Positions 1 to 48,546 of a DNA stretch of 48,546 nt are shown here, piece by piece. The notes under the pieces are model-generated. The model had not been told where the DNA came from. It did not search any database and saw only the letters and a list, made by a program, of their open reading frames with translations. Position 1 is the stretch's first letter. Every line of letters begins with the position of its first letter. The stretch is from assembly GCA_024508855.1 (NCBI GenBank), contig JANINJ010000010.1, positions 1 to 48,546 on the forward strand, read 5' to 3'. Made by a program: the position numbers and the translations under genes. Source of the stretch: Xanthobacteraceae bacterium. Lineage in GTDB: Bacteria; Pseudomonadota; Alphaproteobacteria; Rhizobiales; Xanthobacteraceae.

Positions 1-1090
1 GCGATCGCGCGAGAGGGCGCGCAGCGCCGGGAGCGCGGCGGCGCGGATCCGCACCTGGGCGACGGCCTGCGGCAGCTGGCGATGGTCGCGCCCGGTACCC
101 AAGCGAAGCGGCGGGGAGGACAGCGCCGGCGCCTGCCGGGACCACGTGGCCTGCAGCTGGTCGACGTCGACGACCAGGCGCGCACGCGATGCCGCCCGCT
201 GCAGCTGGTGGTGGCGATCGCGCGAGAGGGCGCGCAGCGCCGGGAGCGCGGCGGCGCGGATCCGCACCTGGGAGACGGCCTGCGGCAGCCGGCGACGATC
301 GCGCCCGGCACCCGAGCGAAGCGGCGGGGAGGACCGCGGCGGGAAGGACAGCGCCGACGCCGCCGGGACCACGTGCGCCTGCAGCTTGATCGACGTCGAC
401 GGCCAGGCGCGCAGCGCGGCCGGCGCGCACGCGATGCCGCGTGCTGCAGCTGGTGGTGGCGATCGCACGAGAGGGCGCGCAGCGCCGCGAGCGCGGCGGC
501 GCGGATCTGCACCTGGGCGACGGCCTGCGGCAGCTGGCGACGATCGCGCCCGGCACCCGAGCGAAGCGGCGGGGAGGACAGCGCCGACGCCGGCCGGGAC
601 CATGTGCGCCTGCAGCTTGATCGACGTCGACGGCCAGGCGCGCATGCGACGCCGCGTGCTGCGGCAGCTGGCAACGATCGCGCCCGGCACCCAAGCGAAG
701 CGGCGGGGAGGACAGCGCCGGCGCCGGCCGGGACCACGTGCGCCTGCAGCTTGATCGACGTCGACGGCCAGGCGCGCATGCGACGCCGCGTGCTGCGGCA
801 GCTGGCAACGATCGCGCCCGGCACCCAAGCGAAGCGGCGGGGAGGACAGCGCCGGCGCCGGCCGGGACCACGTGCGCCTGCAGCTTGATCGACGTCGACG
901 GCCAGGCACGCGACGCCGCGTGCTGCGGCTGGTGATGGCGATCGCGCGAGACCGCGCGCAGATCCGGGAGCGCGGCGGCGCCGATCCGCACCTGGGCGAC
1001 GGCCGGCGGCAGCTGGCGACGGTCGCGCCCGGCACTCGAGCGCAGCGAGGGGGAGGCGCACATGCTCGCACGCCGAGCTTCGGCGGGAGT
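1..1090. repeat. GC-rich palindrome-dense repeat array A
   Basis: Tandem and interspersed copies of a GC-rich composite unit fill the first 1.1 kb. The anchor CCCGGCACCCGAGCGAAGCG, or a close variant, recurs at 91, 304, 549, 683, 817 and 1028, giving intervals of about 213, 245, 134, 134 and 211 bp, so modules of different length are combined. The unit is dense in palindromic sites: GCGATCGC, GGATCC, CTGCAG, CAGCTG, GTCGAC, CACGTG. Open frames across it are low-complexity Arg/Ala/Gly/Pro strings with no start context, so I do not call genes. The same family continues at the window end and forms a second array at 9850-10600. Function unknown. Confidence 0.9.
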
Positions 1091-1366
1091 TAGTGGCGAT
1101 CACGGGATTTCGCGCAGCGACGGAGGACGGGGGCACGCAGATCCGCGCTTTGGCGACGGCCAGCTGTAGTTGGCTGCGGCCGTCCGCGGTACCAGAGCGA
1201 AAAAGCGTCGGCAGCTTTTCCGAGGATCGCAGCACTTGTACCGGCCTGACTGTCGCTTTTACAGTCGTGCCGAGGCAACTGCCTCCGAATGGAACGCTAG
1301 GTGATTTTGTACGTGCGCCTCGACCTGGCCGCGTGTGTTAACAAGGAGAATAATCGGAAAGAAGGC

Positions 1367-1395
1367 TTGCACTCAGGTCAAGCATGGACTAGACT
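1367..1395 (+). promoter_or_regulatory. Putative sigma70 promoter and repeat operator of the Phd/VapC pair
   Basis: TTGCAC (1367-1372) and TAGACT (1390-1395) are separated by 17 bp. The -10 lies in a short direct repeat (ACTAGACTAGACTA), a plausible operator for antitoxin autoregulation. A GAGAGGA ribosome binding site follows, just before the ATG at 1421. Confidence 0.5.
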
Positions 1396-1420
1396 AGACT
1401 AAGTTAAATAGAGAGGATGT

Positions 1421-1657
1421 ATGCAGACCGTCAATATTCATGAAGCAAAGACTCAGTTTTCGAAACTGATCGAAGCCGTCACGCATGGCGAAGAAATCGT
1501 GATTGCGAAGGCAGGCAAGCCAGCCGCCATGCTGGTGCCTATGCAGGCCCAGAAACCTATTCGTAAGCCGGGCGCGATGAAAGGAAAAATCAAGATCGCT
1601 TCCGATTTTGATTCTCCTTTGCCGGATGATCTTCAAGCCGCATTTGAAGGCCAGTAA
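1421..1657 (+). CDS. Phd/YefM-family antitoxin
   Basis: A 78-residue protein whose N-terminus (MQTVNIHEAKTQFSKLIE) carries the typical Phd/YefM start: a short strand followed by the AKTQFSKL helix that forms the DNA-binding dimer. The middle (EIVIAKAGKPAAMLVP) is the usual second strand pair. The acidic C-terminal tail is expected to wrap and inhibit the toxin. The stop codon overlaps the toxin ATG by one base (TAATG), so the two are translationally coupled. Known of the family: the antitoxin, alone or in complex, represses its own promoter. Plasmid maintenance by post-segregational killing is inferred from the pairing and location. Start chosen for the GAGAGGA upstream. Confidence 0.9.
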   Translation: MQTVNIHEAKTQFSKLIEAVTHGEEIVIAKAGKPAAMLVPMQAQKPIRKPGAMKGKIKIASDFDSPLPDDLQAAFEGQ

Positions 1658-2034
1658 TGCGAATTCTTTTGGACACTCACGTTTACTTGTGGTGGTTGCA
1701 AGATCATCCCAAACTTTCTACAGCAGCGCGGGCCAAGATCGTTTCGGCATCAGAAGTGCACGTGAGTAGTGCGTCAATATGGGAAGCAACAATCAAAGCT
1801 GGCATCGGTAAGCTGGAAGTGGACGTGAACCAGCTTGTGGCAGAGATTGAAAATAGTGGCTTTCAAGAGCTTCCAGTTTTGGCAAAGCATGCTGCTACTG
1901 TAGCGCGATTGCCCGATATCCACCGCGATCCTTTCGACCGCATCTTGGTTGCGCAAGCGCTGTGCGAACCGCTTCGGTTCCTAACCGCCGACGGTATTTT
2001 AAGCAGATATTCCGAATTGGTTGAGGTAATCTAG
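1657..2034 (+). CDS. vapC: PIN-domain toxin of the VapC family
   Basis: A 125-residue single-domain PIN ribonuclease. The acidic active-site residues are in the expected places: D6 in LLDTH, E43 in SIWEATIK, D94 in HRDPFDR and D112 in LTADG. PIN toxins cleave RNA, classically tRNA or rRNA, in a metal-dependent way; the substrate of this one cannot be told from sequence. It starts on the last base of the antitoxin stop. The pairing of a Phd-type antitoxin with a PIN toxin is common. A GC-rich hairpin (GCCCGC-CCCGA-GCGGGC, about 2052-2068) follows but lacks a T-tract, so it is only a weak terminator candidate. Confidence 0.9.
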   Translation: MRILLDTHVYLWWLQDHPKLSTAARAKIVSASEVHVSSASIWEATIKAGIGKLEVDVNQLVAEIENSGFQELPVLAKHAATVARLPDIHRDPFDRILVAQALCEPLRFLTADGILSRYSELVEVI

Positions 2035-2126
2035 GAAAGCGCCCTGCAGCATCCAAAGCCCGCCCCGAGCGGGCAGCGGCATTGAAAAGGTCGGCGCGGT
2101 GCCGGCCAGGTGGACGAAAGAGACCC

Positions 2127-2318
2127 ATGAACGTCAACGAATTACGCGAGCTGCTGAAAAACCTTCCTGATGATATGCCGGTAGGCGTCGAATTCCCGGA
2201 CGCAAACCACGCCGACCAATGCCACGAAACGACCGACGTGCGTGCCGGCGGCGTCACTGATCCGTTTCACAAGTTCGCCGGCATGACGAAGGAAATCTTC
2301 GTTCTGAAAGCGTTCTAA
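2127..2318 (+). CDS. Small conserved-looking protein, function unknown
   Basis: A 63-residue product that opens MNVNELRELLKNLPDDMPV, a pattern seen in many small plasmid and phage proteins in which a helix is followed by a Pro-Asp turn and a strand. The ATG at 2127 is preceded by GAAAGAG. A longer in-frame start at 2082 has no ribosome binding site and is rejected. It is the first of a run of small same-strand genes. No function can be assigned. Confidence 0.6.
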   Translation: MNVNELRELLKNLPDDMPVGVEFPDANHADQCHETTDVRAGGVTDPFHKFAGMTKEIFVLKAF

Positions 2319-2391
2319 CTGGACCCGCTGAAAATCGTTAGAGTGAATAAATTGCATGCCCCCTCCATCAGTTGCTCGCAAAGGAAGTCAC

Positions 2392-2595
2392 ATGAACATT
2401 GCTGCGCTTGACATTCGTTTTGCGAAAAGTGTGACGCCCCAACAGCAGCTCGAATCTGCGGTTCAGTCCGTAAACGAGCGGATCGCCACAGATGATCTCA
2501 ATGTCGTGAATATCGAAACGCTTTTTGAGCCGGTATTCTTAGGCCTCGGTTCTCGCGCGATCGGTTTCCGCGTGTGGCATCGAACGAACGACTAA
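2392..2595 (+). CDS. Small hypothetical protein
   Basis: A 67-residue soluble protein beginning MNIAALDIRF. The start at 2392 is chosen because AAAGGAAG lies just upstream; an in-frame ATG at 2356 has no such site. There is no signal peptide or membrane segment and no recognised domain. It lies in the same + strand island of small genes and is separated from its neighbours by short gaps. Confidence 0.55.
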   Translation: MNIAALDIRFAKSVTPQQQLESAVQSVNERIATDDLNVVNIETLFEPVFLGLGSRAIGFRVWHRTND

Positions 2596-2614
2596 CAGGG
2601 AAAAAAGCGGATAA

Positions 2615-2776
2615 AGCAAACGATGCAAAATAATAGAATCGGTAACGTCGGAAGCGTTTTACGAAGCTGTCGCTTGGGCTGTCCAAACCGCCACAGGGTT
2701 TATTGAATATGAACTGCCGGCCTTCATGGCCGCTGTAGAACAGGCCGGTGCCGAAGCGGCGACATACGGCGAATAG
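2615..2776 (+). pseudogene. Protein-like reading frame without a standard start codon
   Basis: Between an in-frame TAA at 2612 and a TAG at 2774, one frame reads like a real protein (it includes EAFYEAVAWAVQTATGF and AAVEQAGAEAA), but it has no ATG, GTG or TTG in the upstream half. An ATG at 2622 is in a different frame. A start lost by a small frameshift, or an unusual initiation, would explain this. Low confidence that it is expressed. Confidence 0.3.
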
Positions 2777-2852
2777 CTCTAACATTGAGCGACATCAAGG
2801 CTGAGAATTATGTATCCGACTAACTTCCCATGTTTTGCCTTTTAGGTGTCAT

Positions 2853-2990
2853 ATGAACGAATTAATCGTAGGGTTTGTGACCAGAAATCTCATGTGGAAT
2901 CATCAGTATGGACCAGGACTGATTCCTTGGCTTCTTCTCGTCTGTGTTTGGCTGCTTGCTCATTTCCGTAGACGAGCAATGAATAGGTAA
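2853..2990 (+). CDS. Small single-pass membrane protein
   Basis: A 45-residue product (MNELIVGFVTRNLMWNHQ at the start). Residues about 23-37 (GLIPWLLLVCVWLLA) form a hydrophobic helix followed by HFRRRAMNR, so a single membrane segment with a positive cytoplasmic tail is likely. The ribosome binding site is weak (TTTTAGGTGTCAT). Neighbours are other small unknown genes on the same strand. It could be a small regulator of a membrane complex, but this is only inference from size and topology. Confidence 0.45.
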   Translation: MNELIVGFVTRNLMWNHQYGPGLIPWLLLVCVWLLAHFRRRAMNR

Positions 2991-2997
2991 GAAAAAT

Positions 2998-3240
2998 ATG
3001 ACAAACAGTGAAATTGAAGCGCTTGCAAAACGCATAAGCCTGGGCGGGGTCTGGTGGCACGACGACGACAATCGCATCCATCGCGTGCGTACCGTGCAGA
3101 TGGCAGGGGGCGCATCCCCAGATGCCCCAGAAGTGAAGGTGCCCACGGCACTGCTGATGGATGGCAGGACCATAGCCCTGGACGCCGCGAAGGTGTCGGA
3201 ATTTGTGACTCTGCAGCCGGCCGTGATGCCTGGCACTTAG
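2998..3240 (+). CDS. Hypothetical protein
   Basis: An 80-residue soluble protein beginning MTNSEIEALAKRIS. It has an N-terminal helix, a tryptophan pair followed by acids (VWWHDDDNRIHRV), and a central Pro/Gly-rich stretch. No known motif is recognised. It starts 7 bp after the preceding small gene and ends 17 bp before the next, consistent with co-transcription. The reading frame ends in a normal stop and its GC-rich third positions match real coding DNA on this plasmid. Confidence 0.55.
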   Translation: MTNSEIEALAKRISLGGVWWHDDDNRIHRVRTVQMAGGASPDAPEVKVPTALLMDGRTIALDAAKVSEFVTLQPAVMPGT

Positions 3241-3257
3241 TCCCAAGGGAAAAAAGC

Positions 3258-3599
3258 ATGAAAAAAATCTCTGTCCTGGTCGCGAGTGTGAGCCTTGCGG
3301 TAACAGCAGCCAACGCGGCGGCCGGCGCCCCCTCTCAACTGCCCGAGTCAGCTTCGGTCCAGAAGTTATTGGTTAAGAAAGAGGTGGAGCAGCGCGAGCA
3401 CGCAGCGGTAGTGGACGTGGATATCGTCGGTATCGGCAAAACGAAGGCGCGGTTTAAGGGCGGCATTGCCACCGTCCGTTACGAGTTTCGCGACCCGAAC
3501 GTTCGCTGTCCAGCCGCTCAAGAGGCTGAGTGCAAGCAGCGATTGTTAGACAACCCTCTTGGCTTCACCGTGCTGTCTTACGACGCCAAGCATGACTAA
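3258..3599 (+). CDS. Secreted protein resembling the VirB8 C-terminal region
   Basis: A 113-residue protein with a clear signal peptide (MKKISVLVASVSLAVTAANA, probable cleavage after ANA), so it should be periplasmic. Its C-terminus reads IATVRYEFRD followed about 18 residues later by NPLGFTVLSYDA. The VirB8 encoded at 33638-34378 has IATLTFTYDA followed by NPFGFQVVNYRA in the same order. NPxG is the conserved VirB8-family motif. The rest of VirB8 (cytoplasmic tail, membrane helix, N-terminal half of the periplasmic domain) is absent. Start chosen for AAGGGAAAAAAGC upstream of the ATG. Inference: a periplasmic partner, decoy or exclusion factor for the secretion channel. No experiment is known to me. 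Confidence 0.6.
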   Translation: MKKISVLVASVSLAVTAANAAAGAPSQLPESASVQKLLVKKEVEQREHAAVVDVDIVGIGKTKARFKGGIATVRYEFRDPNVRCPAAQEAECKQRLLDNPLGFTVLSYDAKHD

Positions 3600-3614
3600 C
3601 GCCGAAAAAGAAAA

Positions 3615-3776
3615 ATGAACGCATATCAATACCTCGCAATCGGCCTCGGCGCCGTGTTAGTTGGTGCCGGTCCCGGTACAAAGCTGTTCGGTTCCAAGAC
3701 TGGTGGTGCACTTTTGGCAGTGCTCGTATTCGGTTTTTTCGTCGGCCTGCACGCGCTTCTGGTTGGCTTCAACTGA
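3615..3776 (+). CDS. Small two-helix membrane protein
   Basis: A 53-residue product with two hydrophobic segments: residues about 4-20 (YQYLAIGLGAVLVGAGP) and about 31-50 (GALLAVLVFGFFVGLHALLV), joined by a short basic loop (GTKLFGSKTG). This predicts a membrane hairpin. It starts 15 bp after the VirB8-like gene and is followed 16 bp later by the next gene. The region before the ATG (GAAAAAGAAAA) is a weak ribosome binding site. No family recognised. Confidence 0.5.
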   Translation: MNAYQYLAIGLGAVLVGAGPGTKLFGSKTGGALLAVLVFGFFVGLHALLVGFN

Positions 3777-3792
3777 TCCTCAAGGAAAACAG

Positions 3793-4155
3793 ATGGAAAA
3801 ACTGAGTAGCCTATATCAAGCGCATCCTGGCGACGCAAAGCTGATGCACGAGTTGCTTGGGTTCACCTCGTGGACTGGCGAGTACGGATGTGAAATCCAC
3901 CTGGGCGAGGTCCGACCGTATGCAGACGAGGAGCCGGCCGATCAACAAACGGTGATTACGATTTTTGTGACACCGATTCCTGCTCAGTTCTGGCGTTTTG
4001 AAATTGTGCGCAAAGCTGATCGGGATGATTACCAAGGCATGGAGGCTATCTCTATCAGCACTGGTTCCGGCACGTTGTCTCAATACTGGCCAATGGCCCT
4101 CGCGGTCGCAAACGGTTGCCTTAGTGTGTCGGCGCCCCAACGCATCGAAAGGTAG
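3793..4155 (+). CDS. Hypothetical protein, possibly frameshifted at its end
   Basis: A 120-residue soluble protein beginning MEKLSSLYQAHPGDAK, with ATG at 3793 and AAGGAAAACAG upstream. Its body is rich in strands and tryptophan-containing turns (SWTGEYGCEIHLGEVRPY). I do not recognise the family. The last ten residues (SVSAPQRIER) look out of character, while another frame starting near the same point continues with protein-like sequence to 4253. The gene may therefore have suffered a frameshift near 4120 (see next entry). Confidence 0.55.
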   Translation: MEKLSSLYQAHPGDAKLMHELLGFTSWTGEYGCEIHLGEVRPYADEEPADQQTVITIFVTPIPAQFWRFEIVRKADRDDYQGMEAISISTGSGTLSQYWPMALAVANGCLSVSAPQRIER

Positions 4156-4253
4156 TGGCGGATGTCGAGGGCTACGTCATCTTCGAAGGCGATCCGACGC
4201 GCTACGTGTTCACGCCGGAATCGGACTTCGTGTACCCGGCCGCCGTTCACTAG
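4125..4253 (+). pseudogene. Possible frameshifted C-terminal part of the preceding gene
   Basis: After an in-frame TAG at 4122 the frame encodes a protein-like stretch with VADVEGYVIFEGDPTRYVF and SDFVYPAAVH to a TAG at 4251-4253. A GTG at 4155 could start a 32-residue peptide, but it has no convincing ribosome binding site. The simplest reading is that this was the C-terminus of the 3793 gene before a one-base change near 4120. A sequencing error at that point would look the same. Confidence 0.35.
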
Positions 4254-4324
4254 GAAAAGCGCCAAGGGCGCCCGATGCTGGCCGGTCGACCAGCGAGTAT
4301 GATGTTCAACTGCAGGAAGTGAAG

Positions 4325-4609
4325 ATGGCTGACCTGAACGAAAAAGAAAATGCCGCATTGCTGCGCCTCATCAAACACGCGAAGCGCGGCACTGGCCAGA
4401 GCCGCCGTGTGGCCGATTTCCTCCTGGCGTGGTGGAACCCGGCACAGTGCGGCGGCTTCGACTTCACAACGATGTGGGGCTGCGACGAAGAGATTGTCGA
4501 AGACATGATCGTCGTGTTCGCCTACGTTGCCCGAAACAATCGCTATCCCGATACGCTCGGGTTCGAGGCGGACTTCGCCGTCATCGTCCACGAGTGGCGC
4601 CCTCAATAG
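4325..4609 (+). CDS. DUF7673-like mobile-element protein
   Basis: A 94-residue protein with an N-terminal helix (MADLNEKENAALLRLIKHA), the stretch TGQSRRVADFLLAWWN, a GGFDFTTMWG turn and a C-terminal WRP motif. From memory this pattern matches a family of unknown function (DUF7673) common on integrative elements and plasmids; I could not check it. ATG at 4325 follows GAAGTGAAG, and longer upstream starts in the same frame overlap the preceding genes and lack a site. The preceding segment 4254-4324 holds no gene. Function unknown. Confidence 0.6.
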   Translation: MADLNEKENAALLRLIKHAKRGTGQSRRVADFLLAWWNPAQCGGFDFTTMWGCDEEIVEDMIVVFAYVARNNRYPDTLGFEADFAVIVHEWRPQ

Positions 4610-4630
4610 AAAAGTTATCTAAGCCGAAAA

Positions 4631-4972
4631 ATGATTAGCAAGGGAAAAATCTCCGCTGCCCTGGCACTCATGCAGGAAAGCTTAAAACATCAGATCGTTC
4701 ATATATCAGTCGACTCAGTAAGCTATAACACTAATATTGAGCCATACGGTAAACAAGAAATTTGCTGCGATCATAAAAATTGCATAAAGCGCCGAGAAGC
4801 ACACTGGAAGACAATTTCGATTCGCTATCCGATGTGTAGAGCCAGGCGTTACGTAAGCACCGATGGAATACCATTCTTTGTAGTGCTCTCCGAGTTTAGC
4901 GAACTTAGTTTAAGACTTGCCCGCGGAGAGACCGAATGCGCGGCATGGGAACAAGCACTTAGCGCAATATGA
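4631..4972 (+). CDS. Hypothetical protein
   Basis: A 113-residue soluble protein beginning MISKGKISAALALMQESL. It has a cysteine cluster (ICCDHKNCIKRREAHW, residues about 44-59) that could bind a metal, followed by a predicted strand/helix region. Codon use is more AT-rich than in neighbouring genes, which suggests a different origin. AAGCCGAAAA before the ATG is a weak ribosome binding site. It is the last gene of the + strand small-gene island. No family recognised. Confidence 0.5.
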   Translation: MISKGKISAALALMQESLKHQIVHISVDSVSYNTNIEPYGKQEICCDHKNCIKRREAHWKTISIRYPMCRARRYVSTDGIPFFVVLSEFSELSLRLARGETECAAWEQALSAI

Positions 4973-4977
4973 AAAGC

Positions 4978-5132
4978 TAGGCCATGTGCGGGCAGCTGGT
5001 CGCCTCGAACCTCGGCTGACAGGCGCGCAGACCAGCGTGAGCGTCTTCGATGACGCGCTGCGGGCTGTGATGGCGACAGCGCCGTAATCCGGGGGAGATA
5101 CAGGGTCACGCAAAGCAGGGACGGCTCCTGTT
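4978..5132. repeat. Degenerate GC-rich repeat remnant
   Basis: Pieces such as GGGCAGCTGGTCGCC, AGGCGCGCAGACC and TGTGATGGCGACAGCGCC resemble the GC-rich array units at 1-1090 but are diverged and short. No gene is seen here. The stretch separates the small-gene island from the SOS-controlled imuA. Confidence 0.45.
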
Positions 5133-5147
5133 GTGAATCATGCGTTA

Positions 5148-5167
5148 TACTGTATATATATACAGCA
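5148..5167 (+). promoter_or_regulatory. LexA (SOS) box upstream of imuA
   Basis: TACTGTATATATATACAGCA contains a perfect CTGT-(AT-rich 8)-ACAG core (5150-5165), the Gram-negative LexA operator. It ends 10 bp before the imuA start, where a bound repressor would block the promoter. This predicts induction of imuA by DNA damage through host LexA and RecA. Confidence 0.9.
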
Positions 5168-5177
5168 CTTCAATAAC

Positions 5178-5882
5178 ATGAGTACCGGTCAGCCTCTTGA
5201 AGAATTGCATCCGTCCCTATGGCGTGCGTCCCAGCTCGGCCGAGCGACGACACGCTGTATTGACACTGGATATCTGCCACTGTCAAACCAGCTTGTCGGC
5301 AAAGGCTGGCCAACCGGGACCGTCATCGAATTACTGGTCCAGCAACCTGGAGTGGGGGAAATGCGCCTTGTAGGGCCAGCCCTGGCACAAGTAGCGCATC
5401 GCAAGGTCGTCATGATCCAACCGCCGCATACACCTCATACGGCCGCGCTGGCGGGCCTCGGCGTAGCGCCGGCCAATCTGATATGGGTCAAGAGCCAATC
5501 GAGTGCAGACATGCTTTGGGCGACCGAGCAGGTGCTACGCAGCGGGAGCTGCGGCGCCGTTCTTTTATGGGCAACGCACATTCGCCAAGAAAATCTTCGA
5601 CGGCTCACGCTAGCGGCCCAGACCAGCGAAACATTACTGTGGGTATTGCGGCCACTTGCCGCGGCGCAGGATCCATCGCCGTCACCTCTACGACTCAGCG
5701 TGCGGCCCGCACCGGAAGGTATCGAAATCGGCTTCGTCAAGCGGAGAGGTCCGCTGCGGGATGAACCGTTGTTCTTGCCACTAGACGGACCGTTGACCAT
5801 CAAGCGTCATCCCGTACCTGCGCAGGACGTCCCAACCTCAGCGCCGCCTGTGCCTGTGTATGACAAGATTGAAACGCATTAG
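5178..5882 (+). CDS. imuA: ImuA, translesion-synthesis accessory protein
   Basis: A 234-residue RecA-like protein of the ImuA/SulA-like family. Recognisable parts are the N-terminal region (HPSLWRASQLG), IELLVQQPGVGEMRLVGPAL where other ATPases have a P-loop (the invariant GK is absent, as in ImuA), and the strand LLWVLRPLAA. Known of the family: ImuA works with ImuB and the error-prone polymerase DnaE2 in damage-induced mutagenesis. Neither imuB nor dnaE2 is present in this window. Start chosen at 5178 rather than 5133 because the LexA box at 5148-5167 would otherwise lie inside the gene. Length is close to that usual for the family, so it is probably intact. Confidence 0.85.
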   Translation: MSTGQPLEELHPSLWRASQLGRATTRCIDTGYLPLSNQLVGKGWPTGTVIELLVQQPGVGEMRLVGPALAQVAHRKVVMIQPPHTPHTAALAGLGVAPANLIWVKSQSSADMLWATEQVLRSGSCGAVLLWATHIRQENLRRLTLAAQTSETLLWVLRPLAAAQDPSPSPLRLSVRPAPEGIEIGFVKRRGPLRDEPLFLPLDGPLTIKRHPVPAQDVPTSAPPVPVYDKIETH

Positions 5883-6243
5883 CGAAAACCCCAGCACTTG
5901 GCCGGGGCACGAGCACATCAGTTGCAATGCGCGAGGATGAACAGCATCAGCAGAGCTACTAGCCAGGTTCGCCAGTCGTTCGGAGGCATACACGTTCCTT
6001 TCATTCGAGGTTGTCAACGCGGATTGGTTGATACCCCGTATAGGAGAACGAATCTCAGGAACTTATACACTCTTGCGAAAACATACAAAATTCGGCAATA
6101 TGGACAGTGCACCAAACATAATTTGACATAATGCTAATTATGCGAAACGAGTGTACATACAGCAATGTTGCGCTTTTTGTAGCATTTTTACTTCCAAGCT
6201 CACAGTTCTGGAGCCGGCGTCGGACGCAACACCAAGACGGGTT
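5883..6243. other. Intergenic region without a clear gene
   Basis: 360 bp downstream of imuA with no convincing coding frame. It holds a GC hairpin (CCCC-10 nt-CGGGG near 5889-5908) without a T-tract and an AT-rich palindrome CATAAT-GCTA-ATTATG near 6126-6141. The gene on the other side ends at 6244, so transcription converges here. Confidence 0.5.
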
Positions 6244-6924
6244 TCATCGCGCAACAGCTTTTCGATGGTTGACGGACGATTCGCTTGTCAGGTCAGATAA
6301 AACGTCACGGATATAGATGAAAGGCTTCATCCCGCGCCGACGGATTTCCTTGGCTGCCGCTGTCGTGCCTTGCCCGTAGATGTGAACCTCCGTAGCACCC
6401 ATAGCTGATGCTTTCTCAATCGCAAGACGGCATGCCGCAATCTTCGTTGCGTGCTTGACTGCTCCGGTGCGATATTTCTCCGGTGCCGCGATGATCTCTG
6501 CAGCTTCCGAAGCGTCCACAAGCCAGTAACCGTCATGGTCCAGCAGCAAAGTAAATTCGGCCTTTTTGGAAAACCTTACATTCGGGAAAAGCTGCTGAAA
6601 ACGCTCCAGCGCGTCACCCACGGCCTTATCTACCGTTTCCGAGTTGCCGCTTGCGACCGTACCCCATTCTCGTTTTCCAACAAGCTCACCGATGTACCAA
6701 ACGGGCGAATACCAACTCAAACCAATACACGTATTCTCTTTGGCCCGGCCGCGCCCCTGGCTCTGCGATTCGTACACGAATTCGCAGCCTTGGTAGATCT
6801 GGATGCGTAGCGTTTCATTAACGTGGAGGATCGCACTTACGCCGTCCAGCTGGCCCTGCACGCGCTCATCGAACAAATGGAAACCCTGAGATTCCAACTT
6901 CAACAGGTCATGTTTTTCTGACAT
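6244..6924 (-). CDS. Unknown protein with a uS11-like C-terminal segment
   Basis: A 226-residue soluble protein starting at MSEKHDLLKLESQGFH; the ATG at 6924 follows a strong AAGGAG site. The N-terminal two thirds are not recognised. The C-terminal third (KHATKIAACRLAIEKASAMG, then ATEVHIYGQGTTAAAKEIRR, then MKPFIYIRDV) follows the pattern of ribosomal protein uS11: a helix, a strand ending in a Gly-rich turn, a second helix with I-R, and a strand ending in D-V. That suggests an S11-like fold, perhaps RNA-binding, but it is inference from pattern only. Transcribed toward imuA, with no close operon partner. What it does is unknown. Confidence 0.55.
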   Translation of the reverse strand: MSEKHDLLKLESQGFHLFDERVQGQLDGVSAILHVNETLRIQIYQGCEFVYESQSQGRGRAKENTCIGLSWYSPVWYIGELVGKREWGTVASGNSETVDKAVGDALERFQQLFPNVRFSKKAEFTLLLDHDGYWLVDASEAAEIIAAPEKYRTGAVKHATKIAACRLAIEKASAMGATEVHIYGQGTTAAAKEIRRRGMKPFIYIRDVLSDLTSESSVNHRKAVAR

Positions 6925-7065
6925 AGCCCTACTCCTTAACAACGCAACAGCACACCCACACTACCAAGAACAACAAGGTATAGCTCCTGCCCGACCGGCC
7001 CCTGCCACTGCATCAAACCCAGCTCTCGCAACAGCGAAACATCATTACTATATGGGCCGCAAATG

Positions 7066-7083
7066 CCATTAAATAATTAATGG
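7066..7083. promoter_or_regulatory. AT-rich perfect inverted repeat
   Basis: CCATTAA-ATAA-TTAATGG is a perfect 7 bp stem with a 4-base loop, about 20 bp past the end of the 7102-7794 gene. It could be a transcription-factor site or a weak terminator; there is no T-tract. Confidence 0.35.
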
Positions 7084-7101
7084 GATAATCCTCAAAATTT
7101 A

Positions 7102-7794
7102 TCAGAAGCCCGAAATTTCGATGCATGCTGCCTTGGCTTTTCCATTCTCGATTACAACATGCTTGTTGAATCCAAAATCGGCTAGGTATCTCCAGGTAAT
7201 ATATCTGTTAAAAGGCTGTCGATGTGCTATCGAAATTCTTACATTGGGACATGAAGTGGCTAAGACTTTAGATAGCCATCCAACCCAAACCTGCTCCTTT
7301 TCCTCACGGCCGAATAATGGTGAATACAGGCGTACTCTCGAATATTTAATACGGCGAGCTTGCGAAATAATCGAGAGAGCGGCCGCCTCGAGGTCATGGA
7401 CTGAAGTAATTGATCCATGAAGATGGGCCCCCAAGACCCGGCCCGGCCCAATGGCACAAACGACGGTCTTGTTATTATGGTCAGGGACAATCCAAACGGC
7501 TAAGGACGCCCACAATGCCGCCGGCCCGAAAATCAACATACCTTCGAGCCATGCACGGGTCTGCGCCTGCCCGTACTTGCCCGCCAAATGGTACACCAGC
7601 GCGCTTACCAAGATCCCGAAAGTAGAGAGGGTCCATATGACCGGATTCCAACGTGAAGCGAACAGAAACAGCCGGCCATGAACACGAGACAGCAGGAGAG
7701 GCGTGATCGTCCACTGGTAGACGCTCATCAATCCTTGGAAGAGTCTGGCTAGAGGGACAAAACGAATTTTATGTGACGTGTCACAGGAACTCAT
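7102..7794 (-). CDS. Membrane protein with a soluble C-terminal domain, unknown function
   Basis: A 230-residue protein. Hydrophobic segments lie at about residues 50-70 (VIWTLSTFGILVSALVYHLAG) and 85-103 (GMLIFGPAALWASLAVWIV), followed by a soluble domain of about 120 residues with alternating strands and helices and no recognised motif. AT content and codon use are higher than in the transfer genes. The region before the start (GTCTTCTATG) is a poor ribosome binding site, and an internal ATG (MSVYQW, residue 23) is an alternative start. The next gene upstream on the same strand ends 100 bp away. Confidence 0.55.
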   Translation of the reverse strand: MSSCDTSHKIRFVPLARLFQGLMSVYQWTITPLLLSRVHGRLFLFASRWNPVIWTLSTFGILVSALVYHLAGKYGQAQTRAWLEGMLIFGPAALWASLAVWIVPDHNNKTVVCAIGPGRVLGAHLHGSITSVHDLEAAALSIISQARRIKYSRVRLYSPLFGREEKEQVWVGWLSKVLATSCPNVRISIAHRQPFNRYITWRYLADFGFNKHVVIENGKAKAACIEISGF

Positions 7795-7864
7795 AGAAGA
7801 CGGCTGCCCCTTCGAAAATGACGTACAATCTCACCAGCATGTTCCAATCGCGTCGGGACAAGCC

Positions 7865-7894
7865 GGCCAGGTAGATCTATCTCCTGGCCTTTTT
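7865..7894 (+). terminator. Intrinsic terminator on the + strand
   Basis: GGCCAGG, an AGAT/ATCT inner stem and CCTGGCC form a strong hairpin (7865-7889), followed by TTTTT (7890-7894). It works in the + direction, although no + strand gene lies upstream. It sits in the gap between two - strand genes, with its T-tract touching the stop of the 7894-8310 gene. It may end a short unannotated transcript. Confidence 0.65.
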
Positions 7895-8310
7895 CATTTC
7901 TGGACACGGTTAAAGCGTCCTTCCCTCGTTATGACCGTCGACGGGGGTTCCACAGTGTAGGAATCGTCGACCGGCTGAGCAATATCCACCCACTTCTTAG
8001 AGTTCAGCGACTGGCGCCAAATAATCCTGCCTTCGACAATCTCACCTCGGTAAGCGGAATGCCGTCCCTTCCGATCAGTAAAATCGAGCTTTGCTTTGCC
8101 ATCCGCGGCCAAGGTCAAACGGTAGGATCCAGCCTTGTTCTTGGAGATGTATTGTCCGGTGAGCCGAGCTGCCGAAAATGTCGGTCCAGCCGCCGTACCA
8201 ACCTGCACGCCCGATGTGTGAGCACCAGGCGGCCACAGCAAGAAATAAGTCAGCGCTGCTACCACGATGCCGGTAAAGATAAGCGCAGCAAGACGAAAAG
8301 CGAGAGTCAT
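7894..8310 (-). CDS. Membrane-anchored or secreted hypothetical protein
   Basis: A 138-residue protein with an N-terminal hydrophobic segment (residues about 6-26, RLAALIFTGIVVAALTYFLLW), then a soluble region with strands of the kind LTGQYISKNKAGSYRLTLAA and KAKLDFTDRKGRHSAYRGEI. The soluble part reads like a small beta-barrel or lipocalin-type domain that would lie in the periplasm. No family assigned. Its start overlaps the stop of the upstream gene (8307-8570) by 4 bp, so they form a two-gene unit. Confidence 0.6.
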   Translation of the reverse strand: MTLAFRLAALIFTGIVVAALTYFLLWPPGAHTSGVQVGTAAGPTFSAARLTGQYISKNKAGSYRLTLAADGKAKLDFTDRKGRHSAYRGEIVEGRIIWRQSLNSKKWVDIAQPVDDSYTVEPPSTVITREGRFNRVQK

Positions 8311-8570
8311 CGGCTCGATCCAGTCTTGTCACGAGAAGCGGCGATCTCACGGATAACCTCGTGGGATGCCCGCATGTACGGGCGCATCCCTTTGAAGCCA
8401 ACCACACACAAAACACACCCGACGAGCAAGCCCACAAGGGAAGCAAGACTTGGCGAAGTCATGCCCACGCCGACGCCCCAGCCAAACGACGCGGCGCCAA
8501 AGACATAAGTGTAGAGCTTCCACGGAAACCACCTGAGAGCCAATGGAGACGTTAACGATTCGCGATCCAT
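8307..8570 (-). CDS. Small two-pass membrane protein
   Basis: An 87-residue protein with two hydrophobic segments at about residues 20-37 (YTYVFGAASFGWGVGVG) and 41-60 (SLASLVGLLVGCVLCVVGF), and a charged C-terminus (ASHEVIREIAASRDKTGSSR). The ATG at 8570 is preceded by GAGGAGGTAGT, a strong ribosome binding site, with TATAAT (8593-8598) upstream as a possible -10. It is coupled by ATGA overlap to the next gene. Function unknown; a membrane partner for the neighbouring protein is likely. Confidence 0.6.
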   Translation of the reverse strand: MDRESLTSPLALRWFPWKLYTYVFGAASFGWGVGVGMTSPSLASLVGLLVGCVLCVVGFKGMRPYMRASHEVIREIAASRDKTGSSR

Positions 8571-9083
8571 ACTACCTCCTCAAAATCCAAATTATAACAC
8601 TAGGTCAACATAAAATCATCAGAAAGAAACCATTTTTGTTAAATATGAGCAACGAATATCAATGAATGGAAGCACAGGTCGCAACCATCGCGGCTGCTCG
8701 CGGGCCTGCAGCTGGGCGACGACCTGGCCGGCGGAGGATCGAACAAACCTCCAGCGACGGAATGCTTTGCACCCGTTAAGCAAGGTCATCAACACGCCGC
8801 CATTGTCCCAAGCATCAACGGCGCACGGCTTTAATGTACCGGTCAGCTCAGCTTCTGCTGTACACCCTCGACGCCGAAAAACGCTAACGGTATGCCCTGC
8901 CCGGCGCTCCCGCTTGGGTTGCGCACCGATTTCCCTTCGGGAAACCGGCACGCCCGGTTACAGGGGGAAACCTGAAAATCAAAAACCTAAAAACCGATAT
9001 GCAACTAACCGTAACCATAGCCAGCGCAACATAGATCCCGTTGTCTGTAGACTGGTTTTTTGCGGCGGTTGAACCTTTCTGTT
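8571..9083. other. Intergenic region with repeat remnants
   Basis: No convincing gene is seen. The region holds TATAAT for the 8570 gene, a diverged GC-repeat fragment at about 8690-8760 (CCTGCAGCTGGGCGACGACC), a TTTCCC-TTC-GGGAAA hairpin near 8930-8944 and an A-rich stretch with repeated AAAACCTAAAAACC near 8975-8998. It leads into the structured element at 9084. Confidence 0.5.
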
Positions 9084-9257
9084 GAGCAGGCCGCCGCGTC
9101 CCGAGAGGGCGCGGGGTTTCGGCCGGCGTCAACGGGCGGCAGGTGCCCGAAGCCCCGGCCGTCAGGACGGGGTGAGCCGGTAGGAGCCGGCCCGGTAGGG
9201 CTTGGCCGCGCGCGGCCAACTCCGTAGCCCGGCGAAGGTCTGCCGATCCGTTCGTTG
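9084..9257 (+). repeat. Structured inverted-repeat element, copy 1
   Basis: This 174 bp GC-rich element is the reverse complement of 13224-13397 with 2 differences. It can fold into several hairpins: CCGCG-T-CCC-GAGA-GGG-CGCGG, closed by a GNRA-type loop; CCCCG-GCCGTCAGGA-CGGGG; and an 18 bp perfect palindrome, TTGGCCGCGCGCGGCCAA. A diverged third copy at 13529-13654 keeps the first hairpin and unpaired segments, but replaces the second with CCCCGGC-GAT-GCCGGGG, a compensatory change. This is what a conserved structured RNA or a cruciform DNA site would show. No known RNA family is recognised. Confidence 0.75.
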
Positions 9258-9287
9258 ACTGTTGAGTTATTGATTTTGAGTTGATTT

Positions 9288-9431
9288 ACCTTGTGCGCCG
9301 CGTAGCGGTGCAGTCTGAAAATAATGTTCTTCCCGTGAGTCAGTTACAGTTGCGTAATGGGAATTTCAGCTTATGACCTTGTGCGCGAAGCGCAGTCTAA
9401 AATTCCCCTCACGGGGTGCCCGCTAGCGGGC
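9288..9431. repeat. Paired hairpin motifs and palindromes next to the origin
   Basis: Two copies share the frame ACCTTG-hairpin-AGTCTRAAAAT: 9288-9322 (stem GCGCCGC-GTA-GCGGTGC) and 9376-9403 (stem TGCGC-GAAG-CGCA). The stems differ but both pair. They are followed by CCCC-TCAC-GGGG (9405-9416) and the perfect palindrome GCCCGCTAGCGGGC (9418-9431). They lie just before the AT-rich part of the origin, so single-strand initiation sites or protein-binding sites for replication are plausible. Confidence 0.6.
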
Positions 9432-9826
9432 GGGGTGGGGTATTAAGTTAACGCGGAACGCGAAAATTAAAAAAATCTATTAAAAAATTTATTAGACGAA
9501 ACGTTTTTCATAGATGAGAAATTGAAAAAGTGGGAGTCAATCCCCGTGTTATGGGAGTCTTACCCCGAGTGCATGGGATTCAATCCCCGAACCGTGGGAG
9601 TCAAACCCCGAAATGTGTCTGGGAGTCGTACCCCGTGTTCTTTGAGCCCGAGTGGGAGTCATATCCCGTGCTATTTCTGCTCTGTGTGGGAGTCAAACCC
9701 CGCGTTTAAGGAATGCCTTCAGTATTGAGGCACCCTGGCAGGGAGTCCAACCCCGTCGCCTTAATACGGCTGAACTTACAGCTACAAAAAATTGTCGCAG
9801 TGCATCAAAAAGGGAGTCATTCCCCG
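9432..9826. other. oriV: Iteron-type origin of vegetative replication (oriV)
   Basis: A strongly AT-rich stretch (9440-9531) adjoins nine copies of a 15 bp iteron with consensus GGGAGTCNNNCCCCG, all in one orientation. They start at 9532, 9553, 9575, 9596, 9621, 9654, 9688, 9741 and 9812. The first four are 21-22 bp apart (two helical turns); spacing then widens to 25, 33, 34, 53 and 71 bp. The trfA-type gene lies 0.8 kb away on the - strand. Known of the family: TrfA monomers bind iterons and melt the adjacent AT-rich DNA. I found no perfect DnaA box. Confidence 0.9.
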
Positions 9827-9849
9827 CACCCTTCGCAGATAATGAAATG

Positions 9850-10600
9850 CGTAACGCAGCCGCCGCGGCGTGCTGCAGCTGGTGGTGGTGGCGATCGTAC
9901 GAGCCCGCGTGCAGCGACGCCGCCCGGATCCGCACCTGGGCAACGGCCTGCAGCAGCTGCCGGCGGCCGCGCCCTGCACCCGAGCGAAGCGCCGGAGAGA
10001 CACGCCGGCGGCGCCTGCCGGGGCCACATGCGTCTGCAGCTGGTCGACGTCGACCGCGGCGGCCAAGCGCGCAGCGCGCCGCCGTACACAGGCGCCGCGT
10101 GCTGCAGCTGGCGGCCGTACTCGAGCGAAGCGACGGGGAAGACGTCGGCGCCGCTGGTCGAGACCACATGCGCCTGCAGCCGGTCGACGTCGACCGCAGC
10201 GGCCAGCGCGAAGCGCGGGACGCCGGGCACGCCGGCGCCGCGTGCTGCAGCTGCTGGTGGCGATCGCACGCGCCCGCGTGCAACGACGGCGCCCGGATCC
10301 GCACCTGGGCAACGGCCTGCAGCAGCTGCCGGCGGCCGCGCCCTGCACCGAGCGAAGCGACGGAGAAACACGCCGGCGGCGCCTGCCTGGGCCACATGCG
10401 TCTGCAGCCGGTCGACGTCGACCGCGGCGGCCAGGCGCACAGCGCGGGACGTCGTGCACGCCGACACTGCGTGCTGCAGCTGGGTAGTCGCGATCGCCCC
10501 TGCGCTGCTGGCCAAGACCTCGGCGCGGCCAGCTGGTCGACGGCTACGCCGGCGGCCAGACTCGCGCAGCGCGGCCGCGTGCTCCAGAGACTGGCCACTC
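9850..10600. repeat. GC-rich palindrome-dense repeat array B
   Basis: A second array of the repeat family seen at 1-1090, but of a distinct sub-type. Recurring blocks are GGATCCGCACCTGGGCAACG (9916 and 10294), CTGCAGCTG or CTGCAGCCG, GGTCGACGTCGACCG and GTGCTGCAGCTG. Long frames across both strands are low-complexity Arg/Ala/Gly/Pro and are rejected as genes. The array fills the space between the iterons and the trfA terminator. Function unknown. Confidence 0.85.
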
Positions 10601-10608
10601 CAAGACGT

Positions 10609-10633
10609 AAAAAAGGCACGCCAAGCGTGCCTT
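10609..10633 (-). terminator. Intrinsic terminator after trfA
   Basis: AAGGCACGC-CAA-GCGTGCCTT is a perfect 9 bp stem (10613-10633). On the - strand it is followed by a run of T (A at 10609-10614 on the + strand), 20 bp past the trfA stop. It should end the antitoxin-fic-trfA transcript before repeat array B. Confidence 0.85.
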
Positions 10634-10647
10634 ACCTATACGTCGAA

Positions 10648-10662
10648 GGGAATCAATCCCCC
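10648..10662. repeat. Isolated iteron-like site over the trfA stop codon
   Basis: GGGAATCAATCCCCC matches the first oriV iteron (GGGAGTCAATCCCCG) at 13 of 15 positions and spans the trfA stop codon (10653-10655). It may let the initiator touch its own gene end or pair with oriV (handcuffing). Chance similarity is possible. Confidence 0.5.
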
Positions 10663-11555
10663 TCAAATGGAAGTTCTCCATTAGAAGAAAACGCCTTACT
10701 GTTCGCCGCGATTTGCTTGCGCGCCAAGTGGCGCAACTGGCTAGAACTGCCCTTTCGCTTTACCTTCACTAAATCAGTATCCGGATCGATCTCCCCGCTA
10801 ATTATCGCGCCCACATCCTTTAGTTTTGCCAGGGAGACACGTAAGGCTTTTCGGAAGTCTGTCAACCGCTCAGCCTTGCTACCGCAGAGCGTTTTAATGG
10901 TAGAGACCTTGTACGGGACAGGTGCAGCGTGAGTTGAGTAGAAACCGTGTAACCATTGGGCAAGCGCGTTTTTCTTCAATTTGCGCCGCTGGGCCCAGTC
11001 GATATGAGAGTATCCAGCGTCGAACAGAAATCGCATCTTTTCGTCGAAAAAGATCGCGTAACGTTGGGTGGATTCTTGCCGGACCATATTTGCCACAAGA
11101 TGGCCCGCGAAAGTGTCTTCCAAGTTTGCGCATGTGATCTCGACATACGTACTCATCAGCCGAGCGATGTCCTCTTTCAGTTCCTCGTAGTCTGTACCGC
11201 CAAGCCCTCGATCGAGCGAACGCAACAGTTCACTTGCAGAGAATTCAACGTGTGAATTGCCCTGCTGTCGTCCAAAGTGCAACAGCATTTCCAGCAAGTC
11301 CAAGTCTTTCTGATTGAACGATTCGCCTTTGATAATAATTTCGTATCCGTCCACCGTAGCGAGCCGATGACGCCTACGGTAAATCTCTCGTTCCTGGCTG
11401 ATCGAAAATAGCGCGCCACGGAGGATAGGGTTTGGTACGCCGCGGACATCCTCTGGCCATGATAAGGTCAGCTGTTGTGGCTTAAACGTCGCGCTATTCG
11501 CAGCGCCGTCGCTTTGCGTCTCAGGCTCATGGTCAACTTCTTCGCTCATACTCAT
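10653..11555 (-). CDS. trfA: TrfA-family plasmid replication initiator
   Basis: A 300-residue protein of the TrfA family (IncP-type initiators). Recognisable stretches are VRGVPNPILRGALFSIS, GYEIIIKGESFNQKDLDLLE and KNALAQWLHGFYSTHA near residues 200-215, then a basic C-terminus. TrfA proteins bind iterons through winged-helix domains and recruit the host helicase. The matching iterons are at 9532-9826. The ATG lies 3 bp after the stop of the Fic gene with no clear ribosome binding site of its own, so expression is probably coupled to it. The N-terminal ~30 acidic residues are variable in the family. The gene ends in an iteron-like site and a strong terminator. Confidence 0.92.
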   Translation of the reverse strand: MSMSEEVDHEPETQSDGAANSATFKPQQLTLSWPEDVRGVPNPILRGALFSISQEREIYRRRHRLATVDGYEIIIKGESFNQKDLDLLEMLLHFGRQQGNSHVEFSASELLRSLDRGLGGTDYEELKEDIARLMSTYVEITCANLEDTFAGHLVANMVRQESTQRYAIFFDEKMRFLFDAGYSHIDWAQRRKLKKNALAQWLHGFYSTHAAPVPYKVSTIKTLCGSKAERLTDFRKALRVSLAKLKDVGAIISGEIDPDTDLVKVKRKGSSSQLRHLARKQIAANSKAFSSNGELPFEGD

Positions 11556-11558
11556 GTC

Positions 11559-12326
11559 TCATCGAAGGCGGCGCGCGGCCGAATAACCCGGCCGGAAGCC
11601 CGGGGCGAGCTGTGCAAGGGTAAGCACCTGTGACTGGTTCGGTGACAGCCCTTCCCTTCCCTGCTGGTATGCGTTCATCGGCCGCAACGGCTGGCTGATG
11701 TGGGCGAAAACCTTTTCAAGTTCCGTAATGCGGCCCGCGATACGTTCGCCATTGCCAATGTTGATGCGTGCCGACATGATTGCCGCGTAATTCCATGCAT
11801 CCGGCGCGACGGCGCTGTATTTCAGTTCAAAGCCCGCTTGCTCGGCCAGGTAGGACAGGAAAATCCTGTGGGTCCGCCCGTTACCTTCGCGGAACGGGTG
11901 CATTTCGTTGGCAAGCTGATACGTCTTGGCGATCGTCTTCACGTATTCCCCGGCCGGGATACTTGAGTAGCCGTGTGTAGCCTTCGAAATGTCCTGCAAC
12001 TGCTGATCCAGAACACGAATCTCGTCAGGGCGCGCAAATTCCGTCGTGAAGCCGTCGCCACGTTTCTTGAACAGCGGGAAGTCGCGCACTTCGCCCGCCC
12101 ATGGATAAATAATACCCATCAGCCTGCGGTGGATCTCGCGCATGTGCTCAAGGTCGAAGTTTCCCTTCGCCGGATCGAGCTTCAAGAGGTCATACGAAGC
12201 GGCAGCGGTAACGGCTTTCTCGACCTGCGCAAGCTGGTCGGCATCCCGTATGCCGAAGTTGTTTATGAGTGTCTTGCTACCAGGGTAAAACAGTGCCTCA
12301 AAACTCTCTTTGCCAGACGTTGCCAT
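11559..12326 (-). CDS. fic: Fic-domain AMP-transferase toxin, copy 1
   Basis: A 255-residue Fic protein. The catalytic motif HPFREGNGRTHR (residues 143-154) is intact, with its catalytic His, the acidic residue and the GNGR anion-binding turn. The N-terminal part (YPGSKTLINNFGIRD) and the flap region (IYPWAGEVRDFPLFKKR) are typical of the VbhT/Fic-1 group. Such enzymes attach AMP to target proteins; DNA gyrase and topoisomerase IV are known targets of related toxins. The tail ends SAARRLR, a basic end like those of type IV secretion substrates. It sits between its antitoxin, 4 bp upstream, and trfA, 3 bp downstream, as one transcription unit. The target is not known from sequence. Confidence 0.9.
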   Translation of the reverse strand: MATSGKESFEALFYPGSKTLINNFGIRDADQLAQVEKAVTAAASYDLLKLDPAKGNFDLEHMREIHRRLMGIIYPWAGEVRDFPLFKKRGDGFTTEFARPDEIRVLDQQLQDISKATHGYSSIPAGEYVKTIAKTYQLANEMHPFREGNGRTHRIFLSYLAEQAGFELKYSAVAPDAWNYAAIMSARINIGNGERIAGRITELEKVFAHISQPLRPMNAYQQGREGLSPNQSQVLTLAQLAPGFRPGYSAARRLR

Positions 12327-12330
12327 GCGA

Positions 12331-12558
12331 TCAGTGCAACGATTCGACGAGATCTACGTGGCCTGCATGTCCGGGCACGCCCGCATTAGTACGAATGATC
12401 TGGATGGCTTCCGCAAGACCGATTTCGCCGGCAATCATCTTGCCTGCGACAATTTCATTGTCTTCCGTCATCTGCATGCCCTCGATGGCGAAGGACGCAG
12501 CAATCTCGCGCCAGGTCGAGTCATTGCGCGCGATCTCGATGTACTCAGCGTTGGTCAT
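12331..12558 (-). CDS. VbhA-type antitoxin of the Fic toxin, copy 1
   Basis: A 75-residue protein beginning MTNAEYIEIARND. It contains SFAIEG, matching the class I Fic-inhibition motif (S/T)xxxE(G/N), whose Glu blocks the ATP site of the partner toxin. A helix-rich C-terminus (VAGKMIAGEIGLAEAIQII) follows, as in VbhA proteins. Start at 12558 chosen for AAGGAG 8 bp before the ATG. An in-frame ATG at 12585 with GGAGA is also possible and would add nine residues. It is directly followed by the Fic gene. Confidence 0.85.
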   Translation of the reverse strand: MTNAEYIEIARNDSTWREIAASFAIEGMQMTEDNEIVAGKMIAGEIGLAEAIQIIRTNAGVPGHAGHVDLVESLH

Positions 12559-12630
12559 TTTCCCAACTCCTTCGTGCGGTTTCATGATGTCTCCATTCTA
12601 AACGAGTTTGAAAAGCATTCCTGCGATAGC

Positions 12631-13074
12631 TCAGGCTCGGCTACGGCGATTAACGACGTACACGGGCACGATCGCCGAAAACAACACGACAAGGACGCCT
12701 CCGAGTGACATTCCAACAAGTGCCACTGCTGGTCCGAAGATCCCTACCAATAGCAATTGTAAGACAGTTGCCGCGAGGCCATGTAACAAATTAGTACGGA
12801 TGAAATTCTGGCTGAGTGACCACCACAAGACGATCCCGCCAATGGTAAAGAACACCGCACCCAGCCCTTCCAATCCGCTCTGCTGCTTGCCAAAAGTCCA
12901 GCCACCCGCAGCAAGACACAGAATTCCGAATGCCAGCCTGAGCAACAGTTTTGCCGAAAAAATCGGGTACTGAAACCGCCGCTGACAATGTTTGTGAAAG
13001 CTGACCAGCCCGCCGGCGACGACAAGACAGGTGCCGAGCACGACAAAAAACTTGCTCCATCCTTCAAACGTCAT
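12631..13074 (-). CDS. Multi-pass membrane protein, unknown function
   Basis: A 147-residue protein beginning MTFEGWSKFFVVLG. It has about four hydrophobic helices (residues about 7-24, 44-63, 70-86 and 98-140) and ends in a basic tail (VNRRSRA). Start at 13074 is placed after CGGAGA; an ATG six bases earlier is also possible. A good sigma70 promoter lies upstream (13105-13133). It lies between the Fic-trfA operon and the second structured element. It could be a host-range, exclusion or stress membrane protein; no family recognised. Confidence 0.6.
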   Translation of the reverse strand: MTFEGWSKFFVVLGTCLVVAGGLVSFHKHCQRRFQYPIFSAKLLLRLAFGILCLAAGGWTFGKQQSGLEGLGAVFFTIGGIVLWWSLSQNFIRTNLLHGLAATVLQLLLVGIFGPAVALVGMSLGGVLVVLFSAIVPVYVVNRRSRA

Positions 13075-13104
13075 AGCCATCTCCGACAACAATACGGAGT
13101 CTTT

Positions 13105-13133
13105 ATTGTATCGCATAGTCAACATCAGGTCAA
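13105..13133 (-). promoter_or_regulatory. Sigma70 promoter for the 12631-13074 gene
   Basis: On the - strand TTGACC (13128-13133) and TACAAT (13105-13110) are separated by 17 bp, 30 bp upstream of the start. A second TTGAC lies inside the spacer. TTGACC also occurs upstream of the 8570 gene. Confidence 0.7.
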
Positions 13134-13223
13134 CACTAAGTTATCAACCTGAGCGTGTTGTTTTCTCACGTTCTGACAAGCAACTGGGCGACGAGATCGA
13201 GAAAACAGCAACAGCGCAACGGG

Positions 13224-13397
13224 CAACGGACGGATCGACAGACCTTCGCCGGGCTACGGAGTTGGCCGCGCGCGGCCAAGCCCTACCGGGCCGGCTCCTA
13301 CCGGCTCACCCCGTCCTGACGGCCGGGGCTTCGGGCACCTGCCGCCCGTTGACGCCGGCCGAAACCCCGCGCCCTCTCGGGACGCGGCGGCCTGCTC
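13224..13397 (-). repeat. Structured inverted-repeat element, copy 2
   Basis: Reverse complement of 9084-9257, identical at 172 of 174 positions. The two differences (a C/T in GGTCTGYCGATCC and one near the end) leave the stems intact. Together the two copies bracket 3.97 kb holding oriV, array B, trfA, fic, the antitoxin and the membrane gene, so homologous recombination between them could invert this module. Confidence 0.8.
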
Positions 13398-13528
13398 GTC
13401 ATGGTCGTTCCAGCGTGTGGGAAAGCGGGCTTACAGCATAGAGCCATTAGCAGGACTGGTCCCCGACGGGCCGTTGCTCCTTTTGTCGACGACCCTTGCT
13501 GATTCCGAGGAAAGGTGGCGAGCCTGGC

Positions 13529-13654
13529 GCCGCGTCCCGAGAGGGCGCGGGGTTTCGCTTGGCGATCGTGGATTAGCAGGTGCCCGCGGCCCCGGCGATG
13601 CCGGGGTGAGGCGGTAGCCCTAAGGGCGTATCCCGCTGAAGGTCTGCTGATCCA
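13529..13654 (+). repeat. Structured element, diverged copy 3
   Basis: Shares the first hairpin with copies 1 and 2 (CCGCGTCCCGAGAGGGCGCGG), then GGGTTTCG, AGGTGCCCG, GGGGTGAG and GAAGGTCTGCTGATCC. It differs in the second stem (CCCCGGC-GAT-GCCGGGG) and has GCCC-TAA-GGGC where the others have a longer arm. Changes that keep pairing suggest selection for structure. It ends 1 bp before the stop codon of the 13656 gene. The stretch 13398-13528 between copies 2 and 3 holds no gene. Confidence 0.65.
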
Positions 13655-13655
13655 C

Positions 13656-14225
13656 TCAGCGGCTTAGTCCCTTCTTCGGAGACGAAATTGCGGCAACGCT
13701 GGTAGGTTGTTTTTCTCGTGCCAGGTCTGTAATTGTTACCCCGGCTTGGCGCGTACTTTTGTAAGCATTACGAAAACTTTCAAGGGAGTACTTCTCCCAA
13801 TTCAATGCCCGTTCGGCATCAACAAAAGTCGTTCGCTCCGCTTTTACTAAATTTGCTCCAAACTTAGTAACTGGTTCGTATCCTTTTTCGATAATCTGAA
13901 ATTCTTTGGCAAAAAGGTCAACGTGAATTTCTTGATTTTTGAGAGGATTTACGGCTTGAGCCATAACTGTTTCTTGAGACCTGCCGAGATGTGCAAGCTG
14001 AGCCCATGCCGAAAGATTTTCATTTCTTAACTTATCCCCAAAGGCCGGATTGTCGACGGCACTACGCAATGCGTCTTTCATCAGATTGATGAATTCCGTA
14101 TCGCCAGATCGAACGCCTTTTACTGCCTCAAGAAGCGTATTCCGATCATTGGGGCTGTGCCCGGGGGCTTGTGCAACTGCCTCGTTAATTCTGTTGGCAA
14201 GTATAGGAATATCATTTATTTCCAT
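13656..14225 (-). CDS. Hypothetical soluble protein
   Basis: A 189-residue, mostly helical protein beginning MEINDIPILANRINEAVAQA. Start at 14225 chosen because GGAGATAAAT precedes it; an earlier in-frame ATG lacks a site. No membrane segment or recognised motif is seen. The C-terminus is basic (REKQPTSVAAISSPKKGLSR), which would fit a type IV secretion substrate, but that is only a hint. It is the last gene of the long - strand series that begins with the pilus operon. Codon use is more AT-rich than in the genes upstream. Confidence 0.55.
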   Translation of the reverse strand: MEINDIPILANRINEAVAQAPGHSPNDRNTLLEAVKGVRSGDTEFINLMKDALRSAVDNPAFGDKLRNENLSAWAQLAHLGRSQETVMAQAVNPLKNQEIHVDLFAKEFQIIEKGYEPVTKFGANLVKAERTTFVDAERALNWEKYSLESFRNAYKSTRQAGVTITDLAREKQPTSVAAISSPKKGLSR

Positions 14226-14292
14226 ATTTATCTCCAAAGTGTCGCCAGGGTCAAGGGACATTAAAACGGCTATATCGACCTAAGATTTCTAC

Positions 14293-14532
14293 CTAGAACC
14301 ATGCATGCATGACAGACGCCGTTTGTTCGATCCCATTCGTCAGCTGACCATGCATACGGGCCATGCACTCGGCTTTCGTCCCTTCGCCCGAACGCGATGC
14401 GTGCATGGCTAGTGCCTTGCTGGCGACACCGCAAGCGATTACGGCGTCATCCCAGCGCACCCCGGATTCGATGCACACCTGGATCAGCCTGAGAGCGAGG
14501 TTCCCCAGGTGTCGTGATTGGTCGGAGTTCAT
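14293..14532 (-). CDS. Small helical protein, paralogue of the 17345 gene
   Basis: A 79-residue protein. Its middle, DDAVIACGVASKALAMHAS, resembles EQAIACFGLASKILMQQAA in the protein encoded at 17345-17572. Both are preceded by a helix and followed by a hydrophilic region with a Met-rich helix. Small cysteine-containing helical proteins of this sort are of unknown role. The gene lies in the same - strand run, 36 bp after the 14569 gene. The sequence before the ATG (ACACGCGC) lacks a good ribosome binding site, so coupling to the upstream gene is possible. Confidence 0.55.
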   Translation of the reverse strand: MNSDQSRHLGNLALRLIQVCIESGVRWDDAVIACGVASKALAMHASRSGEGTKAECMARMHGQLTNGIEQTASVMHAWF

Positions 14533-14568
14533 GCGCGTGTGACCTGTATAGGACTGCCCATTCTTCCG

Positions 14569-14946
14569 TCAGACACGGTCGATTCGCAGTTTCTGTTCCA
14601 TATGCGCCGTAAGGAGGCTGCTCACGAGGGCCGCATCGGCAGCGGCATCGACGGGATCCCGCAGCAGTGCCGAGCGGAGCGTGCGCTTAGTCCAGTCGGA
14701 CACGGACGGCTCAGCTATCACGTCGGCAATGCTCGGCGCCACGGCCGAGGCACGGAGGCTGTCCAAGATCGACGCCAGGGTCTGCCCCCAATTCCCGGCG
14801 AACCCGTTGTATTGGCAAAAGGCGTTGAATGCCTGTTCGGGCGTCATTTCGGCGATCTCGTCTTCCGAGAGACCGCGCTTACGCAGGTCGCGCATCACAC
14901 GCGGATGTACTTTCAGAACGTCTAACGTTTGCTGCATGGGTGTCAT
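14569..14946 (-). CDS. Hypothetical protein
   Basis: A 125-residue helical protein beginning MTPMQQTLDVLKVHPRVM. It contains LSEDEIAEMTPEQAFNAFCQYNGFAGNW, with an acidic helix-turn then an aromatic turn, a pattern often found in small plasmid proteins next to DUF1173 genes, though I cannot name the family. Its ATG overlaps the stop of the DUF1173 gene (ATGA), so the two are coupled. No membrane segment or signal is seen. Confidence 0.6.
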   Translation of the reverse strand: MTPMQQTLDVLKVHPRVMRDLRKRGLSEDEIAEMTPEQAFNAFCQYNGFAGNWGQTLASILDSLRASAVAPSIADVIAEPSVSDWTKRTLRSALLRDPVDAAADAALVSSLLTAHMEQKLRIDRV

Positions 14947-16175
14947 TCCCTATAGGTCGTCGCCGGGGGAAGTACCGGAAACGGCTCGCGTGGATCGGCG
15001 GACCAGGACACAAGGCGCTGGCCCTTCTTTTCATATTCGGCCAGGCGCTGTGCCTTACCGTTCAAGTATTCCGGAGTTTGCATGCCCCATACCTCACAGC
15101 GGACACGTGGGCTGGTGTCGAGCAACACGTAGTCAGGGCGCTGGTCGTTATCGCCTAGCTCGTCGACGACGATCGGTTTGATGAAATGCCGGCCCTGCTC
15201 CACCAGGTAATTTTCAAACTCGATCTCGTAGCTGCTTTCAGCCGGCACGAAATTGGGACTGGTGGGCATGACGGCCATCGACAGCACTTTCCACCATGGC
15301 TCCCGCTCCGGCTCGACACAGGCCAGGACAACGACGTTGCCCGTGCGTTGCTCAAGAAGGTTACGCACCAGAGGCCGCCGTTTCAGCAAATTGTCGATGG
15401 TGATGGACGAGATCAGCGCCTTTGGCAGCGTAGCGAAATCGTGCACTGGCAGCAGCTTCTTGCCGCTACCGGTATCGACGCTTCGCATCCGCCCGATAAC
15501 AAGGAGGCGCGATGGATCGTGCGCGGACCTGCCCAAGACCCGTTGGTTATGCGTGCTTACCAATCGGTCCTGTGCTCCGGACGCGATCAGGAGATAGTCG
15601 GCCAGGGTGTCGCCCTTGCGGCTGATAACGATCTTCTCGGCGGACTTCAAGATCGCATAGGCCACCTTGTACCAGCTGCGCCCCTGCCCGCGGTACACAT
15701 TCAATCCAGCCGCGCGCCATAGCCGGAACAGCATGGCTGTTTCGGAGGCCCGCGCCCGTGATGTGCCCGACGCGCCGCCCGGGTTCGCCAGCCGGCCGCT
15801 CGGCTCTACCGGCTCGGCCAGTTGCAGGGAGAATGCTAAGTGTGCTCGGGTCGTACCGTCGTCCCGAACCTCGAAAGCTGGCAGTGTATCGTTGTCGTCG
15901 CCGCCGTCGGCACCTTCGCCGAAAAATCGACAATCTGGATCATGGTTCAGGCCGGTTTCCCGAAGCTTGGCCAACCCATAGTGCCGTGCTTCCGATGCCC
16001 GCCCATACAACCGGATGACAAGTGGCAGTTCGGCGCCGGGCACGCACAGGCATGAGGAAGTGTTTTGCCTGTGCTGCTGCTCGAGCGCGGACAACCAACG
16101 CGGATTGCCTGGGTCCTGTTCGGCTGGCTCGAAGCGAACGCCGCCGATCAGGGCAGGAAAAGTCTTGGTCGTCAT
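14943..16175 (-). CDS. DUF1173-family protein, possible nuclease fold
   Basis: A 410-residue protein of the DUF1173 type found on conjugative elements. Features: a cysteine pair CLC at about residues 42-44 with HDPDC about 35 residues later, which could bind a metal; a large middle region; and a C-terminal part with RPDYVLLDTSPRVRCEVWGM, then YEKKGQRLVSWSA. The pattern P-D followed by E-x-W and a late hydrophobic strand resembles PD-(D/E)xK nuclease folds, although the usual Lys is not obvious. The gene starts 4 bp after the second Fic gene and overlaps the next gene. Role in transfer or defence is unknown. Confidence 0.75.
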   Translation of the reverse strand: MTTKTFPALIGGVRFEPAEQDPGNPRWLSALEQQHRQNTSSCLCVPGAELPLVIRLYGRASEARHYGLAKLRETGLNHDPDCRFFGEGADGGDDNDTLPAFEVRDDGTTRAHLAFSLQLAEPVEPSGRLANPGGASGTSRARASETAMLFRLWRAAGLNVYRGQGRSWYKVAYAILKSAEKIVISRKGDTLADYLLIASGAQDRLVSTHNQRVLGRSAHDPSRLLVIGRMRSVDTGSGKKLLPVHDFATLPKALISSITIDNLLKRRPLVRNLLEQRTGNVVVLACVEPEREPWWKVLSMAVMPTSPNFVPAESSYEIEFENYLVEQGRHFIKPIVVDELGDNDQRPDYVLLDTSPRVRCEVWGMQTPEYLNGKAQRLAEYEKKGQRLVSWSADPREPFPVLPPATTYRE

Positions 16176-16179
16176 GACG

Positions 16180-17130
16180 TCACATGCGCAGGCCGCGCGT
16201 GGCCTTCGCTACCGCTTTCGCGTTCTTCTGGACCGCCAGCTGCTGCACCAGGTGTCGCGCCGCATCAGGGGACGCGAAGCGGCCCTGCAGGTAAGGATTG
16301 AGCGGAGGGATAATCCCCTGCTGCAGCTTACGCGCGATCCGCCCGCGCTCTGTCTCCACCAGCTTATCCGCGTCGCGGCCCGGCATCGTCGAAACGAAGC
16401 GCGCGATCGCGTCGATCCGTGCGTACGCCTTTTCCAGCTCGGGATACTGCTTGACGGCCGCTTCGCGGGCTTCGGTAAGGAAGGCATGCGCAAGGGTCGG
16501 ACGCACGGCCTGCTGGAAGATCTTGCGAATATCCGCTTGATTGCCGGGCACTGGCGCCGCCTCGGGACTCTTGGGGTCGATCTGCGTCATCGCACGCTGG
16601 CTCGCCAGATTCCAGCGGTCCTTGGGGATCTTTGTCAGGTCGATCTCGTACCCGGCTTCCTTAGCCAGCTGAGCGAGGAAAATCCGCGTGGCCCGGCCAT
16701 TGCCCTCCCTGAATGGATGGAGTTCGTTGAGGCGTGTGTGCACCTCGGCAATCGCTTCTACGAAATCCTGCTTGGCGAGCCCCTTCAAGTTGTTGCGATC
16801 GGCGATGTACTTGGCCAGCCCTTCGCCCTTCAGGTCTAGCACGACGGCCGGCATGAATTGACTGACCAGGCCGTCTGTCTGGCTACGCTTAGCGAAGTCG
16901 ATGGTGCGCAGCTCGCCAGCCCACGCGTACACGTCCTGGAACAAATGCTTGTGGATTCCGCGCAGGTGATCGAGATCGAATTTGCCCTCGATCGGCTGTG
17001 TGCGTGCCTGGATCTCGCGCACGTACACGAGGCGATACTCGATCTTGCGAAGCTGCTCGGCGTCGCGAATCCCGAAATTGTTGATCGGGGTATCGGTGCC
17101 CGGATAGTACGATTTGTCGCCGGGTATCAT
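16180..17130 (-). CDS. fic: Fic-domain AMP-transferase toxin, copy 2
   Basis: A 316-residue Fic protein with the intact motif HPFREGNGRATR (residues 138-149), flap VYAWAGELRTIDFAKR and an N-terminus (YYPGTDTPINNFGIRD) like copy 1. It is about 60 residues longer than copy 1, with a helical C-terminal extension ending in KNAKAVAKATRGLRM, strongly basic. VbhT-type Fic toxins of conjugative plasmids carry a C-terminal secretion signal; the basic tail is compatible with that, but no BID domain is evident. It overlaps its antitoxin by 4 bp. The target is unknown; gyrase and topoisomerase IV are the precedent. Confidence 0.9.
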   Translation of the reverse strand: MIPGDKSYYPGTDTPINNFGIRDAEQLRKIEYRLVYVREIQARTQPIEGKFDLDHLRGIHKHLFQDVYAWAGELRTIDFAKRSQTDGLVSQFMPAVVLDLKGEGLAKYIADRNNLKGLAKQDFVEAIAEVHTRLNELHPFREGNGRATRIFLAQLAKEAGYEIDLTKIPKDRWNLASQRAMTQIDPKSPEAAPVPGNQADIRKIFQQAVRPTLAHAFLTEAREAAVKQYPELEKAYARIDAIARFVSTMPGRDADKLVETERGRIARKLQQGIIPPLNPYLQGRFASPDAARHLVQQLAVQKNAKAVAKATRGLRM

Positions 17131-17324
17131 GGCTCGTCCCCTGGGCCGGCCGCGGTGGCCTGCGCGCGGATCTCGTCCAGCATTTCATCAATGGTGATGC
17201 CGCCGCTGATGTACAGCGCCTGCATCTCCAGGTCCTGCGCGTCGGGCTCGAAGCCTTCGAGTGCAGCATTTGCGTTCGCCTGGGCCACGGCCTCGGCGCG
17301 TTTCTTAGTTGTCGAAATGGTCAT
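17127..17324 (-). CDS. VbhA-type antitoxin of the Fic toxin, copy 2
   Basis: A 65-residue protein. The inhibition motif appears as NAALEG, with Asn where the (S/T)xxxE(G/N) consensus has Ser or Thr, and is followed by FEPDAQDLEMQALYISGGIT, the usual second-helix region of VbhA. Its ATGA overlap with the Fic gene supports the pairing. ATG at 17324 follows GGAGATG. The motif change could weaken or alter inhibition; the key Glu is retained. Confidence 0.8.
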   Translation of the reverse strand: MTISTTKKRAEAVAQANANAALEGFEPDAQDLEMQALYISGGITIDEMLDEIRAQATAAGPGDEP

Positions 17325-17344
17325 CTCATCATCTCCGTTACTGC

Positions 17345-17572
17345 TTAGTGGTAGCCGCCTGCCTTGATGTCGGCCATCTGCGCGAGCCCCTTCGCAAAGG
17401 CTGTGTGCGGATCGAGCGTGGCGACGTCAACAGCCGCTTGCTGCATGAGGATCTTGCTGGCGAGGCCGAAGCATGCAATGGCCTGTTCAATCCCGAGTTG
17501 GGAGTTCAGGGCCGCATTCACCGCCTCTGCCACGAGCTGGCCTATTCGACCTTCGAGTGCGTTATCCTTCAT
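17345..17572 (-). CDS. Small helical protein, paralogue of the 14293 gene
   Basis: A 75-residue helical protein starting MKDNALEGRIGQLVAEAV. The stretch EQAIACFGLASKILMQQAA is shared in pattern with the 14293-14532 product. Its ATG overlaps the stop of the lytic transglycosylase gene (ATGA), and it ends 20 bp before the second Fic antitoxin. Longer in-frame starts lie inside the transglycosylase gene and are rejected. It has no known function. Confidence 0.6.
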   Translation of the reverse strand: MKDNALEGRIGQLVAEAVNAALNSQLGIEQAIACFGLASKILMQQAAVDVATLDPHTAFAKGLAQMADIKAGGYH

Positions 17573-18105
17573 CGCTTCACCTCCACGGCGACACGTTGCC
17601 CAGTGGGCGCCGCCAATACTTTTTGAACGTAGCCGGTTCCGAATCCGGTCTCGAAGTTTCCGCTTTGATAGCATGAGATCGCGGCCGTTAGAGCACGTCC
17701 CTGATCCTTGAAACGAGCGAAGGCGCGCTCGTAGCAGTCCGTCAGGATCTGTGCACCGACCTCGATGTTCTTGCACGGATCGAAGACGGTCTCGAGCGTC
17801 AGCCCATACTTGGCGAAGTTCGTCGAGTGAACCTGGCCCGTGCCGGCGTCGAACTCGTAGCCCTGCGCCTGTAAATAGCGCGCCCATTCGACGGCCTCGA
17901 TCGCGTTCTTCGGCTGCGTTTTCAAGGTGGACACCTCCTTGCGGACGACGACCTTCCCGCCAACGACTGTCTCTACGCGCCGGATCAGCTTGAAGCCAAT
18001 CGCGTACGGATTCCGTGCACTCTCTACCGAAACGATCTGGTGCATCGTCACTGGTGAGACATTTGAAGGAGTGCACTGGTGCACTAAGGCGGAAACGTCA
18101 AGCAT
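17569..18105 (-). CDS. Lytic transglycosylase, VirB1/PilT type
   Basis: A 178-residue protein of the lysozyme-like fold. IVSVESARNPYAIG places the catalytic Glu at residue 28. Later FDPCKNIEVGAQILTDCYER and the tyrosine/serine segment AISCYQSGNF are typical of VirB1-like enzymes. It opens the peptidoglycan for a trans-envelope machine. Because it follows the pilus genes, as pilT follows pilS in IncI plasmids, it probably serves the type IVb pilus, while a second enzyme (39766-40329) serves the VirB channel. There is no cleavable signal peptide at the chosen start; an N-terminal extension is excluded by the upstream gene, which ends 8 bp away. Confidence 0.85.
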   Translation of the reverse strand: MLDVSALVHQCTPSNVSPVTMHQIVSVESARNPYAIGFKLIRRVETVVGGKVVVRKEVSTLKTQPKNAIEAVEWARYLQAQGYEFDAGTGQVHSTNFAKYGLTLETVFDPCKNIEVGAQILTDCYERAFARFKDQGRALTAAISCYQSGNFETGFGTGYVQKVLAAPTGQRVAVEVKR

Positions 18106-18112
18106 GGTCGAA

Positions 18113-19213
18113 TTAGCTCGGGTTGCAACCGTAGATCAACTTCGCGTTGGTGGCGCGGGTGGTGAACGTCCAGGTCTTGTCGATTGCCGTTCCATTTTGG
18201 GAGCCGACGAAATGGGCCGTGTAATTGGTGGCGAGTTTCAGCGGCAGGTAGGGAATAACGTACGCCGCGTTGGCGCGGGCATAAGTCGGGTTCGCGTCCG
18301 TCGCCTTCGTGGACAGTTGTACGTTGACCGGCAGGCCGGTTGCGGTTTCGATCAGGGTAAAGGCGGTCGTAGTCAGGGTGACGCCGGCCTTGACCTGCAG
18401 GGAAACCGGATACCCCGCGCACGTGCCTTTGTTGGACGGAATCGGATCCGGCGATTCGCCGGCGAAGCTGTAGAGCACGTCGGTGGCCTTGTCAGCCGGC
18501 CACACGCCGACCCAGCCGCTGGTCGGCGCCTGCGCCTGGCTTGCTTGTGCGACACCGAAGTCGGCCACGAGGGTGTTACGGGTGCCGCCCTCCCCCGGCA
18601 AGCGGATCGAGCTGTGGCCGAAGCCGACATCGCGATAGCCGTCGAGCAGCGAGAGACGGTGATACGGACCGGACAGGAGGACATCGACCGCGACGGCGCC
18701 CGGGTCAGTGGACACACCGTCGACGGCGATGATGCTCGTCAAGTCCTCGCCGGACATCGTGGCCGCGTATTTCGCGAAGGAGATTCGGTCGGCCGGGGAG
18801 GCGCCCGTGAACCCGGCATAGGCAGCGTTCTCGGTGTGCGTCGCGGCCGAGTAGTCGCCGGCCTGATAGCGGCCGTCGATATATTTGGCGTGGTTCTGCG
18901 CGGCGGTATTGAGCTGGACATTCTCGGCCACCTGACCGACGCCGTAGGTTGCGCGTGCCTGATTCAAGGAAGTGAAAGCAGACAGCTCGAACGACCCGGC
19001 AGCATAGGCCGGTGCGGGAACGGTATTTTGCAGTGCGGTCGGGTCCGGTGCCGGCGTCGTGGGCGTCGTGGGCGTCGTGGGCGTCGTCGGCGTGCTCGGC
19101 GAGGAGCCCGTCGGCGTCGACGGCGACGCTGCTGTACCGCCGCCGCCGCCGCCGCCGCAACCTGCAAGTGCCATCGAGGCCGCGATCGTCCAGAGTGTCA
19201 GTTTCAATTTCAT
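18113..19213 (-). CDS. CAP/SCP-domain lipoprotein
   Basis: A 366-residue predicted lipoprotein: signal MKLKLTLWTIAASMALAGC with the lipobox LAGC (Cys19), then seven glycines and a Thr/Pro repeat linker (TPTTPTTPTTP). The CAP domain follows at about residues 75-250 (FTSLNQARATYG, AAQNHAKYIDG, HTENAAYAGFTG, GYRDVGFG), and a C-terminal beta domain at about 270-366. CAP-domain proteins in bacteria are poorly understood; some cleave or bind surface ligands. The lipid anchor and linker place it at the outer membrane. It lies in the pilus gene series but has its own promoter (19309-19338), suggesting a surface role linked to mating contact. Confidence 0.85.
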   Translation of the reverse strand: MKLKLTLWTIAASMALAGCGGGGGGGTAASPSTPTGSSPSTPTTPTTPTTPTTPAPDPTALQNTVPAPAYAAGSFELSAFTSLNQARATYGVGQVAENVQLNTAAQNHAKYIDGRYQAGDYSAATHTENAAYAGFTGASPADRISFAKYAATMSGEDLTSIIAVDGVSTDPGAVAVDVLLSGPYHRLSLLDGYRDVGFGHSSIRLPGEGGTRNTLVADFGVAQASQAQAPTSGWVGVWPADKATDVLYSFAGESPDPIPSNKGTCAGYPVSLQVKAGVTLTTTAFTLIETATGLPVNVQLSTKATDANPTYARANAAYVIPYLPLKLATNYTAHFVGSQNGTAIDKTWTFTTRATNAKLIYGCNPS

Positions 19214-19308
19214 GATGTTACCTTTCGTTCGAATTATTCAATGTGCACGACTGGTGTGGCTCGGTGCAGTCGTTTTTAGCGGCCGATGAAAGCGATCACC
19301 GTACAATT

Positions 19309-19338
19309 ATTTTAGTTCACAAGTCACAATAAAGTCAA
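19309..19338 (-). promoter_or_regulatory. Sigma70 promoter of the CAP lipoprotein gene
   Basis: On the - strand TTGACT (19333-19338) and TAAAAT (19309-19314) are 18 bp apart, about 95 bp before the ATG. The -35 context TTGACTTTATT is identical to that of the virB2 promoter at 39686-39714. The rest of 19214-19448 holds no gene. Confidence 0.65.
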
Positions 19339-19448
19339 CACAAAATAAACAACAAGTGAACATAATATTGCATGAATGTGTCTTTTTAATTGCGCTCGCG
19401 AAATATTACATTATGGAAAGTCGATGCGCTCTTACGGCGCACTCGAAA

Positions 19449-20231
19449 TCAATATTCCTTGGCCCAGAATCCGGGGTTGTAGCCACAGTTACCGACCGTG
19501 GTACTACTTGTGTTGCATCCGCCATCGCCTAGGCCATTGTCCCTATACCTTGTTTCCAAATATTTACCGGTACTCCCCGGATTCCCCGCAGCGGTACAGC
19601 TGTATTTGGTCTGACCTGCGTACGGACATACCAGTTGGGGCTCGACCTGGACCGTACAGGTTGGATAATTGGTTGCGCCGTTCGCGCATGTCGGTGCCGG
19701 CGGAGGCGTGCAGGTCGGGTAATCGCTCGCGCCATTCAGGCAAGTGGGCGTCGGCGTCGGCGTGGGTGTGGGCGTCGGCGTGGGATCGGGCGTTGGCGTT
19801 GGCGTCGGCGTGGGATCGGGCGTCGGCGTCGGCGTTGGGGCAGGCGTAGGGCTGCACGTATAGGTGATGATCTGCCAGCTGCCGTATTTAACTGTTCCGT
19901 CGCTATATGTCGTAACGGACCTCTTTTCGTAGTCGGTACCCGAATAACCGGGGCTGCAGTCGAAGTACTGATAGTCTGTGGTCGAGCTTACGACCGTCGG
20001 CGTGCAGCCGGTCGGGTTGCCGAGGGAGTCGTGCGTTACGGTTCCTGCGCACACAGGATCATCGGCGACGCAATGGGCGATGCCGCTTCCTAGTGTGGTC
20101 CAGTGCTTGCCGGCCGGGCATGCGCTCGGGGTCGGTTTGGGTTGGCACGCGCCTGGATTGATCGCACAGTTCTGAGCGCCGGCCACCGCGGATGCGGCCA
20201 GGAGCAGGAGGGATAAAAGCAGTCGTTTCAA
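19449..20231 (-). CDS. Secreted cysteine-rich protein with a Thr-Pro linker, possible pilus-tip or adhesin
   Basis: A 260-residue protein with a signal peptide ([20 protein letters not shown]). The N-terminal ~110 residues contain paired cysteines, a linker of about 35 residues is almost pure TPTPTP with two PDP breaks, and the C-terminus repeats CxNGAxxYPTCT twice before a final cysteine-rich segment ending NPGFWAKEY. It follows pilV, so a role as adhesin or tip-associated protein is likely by position. Signal, disulphide cysteines and linker are seen; function is inferred. Confidence 0.7.
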
Positions 20232-20250
20232 GAAGATCTCCGTTCTACGA

Positions 20251-21276
20251 TTACGGGTAGTAGCACTGCACGTGGAAGATGGCAGTGATCGAATAAGGGT
20301 TTGCCGACGTGTCGGTGGTATTTTTGTCTTTCATGTGGATGACGATCTTCCAGCTGCTGCCTTGATCCTGTGCGGTCTCATACAAGCTTTGCAGTGGCGG
20401 CGCGATCGCGACATCGACGGCGGTTTGCGTCATCTCGAAGGAAAACGCAGGGGTGCCGCCGGTCTCACACGTCGGTTTGTTCACCACATCCCCGTCCTTG
20501 ACGAGCACCTTGGAACTGGTCCTGTAATTCGGCAGGGCGTTGAGAGTGGTAACGTAATTCGAACCGCGGCAGATCAGTTGCTGGCCGGTGGTCGAAGTCG
20601 CGACGGCGCCCGGGATCGTGCACGCGTCGCCGACGTTCTTGAGGGCGGTGTATGCGGCCGACCCATAGCCGCCGATCGCATATAGGGTGCCCGCGACGGA
20701 CCCGAGCTTGTTAGTGCGGGTCCAGCCGCCGCCGGCGCCGGTGACGACGGTTGGCGTCGCCACATCCGCGTACCCTCCATCGGCGCCAATCTCGTCAATG
20801 GCTGCTTCCAGGGCTACACCGTCGATGGCCGACGGATTGTCGCGCGCGGTCAGCGCAATGTCCGGGTAGACCGTCGATGTGAGGTTGCAGGCGCCGGGCA
20901 AGGTGCAGGTCGACGGCTGGGTTTCGATCGCGATCACCCAATTCGCACCGTTGGCGGCCTTGCCCATGGTCGCATGCAGGAAGCCAAGCGCTTCCAGCTC
21001 GGCGAGACTTGGGGTGAGAGGAACGGAAACGGTCGTGGTCCCGTTCGTCACGGGCTTGTTGGCCACGATGGCGGGCCCGTATGTTTTGAGGTAGTCGTCG
21101 ACCGCTTCCTTGATGGTCCGGGCCTGGCCGCCAATCAGTTTCCCAAACATCTGCGAAACGTAGTGCCGTTGGTAGGCGCCGAACCCCAGCTGAGCGAGTG
21201 CGATGACCACAATAAGGGCCGTCATCTGGATATTGGTGAAACCGCCCTGCTTTGCGCGCGACATGAACTTTTGCAT
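20251..21276 (-). CDS. pilV: PilV-type minor pilin / pilus tip protein
   Basis: A 341-residue type IV prepilin. The leader [12 protein letters not shown] is cut before [20 protein letters not shown], the hydrophobic assembly helix. The usual Glu at position 5 of the mature protein is Gln. The large C-terminal domain has paired cysteines, as in PilV adhesins of IncI thin pili that select recipient cells. In IncI plasmids the pilV 3-prime end is shuffled by a recombinase; here I find no shufflon repeats or recombinase, so the tip is fixed. ATG at 21276 follows GGAG. It lies directly after pilS. Confidence 0.85.
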
Positions 21277-21296
21277 ACGGTGCTCCGCCTTTTCGA

Positions 21297-21881
21297 TCAG
21301 CCGCGTACAGTCCAGTAGATCGTGTTCGTGCCGCCGGCGCAGGCCGTGTTGATGGTCGTGTCATTGATCGCCGCGGTGGCAGTTGCCTTCACGACCGTAG
21401 TACCGACTTCGATCTTTGCCCACTGGTCCCATTGGTAGCCGATTTCCTTCATGCAGGCCACATCGGAGTAACCAGTGCTGGCCAGACGCGCACCGTTGTT
21501 GGTGCCGCCGCTGACAGCGACGGCCGTGACATCGTACGTGCCGCCCCACGTGTTGCTGATCGCCGTCGAAGCGCCGCTGCCGCTGCAGCGGACGGCCGGG
21601 AAAATTTGCTGCTTGCAGCCGATGTCCTCGGTCAAGGTAGCGAAACTGGTGTTGTGTTTGCTTGCGTAGTCCACCAGGCCGGCGCGGATGTCGTTCAGTT
21701 CGGCCATATCGTTGTTCATCTTCTGCTGCTCGATGTACTTGAAGTAGCTGATACCGCCTACGAGGATCAGTGCGCCGACTGCCAGGGCAACGACGACCTG
21801 GATAGCGCTGACGCCAGCTTGCCGACGGCTTGCTGCGATCTGGTTCAGGGTGGATTTACGTTGGGATTTGGTGTTTTTCAT
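21297..21881 (-). CDS. pilS: Major type IVb pilin
   Basis: A 194-residue prepilin. The leader ends SRRQAG and the mature protein starts VSAIQVVVALAVGALILVGG, a typical assembly helix, again with Gln instead of Glu at position 5. The globular domain contains the disulphide-forming cysteines IGCKQQIFPAVRC and later Cys pairs. ATG at 21881 follows TTGGAGC; an upstream TTG is less likely. Two 17 bp direct repeats lie in its leader. As the main thin-pilus subunit it needs a prepilin peptidase, which is not encoded in this window. Confidence 0.88.
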   Translation of the reverse strand: MKNTKSQRKSTLNQIAASRRQAGVSAIQVVVALAVGALILVGGISYFKYIEQQKMNNDMAELNDIRAGLVDYASKHNTSFATLTEDIGCKQQIFPAVRCSGSGASTAISNTWGGTYDVTAVAVSGGTNNGARLASTGYSDVACMKEIGYQWDQWAKIEVGTTVVKATATAAINDTTINTACAGGTNTIYWTVRG

Positions 21882-21902
21882 GAAGTGCTCCAATGTTAAT
21901 AA

Positions 21903-21940
21903 GGGACTACAACTACAAAAAATGGGACTACAACTACAAA
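21903..21940 (-). repeat. Direct repeat pair in the pilS leader
   Basis: On the - strand TTTGTAGTTGTAGTCCC occurs twice exactly (21924-21940 and 21903-21919), 21 bp apart, two helical turns, just upstream of the pilS ribosome binding site and downstream of the pilR stop. It looks like an operator or RNA-binding site that tunes pilin level against the other pilus genes. Confidence 0.7.
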
Positions 21941-21955
21941 GCCTTTCGGCAAAAC

Positions 21956-23044
21956 TTATCGAACCCGCTGCATCTTGGCCGAGTACGCCTGAGTGGCATC
22001 TTGCGTACCGATCAGTTGCACCGCGGCCGAATAAAGAAACAAGCCAACGAAAAGGGAACTTGCAACCAGACTGACGCCTTGTGCGTAACGCTTGCTGATG
22101 CGCACCATCGCAGCCAAAGACTTGTCACCCACGTGCTGAATCGTCTTGTCCAGGTCGCGCGTACGTTTGGCGTCCTCGAGGCGATCCATGACGGCGCGCG
22201 AAACAAGTCCCGTGTCGAAGGCTTTCAGGGCTTCGTCGCCTAACTCTTCGATTCGGGGAGTGATCCGATTTAAGTGCCAGCGTAGATACGGCGACGCCTG
22301 TGCGCGGATCTCCTCGCACGCATGGGTAATCGTGAATTTGTTACTCAATAAGCCGGCCAGAGTGGTGAGCAGGACGTTCGATTGTTCCTCTCGGTACGTC
22401 GCCCACGGGAAGACACGATCGGCGATCTGACGGCCACGCCCCGTCCATCGAGACAGCGTGTAATAGTAGGAATACAGTACGGGCGCCACGATGCCCAGGA
22501 CGGGCCAGTTCCGGGCGAACCACAAATCGAAGGCGATCGACGGCTTCGTCCAGGCCGGCCAGAACTCCGCAGGAATCGCGCTCATCAGGTCCGGCCAAAC
22601 CCACAACCCGAGCAGCAGCGATGTCCCGAACACGTTGGCGGCCCCGTGGATCGGCTGCATCAGCGCGGCGCGACTATTCGCCTTCATCTCCTCCAACGTG
22701 CGCTTGATGCGCAGGACGTGTTGAAGAGACTCGACGAGTTCGCCCTTCTGTTCCCCGCCCCAGATAACCATGCGTTCCTCGAAAGGAACCAGGTGACGCA
22801 GCGTATCCGACAGGCTGCGTCCTTCGCTATTCATCTTGTACGCGATTGACGCGTAGGCGGCCGCCAGCCACTTGTTACGTTTCGATTGCCGCTCGGTCCA
22901 TGCGACGAACAGGGCAGAAAGGGTTTCGGCACGCTTGCTGCCGCCGTTTTCCTTGTCCAGCTCCTCGATCATTTTTTCGTACATTTCTTCGCGCGCTTCC
23001 ATGAAAGCGTTCCGGATGCGAAAGCGTCGATAGAGGCTCATCAT
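21956..23044 (-). CDS. pilR: Type IVb pilus inner-membrane platform protein
   Basis: A 362-residue GspF/PilC-family protein. Two duplicated helical domains flank membrane helices at about residues 135-155 (AANVFGTSLLLGLWVW), 180-200 (WPVLGIVAPVLYSYYY) and 330-350 (VSLVASSLFVGLFLYSAAVQ). EERMVIWGGEQKGELVESL is the F-domain loop. It forms the inner-membrane base on which the PilQ ATPase acts. Its ATG overlaps the pilQ stop (ATGA). Slightly short but within range for IncI-type PilR. Confidence 0.88.
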   Translation of the reverse strand: MMSLYRRFRIRNAFMEAREEMYEKMIEELDKENGGSKRAETLSALFVAWTERQSKRNKWLAAAYASIAYKMNSEGRSLSDTLRHLVPFEERMVIWGGEQKGELVESLQHVLRIKRTLEEMKANSRAALMQPIHGAANVFGTSLLLGLWVWPDLMSAIPAEFWPAWTKPSIAFDLWFARNWPVLGIVAPVLYSYYYTLSRWTGRGRQIADRVFPWATYREEQSNVLLTTLAGLLSNKFTITHACEEIRAQASPYLRWHLNRITPRIEELGDEALKAFDTGLVSRAVMDRLEDAKRTRDLDKTIQHVGDKSLAAMVRISKRYAQGVSLVASSLFVGLFLYSAAVQLIGTQDATQAYSAKMQRVR

Positions 23045-24867
23045 GCCGCACGCTCCGCAGCCAGGTGCAGCACGTCCGCCACTTCGACGACCGGGATCTC
23101 GTCGAACGCCTTGCCAAATTCCAGCGGGAGCGCGAGCGGACTGACGATGCCTCGGCTGACGTGATAAAGCGCGTTCTCGAACGACGTCTTGCCCTGCATG
23201 TCGGGGCAGTCAAAACCAGCACGCCGGGTCTGGCGCCACGCAAGCTCGGCCCCCTTGCGGTCGAGATTGCGCAGGCAGTCGAGAAAGGCCTCGGTCGGTT
23301 TGGTGATGATCTCGAAAGCACCGATCCGGCCCCTTTCACCGTTGCTGCTCATACCGTCGAGGGTGCAATGCGGGCATCCGGTTCCACTGGCACAAAACAT
23401 CTTGCGGGTATCGAGTCGCCACTTCGAGCGCAGCAGAGCCAGTTCTTTTTCGGCCATGACATCGTGCGCCGGCAGCTTGCAGTGCTCGCAGAGCGTCGGC
23501 ACCAGATACTGCGACATCGACAACACGAAATTTTCTTCGTCGGCCAACACTTCGGGGTCCATACCGATCCTCGGGTTCATGAGGCGGAACAGCTGGCCGA
23601 CCGCGCTATTGCCGTGCATCGTGACGGCCAGGAGGTGGCCGGTCAGCACGGCGTCGGTGGCCAGGTCCGCACTGGTCCTGTCACGAATTTCGCCGATTGC
23701 GATAACGTCGGGATCCATGCGCATCTGCGTCATGAAAGCCGAGTCGAACAGGACCTTGACGCGTTCGGGCGGATCGTCGGTGTTTCGCTGAATCGAATGG
23801 TGAGCCACGCCGGGGATACGGTTCTCGTTGGGATCCTCGATGGCCATGATTTCCTTCCCGTCGCGCCCGGGAAGGGCCATCAGCATGCGCTGCAGGCTGA
23901 CGGTCTTGCCGGCGCCCGTCGATCCACCGATGATGAGAAAGCCCTTTTTCCGTCGCAACGCCGGCAGAATTTGTTGGTCGATCTGCTCGTCGGTAAAGCC
24001 GGAATCGTGAAGCGTGCCGATCTCTTCGGAACGGGCATCGCTGACGCGGATAACGACCTTGGCGCCGCCAGTGACGGTCTGCGTGGTCAGACGTCCGTGG
24101 ATGGTCCTCTCACCGTCGTTGAAGCGGGTCATGGTGTTAATCGGGCGGTCAAGAGTCCAATCGGAATTCGAGTTCGTGCCGCGAATCGAAAGTGACTGGT
24201 AGCCGGCCGCCAATGCCGCCTTTAGAACCGGGGTATCGAATGTGCGCCACATGCGCGAGATACCGTCGATACGTAGACGAACAGTGCTTCGGCCGCTGTC
24301 GAGGTCCAGCTGGATATGCAGGTCGGAACTGCCCAAGTTCATAGCTCCGCTGAGCAAATCCTTGTAGAGCTGCACGTTGGCTGCGTCCGTATCTACACGC
24401 GCGCCGAGTTGCGATTGCAGTGCGCGTTCAGCCTGTACGTGGATGGCCGCGATAACTTCTTTGGTCGTGGTCTTTTCCGATTCGACGGAAAAATTTTTGG
24501 ACTGTAGCGACGAGATCAAGGCGCCGTGCGCAGGTCCGCCGAAGAACTCCGGTGTTCCCAGGACCATGACAGAACGGTAACTGAGGTCCAGGACGACACA
24601 CTGTTCGTGATCGCGCACCAGGTCCGTCAGAACCCCGCGCCAGAGCGGCAATGTCTTCTCGCTCGTGACTTCGATTGCGGCGTGTTCCTCATGCGCTACT
24701 GAAGGCACGAGCATCGGCCGCGCGGCATCGATCGCGCCTTCCTGGCGGTCGACAACGATCGGCTCCTTACGGCCTGCAGGTTGATGCGCGCGACGCACCC
24801 GAACCGCGTTCGGCATCGTCGTCGGTTTGGTACGTCGAGGAATTTTCGACAACAGTTCCTTGAGCAT
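23041..24867 (-). CDS. pilQ: Type IVb pilus assembly ATPase
   Basis: A 608-residue GspE-family ATPase. Walker A GGSTGAGKT is at residues 314-322, an Asp-box (IMAIEDPNE) and a Walker B/His-box region follow (VIAIGEIRDRTSADLATDAV, then LLAVTMHGNSA). CEHC and GCPHC near the C-terminus form the tetracysteine zinc site of assembly ATPases. The N-terminal ~150 residues are a variable domain. It powers pilin polymerisation in the cytoplasm. No second, retraction-type ATPase is present, as in IncI thin pili. Confidence 0.92.
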   Translation of the reverse strand: MLKELLSKIPRRTKPTTMPNAVRVRRAHQPAGRKEPIVVDRQEGAIDAARPMLVPSVAHEEHAAIEVTSEKTLPLWRGVLTDLVRDHEQCVVLDLSYRSVMVLGTPEFFGGPAHGALISSLQSKNFSVESEKTTTKEVIAAIHVQAERALQSQLGARVDTDAANVQLYKDLLSGAMNLGSSDLHIQLDLDSGRSTVRLRIDGISRMWRTFDTPVLKAALAAGYQSLSIRGTNSNSDWTLDRPINTMTRFNDGERTIHGRLTTQTVTGGAKVVIRVSDARSEEIGTLHDSGFTDEQIDQQILPALRRKKGFLIIGGSTGAGKTVSLQRMLMALPGRDGKEIMAIEDPNENRIPGVAHHSIQRNTDDPPERVKVLFDSAFMTQMRMDPDVIAIGEIRDRTSADLATDAVLTGHLLAVTMHGNSAVGQLFRLMNPRIGMDPEVLADEENFVLSMSQYLVPTLCEHCKLPAHDVMAEKELALLRSKWRLDTRKMFCASGTGCPHCTLDGMSSNGERGRIGAFEIITKPTEAFLDCLRNLDRKGAELAWRQTRRAGFDCPDMQGKTSFENALYHVSRGIVSPLALPLEFGKAFDEIPVVEVADVLHLAAERAA

Positions 24868-24874
24868 GGTCGGC

Positions 24875-25420
24875 CTACTGGGTGGTGAGCGAAAGGGTGA
24901 GGTGGCGCGCGGGTTTCTTTTTCTCGGCCGGCTTCGACAGTTCCACGAAGTGCACGCCGATGTTCATGACCGTCCAACCGCTGGGCGTAACTTGTCCGGA
25001 GACGTACTTGTTGGAACCGTCCTTGTCTGCCAGCTCGGCAAAGCGCGCGCCGGCATTGGTCTTCGCGATGGCCAAAAGACCAGGCACGACCTCGGGCGGC
25101 GGTGCCGGCTTCGCCTTCTTGGGCGGCGCTGTCCCTTTGCCAGCGGTGGCCGCGCCGGCGCCGTTGGTCACGATCTCGGTGGAAGGAACGATCGTCATAC
25201 CTGGCGGGACTGTAGGCGCTGCCGGTTTGGTCTCATCCGCAATGCGCTTCTGACGTGCTTGAGCGCTCAGCTCACCGATCGTAAGGGGCGCGGGTGCAGG
25301 CGCGGGAGCGGTCACGGGCGTCGCAACCGGAACCGATGGCTTGTTGGCTGCTGCAGGTGCCGCGTGCACGATCGACGACGCAGCCAGCAGCAGGGCCAGG
25401 CCAGATTTATTTACGTTCAT
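24875..25420 (-). CDS. pilP: Type IVb pilus biogenesis protein PilP
   Basis: A 181-residue periplasmic protein with signal peptide MNVNKSGLALLLAASSIVHA, an Ala/Pro-rich linker, and a C-terminal part (GSNKYVSGQVTPSGWTVMNI) typical of PilP, which links the inner-membrane platform to the secretin. ATG at 25420 is chosen for TGGAG 6 bp upstream; it overlaps the end of pilO by 14 bp. Confidence 0.82.
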   Translation of the reverse strand: MNVNKSGLALLLAASSIVHAAPAAANKPSVPVATPVTAPAPAPAPLTIGELSAQARQKRIADETKPAAPTVPPGMTIVPSTEIVTNGAGAATAGKGTAPPKKAKPAPPPEVVPGLLAIAKTNAGARFAELADKDGSNKYVSGQVTPSGWTVMNIGVHFVELSKPAEKKKPARHLTLSLTTQ

Positions 25421-26789
25421 AGATAACTCCATCAGCGTCGAATTTCATTTGCTTGTCCGCGGTCACTTTGAGCGTCACCCTTTCGACGGTCACGCTGTCA
25501 GGCAGGTTGGCGTCACCCTTTTCCGCCGACTTGTCGAAACCTTCCGAGAGGTCCCAATACGTATCCTTGATGCGCCAGTTCGTCGCCCAGGTGGCGTCCG
25601 GAAGTTCGGCGGCGTCGCGCTCCTGCAGGCCGGGCACAATGCCGACGATATGCGGCGCCGCGTCCAACTCGGGATGAAACTTCACGATCCAATAGGACTG
25701 CCACTGACTGAACTGCTTCAAAAGAAATTCCCGTGTGGTGGGCCATGCGTCGCGCGCCGGCAGCGGGGTTTTGCTCAACTTGAACGGAAGTGCATGGGTG
25801 GCCGACAGCCCGCTCGGATCGAACGTGATTTCGCCCCACTCCTTCGGCGCCGCGTCGGCAAAGCCGCGGTTGGTCCCGAGATTTCTTTTGTTTGCCCAGG
25901 TCGCCACGCACCCCGCCGTACTAGCGGTGCATTCGATCTGCTCCAGTTCCCAACCGACGCGACGAATCGCGAATCCGGCCAAGTTGGCGCGCATCTCCGC
26001 GAACGCGGCATTTGCGCGCACAACGGGTTGATCGAGGATCTGTGCGACGGCGGCCGTGTAAAGGGCCGGAATGTTCCGCGCGGCTTGCGCCCGGCGCGCA
26101 CGCTCCGCCTCTTCTTTCCGTGCGTTGTCCCATGCGACATACCCCCACACGAGGCCAGAACATGCGGCAACTGCGCCGAGAACCATGAAGACCCGGCCGT
26201 ACATGCTCGGCTCGAGGGTCTTCACCGGAACAGCCTTGTTCGCCTTCGACGGCAAGAAGTCGTCCCAGGTGTATTGCTGTGCGACGCGGCCTAGCGTGTA
26301 CGACGTGCCCACGGTCGTGTACTTGGCTTTGGCCTTCGAGCAGCGCTCAATGAAGGCCGCTATATGCTTCTGATAGCCGGTCTTGTTGACGTAATCGTCG
26401 ATGACGATGTTGCCGTTCAAGAGACCGACCACGACCATCTCGCTCTGCGCCGCCTTTTTCGCGGATCCTGCCGGGGTTTCGCTTTCCTCGGTAGGATCGT
26501 CGGCGATGGGTTCTTCCATCACGATCCAAACGGTCTGTCCGGCCAGCTGCGGATGGTTCGCCATCAGCGCCGCGCCCGAGAGCGTCTTGATGTTCGGTAA
26601 TGGGGTGAAGTCGTCCTTGGAAACCCCGATGTACTCGGTCATATTCCGTTTGAAGGACGCCTGCCACCGATTGCCCTGCCCCAGCAGTTCGGACAGCTTG
26701 GCCCCCTTCGACTCGACCGAATCGAGGGCCACCCATGCGAAGCCGAACGCGAGTGCAATGGAATCGTTAATTGCGAGCCGCTTCGACAT
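25407..26789 (-). CDS. pilO: Type IVb pilus protein PilO
   Basis: A 460-residue PilO2-type protein. A cytoplasmic N-terminal domain of about 200 residues (a vestigial actin-like region) is followed by one membrane helix at about 203-222 (VFMVLGAVAACSGLVWGYVAW), a coiled-coil stretch with alternating charges (KEEAERARRAQAARN) and a periplasmic domain with two cysteines (ECTASTAGC). This is the architecture of the IncI-type PilO that holds the platform in the inner membrane. It lies 1 bp after the pilN stop. Confidence 0.85.
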   Translation of the reverse strand: MSKRLAINDSIALAFGFAWVALDSVESKGAKLSELLGQGNRWQASFKRNMTEYIGVSKDDFTPLPNIKTLSGAALMANHPQLAGQTVWIVMEEPIADDPTEESETPAGSAKKAAQSEMVVVGLLNGNIVIDDYVNKTGYQKHIAAFIERCSKAKAKYTTVGTSYTLGRVAQQYTWDDFLPSKANKAVPVKTLEPSMYGRVFMVLGAVAACSGLVWGYVAWDNARKEEAERARRAQAARNIPALYTAAVAQILDQPVVRANAAFAEMRANLAGFAIRRVGWELEQIECTASTAGCVATWANKRNLGTNRGFADAAPKEWGEITFDPSGLSATHALPFKLSKTPLPARDAWPTTREFLLKQFSQWQSYWIVKFHPELDAAPHIVGIVPGLQERDAAELPDATWATNWRIKDTYWDLSEGFDKSAEKGDANLPDSVTVERVTLKVTADKQMKFDADGVIYERK

Positions 26790-26790
26790 A

Positions 26791-28443
26791 TCAGAGGGTG
26801 CGAACGTAAGGGGTGACGAGGATGATCTGCATTTCGCGCTGGTGATCTCCGCTGCCGCTTGCTCCCAGCAGGCCGGTCTTGCGCGTGTGCTGGTAATTGC
26901 TGGTGTTCGTGCTCGTCAGCATCAGGGTTTCGCCTGCCTTGACCGCAACCGATGGCGCCTTCGTGTCGACGTGCGTATTCGGGAGTTGGATTTGTTGGAA
27001 CGTGTCACCCGATCCGCTCGAGGCCGTGCCGAAGGCGCCACGCTTCTGACTTTGGTCGATCACCATGTCGATCGATACCGTTCCGTCGTCATAGGCTTTT
27101 GGCAGCATATTCAGGAAGAAGCCGGTCGTAAGGGTCGCCGGCTTGAGACCAGGCACACCCGCACTGCCGGCCCCGAGCGCGCCGCCAGCAGCCGGCGTGG
27201 TTTCGGCCAGGTAGGTGTCGGTATCGAAAGCGGCAACCGGGATCGCGCGGCCGTTCATTACCGGATAGGTTTGGGTTTCGTCGGAAACGATCGTGCCGAG
27301 CTGGTTGATTGCCTGGATCAGTCCCTGCGTGCCGTGCCAACGCGATTGGGTATCCAAGACCTGATAACCGAGGCCGCCCGAATCGCCGCCGACGAGCGAA
27401 CTGGGTGACGTGAAATTCAGTTGATACTTCGGTGCCCCGCCTGCCAGCAACGCCGTGTAGGCCGCCTGGAAATTTGCGCCGGCCGCGCTCGTGTCGTCGT
27501 ACGCTACGCGCATGATCCGCAGGGAGAGCGTGATGATGCGGTTGTGCACCTGATTCGCACGGCTGACGATGTGTTCTGCTTCCTCTACGTCATCACGCGT
27601 GCCACGTACGATAATGGAGTTCGTACTGATGTCGGGAACGACCCGCGCTTGTGGCGACACGACAGCCTTGATCGCAGCTTCCAGCGAAGCCCACGCGGAA
27701 AACTTGGCGGTGGTATTGGATCCCGTGCTGGACGTGTACGCGCCGGATTCGGAGCTTGCGCCGCTACCCCCGCTATTGCCGCCACCCGTCCCTGTGGACG
27801 CCTGCGTGCCTTTGCGAAGGTCGGTGTGCAGGTCGACGTCGCCAGTGTTCAGCTTGACTTCAAAAACCTTCGTCACGTAGCGGTAGATCGAAAAGCCCTT
27901 GTTGGGATCGAACTCCCAATTAACGTTGAGCTGGGCGCAAATCGTGTCGAGATAGTCCTTCAAAGAACCATCGAAATCGGTCGGCAGGCTAGTATCGCCA
28001 TCGGGCACGGTGGCCGACAGCAAATTGCTGACCTTCGCGGCGGCCGCCGGCACACCGGCCGCATTTACCGAACCGCCCTCCGGCCCGCGCCAGTAGACAT
28101 CGGGATTGATGCGCACGGGGAAGCGGGTGAGTTTCTGAATGTTTTTCGCTGCCGTGGCCAGGTTGACACGCTGCGGCAACTGAAAGCCCAGCTCGTTGAT
28201 TCCAGGTGGGAGCACCGCGTTGTTGACGATCGCAGCGGAGGCCGTGCCCACGTAGACCGCGTGAATGCGCTTGTACAGCGGATTTTTTTGCGGCCGGATA
28301 TTGGACTGCTGTTTGGCGATCTCATGGTTGATCTCGCCTTGCAGAGCAACAGCGTTCTTGTTCACGTCATCGTGCGTGACTGCGCAGCCGGACAGGACGG
28401 CCACGGACGCAGCCAGGACCGACAGGGTGAAGATGCGCATCAT
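26791..28443 (-). CDS. pilN: Type IVb pilus secretin
   Basis: A 550-residue outer-membrane secretin lipoprotein. The signal MMRIFTLSVLAASVAVLSGC carries the lipobox LSGC (Cys20). N-domains (NLATAAKNIQKLTRFPVRIN) and the secretin core with KLNTGDVDLHTDL, VVPDISTNSIIVRGTRDDVE and a C-terminal VAVKAGETLMLTS beta-lip are recognisable. A Ser/Gly-rich loop (STGTGGGNSGGSGASS) separates the domains. It forms the pore for the pilus. ATG at 28443 follows GGAGGAAAAACA; the longer frame start lies in the upstream gene. Confidence 0.92.
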   Translation of the reverse strand: MMRIFTLSVLAASVAVLSGCAVTHDDVNKNAVALQGEINHEIAKQQSNIRPQKNPLYKRIHAVYVGTASAAIVNNAVLPPGINELGFQLPQRVNLATAAKNIQKLTRFPVRINPDVYWRGPEGGSVNAAGVPAAAAKVSNLLSATVPDGDTSLPTDFDGSLKDYLDTICAQLNVNWEFDPNKGFSIYRYVTKVFEVKLNTGDVDLHTDLRKGTQASTGTGGGNSGGSGASSESGAYTSSTGSNTTAKFSAWASLEAAIKAVVSPQARVVPDISTNSIIVRGTRDDVEEAEHIVSRANQVHNRIITLSLRIMRVAYDDTSAAGANFQAAYTALLAGGAPKYQLNFTSPSSLVGGDSGGLGYQVLDTQSRWHGTQGLIQAINQLGTIVSDETQTYPVMNGRAIPVAAFDTDTYLAETTPAAGGALGAGSAGVPGLKPATLTTGFFLNMLPKAYDDGTVSIDMVIDQSQKRGAFGTASSGSGDTFQQIQLPNTHVDTKAPSVAVKAGETLMLTSTNTSNYQHTRKTGLLGASGSGDHQREMQIILVTPYVRTL

Positions 28444-28991
28444 TGTTTTTCCTCCAGTGGGCATTTGTCGTCTCGGTGCACGATCAGCAAAACGCGGTTG
28501 TCGTACTCGCATGCGCGCAGCGGATAGCTCGATTCACTTAAGCTGGTCATCAGCTTGAACATGACATCGCTGATCGGACCGGTGTAATCGCCTTCGACGG
28601 GAACCGGAAAGTCCTTTTGCGCCTCGTAGGCCAGCTGCATCCCGGTCTCCTTGAGCCAGCGTTTCACGCCGAGACGCACCGTGACGTCGGTGAACTTGAG
28701 ACGATAGGTCCGGACTTGCTGCGCAGGATCCGCAGCCGTGTGCGCCGGCAGGATTGCTACAGACTGCACGGCCGGCGCGATCGAGGCGACAGGACGGGCT
28801 GGCTCAACTTGCTGAACGATCGCGGCGGCCGCGGCCTGGTTCATCATTGCGCAGTCGGCCGTGTTGCCAGCGGACGGGGTTTTTGGTTCGTACTTGCCGG
28901 TCTGCTTGTTCTGTACACATACCGTTCCGGCCGATGCCGAAACCGTAGAGACGGCAAGTGCCAGCGCGATCAGATATTGATCGGTTCTCAT
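28440..28991 (-). CDS. pilL: TcpQ/PilL-type pilus protein
   Basis: A 183-residue secreted protein (signal MRTDQYLIALALAVSTVSASA). The C-terminal domain (RLGVKRWLKETGMQLAYEAQ, PVPVEGDYTGPISDVMFKLM) matches the TcpQ/PilL C-terminal pattern, which binds and helps place the secretin. The lipobox usual in PilL is not seen. A Cys near each end (CEYDNRVLLIVHRDDKC) could form a disulphide. RBS AAGGGAACC precedes the ATG; the stop overlaps the pilN start. Confidence 0.78.
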   Translation of the reverse strand: MRTDQYLIALALAVSTVSASAGTVCVQNKQTGKYEPKTPSAGNTADCAMMNQAAAAAIVQQVEPARPVASIAPAVQSVAILPAHTAADPAQQVRTYRLKFTDVTVRLGVKRWLKETGMQLAYEAQKDFPVPVEGDYTGPISDVMFKLMTSLSESSYPLRACEYDNRVLLIVHRDDKCPLEEKQ

Positions 28992-29014
28992 GGTTCCCTT
29001 TCAGAGAGAGACGA

Positions 29015-29692
29015 CTACTTTTGTGGGGTGTGGTCTTTGTTCGACGTGATGAGGGGCTTGATCACGATCAGCTTGCGCGTCAGGTTCGCCGTGATGTCCA
29101 GCCCGGAGTCGATCCCGCTCTTGCCCAGCGCGTCGGCCCAGTGTTCGCGCTCGTCGTAGCGCAGCATCGAATCCACGTTGACCTCTGCGTCGGTGAAGAC
29201 CTTGTAGTCGGTGGGGACGTGCTTTTCGATGATCTCGGCCAGGCTGGTTTCAAACGCCTTGACCAACATGGCTTTCTTGTAGAGGTTGGCGTCCATCTCC
29301 AAGCTGACCGCGGCCATCGCCTTACCCATCGCTTCCATCCACGGCAGGGATGGATCGTAGGTCAGAACGGTCTTACCGTTGACCTCGGGATTCAGCTTTA
29401 CCTTGTATTCCCGTGGCACGTAGCGGGCGATTGCCTCGGCCACGGTGAGCTGCACGGGCGGCAGCTTGACGCCGCCTGGCGGCGCGTTCTTGTCGACGCG
29501 TACCAGGGGAGGATTGAGCTTGTTGAAGTAGGAAATTACCCGCTGAGCGTCGCGGATCTGGGCCCGCGCGTCAGTGCTGGATTCTTCCGGCGCCGCTGCC
29601 TGCGCCTTAGCAGGCACTGGCAGGGCGAGATAGCCGGACAGGAGCCCGACCATGCACAGCAGACAAATATTTTTACCTTGGTTCGTTCTCAT
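29015..29692 (-). CDS. Secreted pilus-operon protein with two tandem TcpQ-like modules
   Basis: A 225-residue protein with a signal peptide (MRTNQGKNICLLCMVGLLSG onward, cleavage near AKA). Two ~65-residue modules repeat: VAEAIARYVPREYKVKLNPE to KAMLVKAF, and LAEIIEKHVPTDYKVFTDAE to RKLIVIKP, each with the order helix, VPxxYKV strand, a variable segment, a W-x-x-A/E-A-L/M-G-K helix and a closing strand. The order resembles the single TcpQ-like domain of the next gene. It could assist the secretin. ATG at 29692 is used; TTG two codons earlier is possible. It overlaps the upstream gene by 20 bp. Confidence 0.6.
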   Translation of the reverse strand: MRTNQGKNICLLCMVGLLSGYLALPVPAKAQAAAPEESSTDARAQIRDAQRVISYFNKLNPPLVRVDKNAPPGGVKLPPVQLTVAEAIARYVPREYKVKLNPEVNGKTVLTYDPSLPWMEAMGKAMAAVSLEMDANLYKKAMLVKAFETSLAEIIEKHVPTDYKVFTDAEVNVDSMLRYDEREHWADALGKSGIDSGLDITANLTRKLIVIKPLITSNKDHTPQK

Positions 29693-29990
29693 CGCCAAAC
29701 TTCATATCGAGCAGTAGGCGCCCTTTGAACTTGTACACATCGCGAGCGTGGCGCATGAAACGGTCCAGACTGGACCATTCACGCGGCTTCTTCCGGAACG
29801 TGATCAGCAAACATTCCTGGGGATCCCATGTGCCTTTCACATGCACACGGTAGGCGGTTTTGTCATCGTCGCTCGGCACAGCTTCGAGCCTCAGTTGTTT
29901 GACCGCATTGACCAGGCAGTATTTGATGAGATCGTTTTCTGTCACGGTTGTAGCCTGTTGAATCTCGCGTTGTCCTCTTTTCGGGCACAT
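29673..29990 (-). CDS. First gene of the pilus operon, unknown function
   Basis: A 105-residue soluble, basic protein (MCPKRGQREIQQATTVTEND at the start; later FRKKPREWSSLDRFMRHARD). No membrane segment or known motif. ATG at 29990 follows AGGAAATC 8 bp upstream; the ATG at 30014 lacks a site. A cytoplasmic regulator or PilM-like accessory is possible by position only. Confidence 0.6.
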   Translation of the reverse strand: MCPKRGQREIQQATTVTENDLIKYCLVNAVKQLRLEAVPSDDDKTAYRVHVKGTWDPQECLLITFRKKPREWSSLDRFMRHARDVYKFKGRLLLDMKFGDENEPR

Positions 29991-30014
29991 TAAAAGATTT
30001 CCTATGAAAAACAT

Positions 30015-30242
30015 ATTATTCTAAAACGCAACTTTTAACAATAGCAAAATGATGTATTTTGCTCGCGCAAAGTTATGCGTAACGTAAAAGCGACAGACGA
30101 TACTTCGCTTGCCGCTGCCGCGCTCAACAGGACACGCGGGGGCTTACTAAACGTATACAACGAGAAACTAATGTTGCGGCAGAGCAAATTTACCTAAGTT
30201 CGCATATCTACGAACACAATTTGCCGCCAATGTAATGTTGCT
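30015..30242. promoter_or_regulatory. Intergenic region with the pilus operon promoter area
   Basis: 228 bp between virB11 and the pilus operon, AT-rich, without a gene. It holds the motif AAAACGCAA (30023-30031), which recurs upstream of virB2 and of the kikA-like gene, a hairpin TTCG-CATATCTA-CGAA near 30200-30217, and arms TTGCGGC/GCCGCCAA further out. No clear -35/-10 pair stands out. Confidence 0.5.
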
Positions 30243-31334
30243 TTAACCCAACAAAGAACGCGTGTACATCGGGTCATAGTATATGGAAGGGACATGACGC
30301 CCTTTCACTTTATCCCGATCCAGCTGAATAACAACGTTTAACGCGGTGTAAAGGAGCTGCAGCACGGTATCCATGCCCAGCCCTTGCCCTTCCGGCGATT
30401 TACGGACCAGGTATGCGAGGCGTAACAGCGCCTGCTTGGGGGACCCCGAGTGAGTTGTAGTGATGCCGCCAGGATGGCCGCTGGTGATGACGTCGCTCAG
30501 GTAGGTCATAGCTTCCGGACCGCGAAGCTCGGCCATGATGATGCGTGTCGGAGTTTTGCGCATCGACGAGTGCAACAGATCGAAGGCAAGAGCGCCGTCG
30601 TCGCTCTCGTTCTTTTTGTAGAACAGATGGTTGTGGTTCGGGTGGTTCGGCAACGGCATCTCGTGCGAATCCTCGACGGTGACAATCCGGTCGGCCGGAT
30701 CAATCAGTTCGATGAGGGCGCGAGTGTAGGTTGTCTTGCCCGTTCCTGTCGCGCCCGAGATGACGATGTTTTGATAGGTCTGGACGGAACGCTCGACGAA
30801 ATTGGCGAAGTTTCCTGCCTTGGCAAGCTCCCAAAGTTCGCGTTCGTCCTCGGTCAGCTCGGCCATCAATCGCTCACGGTCCGTGGCCGACAGCGACAGC
30901 GAATACACGTGCCTGGTGTGCTTGTAGTAGCCGCCGTCGACAAGAGCCGCGTGAGGAATGGCCGCGGCCGCGTGCTTACGGATGTTGAGATACCGAGTGT
31001 GTTCGGGACAGCTTGGCGGATGCGTCATCTCGACACGTTCGCCGCTCGGTAGCGTAGTCGACAAGCTCGTGTGCTTCCGGTCATACGCCTTCGTCGCATA
31101 GTTGGCCAAGCGCGCGCCGATCGATTCCAGAAACGCTAGGTCGACTTCCGGTGCGGGGATTGGCTCCCAGTTTCCGCCTTTCATCACCCAAAGCGTACCT
31201 GGATCATTGACCGCGATTTCATTCACGTCCGGATCCAGAAGTTGAGGTTTCAGCGGAGCCGCACGTTCCCAAAATGCGTCAAGCTTATCTTGGCGGGCGG
31301 CGTCTTCCCTGCCCCACTTGCTATCGTCTGCCAT
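30243..31334 (-). CDS. virB11: VirB11 secretion ATPase
   Basis: A 363-residue hexameric traffic ATPase. Walker A GATGTGKT is at residues 194-201, the Asp box VTVEDSHEMPL follows, then Walker B IIMAELRGPEAMTYL and the His box GGITTTHSGSP. The N-terminal domain is typical. It switches the channel between pilus building and DNA transfer together with VirB4 and the coupling protein. The start shares one base with the virB10 stop. It is the last gene of the virB operon. Confidence 0.95.
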   Translation of the reverse strand: MADDSKWGREDAARQDKLDAFWERAAPLKPQLLDPDVNEIAVNDPGTLWVMKGGNWEPIPAPEVDLAFLESIGARLANYATKAYDRKHTSLSTTLPSGERVEMTHPPSCPEHTRYLNIRKHAAAAIPHAALVDGGYYKHTRHVYSLSLSATDRERLMAELTEDERELWELAKAGNFANFVERSVQTYQNIVISGATGTGKTTYTRALIELIDPADRIVTVEDSHEMPLPNHPNHNHLFYKKNESDDGALAFDLLHSSMRKTPTRIIMAELRGPEAMTYLSDVITSGHPGGITTTHSGSPKQALLRLAYLVRKSPEGQGLGMDTVLQLLYTALNVVIQLDRDKVKGRHVPSIYYDPMYTRSLLG

Positions 31335-32770
31335 TAGTTGCGCCCTTTCACGGTGCGAAGTTTGTAAATGGGCGTGAAGTCGATGTAGCGCGCGACAGTG
31401 ATAGCGATGGTGTCGCCCTGGTTACGATAGATGGACCGTTTTACTTCGGATCCCTGCTTCAGCAATTCGGCGACGGCATTCTGCCCGGTGGATTGCGTGC
31501 TTGGCAAGACGAAGATTCCTGCGCCGGCACCGCTGCCCGACGTGCCCGCAGCCTTGGCGGTGGCGACGGCGCTAACGTCCTGCAGCAGCGAGAACATCAA
31601 CGGGCCGCTGTAGCGCTCCCAATACTTGTTATCGACATCGCCGTCAATGCCCGAGCGGCCGAGACGGTCGCTGCCGGGCGAGAACAGGTCGAAGGTCACG
31701 AAGTGCGGCGCCGGCGTGACGGCACGGGTCCAGAGGACAAAGATCGAGCGCGATCCCGGTGACGCGTCACGGGAATACTCGCCGTTGATGCGCGTGCCGC
31801 GTTCCGCCAGCAGCACCTTGCCGTCCATCGAATAAATCGGGAAGTCGGTCACGCACTCGACAAAGCCAGCTTGTTCGGTACGGATCCCCGTGGTGAGGGT
31901 ACACGTGATCGGCTCGCCCTTCGCGAGCGTGAGATGCGGGTTCGGGATGACACCTACGCCACCGTTCGGGGTTTGAATCCCGACGAGCTGGCTGGCCAGT
32001 GCGCCGCCATTTTGTGGAGCGGGCATCGGCGCTGGGCCGGCCGCGGTCGTAACGGCCGGCGCGGCAGGCGCGCGCGCAGGCATACGCCGGTTGCATTCGG
32101 CCTCTGCTTCCGCGCCGCCATGAATGCCGACGCAATCGTCGCTACGATCCGCCGTGCGCGGTCCGGCTGCTGTACGCGCTGCAGGCGCATCGCCGAAGTC
32201 GCCCAAATCACCGCTCAGCTTACGGTCCGGAATTTTCGTGTCGCCTTGGGAATTATTCGCGCCGCTGGCCTGCGACTGCGCGTACGTGCCTGCATCACCC
32301 TCCATGCCCGGCGGCAGACGGTTGCTGGTCCCGGACGGCGGGGAACCGACTGGACGATCATTTGAGCCGCGACGTACTGGGGCCGCGGATGGGCGTGCAT
32401 CGCCGGCAAGGCCTGGTAGCGGTTGGTATGCAGAATCGGCGGCGGCCGTGCCAACGCTACTGCCGACGGGAACAGATCCGCTATCCATGCTCGAGCCCGA
32501 AGCGGCGCGGTCGAGATCGAGGGGAACCTTGATCTCGGCGGCTGGCTTCACCTCGGTCTTTTTAACGGGCTGTTCGGGTGCAGTCTTCTTCTCCGACATC
32601 ATCGGCGCGACGAATTTCCACGCCACGCCGCCAAGGATCACGACAGAAGCCGCGATCGCTACCATCATGGCCAGAATCTTTTGGCCGGTACCGCCATGGG
32701 TCTGCGCGATGTTATCCAAGTCCGACCGGGCGGCATCCGGCTTCGCTCCCTTTTGCTTACTGAGAAACAT
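31334..32770 (-). CDS. virB10: VirB10/TrbI-type channel protein
   Basis: A 478-residue protein spanning both membranes. A cytoplasmic N-terminus is followed by a membrane helix at about residues 32-52 (ILAMMVAIAASVVILGGVAW), a long Pro/Ser/Ala-rich linker through ~residue 250, and the C-terminal TrbI beta-barrel domain (ITCTLTTGIRTEQAGFVECV, VLLAERGTRINGEYS). VirB10 senses ATP use by the inner-membrane motors and opens the outer-membrane gate. It overlaps virB9 by 14 bp. Confidence 0.93.
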   Translation of the reverse strand: MFLSKQKGAKPDAARSDLDNIAQTHGGTGQKILAMMVAIAASVVILGGVAWKFVAPMMSEKKTAPEQPVKKTEVKPAAEIKVPLDLDRAASGSSMDSGSVPVGSSVGTAAADSAYQPLPGLAGDARPSAAPVRRGSNDRPVGSPPSGTSNRLPPGMEGDAGTYAQSQASGANNSQGDTKIPDRKLSGDLGDFGDAPAARTAAGPRTADRSDDCVGIHGGAEAEAECNRRMPARAPAAPAVTTAAGPAPMPAPQNGGALASQLVGIQTPNGGVGVIPNPHLTLAKGEPITCTLTTGIRTEQAGFVECVTDFPIYSMDGKVLLAERGTRINGEYSRDASPGSRSIFVLWTRAVTPAPHFVTFDLFSPGSDRLGRSGIDGDVDNKYWERYSGPLMFSLLQDVSAVATAKAAGTSGSGAGAGIFVLPSTQSTGQNAVAELLKQGSEVKRSIYRNQGDTIAITVARYIDFTPIYKLRTVKGRN

Positions 32771-33641
32771 TGTTCACCTTCCTTACTTCGCGGATAACGC
32801 TGTCCGATACGGTCTTCGTGCTGTTGTTCGGCCCGGTGGGCGAAAAACTGCCGTTGATAAGACAAGCGACCTGGCCGAGATGGCGCAGCACGAACTGTTT
32901 GGCCACGCGGTGGATCACCAGCATGTCGTTCTCTGTGTGCTGGGGCACGCGCGTTTCCGATCCGTCTTCCTCTTTCACGAACACGGCCGGCCACGGATGG
33001 TTCGGTGCGAACGTCAACACGGTCTGCTCGCCGTTGTCATAGGCCGAGGTCGGCGTCAATTCCTCCGGCCCCATGATTCCGTAGTTGCCGTTGATGATCT
33101 GTTCGCGCGGCGCCGGGCGCTCCTCTGCGGCATTGGGCGGTCCGCCACCGAAAGCGTGCTCGATGTCCCTTTCTTCGCGCGCCGCCAACTGGGCGGCGAC
33201 AACCTGGGGATCTGGCGGTGGTGGCGGCGCCGGGCGCTTCGGCGGCTCTGGCGGGTAATCGAAGCTGATATTCCACGTTTCGACTTCACCCTTTTTCGCG
33301 CTGACGAGCTTGAACCAATAAACCCGCGTGCTTTTTGTCGACCAGACTTTCAAGTTCGTGTCCGGCAATGCGGCCTTTGGTTTCAATGCGAGAATGTTGC
33401 CGTTCTGTTTGACCGTCCAGGCCTCGCGGTCGCCCATTGCAAATCGGATGTCGTTTTCACCTGGACTCAGCTCGATTTCCAGATAGGTTCCGGCCTTTAC
33501 CTTCACCTCGAAAACGTCCAGCACGTACGGCGCCCTCTGGAAATGAGGATCTGCACCTGCGGGAACAGGCTTGACCAGCGCGTGCGCGGCGCCGGTCGAG
33601 GCTATCAGTGCTGCGACAAGCAAAATTCGAATCGGCTTCAT
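32757..33641 (-). CDS. virB9: VirB9 outer-membrane core protein
   Basis: A 294-residue periplasmic protein with signal MKPIRILLVAALIASTGAAHA. The N-terminal domain (YVLDVFEVKVKAGTYLEIEL) and C-terminal domain (VFVKEEDGSETRVPQHTEND) match VirB9, which with VirB7 and VirB10 builds the outer core ring. A Pro-rich linker (PAPPPPPDP) lies between. ATGA overlap with virB8. Confidence 0.92.
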   Translation of the reverse strand: MKPIRILLVAALIASTGAAHALVKPVPAGADPHFQRAPYVLDVFEVKVKAGTYLEIELSPGENDIRFAMGDREAWTVKQNGNILALKPKAALPDTNLKVWSTKSTRVYWFKLVSAKKGEVETWNISFDYPPEPPKRPAPPPPPDPQVVAAQLAAREERDIEHAFGGGPPNAAEERPAPREQIINGNYGIMGPEELTPTSAYDNGEQTVLTFAPNHPWPAVFVKEEDGSETRVPQHTENDMLVIHRVAKQFVLRHLGQVACLINGSFSPTGPNNSTKTVSDSVIREVRKVNNVSQ

Positions 33642-34378
33642 TGCACGCTCCTGGTATCGTCGACCTTGACCTCGCGTTCTGGGCCTGCGGGATCTGCCCG
33701 ATAGTTCACTACTTGAAAGCCGAATGGATTCGTCGCCAAGTCGTCGATCACGGTTGGAACTGCATCGGCATCGTAGGTAAAGGTCAGGGTTGCAATATAG
33801 GGCTGCGTGGTCGTCACGTGACCGACCAGGTGCTTTTCCTTGTCGAAGCGAAATTGAGCACTACGAGCCTTCGGCATGGAAGGGTTCGACGGCAACCACT
33901 GGATGCTGGGATTTACGACCTTGACCTGATCCTTCGAGCCTAGCGTGTTCAGAAATGCGGTCGGCTTCTCGACGTAATCGTGACGCCACTGCCCGCGTAA
34001 GTCTTCCGGCAGCTGGTTGAACACGGTTCGGTAATTCAATTCGGCTTCGCCGCGCGTAAAGCTTTCCCGGGCCCTCACGTGAATGGCGATATCCGCGATC
34101 ATCCGCTGCTCGTGTTTGTCGTCGACGTTCATCCGTTCCTTGCCAACACGTACCTCGTAGTTCCCGGTCTGTTTGTCGACCACGATCGGGATTGGCGTGA
34201 ACTCATGCATCATGGTCAAAGGAATAACGGCGGCCACCAAGCCGACGGCAAGAATTGACATACCGATAAACCCGATCGTGCGAATCTTCAGTTTCCGATC
34301 GAGTGCTTCACGCTCCGACACGTCCCACTCGATCATGGTCGCAAAGAACGTGGTCGCGTCAGCTGGCTTCTTGCTCAT
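33638..34378 (-). CDS. virB8: VirB8 inner-membrane assembly factor
   Basis: A 246-residue protein with a short cytoplasmic tail, a membrane helix at residues about 35-55 (IGFIGMSILAVGLVAAVIPL) and the NTF2-like periplasmic domain ending in NPFGFQVVNY, the NPxG motif. VirB8 recruits other channel parts. Its C-terminal segment is echoed by the small secreted protein encoded at 3258-3599. Confidence 0.93.
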   Translation of the reverse strand: MSKKPADATTFFATMIEWDVSEREALDRKLKIRTIGFIGMSILAVGLVAAVIPLTMMHEFTPIPIVVDKQTGNYEVRVGKERMNVDDKHEQRMIADIAIHVRARESFTRGEAELNYRTVFNQLPEDLRGQWRHDYVEKPTAFLNTLGSKDQVKVVNPSIQWLPSNPSMPKARSAQFRFDKEKHLVGHVTTTQPYIATLTFTYDADAVPTVIDDLATNPFGFQVVNYRADPAGPEREVKVDDTRSVQ

Positions 34379-34517
34379 GCTTTTTCCCCATACACGAAAT
34401 ACTGGCCAAATTGGCTTCCGGGTTCACCTTGCGCACAGGGCCGGAACACTCTGCCGGCGGCTTCACGCTCGTGCAGCCCGCGGTCAGCAAGACTGCCAAA
34501 ATTAAGAGTTGCTTCAT
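34359..34517 (-). CDS. virB7: VirB7 lipoprotein
   Basis: A 52-residue lipoprotein with signal MKQLLILAVLLTAGC (lipobox LTAGC, Cys15) and two further cysteines, one of which may link to VirB9. It sits between virB6 and virB8 where virB7 belongs in this order, and overlaps the virB8 start by 20 bp. ATG at 34517 has a modest ribosome binding site (TAAACGTTACCG). Confidence 0.85.
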   Translation of the reverse strand: MKQLLILAVLLTAGCTSVKPPAECSGPVRKVNPEANLASISCMGKKHEQEAS

Positions 34518-34544
34518 CGGTAACGTTTATTAAAAATTGAATTC

Positions 34545-35639
34545 TTAGGACTTGCCACCACCGCCGCCACCACCGCCGCCGCCGGCTAGTCGACCGACAC
34601 CACCGCGCCATGCCGTGCTGACGACGTTGGCTACGCCGCTTCCGAACGAACCGCCGCTGCCACCTGTCAGGCTGCCCACCAACGTCCGGGTTTCCAACGC
34701 CACGAGGGCCATCGGAATGAACACAAGGACCATCTGCAGCGCGATCGAAACCACGTTGATCTGTGCGGAGGCCATGTTGCCGGCGGCATTACCTGCATTT
34801 ACCGCCCCCTCGACGACGTTTCCGCTTATCGCTTTGCCAAGCATCGAGTACAAGGCTTCAGCCAAGCCCAACTGGGCCTGAAACGAATCCGTAATGGCCT
34901 TGGTCAGCTTGGTCATGAACTTGTCTGCGATGCCCGTAAATAGCAGCATGGTCAACGTCGACATCACGGAGAGCATCACAAAATAGAACGCGGTGTTGAG
35001 CCAGCCGGTGAACCAGCTGCGTGTCCCCGGAATTGCGAGGAAGAAGATGAACAGAGGGCCGACGGAAAGGATGTACGCCATGCCGATCTTTGCATAAAGA
35101 ATATTGAAGATCACGATCACCAGGAGAACGACGCCGGCGCAAATCATCAGCGCACAGGCTACGAAGAGGGCCAGCGCACCGCCGACGTTCCAGTCCTTGA
35201 AGGCGTCGACCGCAGCCTGCAGGGTGCCCAGTACCAACTGCTCTAACGCACCTGTCAGTTGGTCCGCGGCTGTCGTACTCGTGATCGCGGCTGCACCGCC
35301 GTTGACCGTGGTTTGCATCTTGGCTATGGCGTAGGTCAGCTCGTTGGGGATCGACACCATTGGCGTAACAACCCAGGCAAGATAGAAGACGGATGCAAAT
35401 TGAAGGATCAGCACGAACTTGGCCATCTTCGTGAACCAGTCCTTTACCGACGATCCGTGGCCATGCCAGATAGCACCGGCCCACACCAGAGCAAGAATGC
35501 CGAGGGATACCCATGCAATCGGCACGATGTATTCGCTGATGCCGACCCATGCCACGCCCATGACTTCATCTAGCACCTCGTCGACGGTCTTGAAGAAGTC
35601 GCTGAACAGGTGGACGTCGTATGTCGGTAAAGAGGCCAT
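34545..35639 (-). CDS. virB6: VirB6 polytopic membrane protein
   Basis: A 364-residue protein with a periplasmic N-terminus and six or more helices, including YIVPIAWVSLGILALVWAGA (36-55), FVLILQFASVFYLAWVV, ALFVACALMICAGVVLLVIV and FYFVMLSVMSTLTMLLFTGI. It ends in a Gly-rich tail (nine consecutive glycines before KS). VirB6 forms part of the inner-membrane channel. It starts 8 bp after the virB5 stop. Confidence 0.92.
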   Translation of the reverse strand: MASLPTYDVHLFSDFFKTVDEVLDEVMGVAWVGISEYIVPIAWVSLGILALVWAGAIWHGHGSSVKDWFTKMAKFVLILQFASVFYLAWVVTPMVSIPNELTYAIAKMQTTVNGGAAAITSTTAADQLTGALEQLVLGTLQAAVDAFKDWNVGGALALFVACALMICAGVVLLVIVIFNILYAKIGMAYILSVGPLFIFFLAIPGTRSWFTGWLNTAFYFVMLSVMSTLTMLLFTGIADKFMTKLTKAITDSFQAQLGLAEALYSMLGKAISGNVVEGAVNAGNAAGNMASAQINVVSIALQMVLVFIPMALVALETRTLVGSLTGGSGGSFGSGVANVVSTAWRGGVGRLAGGGGGGGGGGKS

Positions 35640-35647
35640 GTCTGTCC

Positions 35648-36340
35648 TTAGAAGCGAATCATGCCGGGCTTGAGCATCTTCACGGTGTTGTCGATCGAGT
35701 TGCGGCGAGTCATTTCCTCGCGCGCTTTCTCGGCTTGCTGGAGGTATTGCAACTTGCTGGTTTCCGCCTGTACCTTGATCTGGCTGAGCTGGATACGGGC
35801 TTGCAGGTCCTGCATCGCCTTCGGGTCTGGCGTGTCTTTAATCTTGTCCACGTAACGTTGCAAGTCGTCGATCTCTGCGGTCGCCTTTGCATAACCGGTC
35901 TCGCCAACGTACTGTTTCATGGCGTAGGACTGCCATTCAGCCTTGCAACGGGCCTGCGTCGCTGGATCGCCGTAGGTCGCGCAGTCTCGCGCCTGGTTCA
36001 TCCGAACGATGTCGTTGAGGTTGCCGCTGATACCGGCCGGCGCCTTCCCGCCGCGCAGCTGCTGCATGGTCTGCTGGAGATCGGAAGGGAGATATTGCTG
36101 CACTAGCTTGTCGTTCAGCAGGCCGGCAATGTCGCGCGTCCCGACCGTGTTCTTGTACATGCGCTCGGCTGCGCGGACCTGGTCGCGAAGCTGGTCCAGC
36201 TGGTCCTTGTAATACGCGATGTTTTCGACTTGGTTCGCGATGCGAGTAGTCAGCGCGACGCCGTCTGTGACGGGGATTTGTGCATGCGCGCCAGAGACGA
36301 ACAAGGCGGCTGCGGTCGTAATCAGGATGTGACGAATCAT
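35648..36340 (-). CDS. virB5: VirB5 minor pilus protein
   Basis: A 230-residue secreted protein (signal MIRHILITTAAALFVSGAHA, then QIPVTDG). The rest is a long helical bundle with VENIAYYKDQLDQLRDQVRA and repeated Gln/Lys-rich helices, as in VirB5, which sits at the tip of the conjugative pilus and helps contact the recipient. It shares one base with the virB4 stop (TAATG). Confidence 0.9.
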   Translation of the reverse strand: MIRHILITTAAALFVSGAHAQIPVTDGVALTTRIANQVENIAYYKDQLDQLRDQVRAAERMYKNTVGTRDIAGLLNDKLVQQYLPSDLQQTMQQLRGGKAPAGISGNLNDIVRMNQARDCATYGDPATQARCKAEWQSYAMKQYVGETGYAKATAEIDDLQRYVDKIKDTPDPKAMQDLQARIQLSQIKVQAETSKLQYLQQAEKAREEMTRRNSIDNTVKMLKPGMIRF

Positions 36341-38886
36341 TAGTTTCTCCGTTTGAAAAATTCAGGAATCCAAAGCTCGGGCTTGCCGTCGAACTGGTCG
36401 ATCAGGCTTCGTGCGATCGGGAGGTTGTCGACGCTGCCTGACAGGACCGACAAAATGTCGTCCATGCCACTGAGGTCGAGTTGCACGACGACCGATTCGA
36501 CGCCGCGCTTGAGCAGGAATGAACCCGGCTTGTCGTGCATGCCGGTGCGCACCTGATCGAACTCTTGCCGGGTGAGCTTCAGGCCATGGATATAAGCTTC
36601 CTCATCCGCCTGCAGGTTCGGGAAGATCATGAGGGTTGGGAACTGCGTCGTCAGCACGCCCTTGAGCGGCCCGTTGGTAAGGTCGGAGGCGTCCTGAACG
36701 CCGAGGCCGATCAAGCCTTCCTGCTTACGAATCCGGCGTGCGTCGTCCTCGATCCACTCGTGACGCAACATCGGATCCTGCAGGGCGACGCTGGCCTCGT
36801 CCAGCTCGACCGAATGAGGTCGCCCCGGGGCATGCTGCTTGATCTTGTAGCGCAGGTAGCGCAGGATCGGCGTGCGCGCGAGGTTGTCGTCCAAGAACTC
36901 CGTCATGTCGAAACCGAAGTCGTTGGCGGCCGTTAAATCGAACCGATCGTCTTCGCAGTCGAGAACCCATGCATAGGCGCCGTCCTCGACCCAGCGGCTC
37001 AAGGCAGTCTTCAGGGTCGCGTTCTTGAGCGTGTCCAAAAGACGCGCCCAGCGCCGACGAGGTTCGGACAGGCGATAGACTTCCTGAATCGCGGCCGCAA
37101 GTTCCTTCTCGTCGTCCGGCGTGACGGCGTAGTGCCGGCCCTGCTCCTCGTATTGCTCGGCACACCATTTGGCCATGCTGAGTTGGAAAAAATTATTCTT
37201 GGCGTTGTTCGCGAGCTTGAACAGGTTGATCCCGGTCGGCTTGTTCTTCTCGAATCTGAAATAGATGCCCCCGGACGCATTGATAAAAATTTCCTGGCCG
37301 CAGTCGCGGTCGAACGTGAACGACCGATAAGGGCCATTCTTAATACTTACCTTGCGCGTGAGAGCTCGGAACAAGCACACAACAACCGTCTTGCCTGAAC
37401 CATTGGGGCCAACCGCAATGAAGTTTCCAGATTCCTTACGCTGTTGACGGCGCCGCGGCTGCGCTTCGTCCTGGGCGGCTTCGACGGGGGGGCCCTCGAT
37501 CTCATCTGCGCCCTCCTCCGCATTCGCTTCGTCGTCGTTCTCCTGAGCGTATTCGAGCTGTGCGCCCTGATCTTTCAGGGTTTGGCGCGATACGTGGTAG
37601 TTGAAGAAATAAGGGGACTGGCCGTTTGTTTTGAGCATCGCAATCGGCATGCCCCACTGGCTGCCGGCAGCATTCCCCGTTACATAGTTGTGCATCGGGA
37701 AAAAGCTGACAAAGTTCGCCGTGCTTATCGGCTGGGCGCGTGGCCGCTTCATGCGGAAATTACCGGGCAACATGCCATAGTACGAAGCAATGAGGGTGCC
37801 ACGCGTTTCGCGAAACACTTCAATGCTCTTTTCTTCGAAAGCGGCCATCGCCTGATGAATCGCCGCGTTCAGCTCGTCGATCGAATCGCCGTAAAGAGTG
37901 AGGATGAATTCGTGCTCACCCATGCCGAACTTGCCGTTCTGCAGTTGGGTGATTGCATTGTTCAGTTCTTTCATCTGGTCCGTGTTTCCGGTGGTGCTTT
38001 GCACGTGGGAAAGCTGGACTTTCAGCAAGCGCTCAGCGCGCGCGGCCGACATGAAGGTCAGGGATTGCGACAGAATGAATTCGCACTTGAGCTTATACAA
38101 CCCGTGTAACGCGCTCGGGCGAATTTGCTCGATCGAGTATGGTGCGCGCAAGGTAAGGCAGGCGGCATACCGCGTGCTGCCAGGCCGATCAATCACGACG
38201 ACATCGCCCTTGAACGTGATGTCGCTGCGCTGGATGGCCGTCGCCAACACATAGCGGTTAATCGCCACTGGCTGAGAGTCCCCACCGTTCAAGATGCGGG
38301 CGTACAGTTCAGAATAGTCTGCCAGCGAGTTGCCGTGCGCATCCTCGCGCGTGCCCAGCAGCGTCGGGTGATAACGACGCAGACTTACCATCAGCTGGTC
38401 GGTGATATGTCCAATTTCTTCATGTGCCTTGACGTGCGCGGCGCGGCGGTCGTCTACCTTCTTGATGAGACGTTGCGCCACGCGCTCCGCGTCCGATCCC
38501 GCGGGCCGGTATACCGGCGAAATGTAGAGTTCGTTAGTGTAGAAGTCCTCCTTCGACAAGCGCGCTGCGTATTGTTTGTTGAGTTCGCGCGAAAAATAGT
38601 TGTCGTACTCGATTCCGCTGAAGTCGTAGTTGATCTTCCGCCGCACCAGGTGCGTCCACAGGGCCACCCGCGTATTGCGAGCGCCGAGGGTATTCAAGCT
38701 CGAAAACAACTGGTCGGACAGGCCGTTGAGCATGGAACCGGCCATGGTTTCGAACGGCAGGCCCATGACCTGGATCGTTCGTACCATGTCCCAATCCACG
38801 GTCGAGACGGTGAATTCGTCGATGGGGAAGCGATACGGGATGTATTTCGTCGCCGTTTGTTCGCGCTGGTTACTCAGGGTGGTCAT
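36340..38886 (-). CDS. virB4: VirB4 secretion ATPase
   Basis: An 848-residue ATPase. Walker A GPNGSGKT lies at about residues 490-497 in GNFIAVGPNGSGKTVVVCLF, and HSVELDEASVAL is the Walker B region. The N-terminal half (VirB4 CagE domain) carries SLRRYHPTLLG and the family pattern. An acidic insert (QENDDEANAEEGADEIEGPP) precedes Walker A. VirB4 drives pilus assembly and channel work at the inner membrane. It overlaps virB3 by 17 bp. Confidence 0.93.
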   Translation of the reverse strand: MTTLSNQREQTATKYIPYRFPIDEFTVSTVDWDMVRTIQVMGLPFETMAGSMLNGLSDQLFSSLNTLGARNTRVALWTHLVRRKINYDFSGIEYDNYFSRELNKQYAARLSKEDFYTNELYISPVYRPAGSDAERVAQRLIKKVDDRRAAHVKAHEEIGHITDQLMVSLRRYHPTLLGTREDAHGNSLADYSELYARILNGGDSQPVAINRYVLATAIQRSDITFKGDVVVIDRPGSTRYAACLTLRAPYSIEQIRPSALHGLYKLKCEFILSQSLTFMSAARAERLLKVQLSHVQSTTGNTDQMKELNNAITQLQNGKFGMGEHEFILTLYGDSIDELNAAIHQAMAAFEEKSIEVFRETRGTLIASYYGMLPGNFRMKRPRAQPISTANFVSFFPMHNYVTGNAAGSQWGMPIAMLKTNGQSPYFFNYHVSRQTLKDQGAQLEYAQENDDEANAEEGADEIEGPPVEAAQDEAQPRRRQQRKESGNFIAVGPNGSGKTVVVCLFRALTRKVSIKNGPYRSFTFDRDCGQEIFINASGGIYFRFEKNKPTGINLFKLANNAKNNFFQLSMAKWCAEQYEEQGRHYAVTPDDEKELAAAIQEVYRLSEPRRRWARLLDTLKNATLKTALSRWVEDGAYAWVLDCEDDRFDLTAANDFGFDMTEFLDDNLARTPILRYLRYKIKQHAPGRPHSVELDEASVALQDPMLRHEWIEDDARRIRKQEGLIGLGVQDASDLTNGPLKGVLTTQFPTLMIFPNLQADEEAYIHGLKLTRQEFDQVRTGMHDKPGSFLLKRGVESVVVQLDLSGMDDILSVLSGSVDNLPIARSLIDQFDGKPELWIPEFFKRRN

Positions 38887-39199
38887 CAGGTTTCGCTTTG
38901 GTACGAAGTTGTTTTGCAGTGAAGGTGACGCCGCTTCCTCGCAGATAACGGTTGCCGACTGAAACGTAGTGGTTGAAGTTCACCCATAAGGTGCGAGGCC
39001 AGAACGGGTCGTTCTGCGTCATAAGAACCGGCACGGCATGCAACGGGAGCAGAGCCAAGGCCCACAAGCCGATGAAACGAATTCCCATCAGCAACAAAAT
39101 GCATTCCGCAAAAAAGACGTCGAGCGGAACCCATAGCATCATGGCCGGGCGTTGTGCCGCCCGGATCACCGTGCTCGACTTGAGGTCCTCGTCCGCCAT
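38870..39199 (-). CDS. virB3: VirB3 inner-membrane protein
   Basis: A 109-residue protein beginning MADEDLKSSTVIRAAQRPAM, the common VirB3 opening that includes the R-P turn before the membrane. Two close hydrophobic helices (LWVPLDVFFAECILLLMG and GLWALALLPLHAVPVLM) are followed by a hydrophilic tail. It assists pilin use with VirB4. ATG at 39199, 2 bp after virB2; the longer frame overlaps virB2. Confidence 0.88.
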   Translation of the reverse strand: MADEDLKSSTVIRAAQRPAMMLWVPLDVFFAECILLLMGIRFIGLWALALLPLHAVPVLMTQNDPFWPRTLWVNFNHYVSVGNRYLRGSGVTFTAKQLRTKAKPDDHPE

Positions 39200-39201
39200 G
39201 A

Positions 39202-39579
39202 TTACAAGGTGGAAATATCGCCGCCGGCACCGCCCATCCAAAACTTGATTGCCTGGATGATGGCCACGACACCGAAGAAACAAGCGGTGTAGATCAGGGT
39301 ATTGATAATCGCTTTGCGCGGATCCTGCGTGCCCAGGAAGTTACCGGCCTTCGCGTTAATGAACTGGACCAGCAATGTGATCCCGGCAAATACGCCCCCC
39401 AAGCCATATATCCAGTTGAAGACGTTGACGAGCGTGCTCTTGGTACTCGCGCCATCGGCGGCCATCACGTCTTGGCATACGAAAGCCAAAGCAAAGCATG
39501 CGACCGCTGCCTTGTTGTAGCCGTTGGTGATCGACGGTGAGGTAGCGAGGCGGGCGACCGCAGATTTCAGGTGTTTCAT
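39202..39579 (-). CDS. virB2: VirB2 conjugative pilin
   Basis: A 125-residue prepilin. A long signal peptide ends near DVMA-ADGAST; the mature part has two membrane helices (FNWIYGLGGVFAGITLLVQF and AIINTLIYTACFFGVVAIIQAI), as in VirB2/TraA pilins. ATG at 39579 follows a strong TTAGGAGTAGGA. A promoter lies at 39686-39714. Confidence 0.9.
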   Translation of the reverse strand: MKHLKSAVARLATSPSITNGYNKAAVACFALAFVCQDVMAADGASTKSTLVNVFNWIYGLGGVFAGITLLVQFINAKAGNFLGTQDPRKAIINTLIYTACFFGVVAIIQAIKFWMGGAGGDISTL

Positions 39580-39685
39580 TCCTACTCCTAAGTGAAAAAG
39601 ACGGGGTTCCGTCGGGTTAAAAAAGCTAATAGATTGCCAAAAGGAAAAGTGCACGAATTAGTTGCATTGCACCAACTGTTTCCAC

Positions 39686-39714
39686 ACAGTAACGCCATGA
39701 GCGAATAAAGTCAA
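39686..39714 (-). promoter_or_regulatory. Strong sigma70 promoter of the virB2 operon
   Basis: TTGACT (39709-39714) and TACTGT (39686-39691) are 17 bp apart on the - strand, about 105 bp before virB2. The shared motif AAAACGCAA lies 23 bp upstream of the -35 box (39737-39745). Confidence 0.7.
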
Positions 39715-39765
39715 GTTCGCAATAGCAAAACATATAAAAACGCAACAGCGAAAGAGTGGCGTTTG

Positions 39766-40329
39766 CTAGGGCTCGTCGAAGAATTCCTTCGCTTCGTCGT
39801 CGCGTTGCGTAGCTGCAGCCGTAGTGGTAGGGGACGTCGTGCGAGAAGGTTGCTTTTGAACCGAGCGGGATGCTTGCAATGCGCTGGGTCGCGACAGGAT
39901 CGCAGCTGCGTAGTTGTTGCTGACGGCCGCGTTTATGTTTCCAGAGTTATATCCGCGTAGAGCGGCAAAAACGGCGTCATCGCCACGCAAGCCGGTTGCC
40001 ACGGCCTTGCCGTGGTAATAGAGGAAGATCGTTTGAGCGTAGCTGAGATTCGTACAGGGGTGGAACACCTGGCGCCAGGTCAGCCCGAAACGCCGGATAT
40101 TGTCGATGTGGATTTGAGCTGGCCCTGCCGAAAATTTGAAGCCTTGCTGAATCAGTCGCTCGGCCGTTTGCACAGCCTCGTTGAAATTCTGTGGCTGCGG
40201 TTTCAGGCTGTCACGGCTATCCAATCCGATCGCGAAGGCGTTGAACGACGATTCCCGGCGGACGAGCCGCACGACGAGCGCAGTGTCGATCTCAGGCGCG
40301 CAATGCTGCGCCAATGCCACGTAATCCAT
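39766..40329 (-). CDS. virB1: VirB1 lytic transglycosylase
   Basis: A 187-residue enzyme. RRESSFNAFAIG has the catalytic Glu (residue 26); SAGPAQIHIDNIRRFGLTW and LRGYNSGN are the usual substrate-binding motifs. A low-complexity Ser/Thr/Gln tail follows. There is no signal peptide at the chosen start, which follows the kikA-like stop directly; the longer frame lies inside that gene. It opens peptidoglycan for the VirB channel. Confidence 0.9.
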   Translation of the reverse strand: MDYVALAQHCAPEIDTALVVRLVRRESSFNAFAIGLDSRDSLKPQPQNFNEAVQTAERLIQQGFKFSAGPAQIHIDNIRRFGLTWRQVFHPCTNLSYAQTIFLYYHGKAVATGLRGDDAVFAALRGYNSGNINAAVSNNYAAAILSRPSALQASRSVQKQPSRTTSPTTTAAATQRDDEAKEFFDEP

Positions 40330-40330
40330 A

Positions 40331-40792
40331 CTATCGAAGCATCTGCCCGCTTGCCGGCTCTTGGGGCGAAGGGGCCGGGGTGGACTGCGCCCCATCCTCA
40401 CCGGCCGCGTCCTCGTCACCCCACCAGATACGACTTTGCTGGACCCCGTTCGCGAACACGGTGACAACCCCACGCATCAGGCAGTAGTAGGCTCCATACT
40501 CATCCTGGGCCAGAGAGCCAGCTGGACAGTTGCGGGGAGACGCCCAATCGTGACGCGCATACTGCTCCTGACTGTTGCTCATGAGGCAAGTCGGGAAGGC
40601 ATGCCCGCGTGCCAATGAACGCCACAGCTTGCGAATCGGAGGGATACACTCTGCCACTGCCGTTGGGCCTTTCGGATTAGAAAGGCACAACAAAACCTCA
40701 CAGCCCCAATCGTCGGCGTGAGCGGCGACCGGGCTCAAAAGTAAGACCGAAGAAACACAAACACTGTTAAACAACCGAGATATACTTTTCAC
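40331..40792 (-). CDS. KikA/TrbM/MpfK-family secreted protein
   Basis: A 153-residue protein with a signal peptide (start GTG at 40792, SVCVSSVLLLSPVAAHA). The mature N-terminus DDWGCEVLLCLSNPKGPTAV with AECIPPIRKLWRSL and HAFPTC is the KikA/TrbM pattern found beside virB genes of IncN and IncP plasmids, with conserved cysteines. Its exact role in mating is not settled. It precedes virB1 directly. Confidence 0.85.
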   Translation of the reverse strand: MKSISRLFNSVCVSSVLLLSPVAAHADDWGCEVLLCLSNPKGPTAVAECIPPIRKLWRSLARGHAFPTCLMSNSQEQYARHDWASPRNCPAGSLAQDEYGAYYCLMRGVVTVFANGVQQSRIWWGDEDAAGEDGAQSTPAPSPQEPASGQMLR

Positions 40793-40854
40793 TTGTTTTC
40801 CCTAAGATAATAAATAGTGATTCTAGGAAACAAGCAAAGTATATCAAAACGCAA

Positions 40855-43800
40855 TTACCTTTTGATAGCTTTTGCTGCGCGTTTTTTAGCCGGAGTTGCA
40901 ACCTGTGTTGTTTTTTCCGCTTGGCGCATGGCCTTCATCAGTGTCTGACGGCTCATCTCTTGCGCGAGGAACTTCTGCTCAAGCTCCTTGCCCCGCAGCT
41001 CAAGTGCAGCGTACTTCTTGGGCTCGCGCGCAACGGAATCCGGCAACTTCGCCTTGTTGTTTGTGTAGATGGCCAGCTCGTGACGTGGCCGCGAGATGCC
41101 AACATAAAACACAGCCCTATTACTGGTAAGGCTGTCCGTGTTCACGTCCATGATGACGCGATCCATCGTCAAGCCCTGGGCACTGTGAATCGTCATGGCA
41201 TAGCCGTATTGCATGTGCAATCGACGGTCCCGAGGCAGCTCGATCCCGCCCTGCAGCCTGATCGTGTTGGCCGTCACGGCTTCGACCTTGTAGCGCTCGC
41301 CGTTCGCAATACCGAGGCGATTATTGTTGCGGGTCACCCGGATCCAGTCACCCGGACTCAGGGTGATCTTTTGTTGCGAATAAGCCGAGAAATTGCGCAT
41401 CTCGGATGGGTCGAACGTGATGGTTTGCTTGTCCGGACCAACGACCGTAAGAACATTCTTTACCGTGTCAATCACGGAAATTACATACTGTTCTCCCCTC
41501 TCGAACTGCCCTCCCCTTTTCGCCGACTCGAACACCACCACCTGGTCGACCTGAAAGTTGCCGGCGACCTTCTTTTCGGCGCGCGTCATGTCGACGCTCT
41601 CCAACGTAGCGACATCATCGCCGCGGCCAAGACTTAAGGCCCCACGTACCTTTTCGTTGATACTTCGGCGCGCATCGTTCGTACCCACGACGACAAGCGT
41701 GTTGTTGCGCTGTTCTTCGGTCATCGATGTGTAGTCCTTCGCGATAGCGGCGTGGCGATCCGCATCGTCCTTGTACTCATAGATCCGGCTTTCCAGCTGC
41801 GCCGCGGCTTCACGGACGTTCCCACCTGCCGCGCTGATGACTGCTGTTTTTAGCTCCGCGTTTTTCTGACGCTGGATCTCGGTGATATGGGCGACCGACA
41901 TGCCGCCTTCCACCAGCTGCTCGAAGGGTTTGCCTGCCTCGACCGCCTGGGTTTGTTTGATGTCGCCGATAAGGACCAATCGAGCGTTACGCGCCTCGAT
42001 CTTTTCGATCAGGTCACGCATCTGATGCGCAGGAACGACGCTCGCCTCGTCCAGAAACACAACCGATTTTTCATGCAGGCCGCCGTGATCCTGCTTCCGC
42101 ATCAGGAACGATGCCAAGGTCTGCGACTTCATTCCCAGCTCGGCGAGTGCCTTGTTCTGCGACGCGTAGGGCGCGAGACCAATGACCTCGTAGCCCTGCT
42201 GCTGCATCGCTTTGGCGGCCTCCTGCTGGATCGCGTCGACGGTCTGCTTGAGCATGTGGCTCTTGCCCACTCCGGCCCAGCCCTGCACGCCGACGATGCG
42301 ATCTTCCGTCGTCAGAATCAGGCGCGCGGCATCCTTCTGGCCATCGTTGAGATTGGATTTCGACAGCATGGCATCGACCTCGCCGGCCGCACGAATCGGC
42401 GCTACTGCACGACGTCCAGCCGCGGCCTTGCTTTGTATCGTCAGTTCGTCGTCGAGCATCGCGCGCGTAGTGAAGCGCAGCTCAGTACGAACAAGGCGAC
42501 CGGCTTTGATTGATTCGTCGACTAGCCGTTTGGCTTCCTCCTGGGTCCGTCCTGTATTGGCCATCGTGAGGGCGACCCATGAAGATGCGGTAAGGCGCGT
42601 TGCCTCCTCGGCCTTGAAGAACTTAGCCATCGGATTATCGGCTTCCGTCTCTTGCTCGCGCGAGAACGATTTAGCACTTTGGTACAGCGGCAGCTCGGCG
42701 ATGATCCTTCCATCCCTGATCGCCGCGTCGATCTCGTCGTGCAGCCCTTCGTGGGCGGCCAATGCGTTCGTCAACGCCTTTTCCATCAGTTCGTTGCGCG
42801 TGAAAATGCCCTGCCGTTCCATCAGGTGTTCGATTGACAGGTCCACGGCCCACCGGGCTTTGTCGCGCTGCGCGGCGTGCGCTTCTTCCTCGCGCCTGGC
42901 GACACGTTGCGGCATGACCTTGCGCTCGATGTCGCTGATAATCTCCTGCACCTTTTCCTTGAAGGCCTCGCCGGCGCCGGCCGGCTTCAGCTTGATACCG
43001 GCCTCCTTTAACATCGCTTCCCACTGCTTTTTCAACTCCGTGCGGTCCGCCTCGGTTTTGTTCGGACGTGTCGCCTTGGTGATGGTCTGCTTGGTCTTGG
43101 AATTAGCGCTATCCCGGTCGAGCCCCTTCGACTGCAAGGCGTCTTCGATCTGCTGGCTGCGCGTTGAGAAGACCTTGATCGCCTTGTCCGAAATGTCGGC
43201 CAGCTCAAAGCCATTGCGCGTCGTGCGGATCTCGTAACCCATCGCCTGCAACCGCTTCGCCAAGTCCGCACGGTAGTACGCTCCAACGACCTTGATGGAC
43301 TTGAGCATTTCGTCGTTGGTCAGGCCGACCCACTTCCCATCGTCCCGCTGCGTGAGATTCATCGCAACGGAATGGGTGTGCAGCTGCGGATCCTGGGTGC
43401 GGGACAGTTCATGCCTGAACGTCGCGAACACCAAGTTCGCGGTGTGCTGACGGAAGCTGATGCCCTTCTCCTTCTTCCGCGCCAATGCACGGGCCTCCAG
43501 CTGCTTCAGGGCTGCGCTGACGGCCTCGTCGTGCGCGCGTAGCAACCGCTCATCACCATTCACCAGCGCGGCGATGCTGACGCTTTTGGGCGCGGAAAAG
43601 GTGAAGTCGATCCCAAGCCGTTCCTTGGACACCTTACCGTCCTTCTGCATCTTCGGCATTCGCTTGCGCGCCACTTCGCCATCGGGAAGTTTCCCTTCCA
43701 GTAAATTCTTGAATACTTCCCGCTCCACCCCGCCAACGAGGCCGAGCTTTTCGGCGCCGGCGCCCTGCCAGATACCGCGATGCCCCTCCTTCGTGTAGTA

Positions 43801-43866
43801 GTCGTCCGTGTTCTCGAAATAGTGCGCGGCGCCGCCAGCATTGGTCACAAATTTGAAAGACAGCAT
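40855..43866 (-). CDS. trwC: MobF-family conjugative relaxase-helicase
   Basis: A 1003-residue TrwC/TraI-type protein. The relaxase domain has tyrosines Y23-Y24 (NTDDYYTKEG) and the HUH triad with FRHELSR (H152) and DPQLHTHSVAMN (H163, H165). The helicase part has Walker A GWAGVGKS (about 528-535), VVFLDEASVV and further SF1 motifs (YAMTIHSAQGLT). It cuts oriT, stays bound to the DNA 5-prime end and unwinds the strand. The likely nick site is at 45988. The gene begins right after the coupling-protein stop. Confidence 0.95.
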   Translation of the reverse strand: MLSFKFVTNAGGAAHYFENTDDYYTKEGHRGIWQGAGAEKLGLVGGVEREVFKNLLEGKLPDGEVARKRMPKMQKDGKVSKERLGIDFTFSAPKSVSIAALVNGDERLLRAHDEAVSAALKQLEARALARKKEKGISFRQHTANLVFATFRHELSRTQDPQLHTHSVAMNLTQRDDGKWVGLTNDEMLKSIKVVGAYYRADLAKRLQAMGYEIRTTRNGFELADISDKAIKVFSTRSQQIEDALQSKGLDRDSANSKTKQTITKATRPNKTEADRTELKKQWEAMLKEAGIKLKPAGAGEAFKEKVQEIISDIERKVMPQRVARREEEAHAAQRDKARWAVDLSIEHLMERQGIFTRNELMEKALTNALAAHEGLHDEIDAAIRDGRIIAELPLYQSAKSFSREQETEADNPMAKFFKAEEATRLTASSWVALTMANTGRTQEEAKRLVDESIKAGRLVRTELRFTTRAMLDDELTIQSKAAAGRRAVAPIRAAGEVDAMLSKSNLNDGQKDAARLILTTEDRIVGVQGWAGVGKSHMLKQTVDAIQQEAAKAMQQQGYEVIGLAPYASQNKALAELGMKSQTLASFLMRKQDHGGLHEKSVVFLDEASVVPAHQMRDLIEKIEARNARLVLIGDIKQTQAVEAGKPFEQLVEGGMSVAHITEIQRQKNAELKTAVISAAGGNVREAAAQLESRIYEYKDDADRHAAIAKDYTSMTEEQRNNTLVVVGTNDARRSINEKVRGALSLGRGDDVATLESVDMTRAEKKVAGNFQVDQVVVFESAKRGGQFERGEQYVISVIDTVKNVLTVVGPDKQTITFDPSEMRNFSAYSQQKITLSPGDWIRVTRNNNRLGIANGERYKVEAVTANTIRLQGGIELPRDRRLHMQYGYAMTIHSAQGLTMDRVIMDVNTDSLTSNRAVFYVGISRPRHELAIYTNNKAKLPDSVAREPKKYAALELRGKELEQKFLAQEMSRQTLMKAMRQAEKTTQVATPAKKRAAKAIKR

Positions 43867-45480
43867 TTACGAGGCTTTCGAAAAGAGAGGCTTCACAGTA
43901 GGTGCATCGTTCGACACGAATTCGCTCGTCCAACGGTTTTGAATGAGGATCAAAGGCTCCGTCACCTGCGGCCGTGCCTTGTACTTCATACGCACCCGTG
44001 CGACCGGGGTATCACCAGACAGCTTCACATAGCCGGTGAGGTCGGGAAGACTCGATACTTGCGAAGCTAGAACTAGCGGTTCAGTAACCTGCTCGTAGCT
44101 AGTGGTGGCGCGTGCATCGCCGATGCCACCGGCCAGGGAGAGACGTCGGCGCGCGACGACGTGTTCACCAATGCCCTTCTGGATTTGCTCGGACGTGTAA
44201 TTGTCCTTGTTCGAGATGCTAAGGCTGAGGCTGTTCTTGAGGCTGTTCCGCAGCGTCAGCGCGTCGTTCTTGCCGTTGGTTTCGTCGAGTTGGGCGTAGG
44301 ACTGGAAGCCACACGCAATGTGCATTTTGTGTTTCCGCGCCTTAGTCGCCGCGATGACCAGGTAGTTCAACTTATCGAGCGAATCGGTTTCGTCGATAAC
44401 GAGATGCATATCGACGGCACTCTCTACTGCCGAACTCAACGAGCTTTGGCAAATTACGTCAATCCAGCAGTTAATGAGAGGCTTCAGGGCTGGCAGCTGA
44501 TCTTCCCGCCACGTGATCCATAAATTTCCAGATCCGTTTTCCAGCCAATTTCGAATGGAATAGGGGACTTCGCCCTCGACAGGTGGCTCCAGGTATTTAT
44601 GGGCCGCGATATAACGGGTGAGCACAGTACGCACGCTACCCAATGTTTCCTCGGCGCCGTGGAACATACCGGCAGCGGGAGTGTTTTGAAGCAGCTGACC
44701 AAGGTCATCATTACTCGCCTCAACAAGCCAATAATGCAATCGGTCGGTTGTCGTTTCACTGCGGCGCCACAATACACCCATCGTTTCAGCAACGATAGTA
44801 CGCGCCATTGCGTTCCATTGTTCCTGCTCCGTCGCCGGCGCCCTGGGAATCAAACTAACAGCATAACCCTGCAGGTCATAAGCGGTCCGAATTTCATTGA
44901 AGATGGACCAGGACTGGCCGCGAGCGTCGAATGCATTAAGTACGTGGTCATTAGGCTTAAAGAATTTGGACATGAACGATCCGTTCGGGTCGACGCAAAT
45001 AACGCGGTCCCCGCGCTCAAGCGCACTCTCAAGATATTCCTCAATCGCTTGGGATTTACCGGAACCCGTTGACCCGACAAATTCAAAGTGAAGATATTCC
45101 TTCATCAGAGGAACAGGGATAGTACCAAGCCTCAACTGCTTATTACCCCATTCGCGACACATATCACGCAATTGAGCGGGACTGGTAAAACGCGTACCGC
45201 GAATATGCTGCGCAAAGTCCGCGATTCCCATTCCAGTAAAGTAATACGCCCGAAGGAGAATAAAGGCTGCACAGCCCCAAATAAAGGCGAGGGCAGGGGG
45301 GACTAACAAATGAAAGTCTGTTGGCGTCGCCAGGATCGAATAGTACATACCAAGAAGGAATGCACCTTTAGGAATGGTAAAGGTTTTGAACACCGCAAAT
45401 ATCCAAGCCGCTATCGTGATAACGACAATCCCAAACATGTAACCGAGGTTATTTCGATTGTCATAAAGTCTTACGCTCAT
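43867..45480 (-). CDS. virD4: VirD4/TrwB coupling protein
   Basis: A 537-residue inner-membrane ATPase. Membrane helices are near residues 13-32 and 58-78 (LLVPPALAFIWGCAAFILL). Walker A GSTGSGKS is at 136-143, and MHLVIDETDSLDKL (mid-protein) is the Walker B region. It links the relaxosome to the secretion channel. The start overlaps the accessory-gene stop (ATGA). The length is near that of TrwB. Confidence 0.93.
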   Translation of the reverse strand: MSVRLYDNRNNLGYMFGIVVITIAAWIFAVFKTFTIPKGAFLLGMYYSILATPTDFHLLVPPALAFIWGCAAFILLRAYYFTGMGIADFAQHIRGTRFTSPAQLRDMCREWGNKQLRLGTIPVPLMKEYLHFEFVGSTGSGKSQAIEEYLESALERGDRVICVDPNGSFMSKFFKPNDHVLNAFDARGQSWSIFNEIRTAYDLQGYAVSLIPRAPATEQEQWNAMARTIVAETMGVLWRRSETTTDRLHYWLVEASNDDLGQLLQNTPAAGMFHGAEETLGSVRTVLTRYIAAHKYLEPPVEGEVPYSIRNWLENGSGNLWITWREDQLPALKPLINCWIDVICQSSLSSAVESAVDMHLVIDETDSLDKLNYLVIAATKARKHKMHIACGFQSYAQLDETNGKNDALTLRNSLKNSLSLSISNKDNYTSEQIQKGIGEHVVARRRLSLAGGIGDARATTSYEQVTEPLVLASQVSSLPDLTGYVKLSGDTPVARVRMKYKARPQVTEPLILIQNRWTSEFVSNDAPTVKPLFSKAS

Positions 45481-45851
45481 CGTACCGTCCCATTATTGCC
45501 GTTGAGAAATTTCTCAATTGTACGCATATCGAGGGTCTTGTCGATCTTCGACTGCAGGGTCTTGTCGACAGACGGATACACCAGGACTAAGAGCGCCGCC
45601 AGCATGCGCATCTCAATGTCCGACGATTCCCGCTCGGCCATCCGGTAGACCAGGTTCCGGATTTCCGACAGCTGCTGGGAGTGCTCGCGCATCTCCGCTC
45701 GCACCTCACCAACGAGCTGATCGACTTCACCGGCCGCCTGGAAATAGGCCCGGCGAAAGTGCTCCGATCGGTTCGTATCGCCCCGGAGGGCCATCCGCTG
45801 GGCGATAACTTCTTCCTCAGCTTCTGTCGTTCTGAACTGTGCTAAACCCAT
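45477..45851 (-). CDS. TrwA-like ribbon-helix-helix relaxosome accessory protein
   Basis: A 124-residue protein whose N-terminus (QFRTTEAEEEVIAQRM, then RGDTNRSEHFRRAYF) is a ribbon-helix-helix DNA-binding motif. A helical region and MLAALLVLVYPSV follow. In IncW plasmids TrwA binds oriT, aids nicking and represses its own operon. The two TGTATACA palindromes upstream (45860-45934) are candidate operators. ATG at 45851 follows GGAGGAAAT. Confidence 0.85.
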   Translation of the reverse strand: MGLAQFRTTEAEEEVIAQRMALRGDTNRSEHFRRAYFQAAGEVDQLVGEVRAEMREHSQQLSEIRNLVYRMAERESSDIEMRMLAALLVLVYPSVDKTLQSKIDKTLDMRTIEKFLNGNNGTVR

Positions 45852-45859
45852 ATTTCCTC

Positions 45860-45934
45860 CTGTATACAAAATTCCAATTGTAAATCATGCACTTGGGAAT
45901 GTGTTGTAATACATGAACACCCGTTTGTATACAG
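45860..45934. promoter_or_regulatory. Operator pair of the trwA-like operon
   Basis: CTGTATACAAA (45860-45870) and TTTGTATACAG (45924-45934) are perfect inverted copies of an 11 bp site with a TGTATACA palindrome. One touches the ribosome binding site and the other lies 64 bp away, with TACAAT at 45887-45892 as a -10 on the - strand between them. This fits autoregulation by the ribbon-helix-helix protein. Confidence 0.7.
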
Positions 45935-45962
45935 CAAGATACAGTAGGCATGCGGGTTTCAA

Positions 45963-45989
45963 GCACATTTGTAATGTGCGTATGGTGTG
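45963..45989 (+). other. oriT: oriT nick region of MobF type
   Basis: A hairpin GCACATT-TGT-AATGTGC (45963-45979) is followed by GTATGGTGT/GTAAGG. In R388 (from memory) the hairpin GCACC-GAAA-GGTGC is followed by GTATTGTCT/ATAG, with the nick 9 bases after the stem. The same spacing puts the nick between 45988 and 45989. The stb-like operon would enter the recipient first and the transfer genes last. Confidence 0.75.
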
Positions 45990-46082
45990 TAAGGTAGTTA
46001 AGAGGGGCGGAATAGAGGTCAGGCAAGCAATAAATGAGACGCATTCTCACCAGCGCGGGGTTCTCCAGGGCGTATTTCATCC

Positions 46083-46139
46083 CTCCAGGCACAGCCTGGA
46101 GCCATCAGGACGGGCTAGGGCAGATTTCCAGTTGGAAAT
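46083..46139. repeat. Inverted repeats between oriT and the stb operon
   Basis: CTCCAGGC-ACA-GCCTGGAG (46083-46101) is a perfect 8 bp stem, and ATTTCCA-GT-TGGAAAT (46124-46139) a perfect 7 bp one. They may be oriT accessory or regulatory sites. Confidence 0.6.
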
Positions 46140-46140
46140 G

Positions 46141-46230
46141 CTGAAATCTATTGAAATTTCCTGAAAATCGTTGCAAGATACGGAAATCGGATGCAGTACC
46201 GTGAAAAATCAGGCCAAACCATGAAATTTC
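46141..46230 (+). promoter_or_regulatory. 10 bp phased TGAAAT-like repeat array
   Basis: Nine successive decamers (ctGAAATcta, ttGAAATttc, ctGAAAAtcg, ttGCAAGata, cgGAAATcgg, atGCAGTacc, gtGAAAAATc, agGCCAAAcc, atGAAATttc) keep G at position 3 and mostly A at 4-6. Period 10 places all on one face of the helix. It is likely a binding array for the product of the next gene, as the stb repeats of R388 are for StbA, and may also bend DNA. Confidence 0.65.
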
Positions 46231-46268
46231 GGTGTAGCATCGCGGCATCTCTGAACAAAAGGAAAACC

Positions 46269-46553
46269 ATGTCAACTAGCAATCCAGGGAACAGCGCATC
46301 TCCTGCGCAGCTGGCCCAGGCGGCACTCGAGCAGTTTCGGGTGGATGTAGCAACAGTCGTCGGTCTCGGCTTGAAGTCAAAGGCGGCAGCGATCCGTCAG
46401 TTGCAGCCGGCCCTCGACAACCTGAGCAAGCTCGGCTTTTCGCAAGAAAAGATCGTTGAAGTGATGAAGGACGCCGGCCTTGAAATGACGGTGCCAGTTC
46501 TGAAAAGCATGCTCTGGCGACAACGCAACAAGGACGGAGCGGCGGCGGAATAG
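46269..46553 (+). CDS. Small helical protein, possible StbA-like DNA-binding protein
   Basis: A 94-residue protein beginning MSTSNPGNSASPAQLAQAAL. Its C-terminus (LGFSQEKIVEVMKDAGLEMT, then LKSMLWRQRNK) reads as a helix-turn-helix with a basic tail. ATG at 46269 follows AAAAGGAAAACC; the longer frame start at 46191 lies in the phased array. First of four genes ending in a ParA-like ATPase and a membrane protein, the position of stbA in IncW/IncN plasmids. It resembles the next gene in layout. Confidence 0.65.
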   Translation: MSTSNPGNSASPAQLAQAALEQFRVDVATVVGLGLKSKAAAIRQLQPALDNLSKLGFSQEKIVEVMKDAGLEMTVPVLKSMLWRQRNKDGAAAE

Positions 46554-46563
46554 GAGTCCCGAT

Positions 46564-46983
46564 ATGGACAAACCCGATGTGTCATCGCTCTTGGGCGAGC
46601 TAACACCCACAACCGAATACGCAGAATTCTTGAAGCTGTGGCCGGATATTAAAGATGCGCGACAAAGACAGATCAACTTAAAAGCAATTTACGAAAAGCT
46701 GACGGCTAATAAGTTGTTGTCCGTGTCGTACGTTACATTCACCCGGTTTGTGAAAAAAGCGGCTGACGAGAACTCAAGCGACACGGCCCGAACTGAGCAG
46801 AAGAAAACGGAAGTAGTAGAGGCACAGACTACGAAGAACGAATCCAAACATGTCGATGCCGCCTTGGCCGATCCGGTCGGAAATCAGGACAGCGCAGCAG
46901 CACCCGCTCGTGACGCTTTAGAAGAAGCAAAAAAAGTTAGCTCATCAAAGAATTATGCACGTAACGTGCGCAGAGGACAGTAG
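46564..46983 (+). CDS. Small helical protein of the stb-like operon
   Basis: A 139-residue protein. The N-terminal half has a helix-turn-helix-like pattern (INLKAIYEKLTANKLLSVSY, then TFTRFVKKA) like that of the preceding gene, and the C-terminal half is a charged, low-complexity tail (TEQKKTEVVEAQTTKNESK). ATG at 46564 follows TAGGAGTCCCGAT, 11 bp after the previous stop. It may be a DNA-binding or adaptor protein of the stability system; no family named. Confidence 0.6.
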   Translation: MDKPDVSSLLGELTPTTEYAEFLKLWPDIKDARQRQINLKAIYEKLTANKLLSVSYVTFTRFVKKAADENSSDTARTEQKKTEVVEAQTTKNESKHVDAALADPVGNQDSAAAPARDALEEAKKVSSSKNYARNVRRGQ

Positions 46984-47048
46984 GAGGAACATGCGATAAA
47001 ACTGGCTTAATCCCGACGCGCGAATAACCCCGAATCTTTAGGAATATC

Positions 47049-47825
47049 ATGGCAAAAATCGAACACCCGAAAAAAATCGCTGTACTCAATTTGTCCGGCA
47101 ACGTCGGCAAAACGACCCTCGCTAAAAACCTGCTGGCGGCGAACCTGCCGGCCGCAAAAGTAATCTCGGTCGAATCGGTCAATAACAATGATGCGCTGCA
47201 AGTCGACAGCATCCAGGTCGAGGAATTGAAAGCCAGCCAGTTCAAACAGATTTACCACTCGCTGATGTTCGAGGATGACGTAATCCTCGACGTAGGGGCG
47301 TCGAACGTAGCTCAATTCATGGAAGAGTTGACGAAATTCCGCTCGGCGATCGGCGAACTGGACCTGATTGTGATTCCGACGGTGCCGGCCGAAAAACAGC
47401 AGAAAGATACCATTGCCACGATCGAATGGCTGCACAAGCTCGGCGTACCCGCCAACCGTATTCGCGTCGTATTCAACCAATATACCGGTCAGGATCCGGT
47501 AGGCGCTACTTACGCGCATGTGATCGGCTATTCGATTGACAAGGATGGCCAGAATAAGGCCACGTGGCTTCCGCATCCGGTTGTGGCATCGAATGAAGTG
47601 TTCGAGATGATTACCCCGTTGCGTCGCACGGTGCGCGAAGTCGCCGAAGACAAAACCGATTGGCACGCGAAGCGCGCGGCCGCTAAGGCCGAAAGGAATA
47701 TGGAAGCGCTGGAAGACGCGATCGAGGGCCAAATGGCTCACGACCTGGCCGTGTCCTGTCTCGCGAACCTCGAGCAAGCATTCGAGGATCTGATGTCGCC
47801 GTTCGCTAAGTCGCCGAAGAAATGA
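47049..47825 (+). CDS. stbB: StbB-like ParA-family ATPase
   Basis: A 258-residue ParA-superfamily protein. The P-loop NLSGNVGKTTLAKNL (residues 14-28) lacks the signature Lys of ParA (KGGxGKT). DDVILDVGASNVAQF is the Walker B region and LDLIVIPTVPAEKQQKDT follows. In R388 the StbB ATPase is needed for conjugation and for positioning the plasmid. ATG at 47049 follows AGGAATATC. It overlaps the next gene by 4 bp. Confidence 0.85.
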   Translation: MAKIEHPKKIAVLNLSGNVGKTTLAKNLLAANLPAAKVISVESVNNNDALQVDSIQVEELKASQFKQIYHSLMFEDDVILDVGASNVAQFMEELTKFRSAIGELDLIVIPTVPAEKQQKDTIATIEWLHKLGVPANRIRVVFNQYTGQDPVGATYAHVIGYSIDKDGQNKATWLPHPVVASNEVFEMITPLRRTVREVAEDKTDWHAKRAAAKAERNMEALEDAIEGQMAHDLAVSCLANLEQAFEDLMSPFAKSPKK

Positions 47826-48304
47826 GCGATCGCCCGTCCAGCGTCAAGGAACAGGCCGCCCGGATGATCCTAGGGGAGATCGCTCCCCTAGTCGACAAGC
47901 TGGACGAGGTGGCCACGATGACCAGCGAGTCGCACGAGCATTTGGCCGATGACGTTCGCCAGCTTGCCGCGATCGTGACGACCCTGCAAAAATCCTTAGA
48001 GGCTGCGGCCGAGCAATTCGGCTACCTTACCGGCCAGGCGCGGACGGTGCAAACCACCATCGCACGCTTTGAAAGTGCTCCGCAGCCGAAACAATCGGCG
48101 GCGCAGTCGCCGTTGATGCTGAGCGTACTCATGGCTGGATCCGCCCTGGTGGCAGCGGTCTTGGTCGCCGGCGGGGTATTGTTCTTCGAGCGCGGCACTG
48201 CGGAACAAGCCAGGGTTGGTCGAGCCGTATCGCGCGCGTATCAGCATTTGGACGAGGGAACACGTCAAAAACTTGATGCGGCGATCCAAAAGAGCGGGGG
48301 CTAG
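47822..48304 (+). CDS. stbC: StbC-like membrane protein
   Basis: A 160-residue protein. Residues about 1-95 are helical and probably coiled-coil (EIAPLVDKLDEVATMTSESH, QLAAIVTTLQKSLEAAAEQF). One membrane helix lies at about 102-125 (LSVLMAGSALVAAVLVAGGVL), with a short C-terminal domain. Third partner of the stb set by position; the ATGA overlap couples it to stbB. A strong terminator follows. Confidence 0.7.
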   Translation: MSDRPSSVKEQAARMILGEIAPLVDKLDEVATMTSESHEHLADDVRQLAAIVTTLQKSLEAAAEQFGYLTGQARTVQTTIARFESAPQPKQSAAQSPLMLSVLMAGSALVAAVLVAGGVLFFERGTAEQARVGRAVSRAYQHLDEGTRQKLDAAIQKSGG

Positions 48305-48329
48305 CCCGCGTTGACAGCAGCGATGGAAA

Positions 48330-48356
48330 AGCCGGGAACGAACCCGGCTTTTTTTA
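48330..48356 (+). terminator. Intrinsic terminator of the stb-like operon
   Basis: AGCCGGG-AACGAA-CCCGGCT followed by TTTTTTT, 26 bp after the stbC stop. Confidence 0.93.
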
Positions 48357-48390
48357 TAGCGACGCCGAGTGCTGCCGTTGGTAAGGATGG

Positions 48391-48546
48391 CGATAGAAAC
48401 TGCGCGCAGCGCCGCGAGCGCGGCGGCGCGCGGATCCGCACCTGGGCCGCGGCCTACGGCAGCTGGTGACGTTCGCGCCCGGCACCCGAGCGAAGCGGCG
48501 GGGAGGGCGGCGGCGCCGGCCGGCACTACTTGCGCCTGCAGCTGGT
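48391..48546. repeat. GC-rich repeat array A, continued
   Basis: Same family as 1-1090: GCGCAGCGCCGCGAGCGCGG, GGATCCGCACCTGGGC, CCCGGCACCCGAGCGAAGCG (48478) and CTGCAGCTGGT at the end. Joining the end to base 1 gives CTGCAGCTGGT-GCGATCGCGCGAGAGG, close to the internal junction CTGCAGCTGGTGGTGGCGATCGC, which supports a circular molecule. Confidence 0.85.

Follow-up and report, generated by a model that had tools for sequence, protein, structure and literature searches.

The repeats on this plasmid contig are most likely folded DNA elements that act on single-stranded DNA and mark the start of its copying into double-stranded DNA. Computation revealed a covarying fold, a strand bias, the genes and promoters alongside, and a motif shared with the phages G4, alpha3 and phiK. 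The reading favoured here with reasonable, though by no means full, assurance is that the repeats are single-strand initiation (ssi) sites, i.e. complementary-strand origins, primed in the DnaG manner proposed below. The sites are probably primase-dependent and are best read as a new ssi family. No paper on the element was found in the open-licence literature, and one may exist elsewhere.

Copies, fold and covariation

The sequence-only reading had counted three copies, all in the window (the whole analysed stretch of 48,546 nucleotides), whereas the contig contains six, those at 52297, 54143 and 59161 lying beyond the window. The features of the window are as follows:

9084..9257 (+), element copy 1, on the predicted T-strand, its 3' end toward the iterons
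9095-9113, GNRA hairpin of copy 1
9137-9142/9240-9245, stem P1 of copy 1, placed partly by eye
9153-9157/9168-9172, stem P2 of copy 1, pairs supported by covariation
9176-9180/9229-9233, stem P3 of copy 1, pairs supported by covariation
9183-9186/9220-9223, stem P3b of copy 1, pairs supported by covariation
9190-9193/9198-9201, stem P4 of copy 1 with a GGTA loop, pairs supported by covariation
from 9202-9205/9216-9219 inward, stem P5 of copy 1, pairs supported by covariation
9532..9826 (+), presumed vegetative origin flanked by copy 1 and trfA, with nine copies of the iteron GGGAGTCNNNNCCCG, eight of them exact and the exception having a mismatch
10653..11555 (-), TrfA-like replication initiator (PF07042, 3.3e-14)
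13105..13133 (-), sigma70-type promoter TTGACC-17-TACAAT, toward the ORF 12631-13125 (-), at a distance of some 390 nt from copy 3
13224..13397 (-), element copy 2, inverted with respect to copy 1, its 3' end toward trfA and the iterons
13520..13653 (+), element copy 3, diverged (covariance model 24.1 bits, E 0.022)
in copy 3 (+), stem P1 formed by GGATTAGCAG/CTGCTGATCC
in copy 3, one short hairpin (CCCTAAGGG) in place of P4 and P5
40855..43866 (-), MOBF (TrwC) relaxase
43867-45480 (-), T4CP
47049-47825 (+), StbB-like protein

Copies 1 and 2 are inverted and identical at 172 of 174 positions (98.85% over the 174-nt alignment), just as first described, and the ungapped inverted repeat that spans them covers 194 nt at 95%. 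Copy 3 is a diverged relative, whose alignment with copy 1 has 101 columns at 77% identity.

In the fold, a variable hairpin precedes a three-way junction, and compensatory change is strong. The covariation claimed from the three copies holds among 35 distinct homologues, where it lies well above both controls, i.e. shuffled and slid structures: double changes occur at 11 of 19 pairs, the double-change cells number 105 against 31.4 in the shuffled control, and the covariation score reaches 0.400 against 0.110 for shuffled and at most 0.075 for slid structures. Concerning the closing stem P1, its pairing across copies is modestly supported, 25 of 27 copies pairing better with their own partner arm than, on average, with those of other copies, and 6 of the 27 pairing best of all with their own. 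Both the GAGA-capped hairpin and the change of the stem from CCCCG/CGGGG to CCCCGGC/GCCGGGG are present as described; the blocks taken for unpaired are, however, partly paired, since in copy 3 CTGCTGATCC forms the closing stem together with GGATTAGCAG, providing its 3' arm. The GNRA hairpin is dispensable, because its sequence is missing from 21 of the 42 copies examined. It should be noted that a folded single-stranded DNA would show compensatory changes equally.

The folding energy of the whole stretch, compared with shuffled sequences, is better for copy 3 (z -2.50) and for the copy from B. glumae (z -5.40), weakly better for the copy from the filamentous phage L228 (z -1.82), and no better for copy 1 (z -0.88). 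This measure cannot tell the strand, because complementary strands give about the same z.

Occurrence, strand and neighbouring genes

Altogether, 31 copies were found over 11 plasmids, as well as 15 viral contigs with one copy apiece. A search with the covariance model and the exact pattern through 397 genomes of the order—the own genome included, with 10 first-look candidates scored per genome, so that weak or diverged copies may escape—matched the own genome alone. BLAST against 200 genomes, again with the own one, yielded beyond the latter only matches of 23-36 nt in four genomes (E 1e-4 to 1e-3), and the elements of the contigs L228 and L220 had no BLAST match among annotated phages. Among viral sequences, a looser pattern gave 19 stretches, comprising 10 known ones, 5 new ones confirmed by the covariance model R1 and 4 unconfirmed; a second one gave 13, of which 9 were known and 4 were not confirmed. 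A third pattern hit at least 120 stretches, and R1 was run on the 80 listed. The sole match among these 80, L328 (28.6 bits, E 0.0046), was set aside as due to chance in a pattern-selected set, and the other 40 loci gave three weaker matches (17.3-20.4 bits, E 0.13-0.58). The short pattern GAAGGTCTGCYGATCC was rejected as unselective, with at least 71 viral and at least 118 genome stretches.

The near-identity of copies within one plasmid (172/174 and 168/168) and the presence of an inverted pair might suggest that copying has spread a repeat of the mobile or recombination type, be it REP-like, attC-like or a recombination hot spot. That origin is considered very improbable, given that viral contigs hold a single copy each in a fixed place before repL, that diverged copies retain their pairing through compensatory change, and that 25 of 26 copies share the strand bias described next.

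The predicted T-strand, defined as the one opposite the relaxase gene, carries 25 of 26 copies in the seven plasmids with a recognisable relaxase; copy 2 of the window is the lone exception. By majority all seven plasmids follow the predicted T-strand (coin-toss p 0.008, counted by plasmid). In the window, the direction of transfer was set by the relaxase, T4CP and StbB-like genes, with the gene order of R388 as a guide; the leading region would thus extend to the right and the T-strand would be the + strand. Among the inverted repeats within 45850-46200, no decisive candidate for oriT emerged.

Behind the three copies outside the window, genes for an SSB, a PF03230 antirestriction protein and a DUF932 protein are located, and the cluster behind the copy from Herbaspirillum includes ssb and an N-6 methylase. 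Both Eleftheria copies, unlike those of the other conjugative plasmids, are on the same strand as the adjacent DUF932 and methylase genes; no relaxase by which to predict the T-strand was found there. In L228, the only filamentous phage found with the element, one copy is positioned on the coding strand between the Zot/pI gene and a rolling-circle replication gene. A RepL-like gene was found in 11 of the 14 phage-plasmid contigs, the element being upstream of it on the same strand in all 11 cases. The P2-type replication protein gpA was not found in 14 records, namely 13 of the 14 P2-like contigs and L228.

Since the strand of the element follows the predicted single-stranded DNA, its direction opposes that of the next genes in one class of host elements (antisense) and agrees with it in another (sense). 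This bears on the original proposal of a structured RNA, for which a leader, a trans-acting or an antisense RNA may be considered. The structure and the covariation stand, with the GNRA and GGTA loops in accordance with an RNA, whereas the RNA nature finds no support: the orientation to the next gene varies by host element while the strand tracks the predicted single-stranded DNA, and G-U pairs are nearly absent (4 of 655 cells). The Rfam scan of the window gave no match at gathering score, in agreement with the remark that no known RNA family could be recognised, and this too counts against an RNA. A structured RNA is therefore regarded as very improbable.

Promoters, start motif and known origins

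PMC11541004 and PMC9849209 describe Frpo as a single-stranded promoter, and for F and ColIb-P9 PMC11541004, PMC7736820 and PMC9849209 describe such promoters as priming the incoming single-stranded DNA and expressing the first genes. The present element resembles Frpo and the ColIb-P9 ssi promoters in being repeated within a plasmid and in preceding the ssb and antirestriction genes of the leading region, on the T-strand (25 of 26 copies, with the T-strand predicted). It might thus be an Frpo-like promoter, at which the sigma70 RNA polymerase reads the folded T-strand, transcribes the leading-region genes and may also prime. In contrast to Frpo, however, a -35/-10 pair of at least 9/12 is present inside none of 41 distinct elements on either strand (spacings 15-19), the best scores being 7/12 on the complement and 8/12 on the element strand; a weak pair of 8/12 is seen on the element strand in 3 of the 41, the three PsJN copies, and on the complement in none. 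Conventional double-strand promoters directed at the gene adjoin 16 of the 22 plasmid copies tested instead (11 of the 22 copies with p<=0.05 against shuffles); near the other 6, window copies 1-3 included, no promoter of score 9 was present in the 360 nt scanned. The element also occurs in phages, and both in the filamentous phage and in the phage-plasmids a transcript would be antisense to the genes that follow. An Frpo-like promoter is accordingly judged unlikely.

A motif like CTGCAAAGCC, defined only after the data were seen, lies at a set distance 5' of the element in 21 of the 27 plasmid copies, with p<=0.05 and no more than 12 nt away from position 92 or 135. The exact motif occurs 15 times on both strands of 441,780 bp from 11 plasmid stretches; 12 of these fall within 170 nt on the 5' side of an element and on the element strand, where 0.08 would be expected, 11 of the 12 coming from two plasmids with near-identical copies. 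The motif is not significant in window copies 1-3 (p 0.60, 0.17 and 0.74) nor in 13 of the 15 viral copies, passing in the other two. In the motif-bearing copies, the start is followed on its 3' side, after 82-138 nt, by the conserved GGTAG of the fold.

DnaG primase prefers CTG starts, and the G4-type origins of G4, alpha3 and phiK are primed by DnaG with SSB. In G4 the same 10-mer occupies 3996-4005 and covers the primer start annotated at 3997; in alpha3 and phiK, CTGCTAAGCC is located in the gap between G and H, where we take the complementary-strand origin to lie by similarity, the G4 record alone being annotated. In all three genomes this site is the one + strand match to the relaxed motif. 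The likeness to G4-type sites comprises, in the copies that carry the motif, a start CTGC(A/T)AAGCC preceded by pyrimidines, and further the presumed action on single-stranded DNA and the nearby stem-loops. The fold and the sequence nevertheless differ, several copies occur per plasmid, a promoter is adjacent, and the stem-loops of G4 lie on the 5' side of the start, whereas the fold here is on its 3' side. The G4 origin is not matched by model R1, whose best hit in the G4 genome (9.3 bits, E 0.44) lies elsewhere, and that origin in turn gives a single 37-nt match among the plasmids, in an Azospirillum gene (E 0.3).

The sites might also be ssi sites primed otherwise than by DnaG at CTG, i.e. 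through a PriA-dependent primosome, by RNA polymerase as in M13 or by a plasmid primase. The lack of a significant CTG motif, seen in the window copies as well as in 13 of the 15 viral ones, and the fold being on the opposite side of the start from G4 are in favour of it; the strong enrichment of the motif at plasmid copies, the lack of a convincing sigma70 site in the element and the fact that an unsystematic look noticed no replication protein common to all host elements make it quite unlikely.

RSF1010 carries ssiA and ssiB, two inverted single-strand sites at the plasmid origin, and copies 1 and 2, flanking the iterons and trfA divergently, resemble these in layout. In filamentous phages the coding strand is the packaged strand. 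As in the M13-type minus-strand origin, the copy in L228 is found on the coding and hence, presumably, packaged strand, in the gap that precedes the replication gene, as expected of a filamentous complementary-strand origin; unlike in M13, the element is without convincing promoter-like sequence, and one such phage was found.

Proposed mode of action

With DnaG-type ssi sites as the preferred reading, we infer that priming takes place, which enzyme is responsible and how gene expression is coupled to it, as follows. In the recipient of a conjugation, the incoming T-strand would fold at every copy into the closing stem P1, the variable hairpin P2 and a conserved arm leading to the three-way junction P3-P4-P5. 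The fold would recruit a priming enzyme of the host, most likely the DnaG primase together with SSB, and the primer would start at the pyrimidine-tract/CTGCAAARCC site 5' of the fold. DNA synthesis would proceed from there toward oriT, so that double-stranded DNA would arise first at the neighbouring sigma70 promoter and at the establishment genes behind it (ssb, antirestriction, DUF932). The corresponding single strands would be primed by the copies close to vegetative origins and by those of the phage-plasmids and the filamentous phage. It may be proposed, as yet tentatively and with somewhat more doubt than confidence, that conjugative plasmids, P2-like phage-plasmids and a filamentous phage have structured single-strand origins in common, which on plasmids head establishment operons by a conventional promoter, the early genes being switched on via local replication and not from a single-stranded promoter.

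The question at stake—how an incoming single-stranded plasmid is primed and its first genes are expressed before it is fully double-stranded—becomes directly testable with this element. If the above proposal is true, Burkholderiales plasmids would represent a second solution for priming and early expression, with a primase-like site beside ordinary promoters, and the element, given its occurrence in a filamentous phage and in phage-plasmids, would be a portable complementary-strand origin for non-enteric bacteria.

Copies of the element and their fold

The window covers bases 1-48546 of the 60,687-bp contig C10, part of a 5.16-Mb assembly. C10 is likely a circular plasmid, because its two ends share one G+C-rich repeat; diverged direct repeats of this family, about 50-165 nt long, occur at 1-1085, 9882-10619 and 48351-48535. 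The element is present on it in six copies:

9084-9257, + strand: element copy 1 (repeat comparison)
13224-13397, - strand: element copy 2 (repeat comparison)
13520-13653, + strand: element copy 3, a diverged relative of copies 1 and 2
52297-52365 (aligned core), + strand: further copy, beyond the window
54143-54312, + strand: further copy, beyond the window
59161-59328, + strand: further copy, beyond the window

BLAST against 72,556 plasmid records revealed copies in Herbaspirillum (3), Massilia (1), Paracidovorax (2), Acidovorax (2), Eleftheria (2), Burkholderia contaminans (6), B. glumae (1), Paraburkholderia phytofirmans PsJN (6), P. aromaticivorans (1) and Xanthomonas axonopodis (1), all recovered again in the whole records by R1, a covariance model of the element core built from nine sequences. 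Together with C10, this gives 31 copies on 11 plasmids, counting one record per group and omitting three more B. contaminans plasmids, one more P. citrulli plasmid and a weak Marinovum match within a gene. The element is also found in 15 viral contigs (10 + 5), with one confirmed copy in each, weak second matches (≤17.7 bits) being excluded. Fourteen of them resemble P2-like phages with plasmid-type replication genes—the stretches analysed contain a portal gene in 13/14, a RepL-like gene in 11/14 and ParA in 5/14. The fifteenth, L228, is a filamentous phage that has Zot/pI and a replication gene of the G2P type. L223, L229, L237 and L240, together with related viral contigs, apparently form a group of phage-plasmids: they are P2-like, have no gpA match and carry a RepL-like gene and, in some, ParA.

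On its + strand, the element is closed by stem P1 and contains the variable hairpin P2 and the arm P3; the arm carries an asymmetric loop of TA facing GTA(G/T)C and leads to the three-way junction P3b/P4/P5, the P4 loop being GGTA or sometimes GGCA. The alignment covers 43 copies, of which 35 are distinct, and leaves out copy 3 and one copy each from Eleftheria and PsJN; it was fitted to R1 and is thus biased towards the structure. In it, 96.8% of 655 cells are paired, four of the 655 as G-U, and both sides change in 11 of the 19 pairs, one P4 pair being found as CG, GC and UA. The covariation score is 0.400 versus 0.110 for shuffled data and at most 0.075 for slid structures. The sequence-only reading had described copies 1 and 2 as near-identical and copy 3 as diverged, which is borne out (172 of 174 bases shared by copies 1 and 2), and the covariation among further homologues that it had set as one of its tests is present. 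Its structured RNA is retained as a structured, covarying element; the RNA reading is not supported, since the strand follows predicted single-stranded DNA. P2 is kept in most copies despite quite different sequences; P1 is seen by eye in many copies, with modest support from cross-pairing (own pairing above the mean cross-pairing in 25/27, top of all in 6/27). Copy 3 has a single short hairpin instead of P4 and P5, and the conserved part is therefore P3 with its loop.

Strand of the element and the presumed vegetative origin

A relaxase is recognisable on seven plasmids, and 25 of their 26 element copies lie opposite its gene (C10 5/6, Herbaspirillum 3/3, B. contaminans 6/6, PsJN 6/6, P. citrulli 2/2, Acidovorax 2/2, Xanthomonas 1/1). 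R388-like plasmids transcribe their relaxase operon in the direction leading away from oriT. Because of this, and because the relaxase typically lies in the last-entering region, according to PMC11541004, the strand opposite its gene is predicted to be the T-strand, i.e. the one transferred in conjugation. Past the StbB-like gene, the - strand of C10 carries PAPS-reductase/SspD-like, SSB, DUF932 and PF03230 antirestriction genes, as well as a 745-aa ORF with no Pfam match, in agreement with the T-strand rule; unlike the named leading-region genes, a 163-aa ORF at 59636-60127 is on the + strand. The PAPS-reductase-like gene at contig 49460-50326 (-) (4460-5326 of the retrieved stretch L017), in the leading region close to ssb and antirestriction genes, matches PADLOC SspD (3e-14).

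L228 carries the element on its coding strand, in the interval separating Zot/pI from the replication gene, where a complementary-strand origin would be expected; in the 11 viral contigs that have a RepL-like gene, the element is upstream on that gene's strand. With respect to the next genes, it is thus antisense on conjugative plasmids and sense in phages; the strand expected to become single-stranded stays constant across hosts. As counter-evidence, both Eleftheria copies share the strand of neighbouring leading-type genes. A search for two relaxase families gave no match in the Eleftheria, Massilia, B. glumae and P. aromaticivorans plasmids, whose five copies are outside the 25/26 count.

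Copies 1 and 2 flank the following features in opposite orientation, each 3' end facing the origin:

9532-9826: nine iterons
10653-11555: TrfA-like gene

Synthesis primed at either copy would run away from the origin, a layout like that of RSF1010 ssiA/ssiB, where primed synthesis does so. An origin-flanking role of copy 2 would explain the sole T-strand exception. Massilia, P. aromaticivorans and Xanthomonas likewise have their single copies beside rep genes. One exact iteron-pattern match (L017:14334-14348) lies directly 3' of the 59161 copy, a chance match not being rare. The window also encodes two Fic-domain proteins on the - strand, at 11559-12326—matching the PADLOC candidate family PDC-S04 (7.8e-47)—and 16180-17130, and a Fic gene is present on the element-bearing P. 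citrulli and Acidovorax plasmids.

Promoter-like sites, candidate start motif and proposed role

Inside the 41 distinct elements examined, no -35/-10 pair (spacing 15-19) in gene direction exceeds 7/12 or beats shuffles (p≤0.05); on the element strand none reaches 9/12, three PsJN copies reaching 8. A single-stranded promoter is thus considered unlikely, as no pair inside these elements scores at least 9/12, and the element, lacking such boxes, is not assigned to the type of Frpo, the single-stranded promoter of the F plasmid. Beside the element, a promoter-like site (score ≥9) on the 5' side, aimed at the next gene, is present in 16 of the 22 conjugative-plasmid copies tested (the 22 being all six of C10, three of Herbaspirillum, two each of P. 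citrulli and Acidovorax, six of B. contaminans and three of the six of PsJN); counted from the first aligned-core base, it lies 112-148 or 177-193 nt away. The site is better than shuffles (p≤0.05) in 11/22 and better than the opposite direction in 17/22 (worse in 3, tied in 2). Six copies lack it: the three of the window, the one at 54143, and the second one in both P. citrulli and Acidovorax. At two of these, copy 3 and the one at 54143, a promoter is closer to the gene, beyond the scanned range. By eye, TGTTGACY is shared at or near the -35 of leading-region promoters (13105-13133; contig 52096 and 59033 (-)), and may be the operator of a shared plasmid repressor.

The stretch separating promoter and fold holds a tract of pyrimidines and, after it, CTGCAAAGCC or a variant, which resembles a primase start. 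In 441,780 bp (both strands, 11 plasmid stretches), the exact 10-mer is found 15 times, 12 of them within the 5' flank (170 nt) of an element and on its strand (expected 0.08), the motif having been defined post hoc from the same data and 11 of the 12 coming from two plasmids with near-identical copies. A relaxed motif is found in this flank in 7/11 plasmids. Position-restricted scoring (p≤0.05) detects it in 23/42 copies (21/27 plasmid, 2/15 viral), window copies 1-3 having no significant motif. The same 10-mer is at 3996-4005 in phage G4, whose record annotates 3970-3997 as primer and 3998 as complementary-strand origin, and the G-H gap of alpha3 and phiK contains CTGCTAAGCC; the element, differing in layout, is not assigned to the G4 type.

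With its computed fold, strand bias, promoters and motif, the element is best read as a new family within a known kind, the single-strand initiation sites. Priming, the enzyme involved and the coupling to expression we infer as follows: when the T-strand enters the recipient, every copy would fold, and host primase with SSB would start at or near CTG. Through synthesis towards oriT, the adjacent promoter and its establishment gene would be the first to become double-stranded, and RNA polymerase would then transcribe that gene from its double-stranded promoter.
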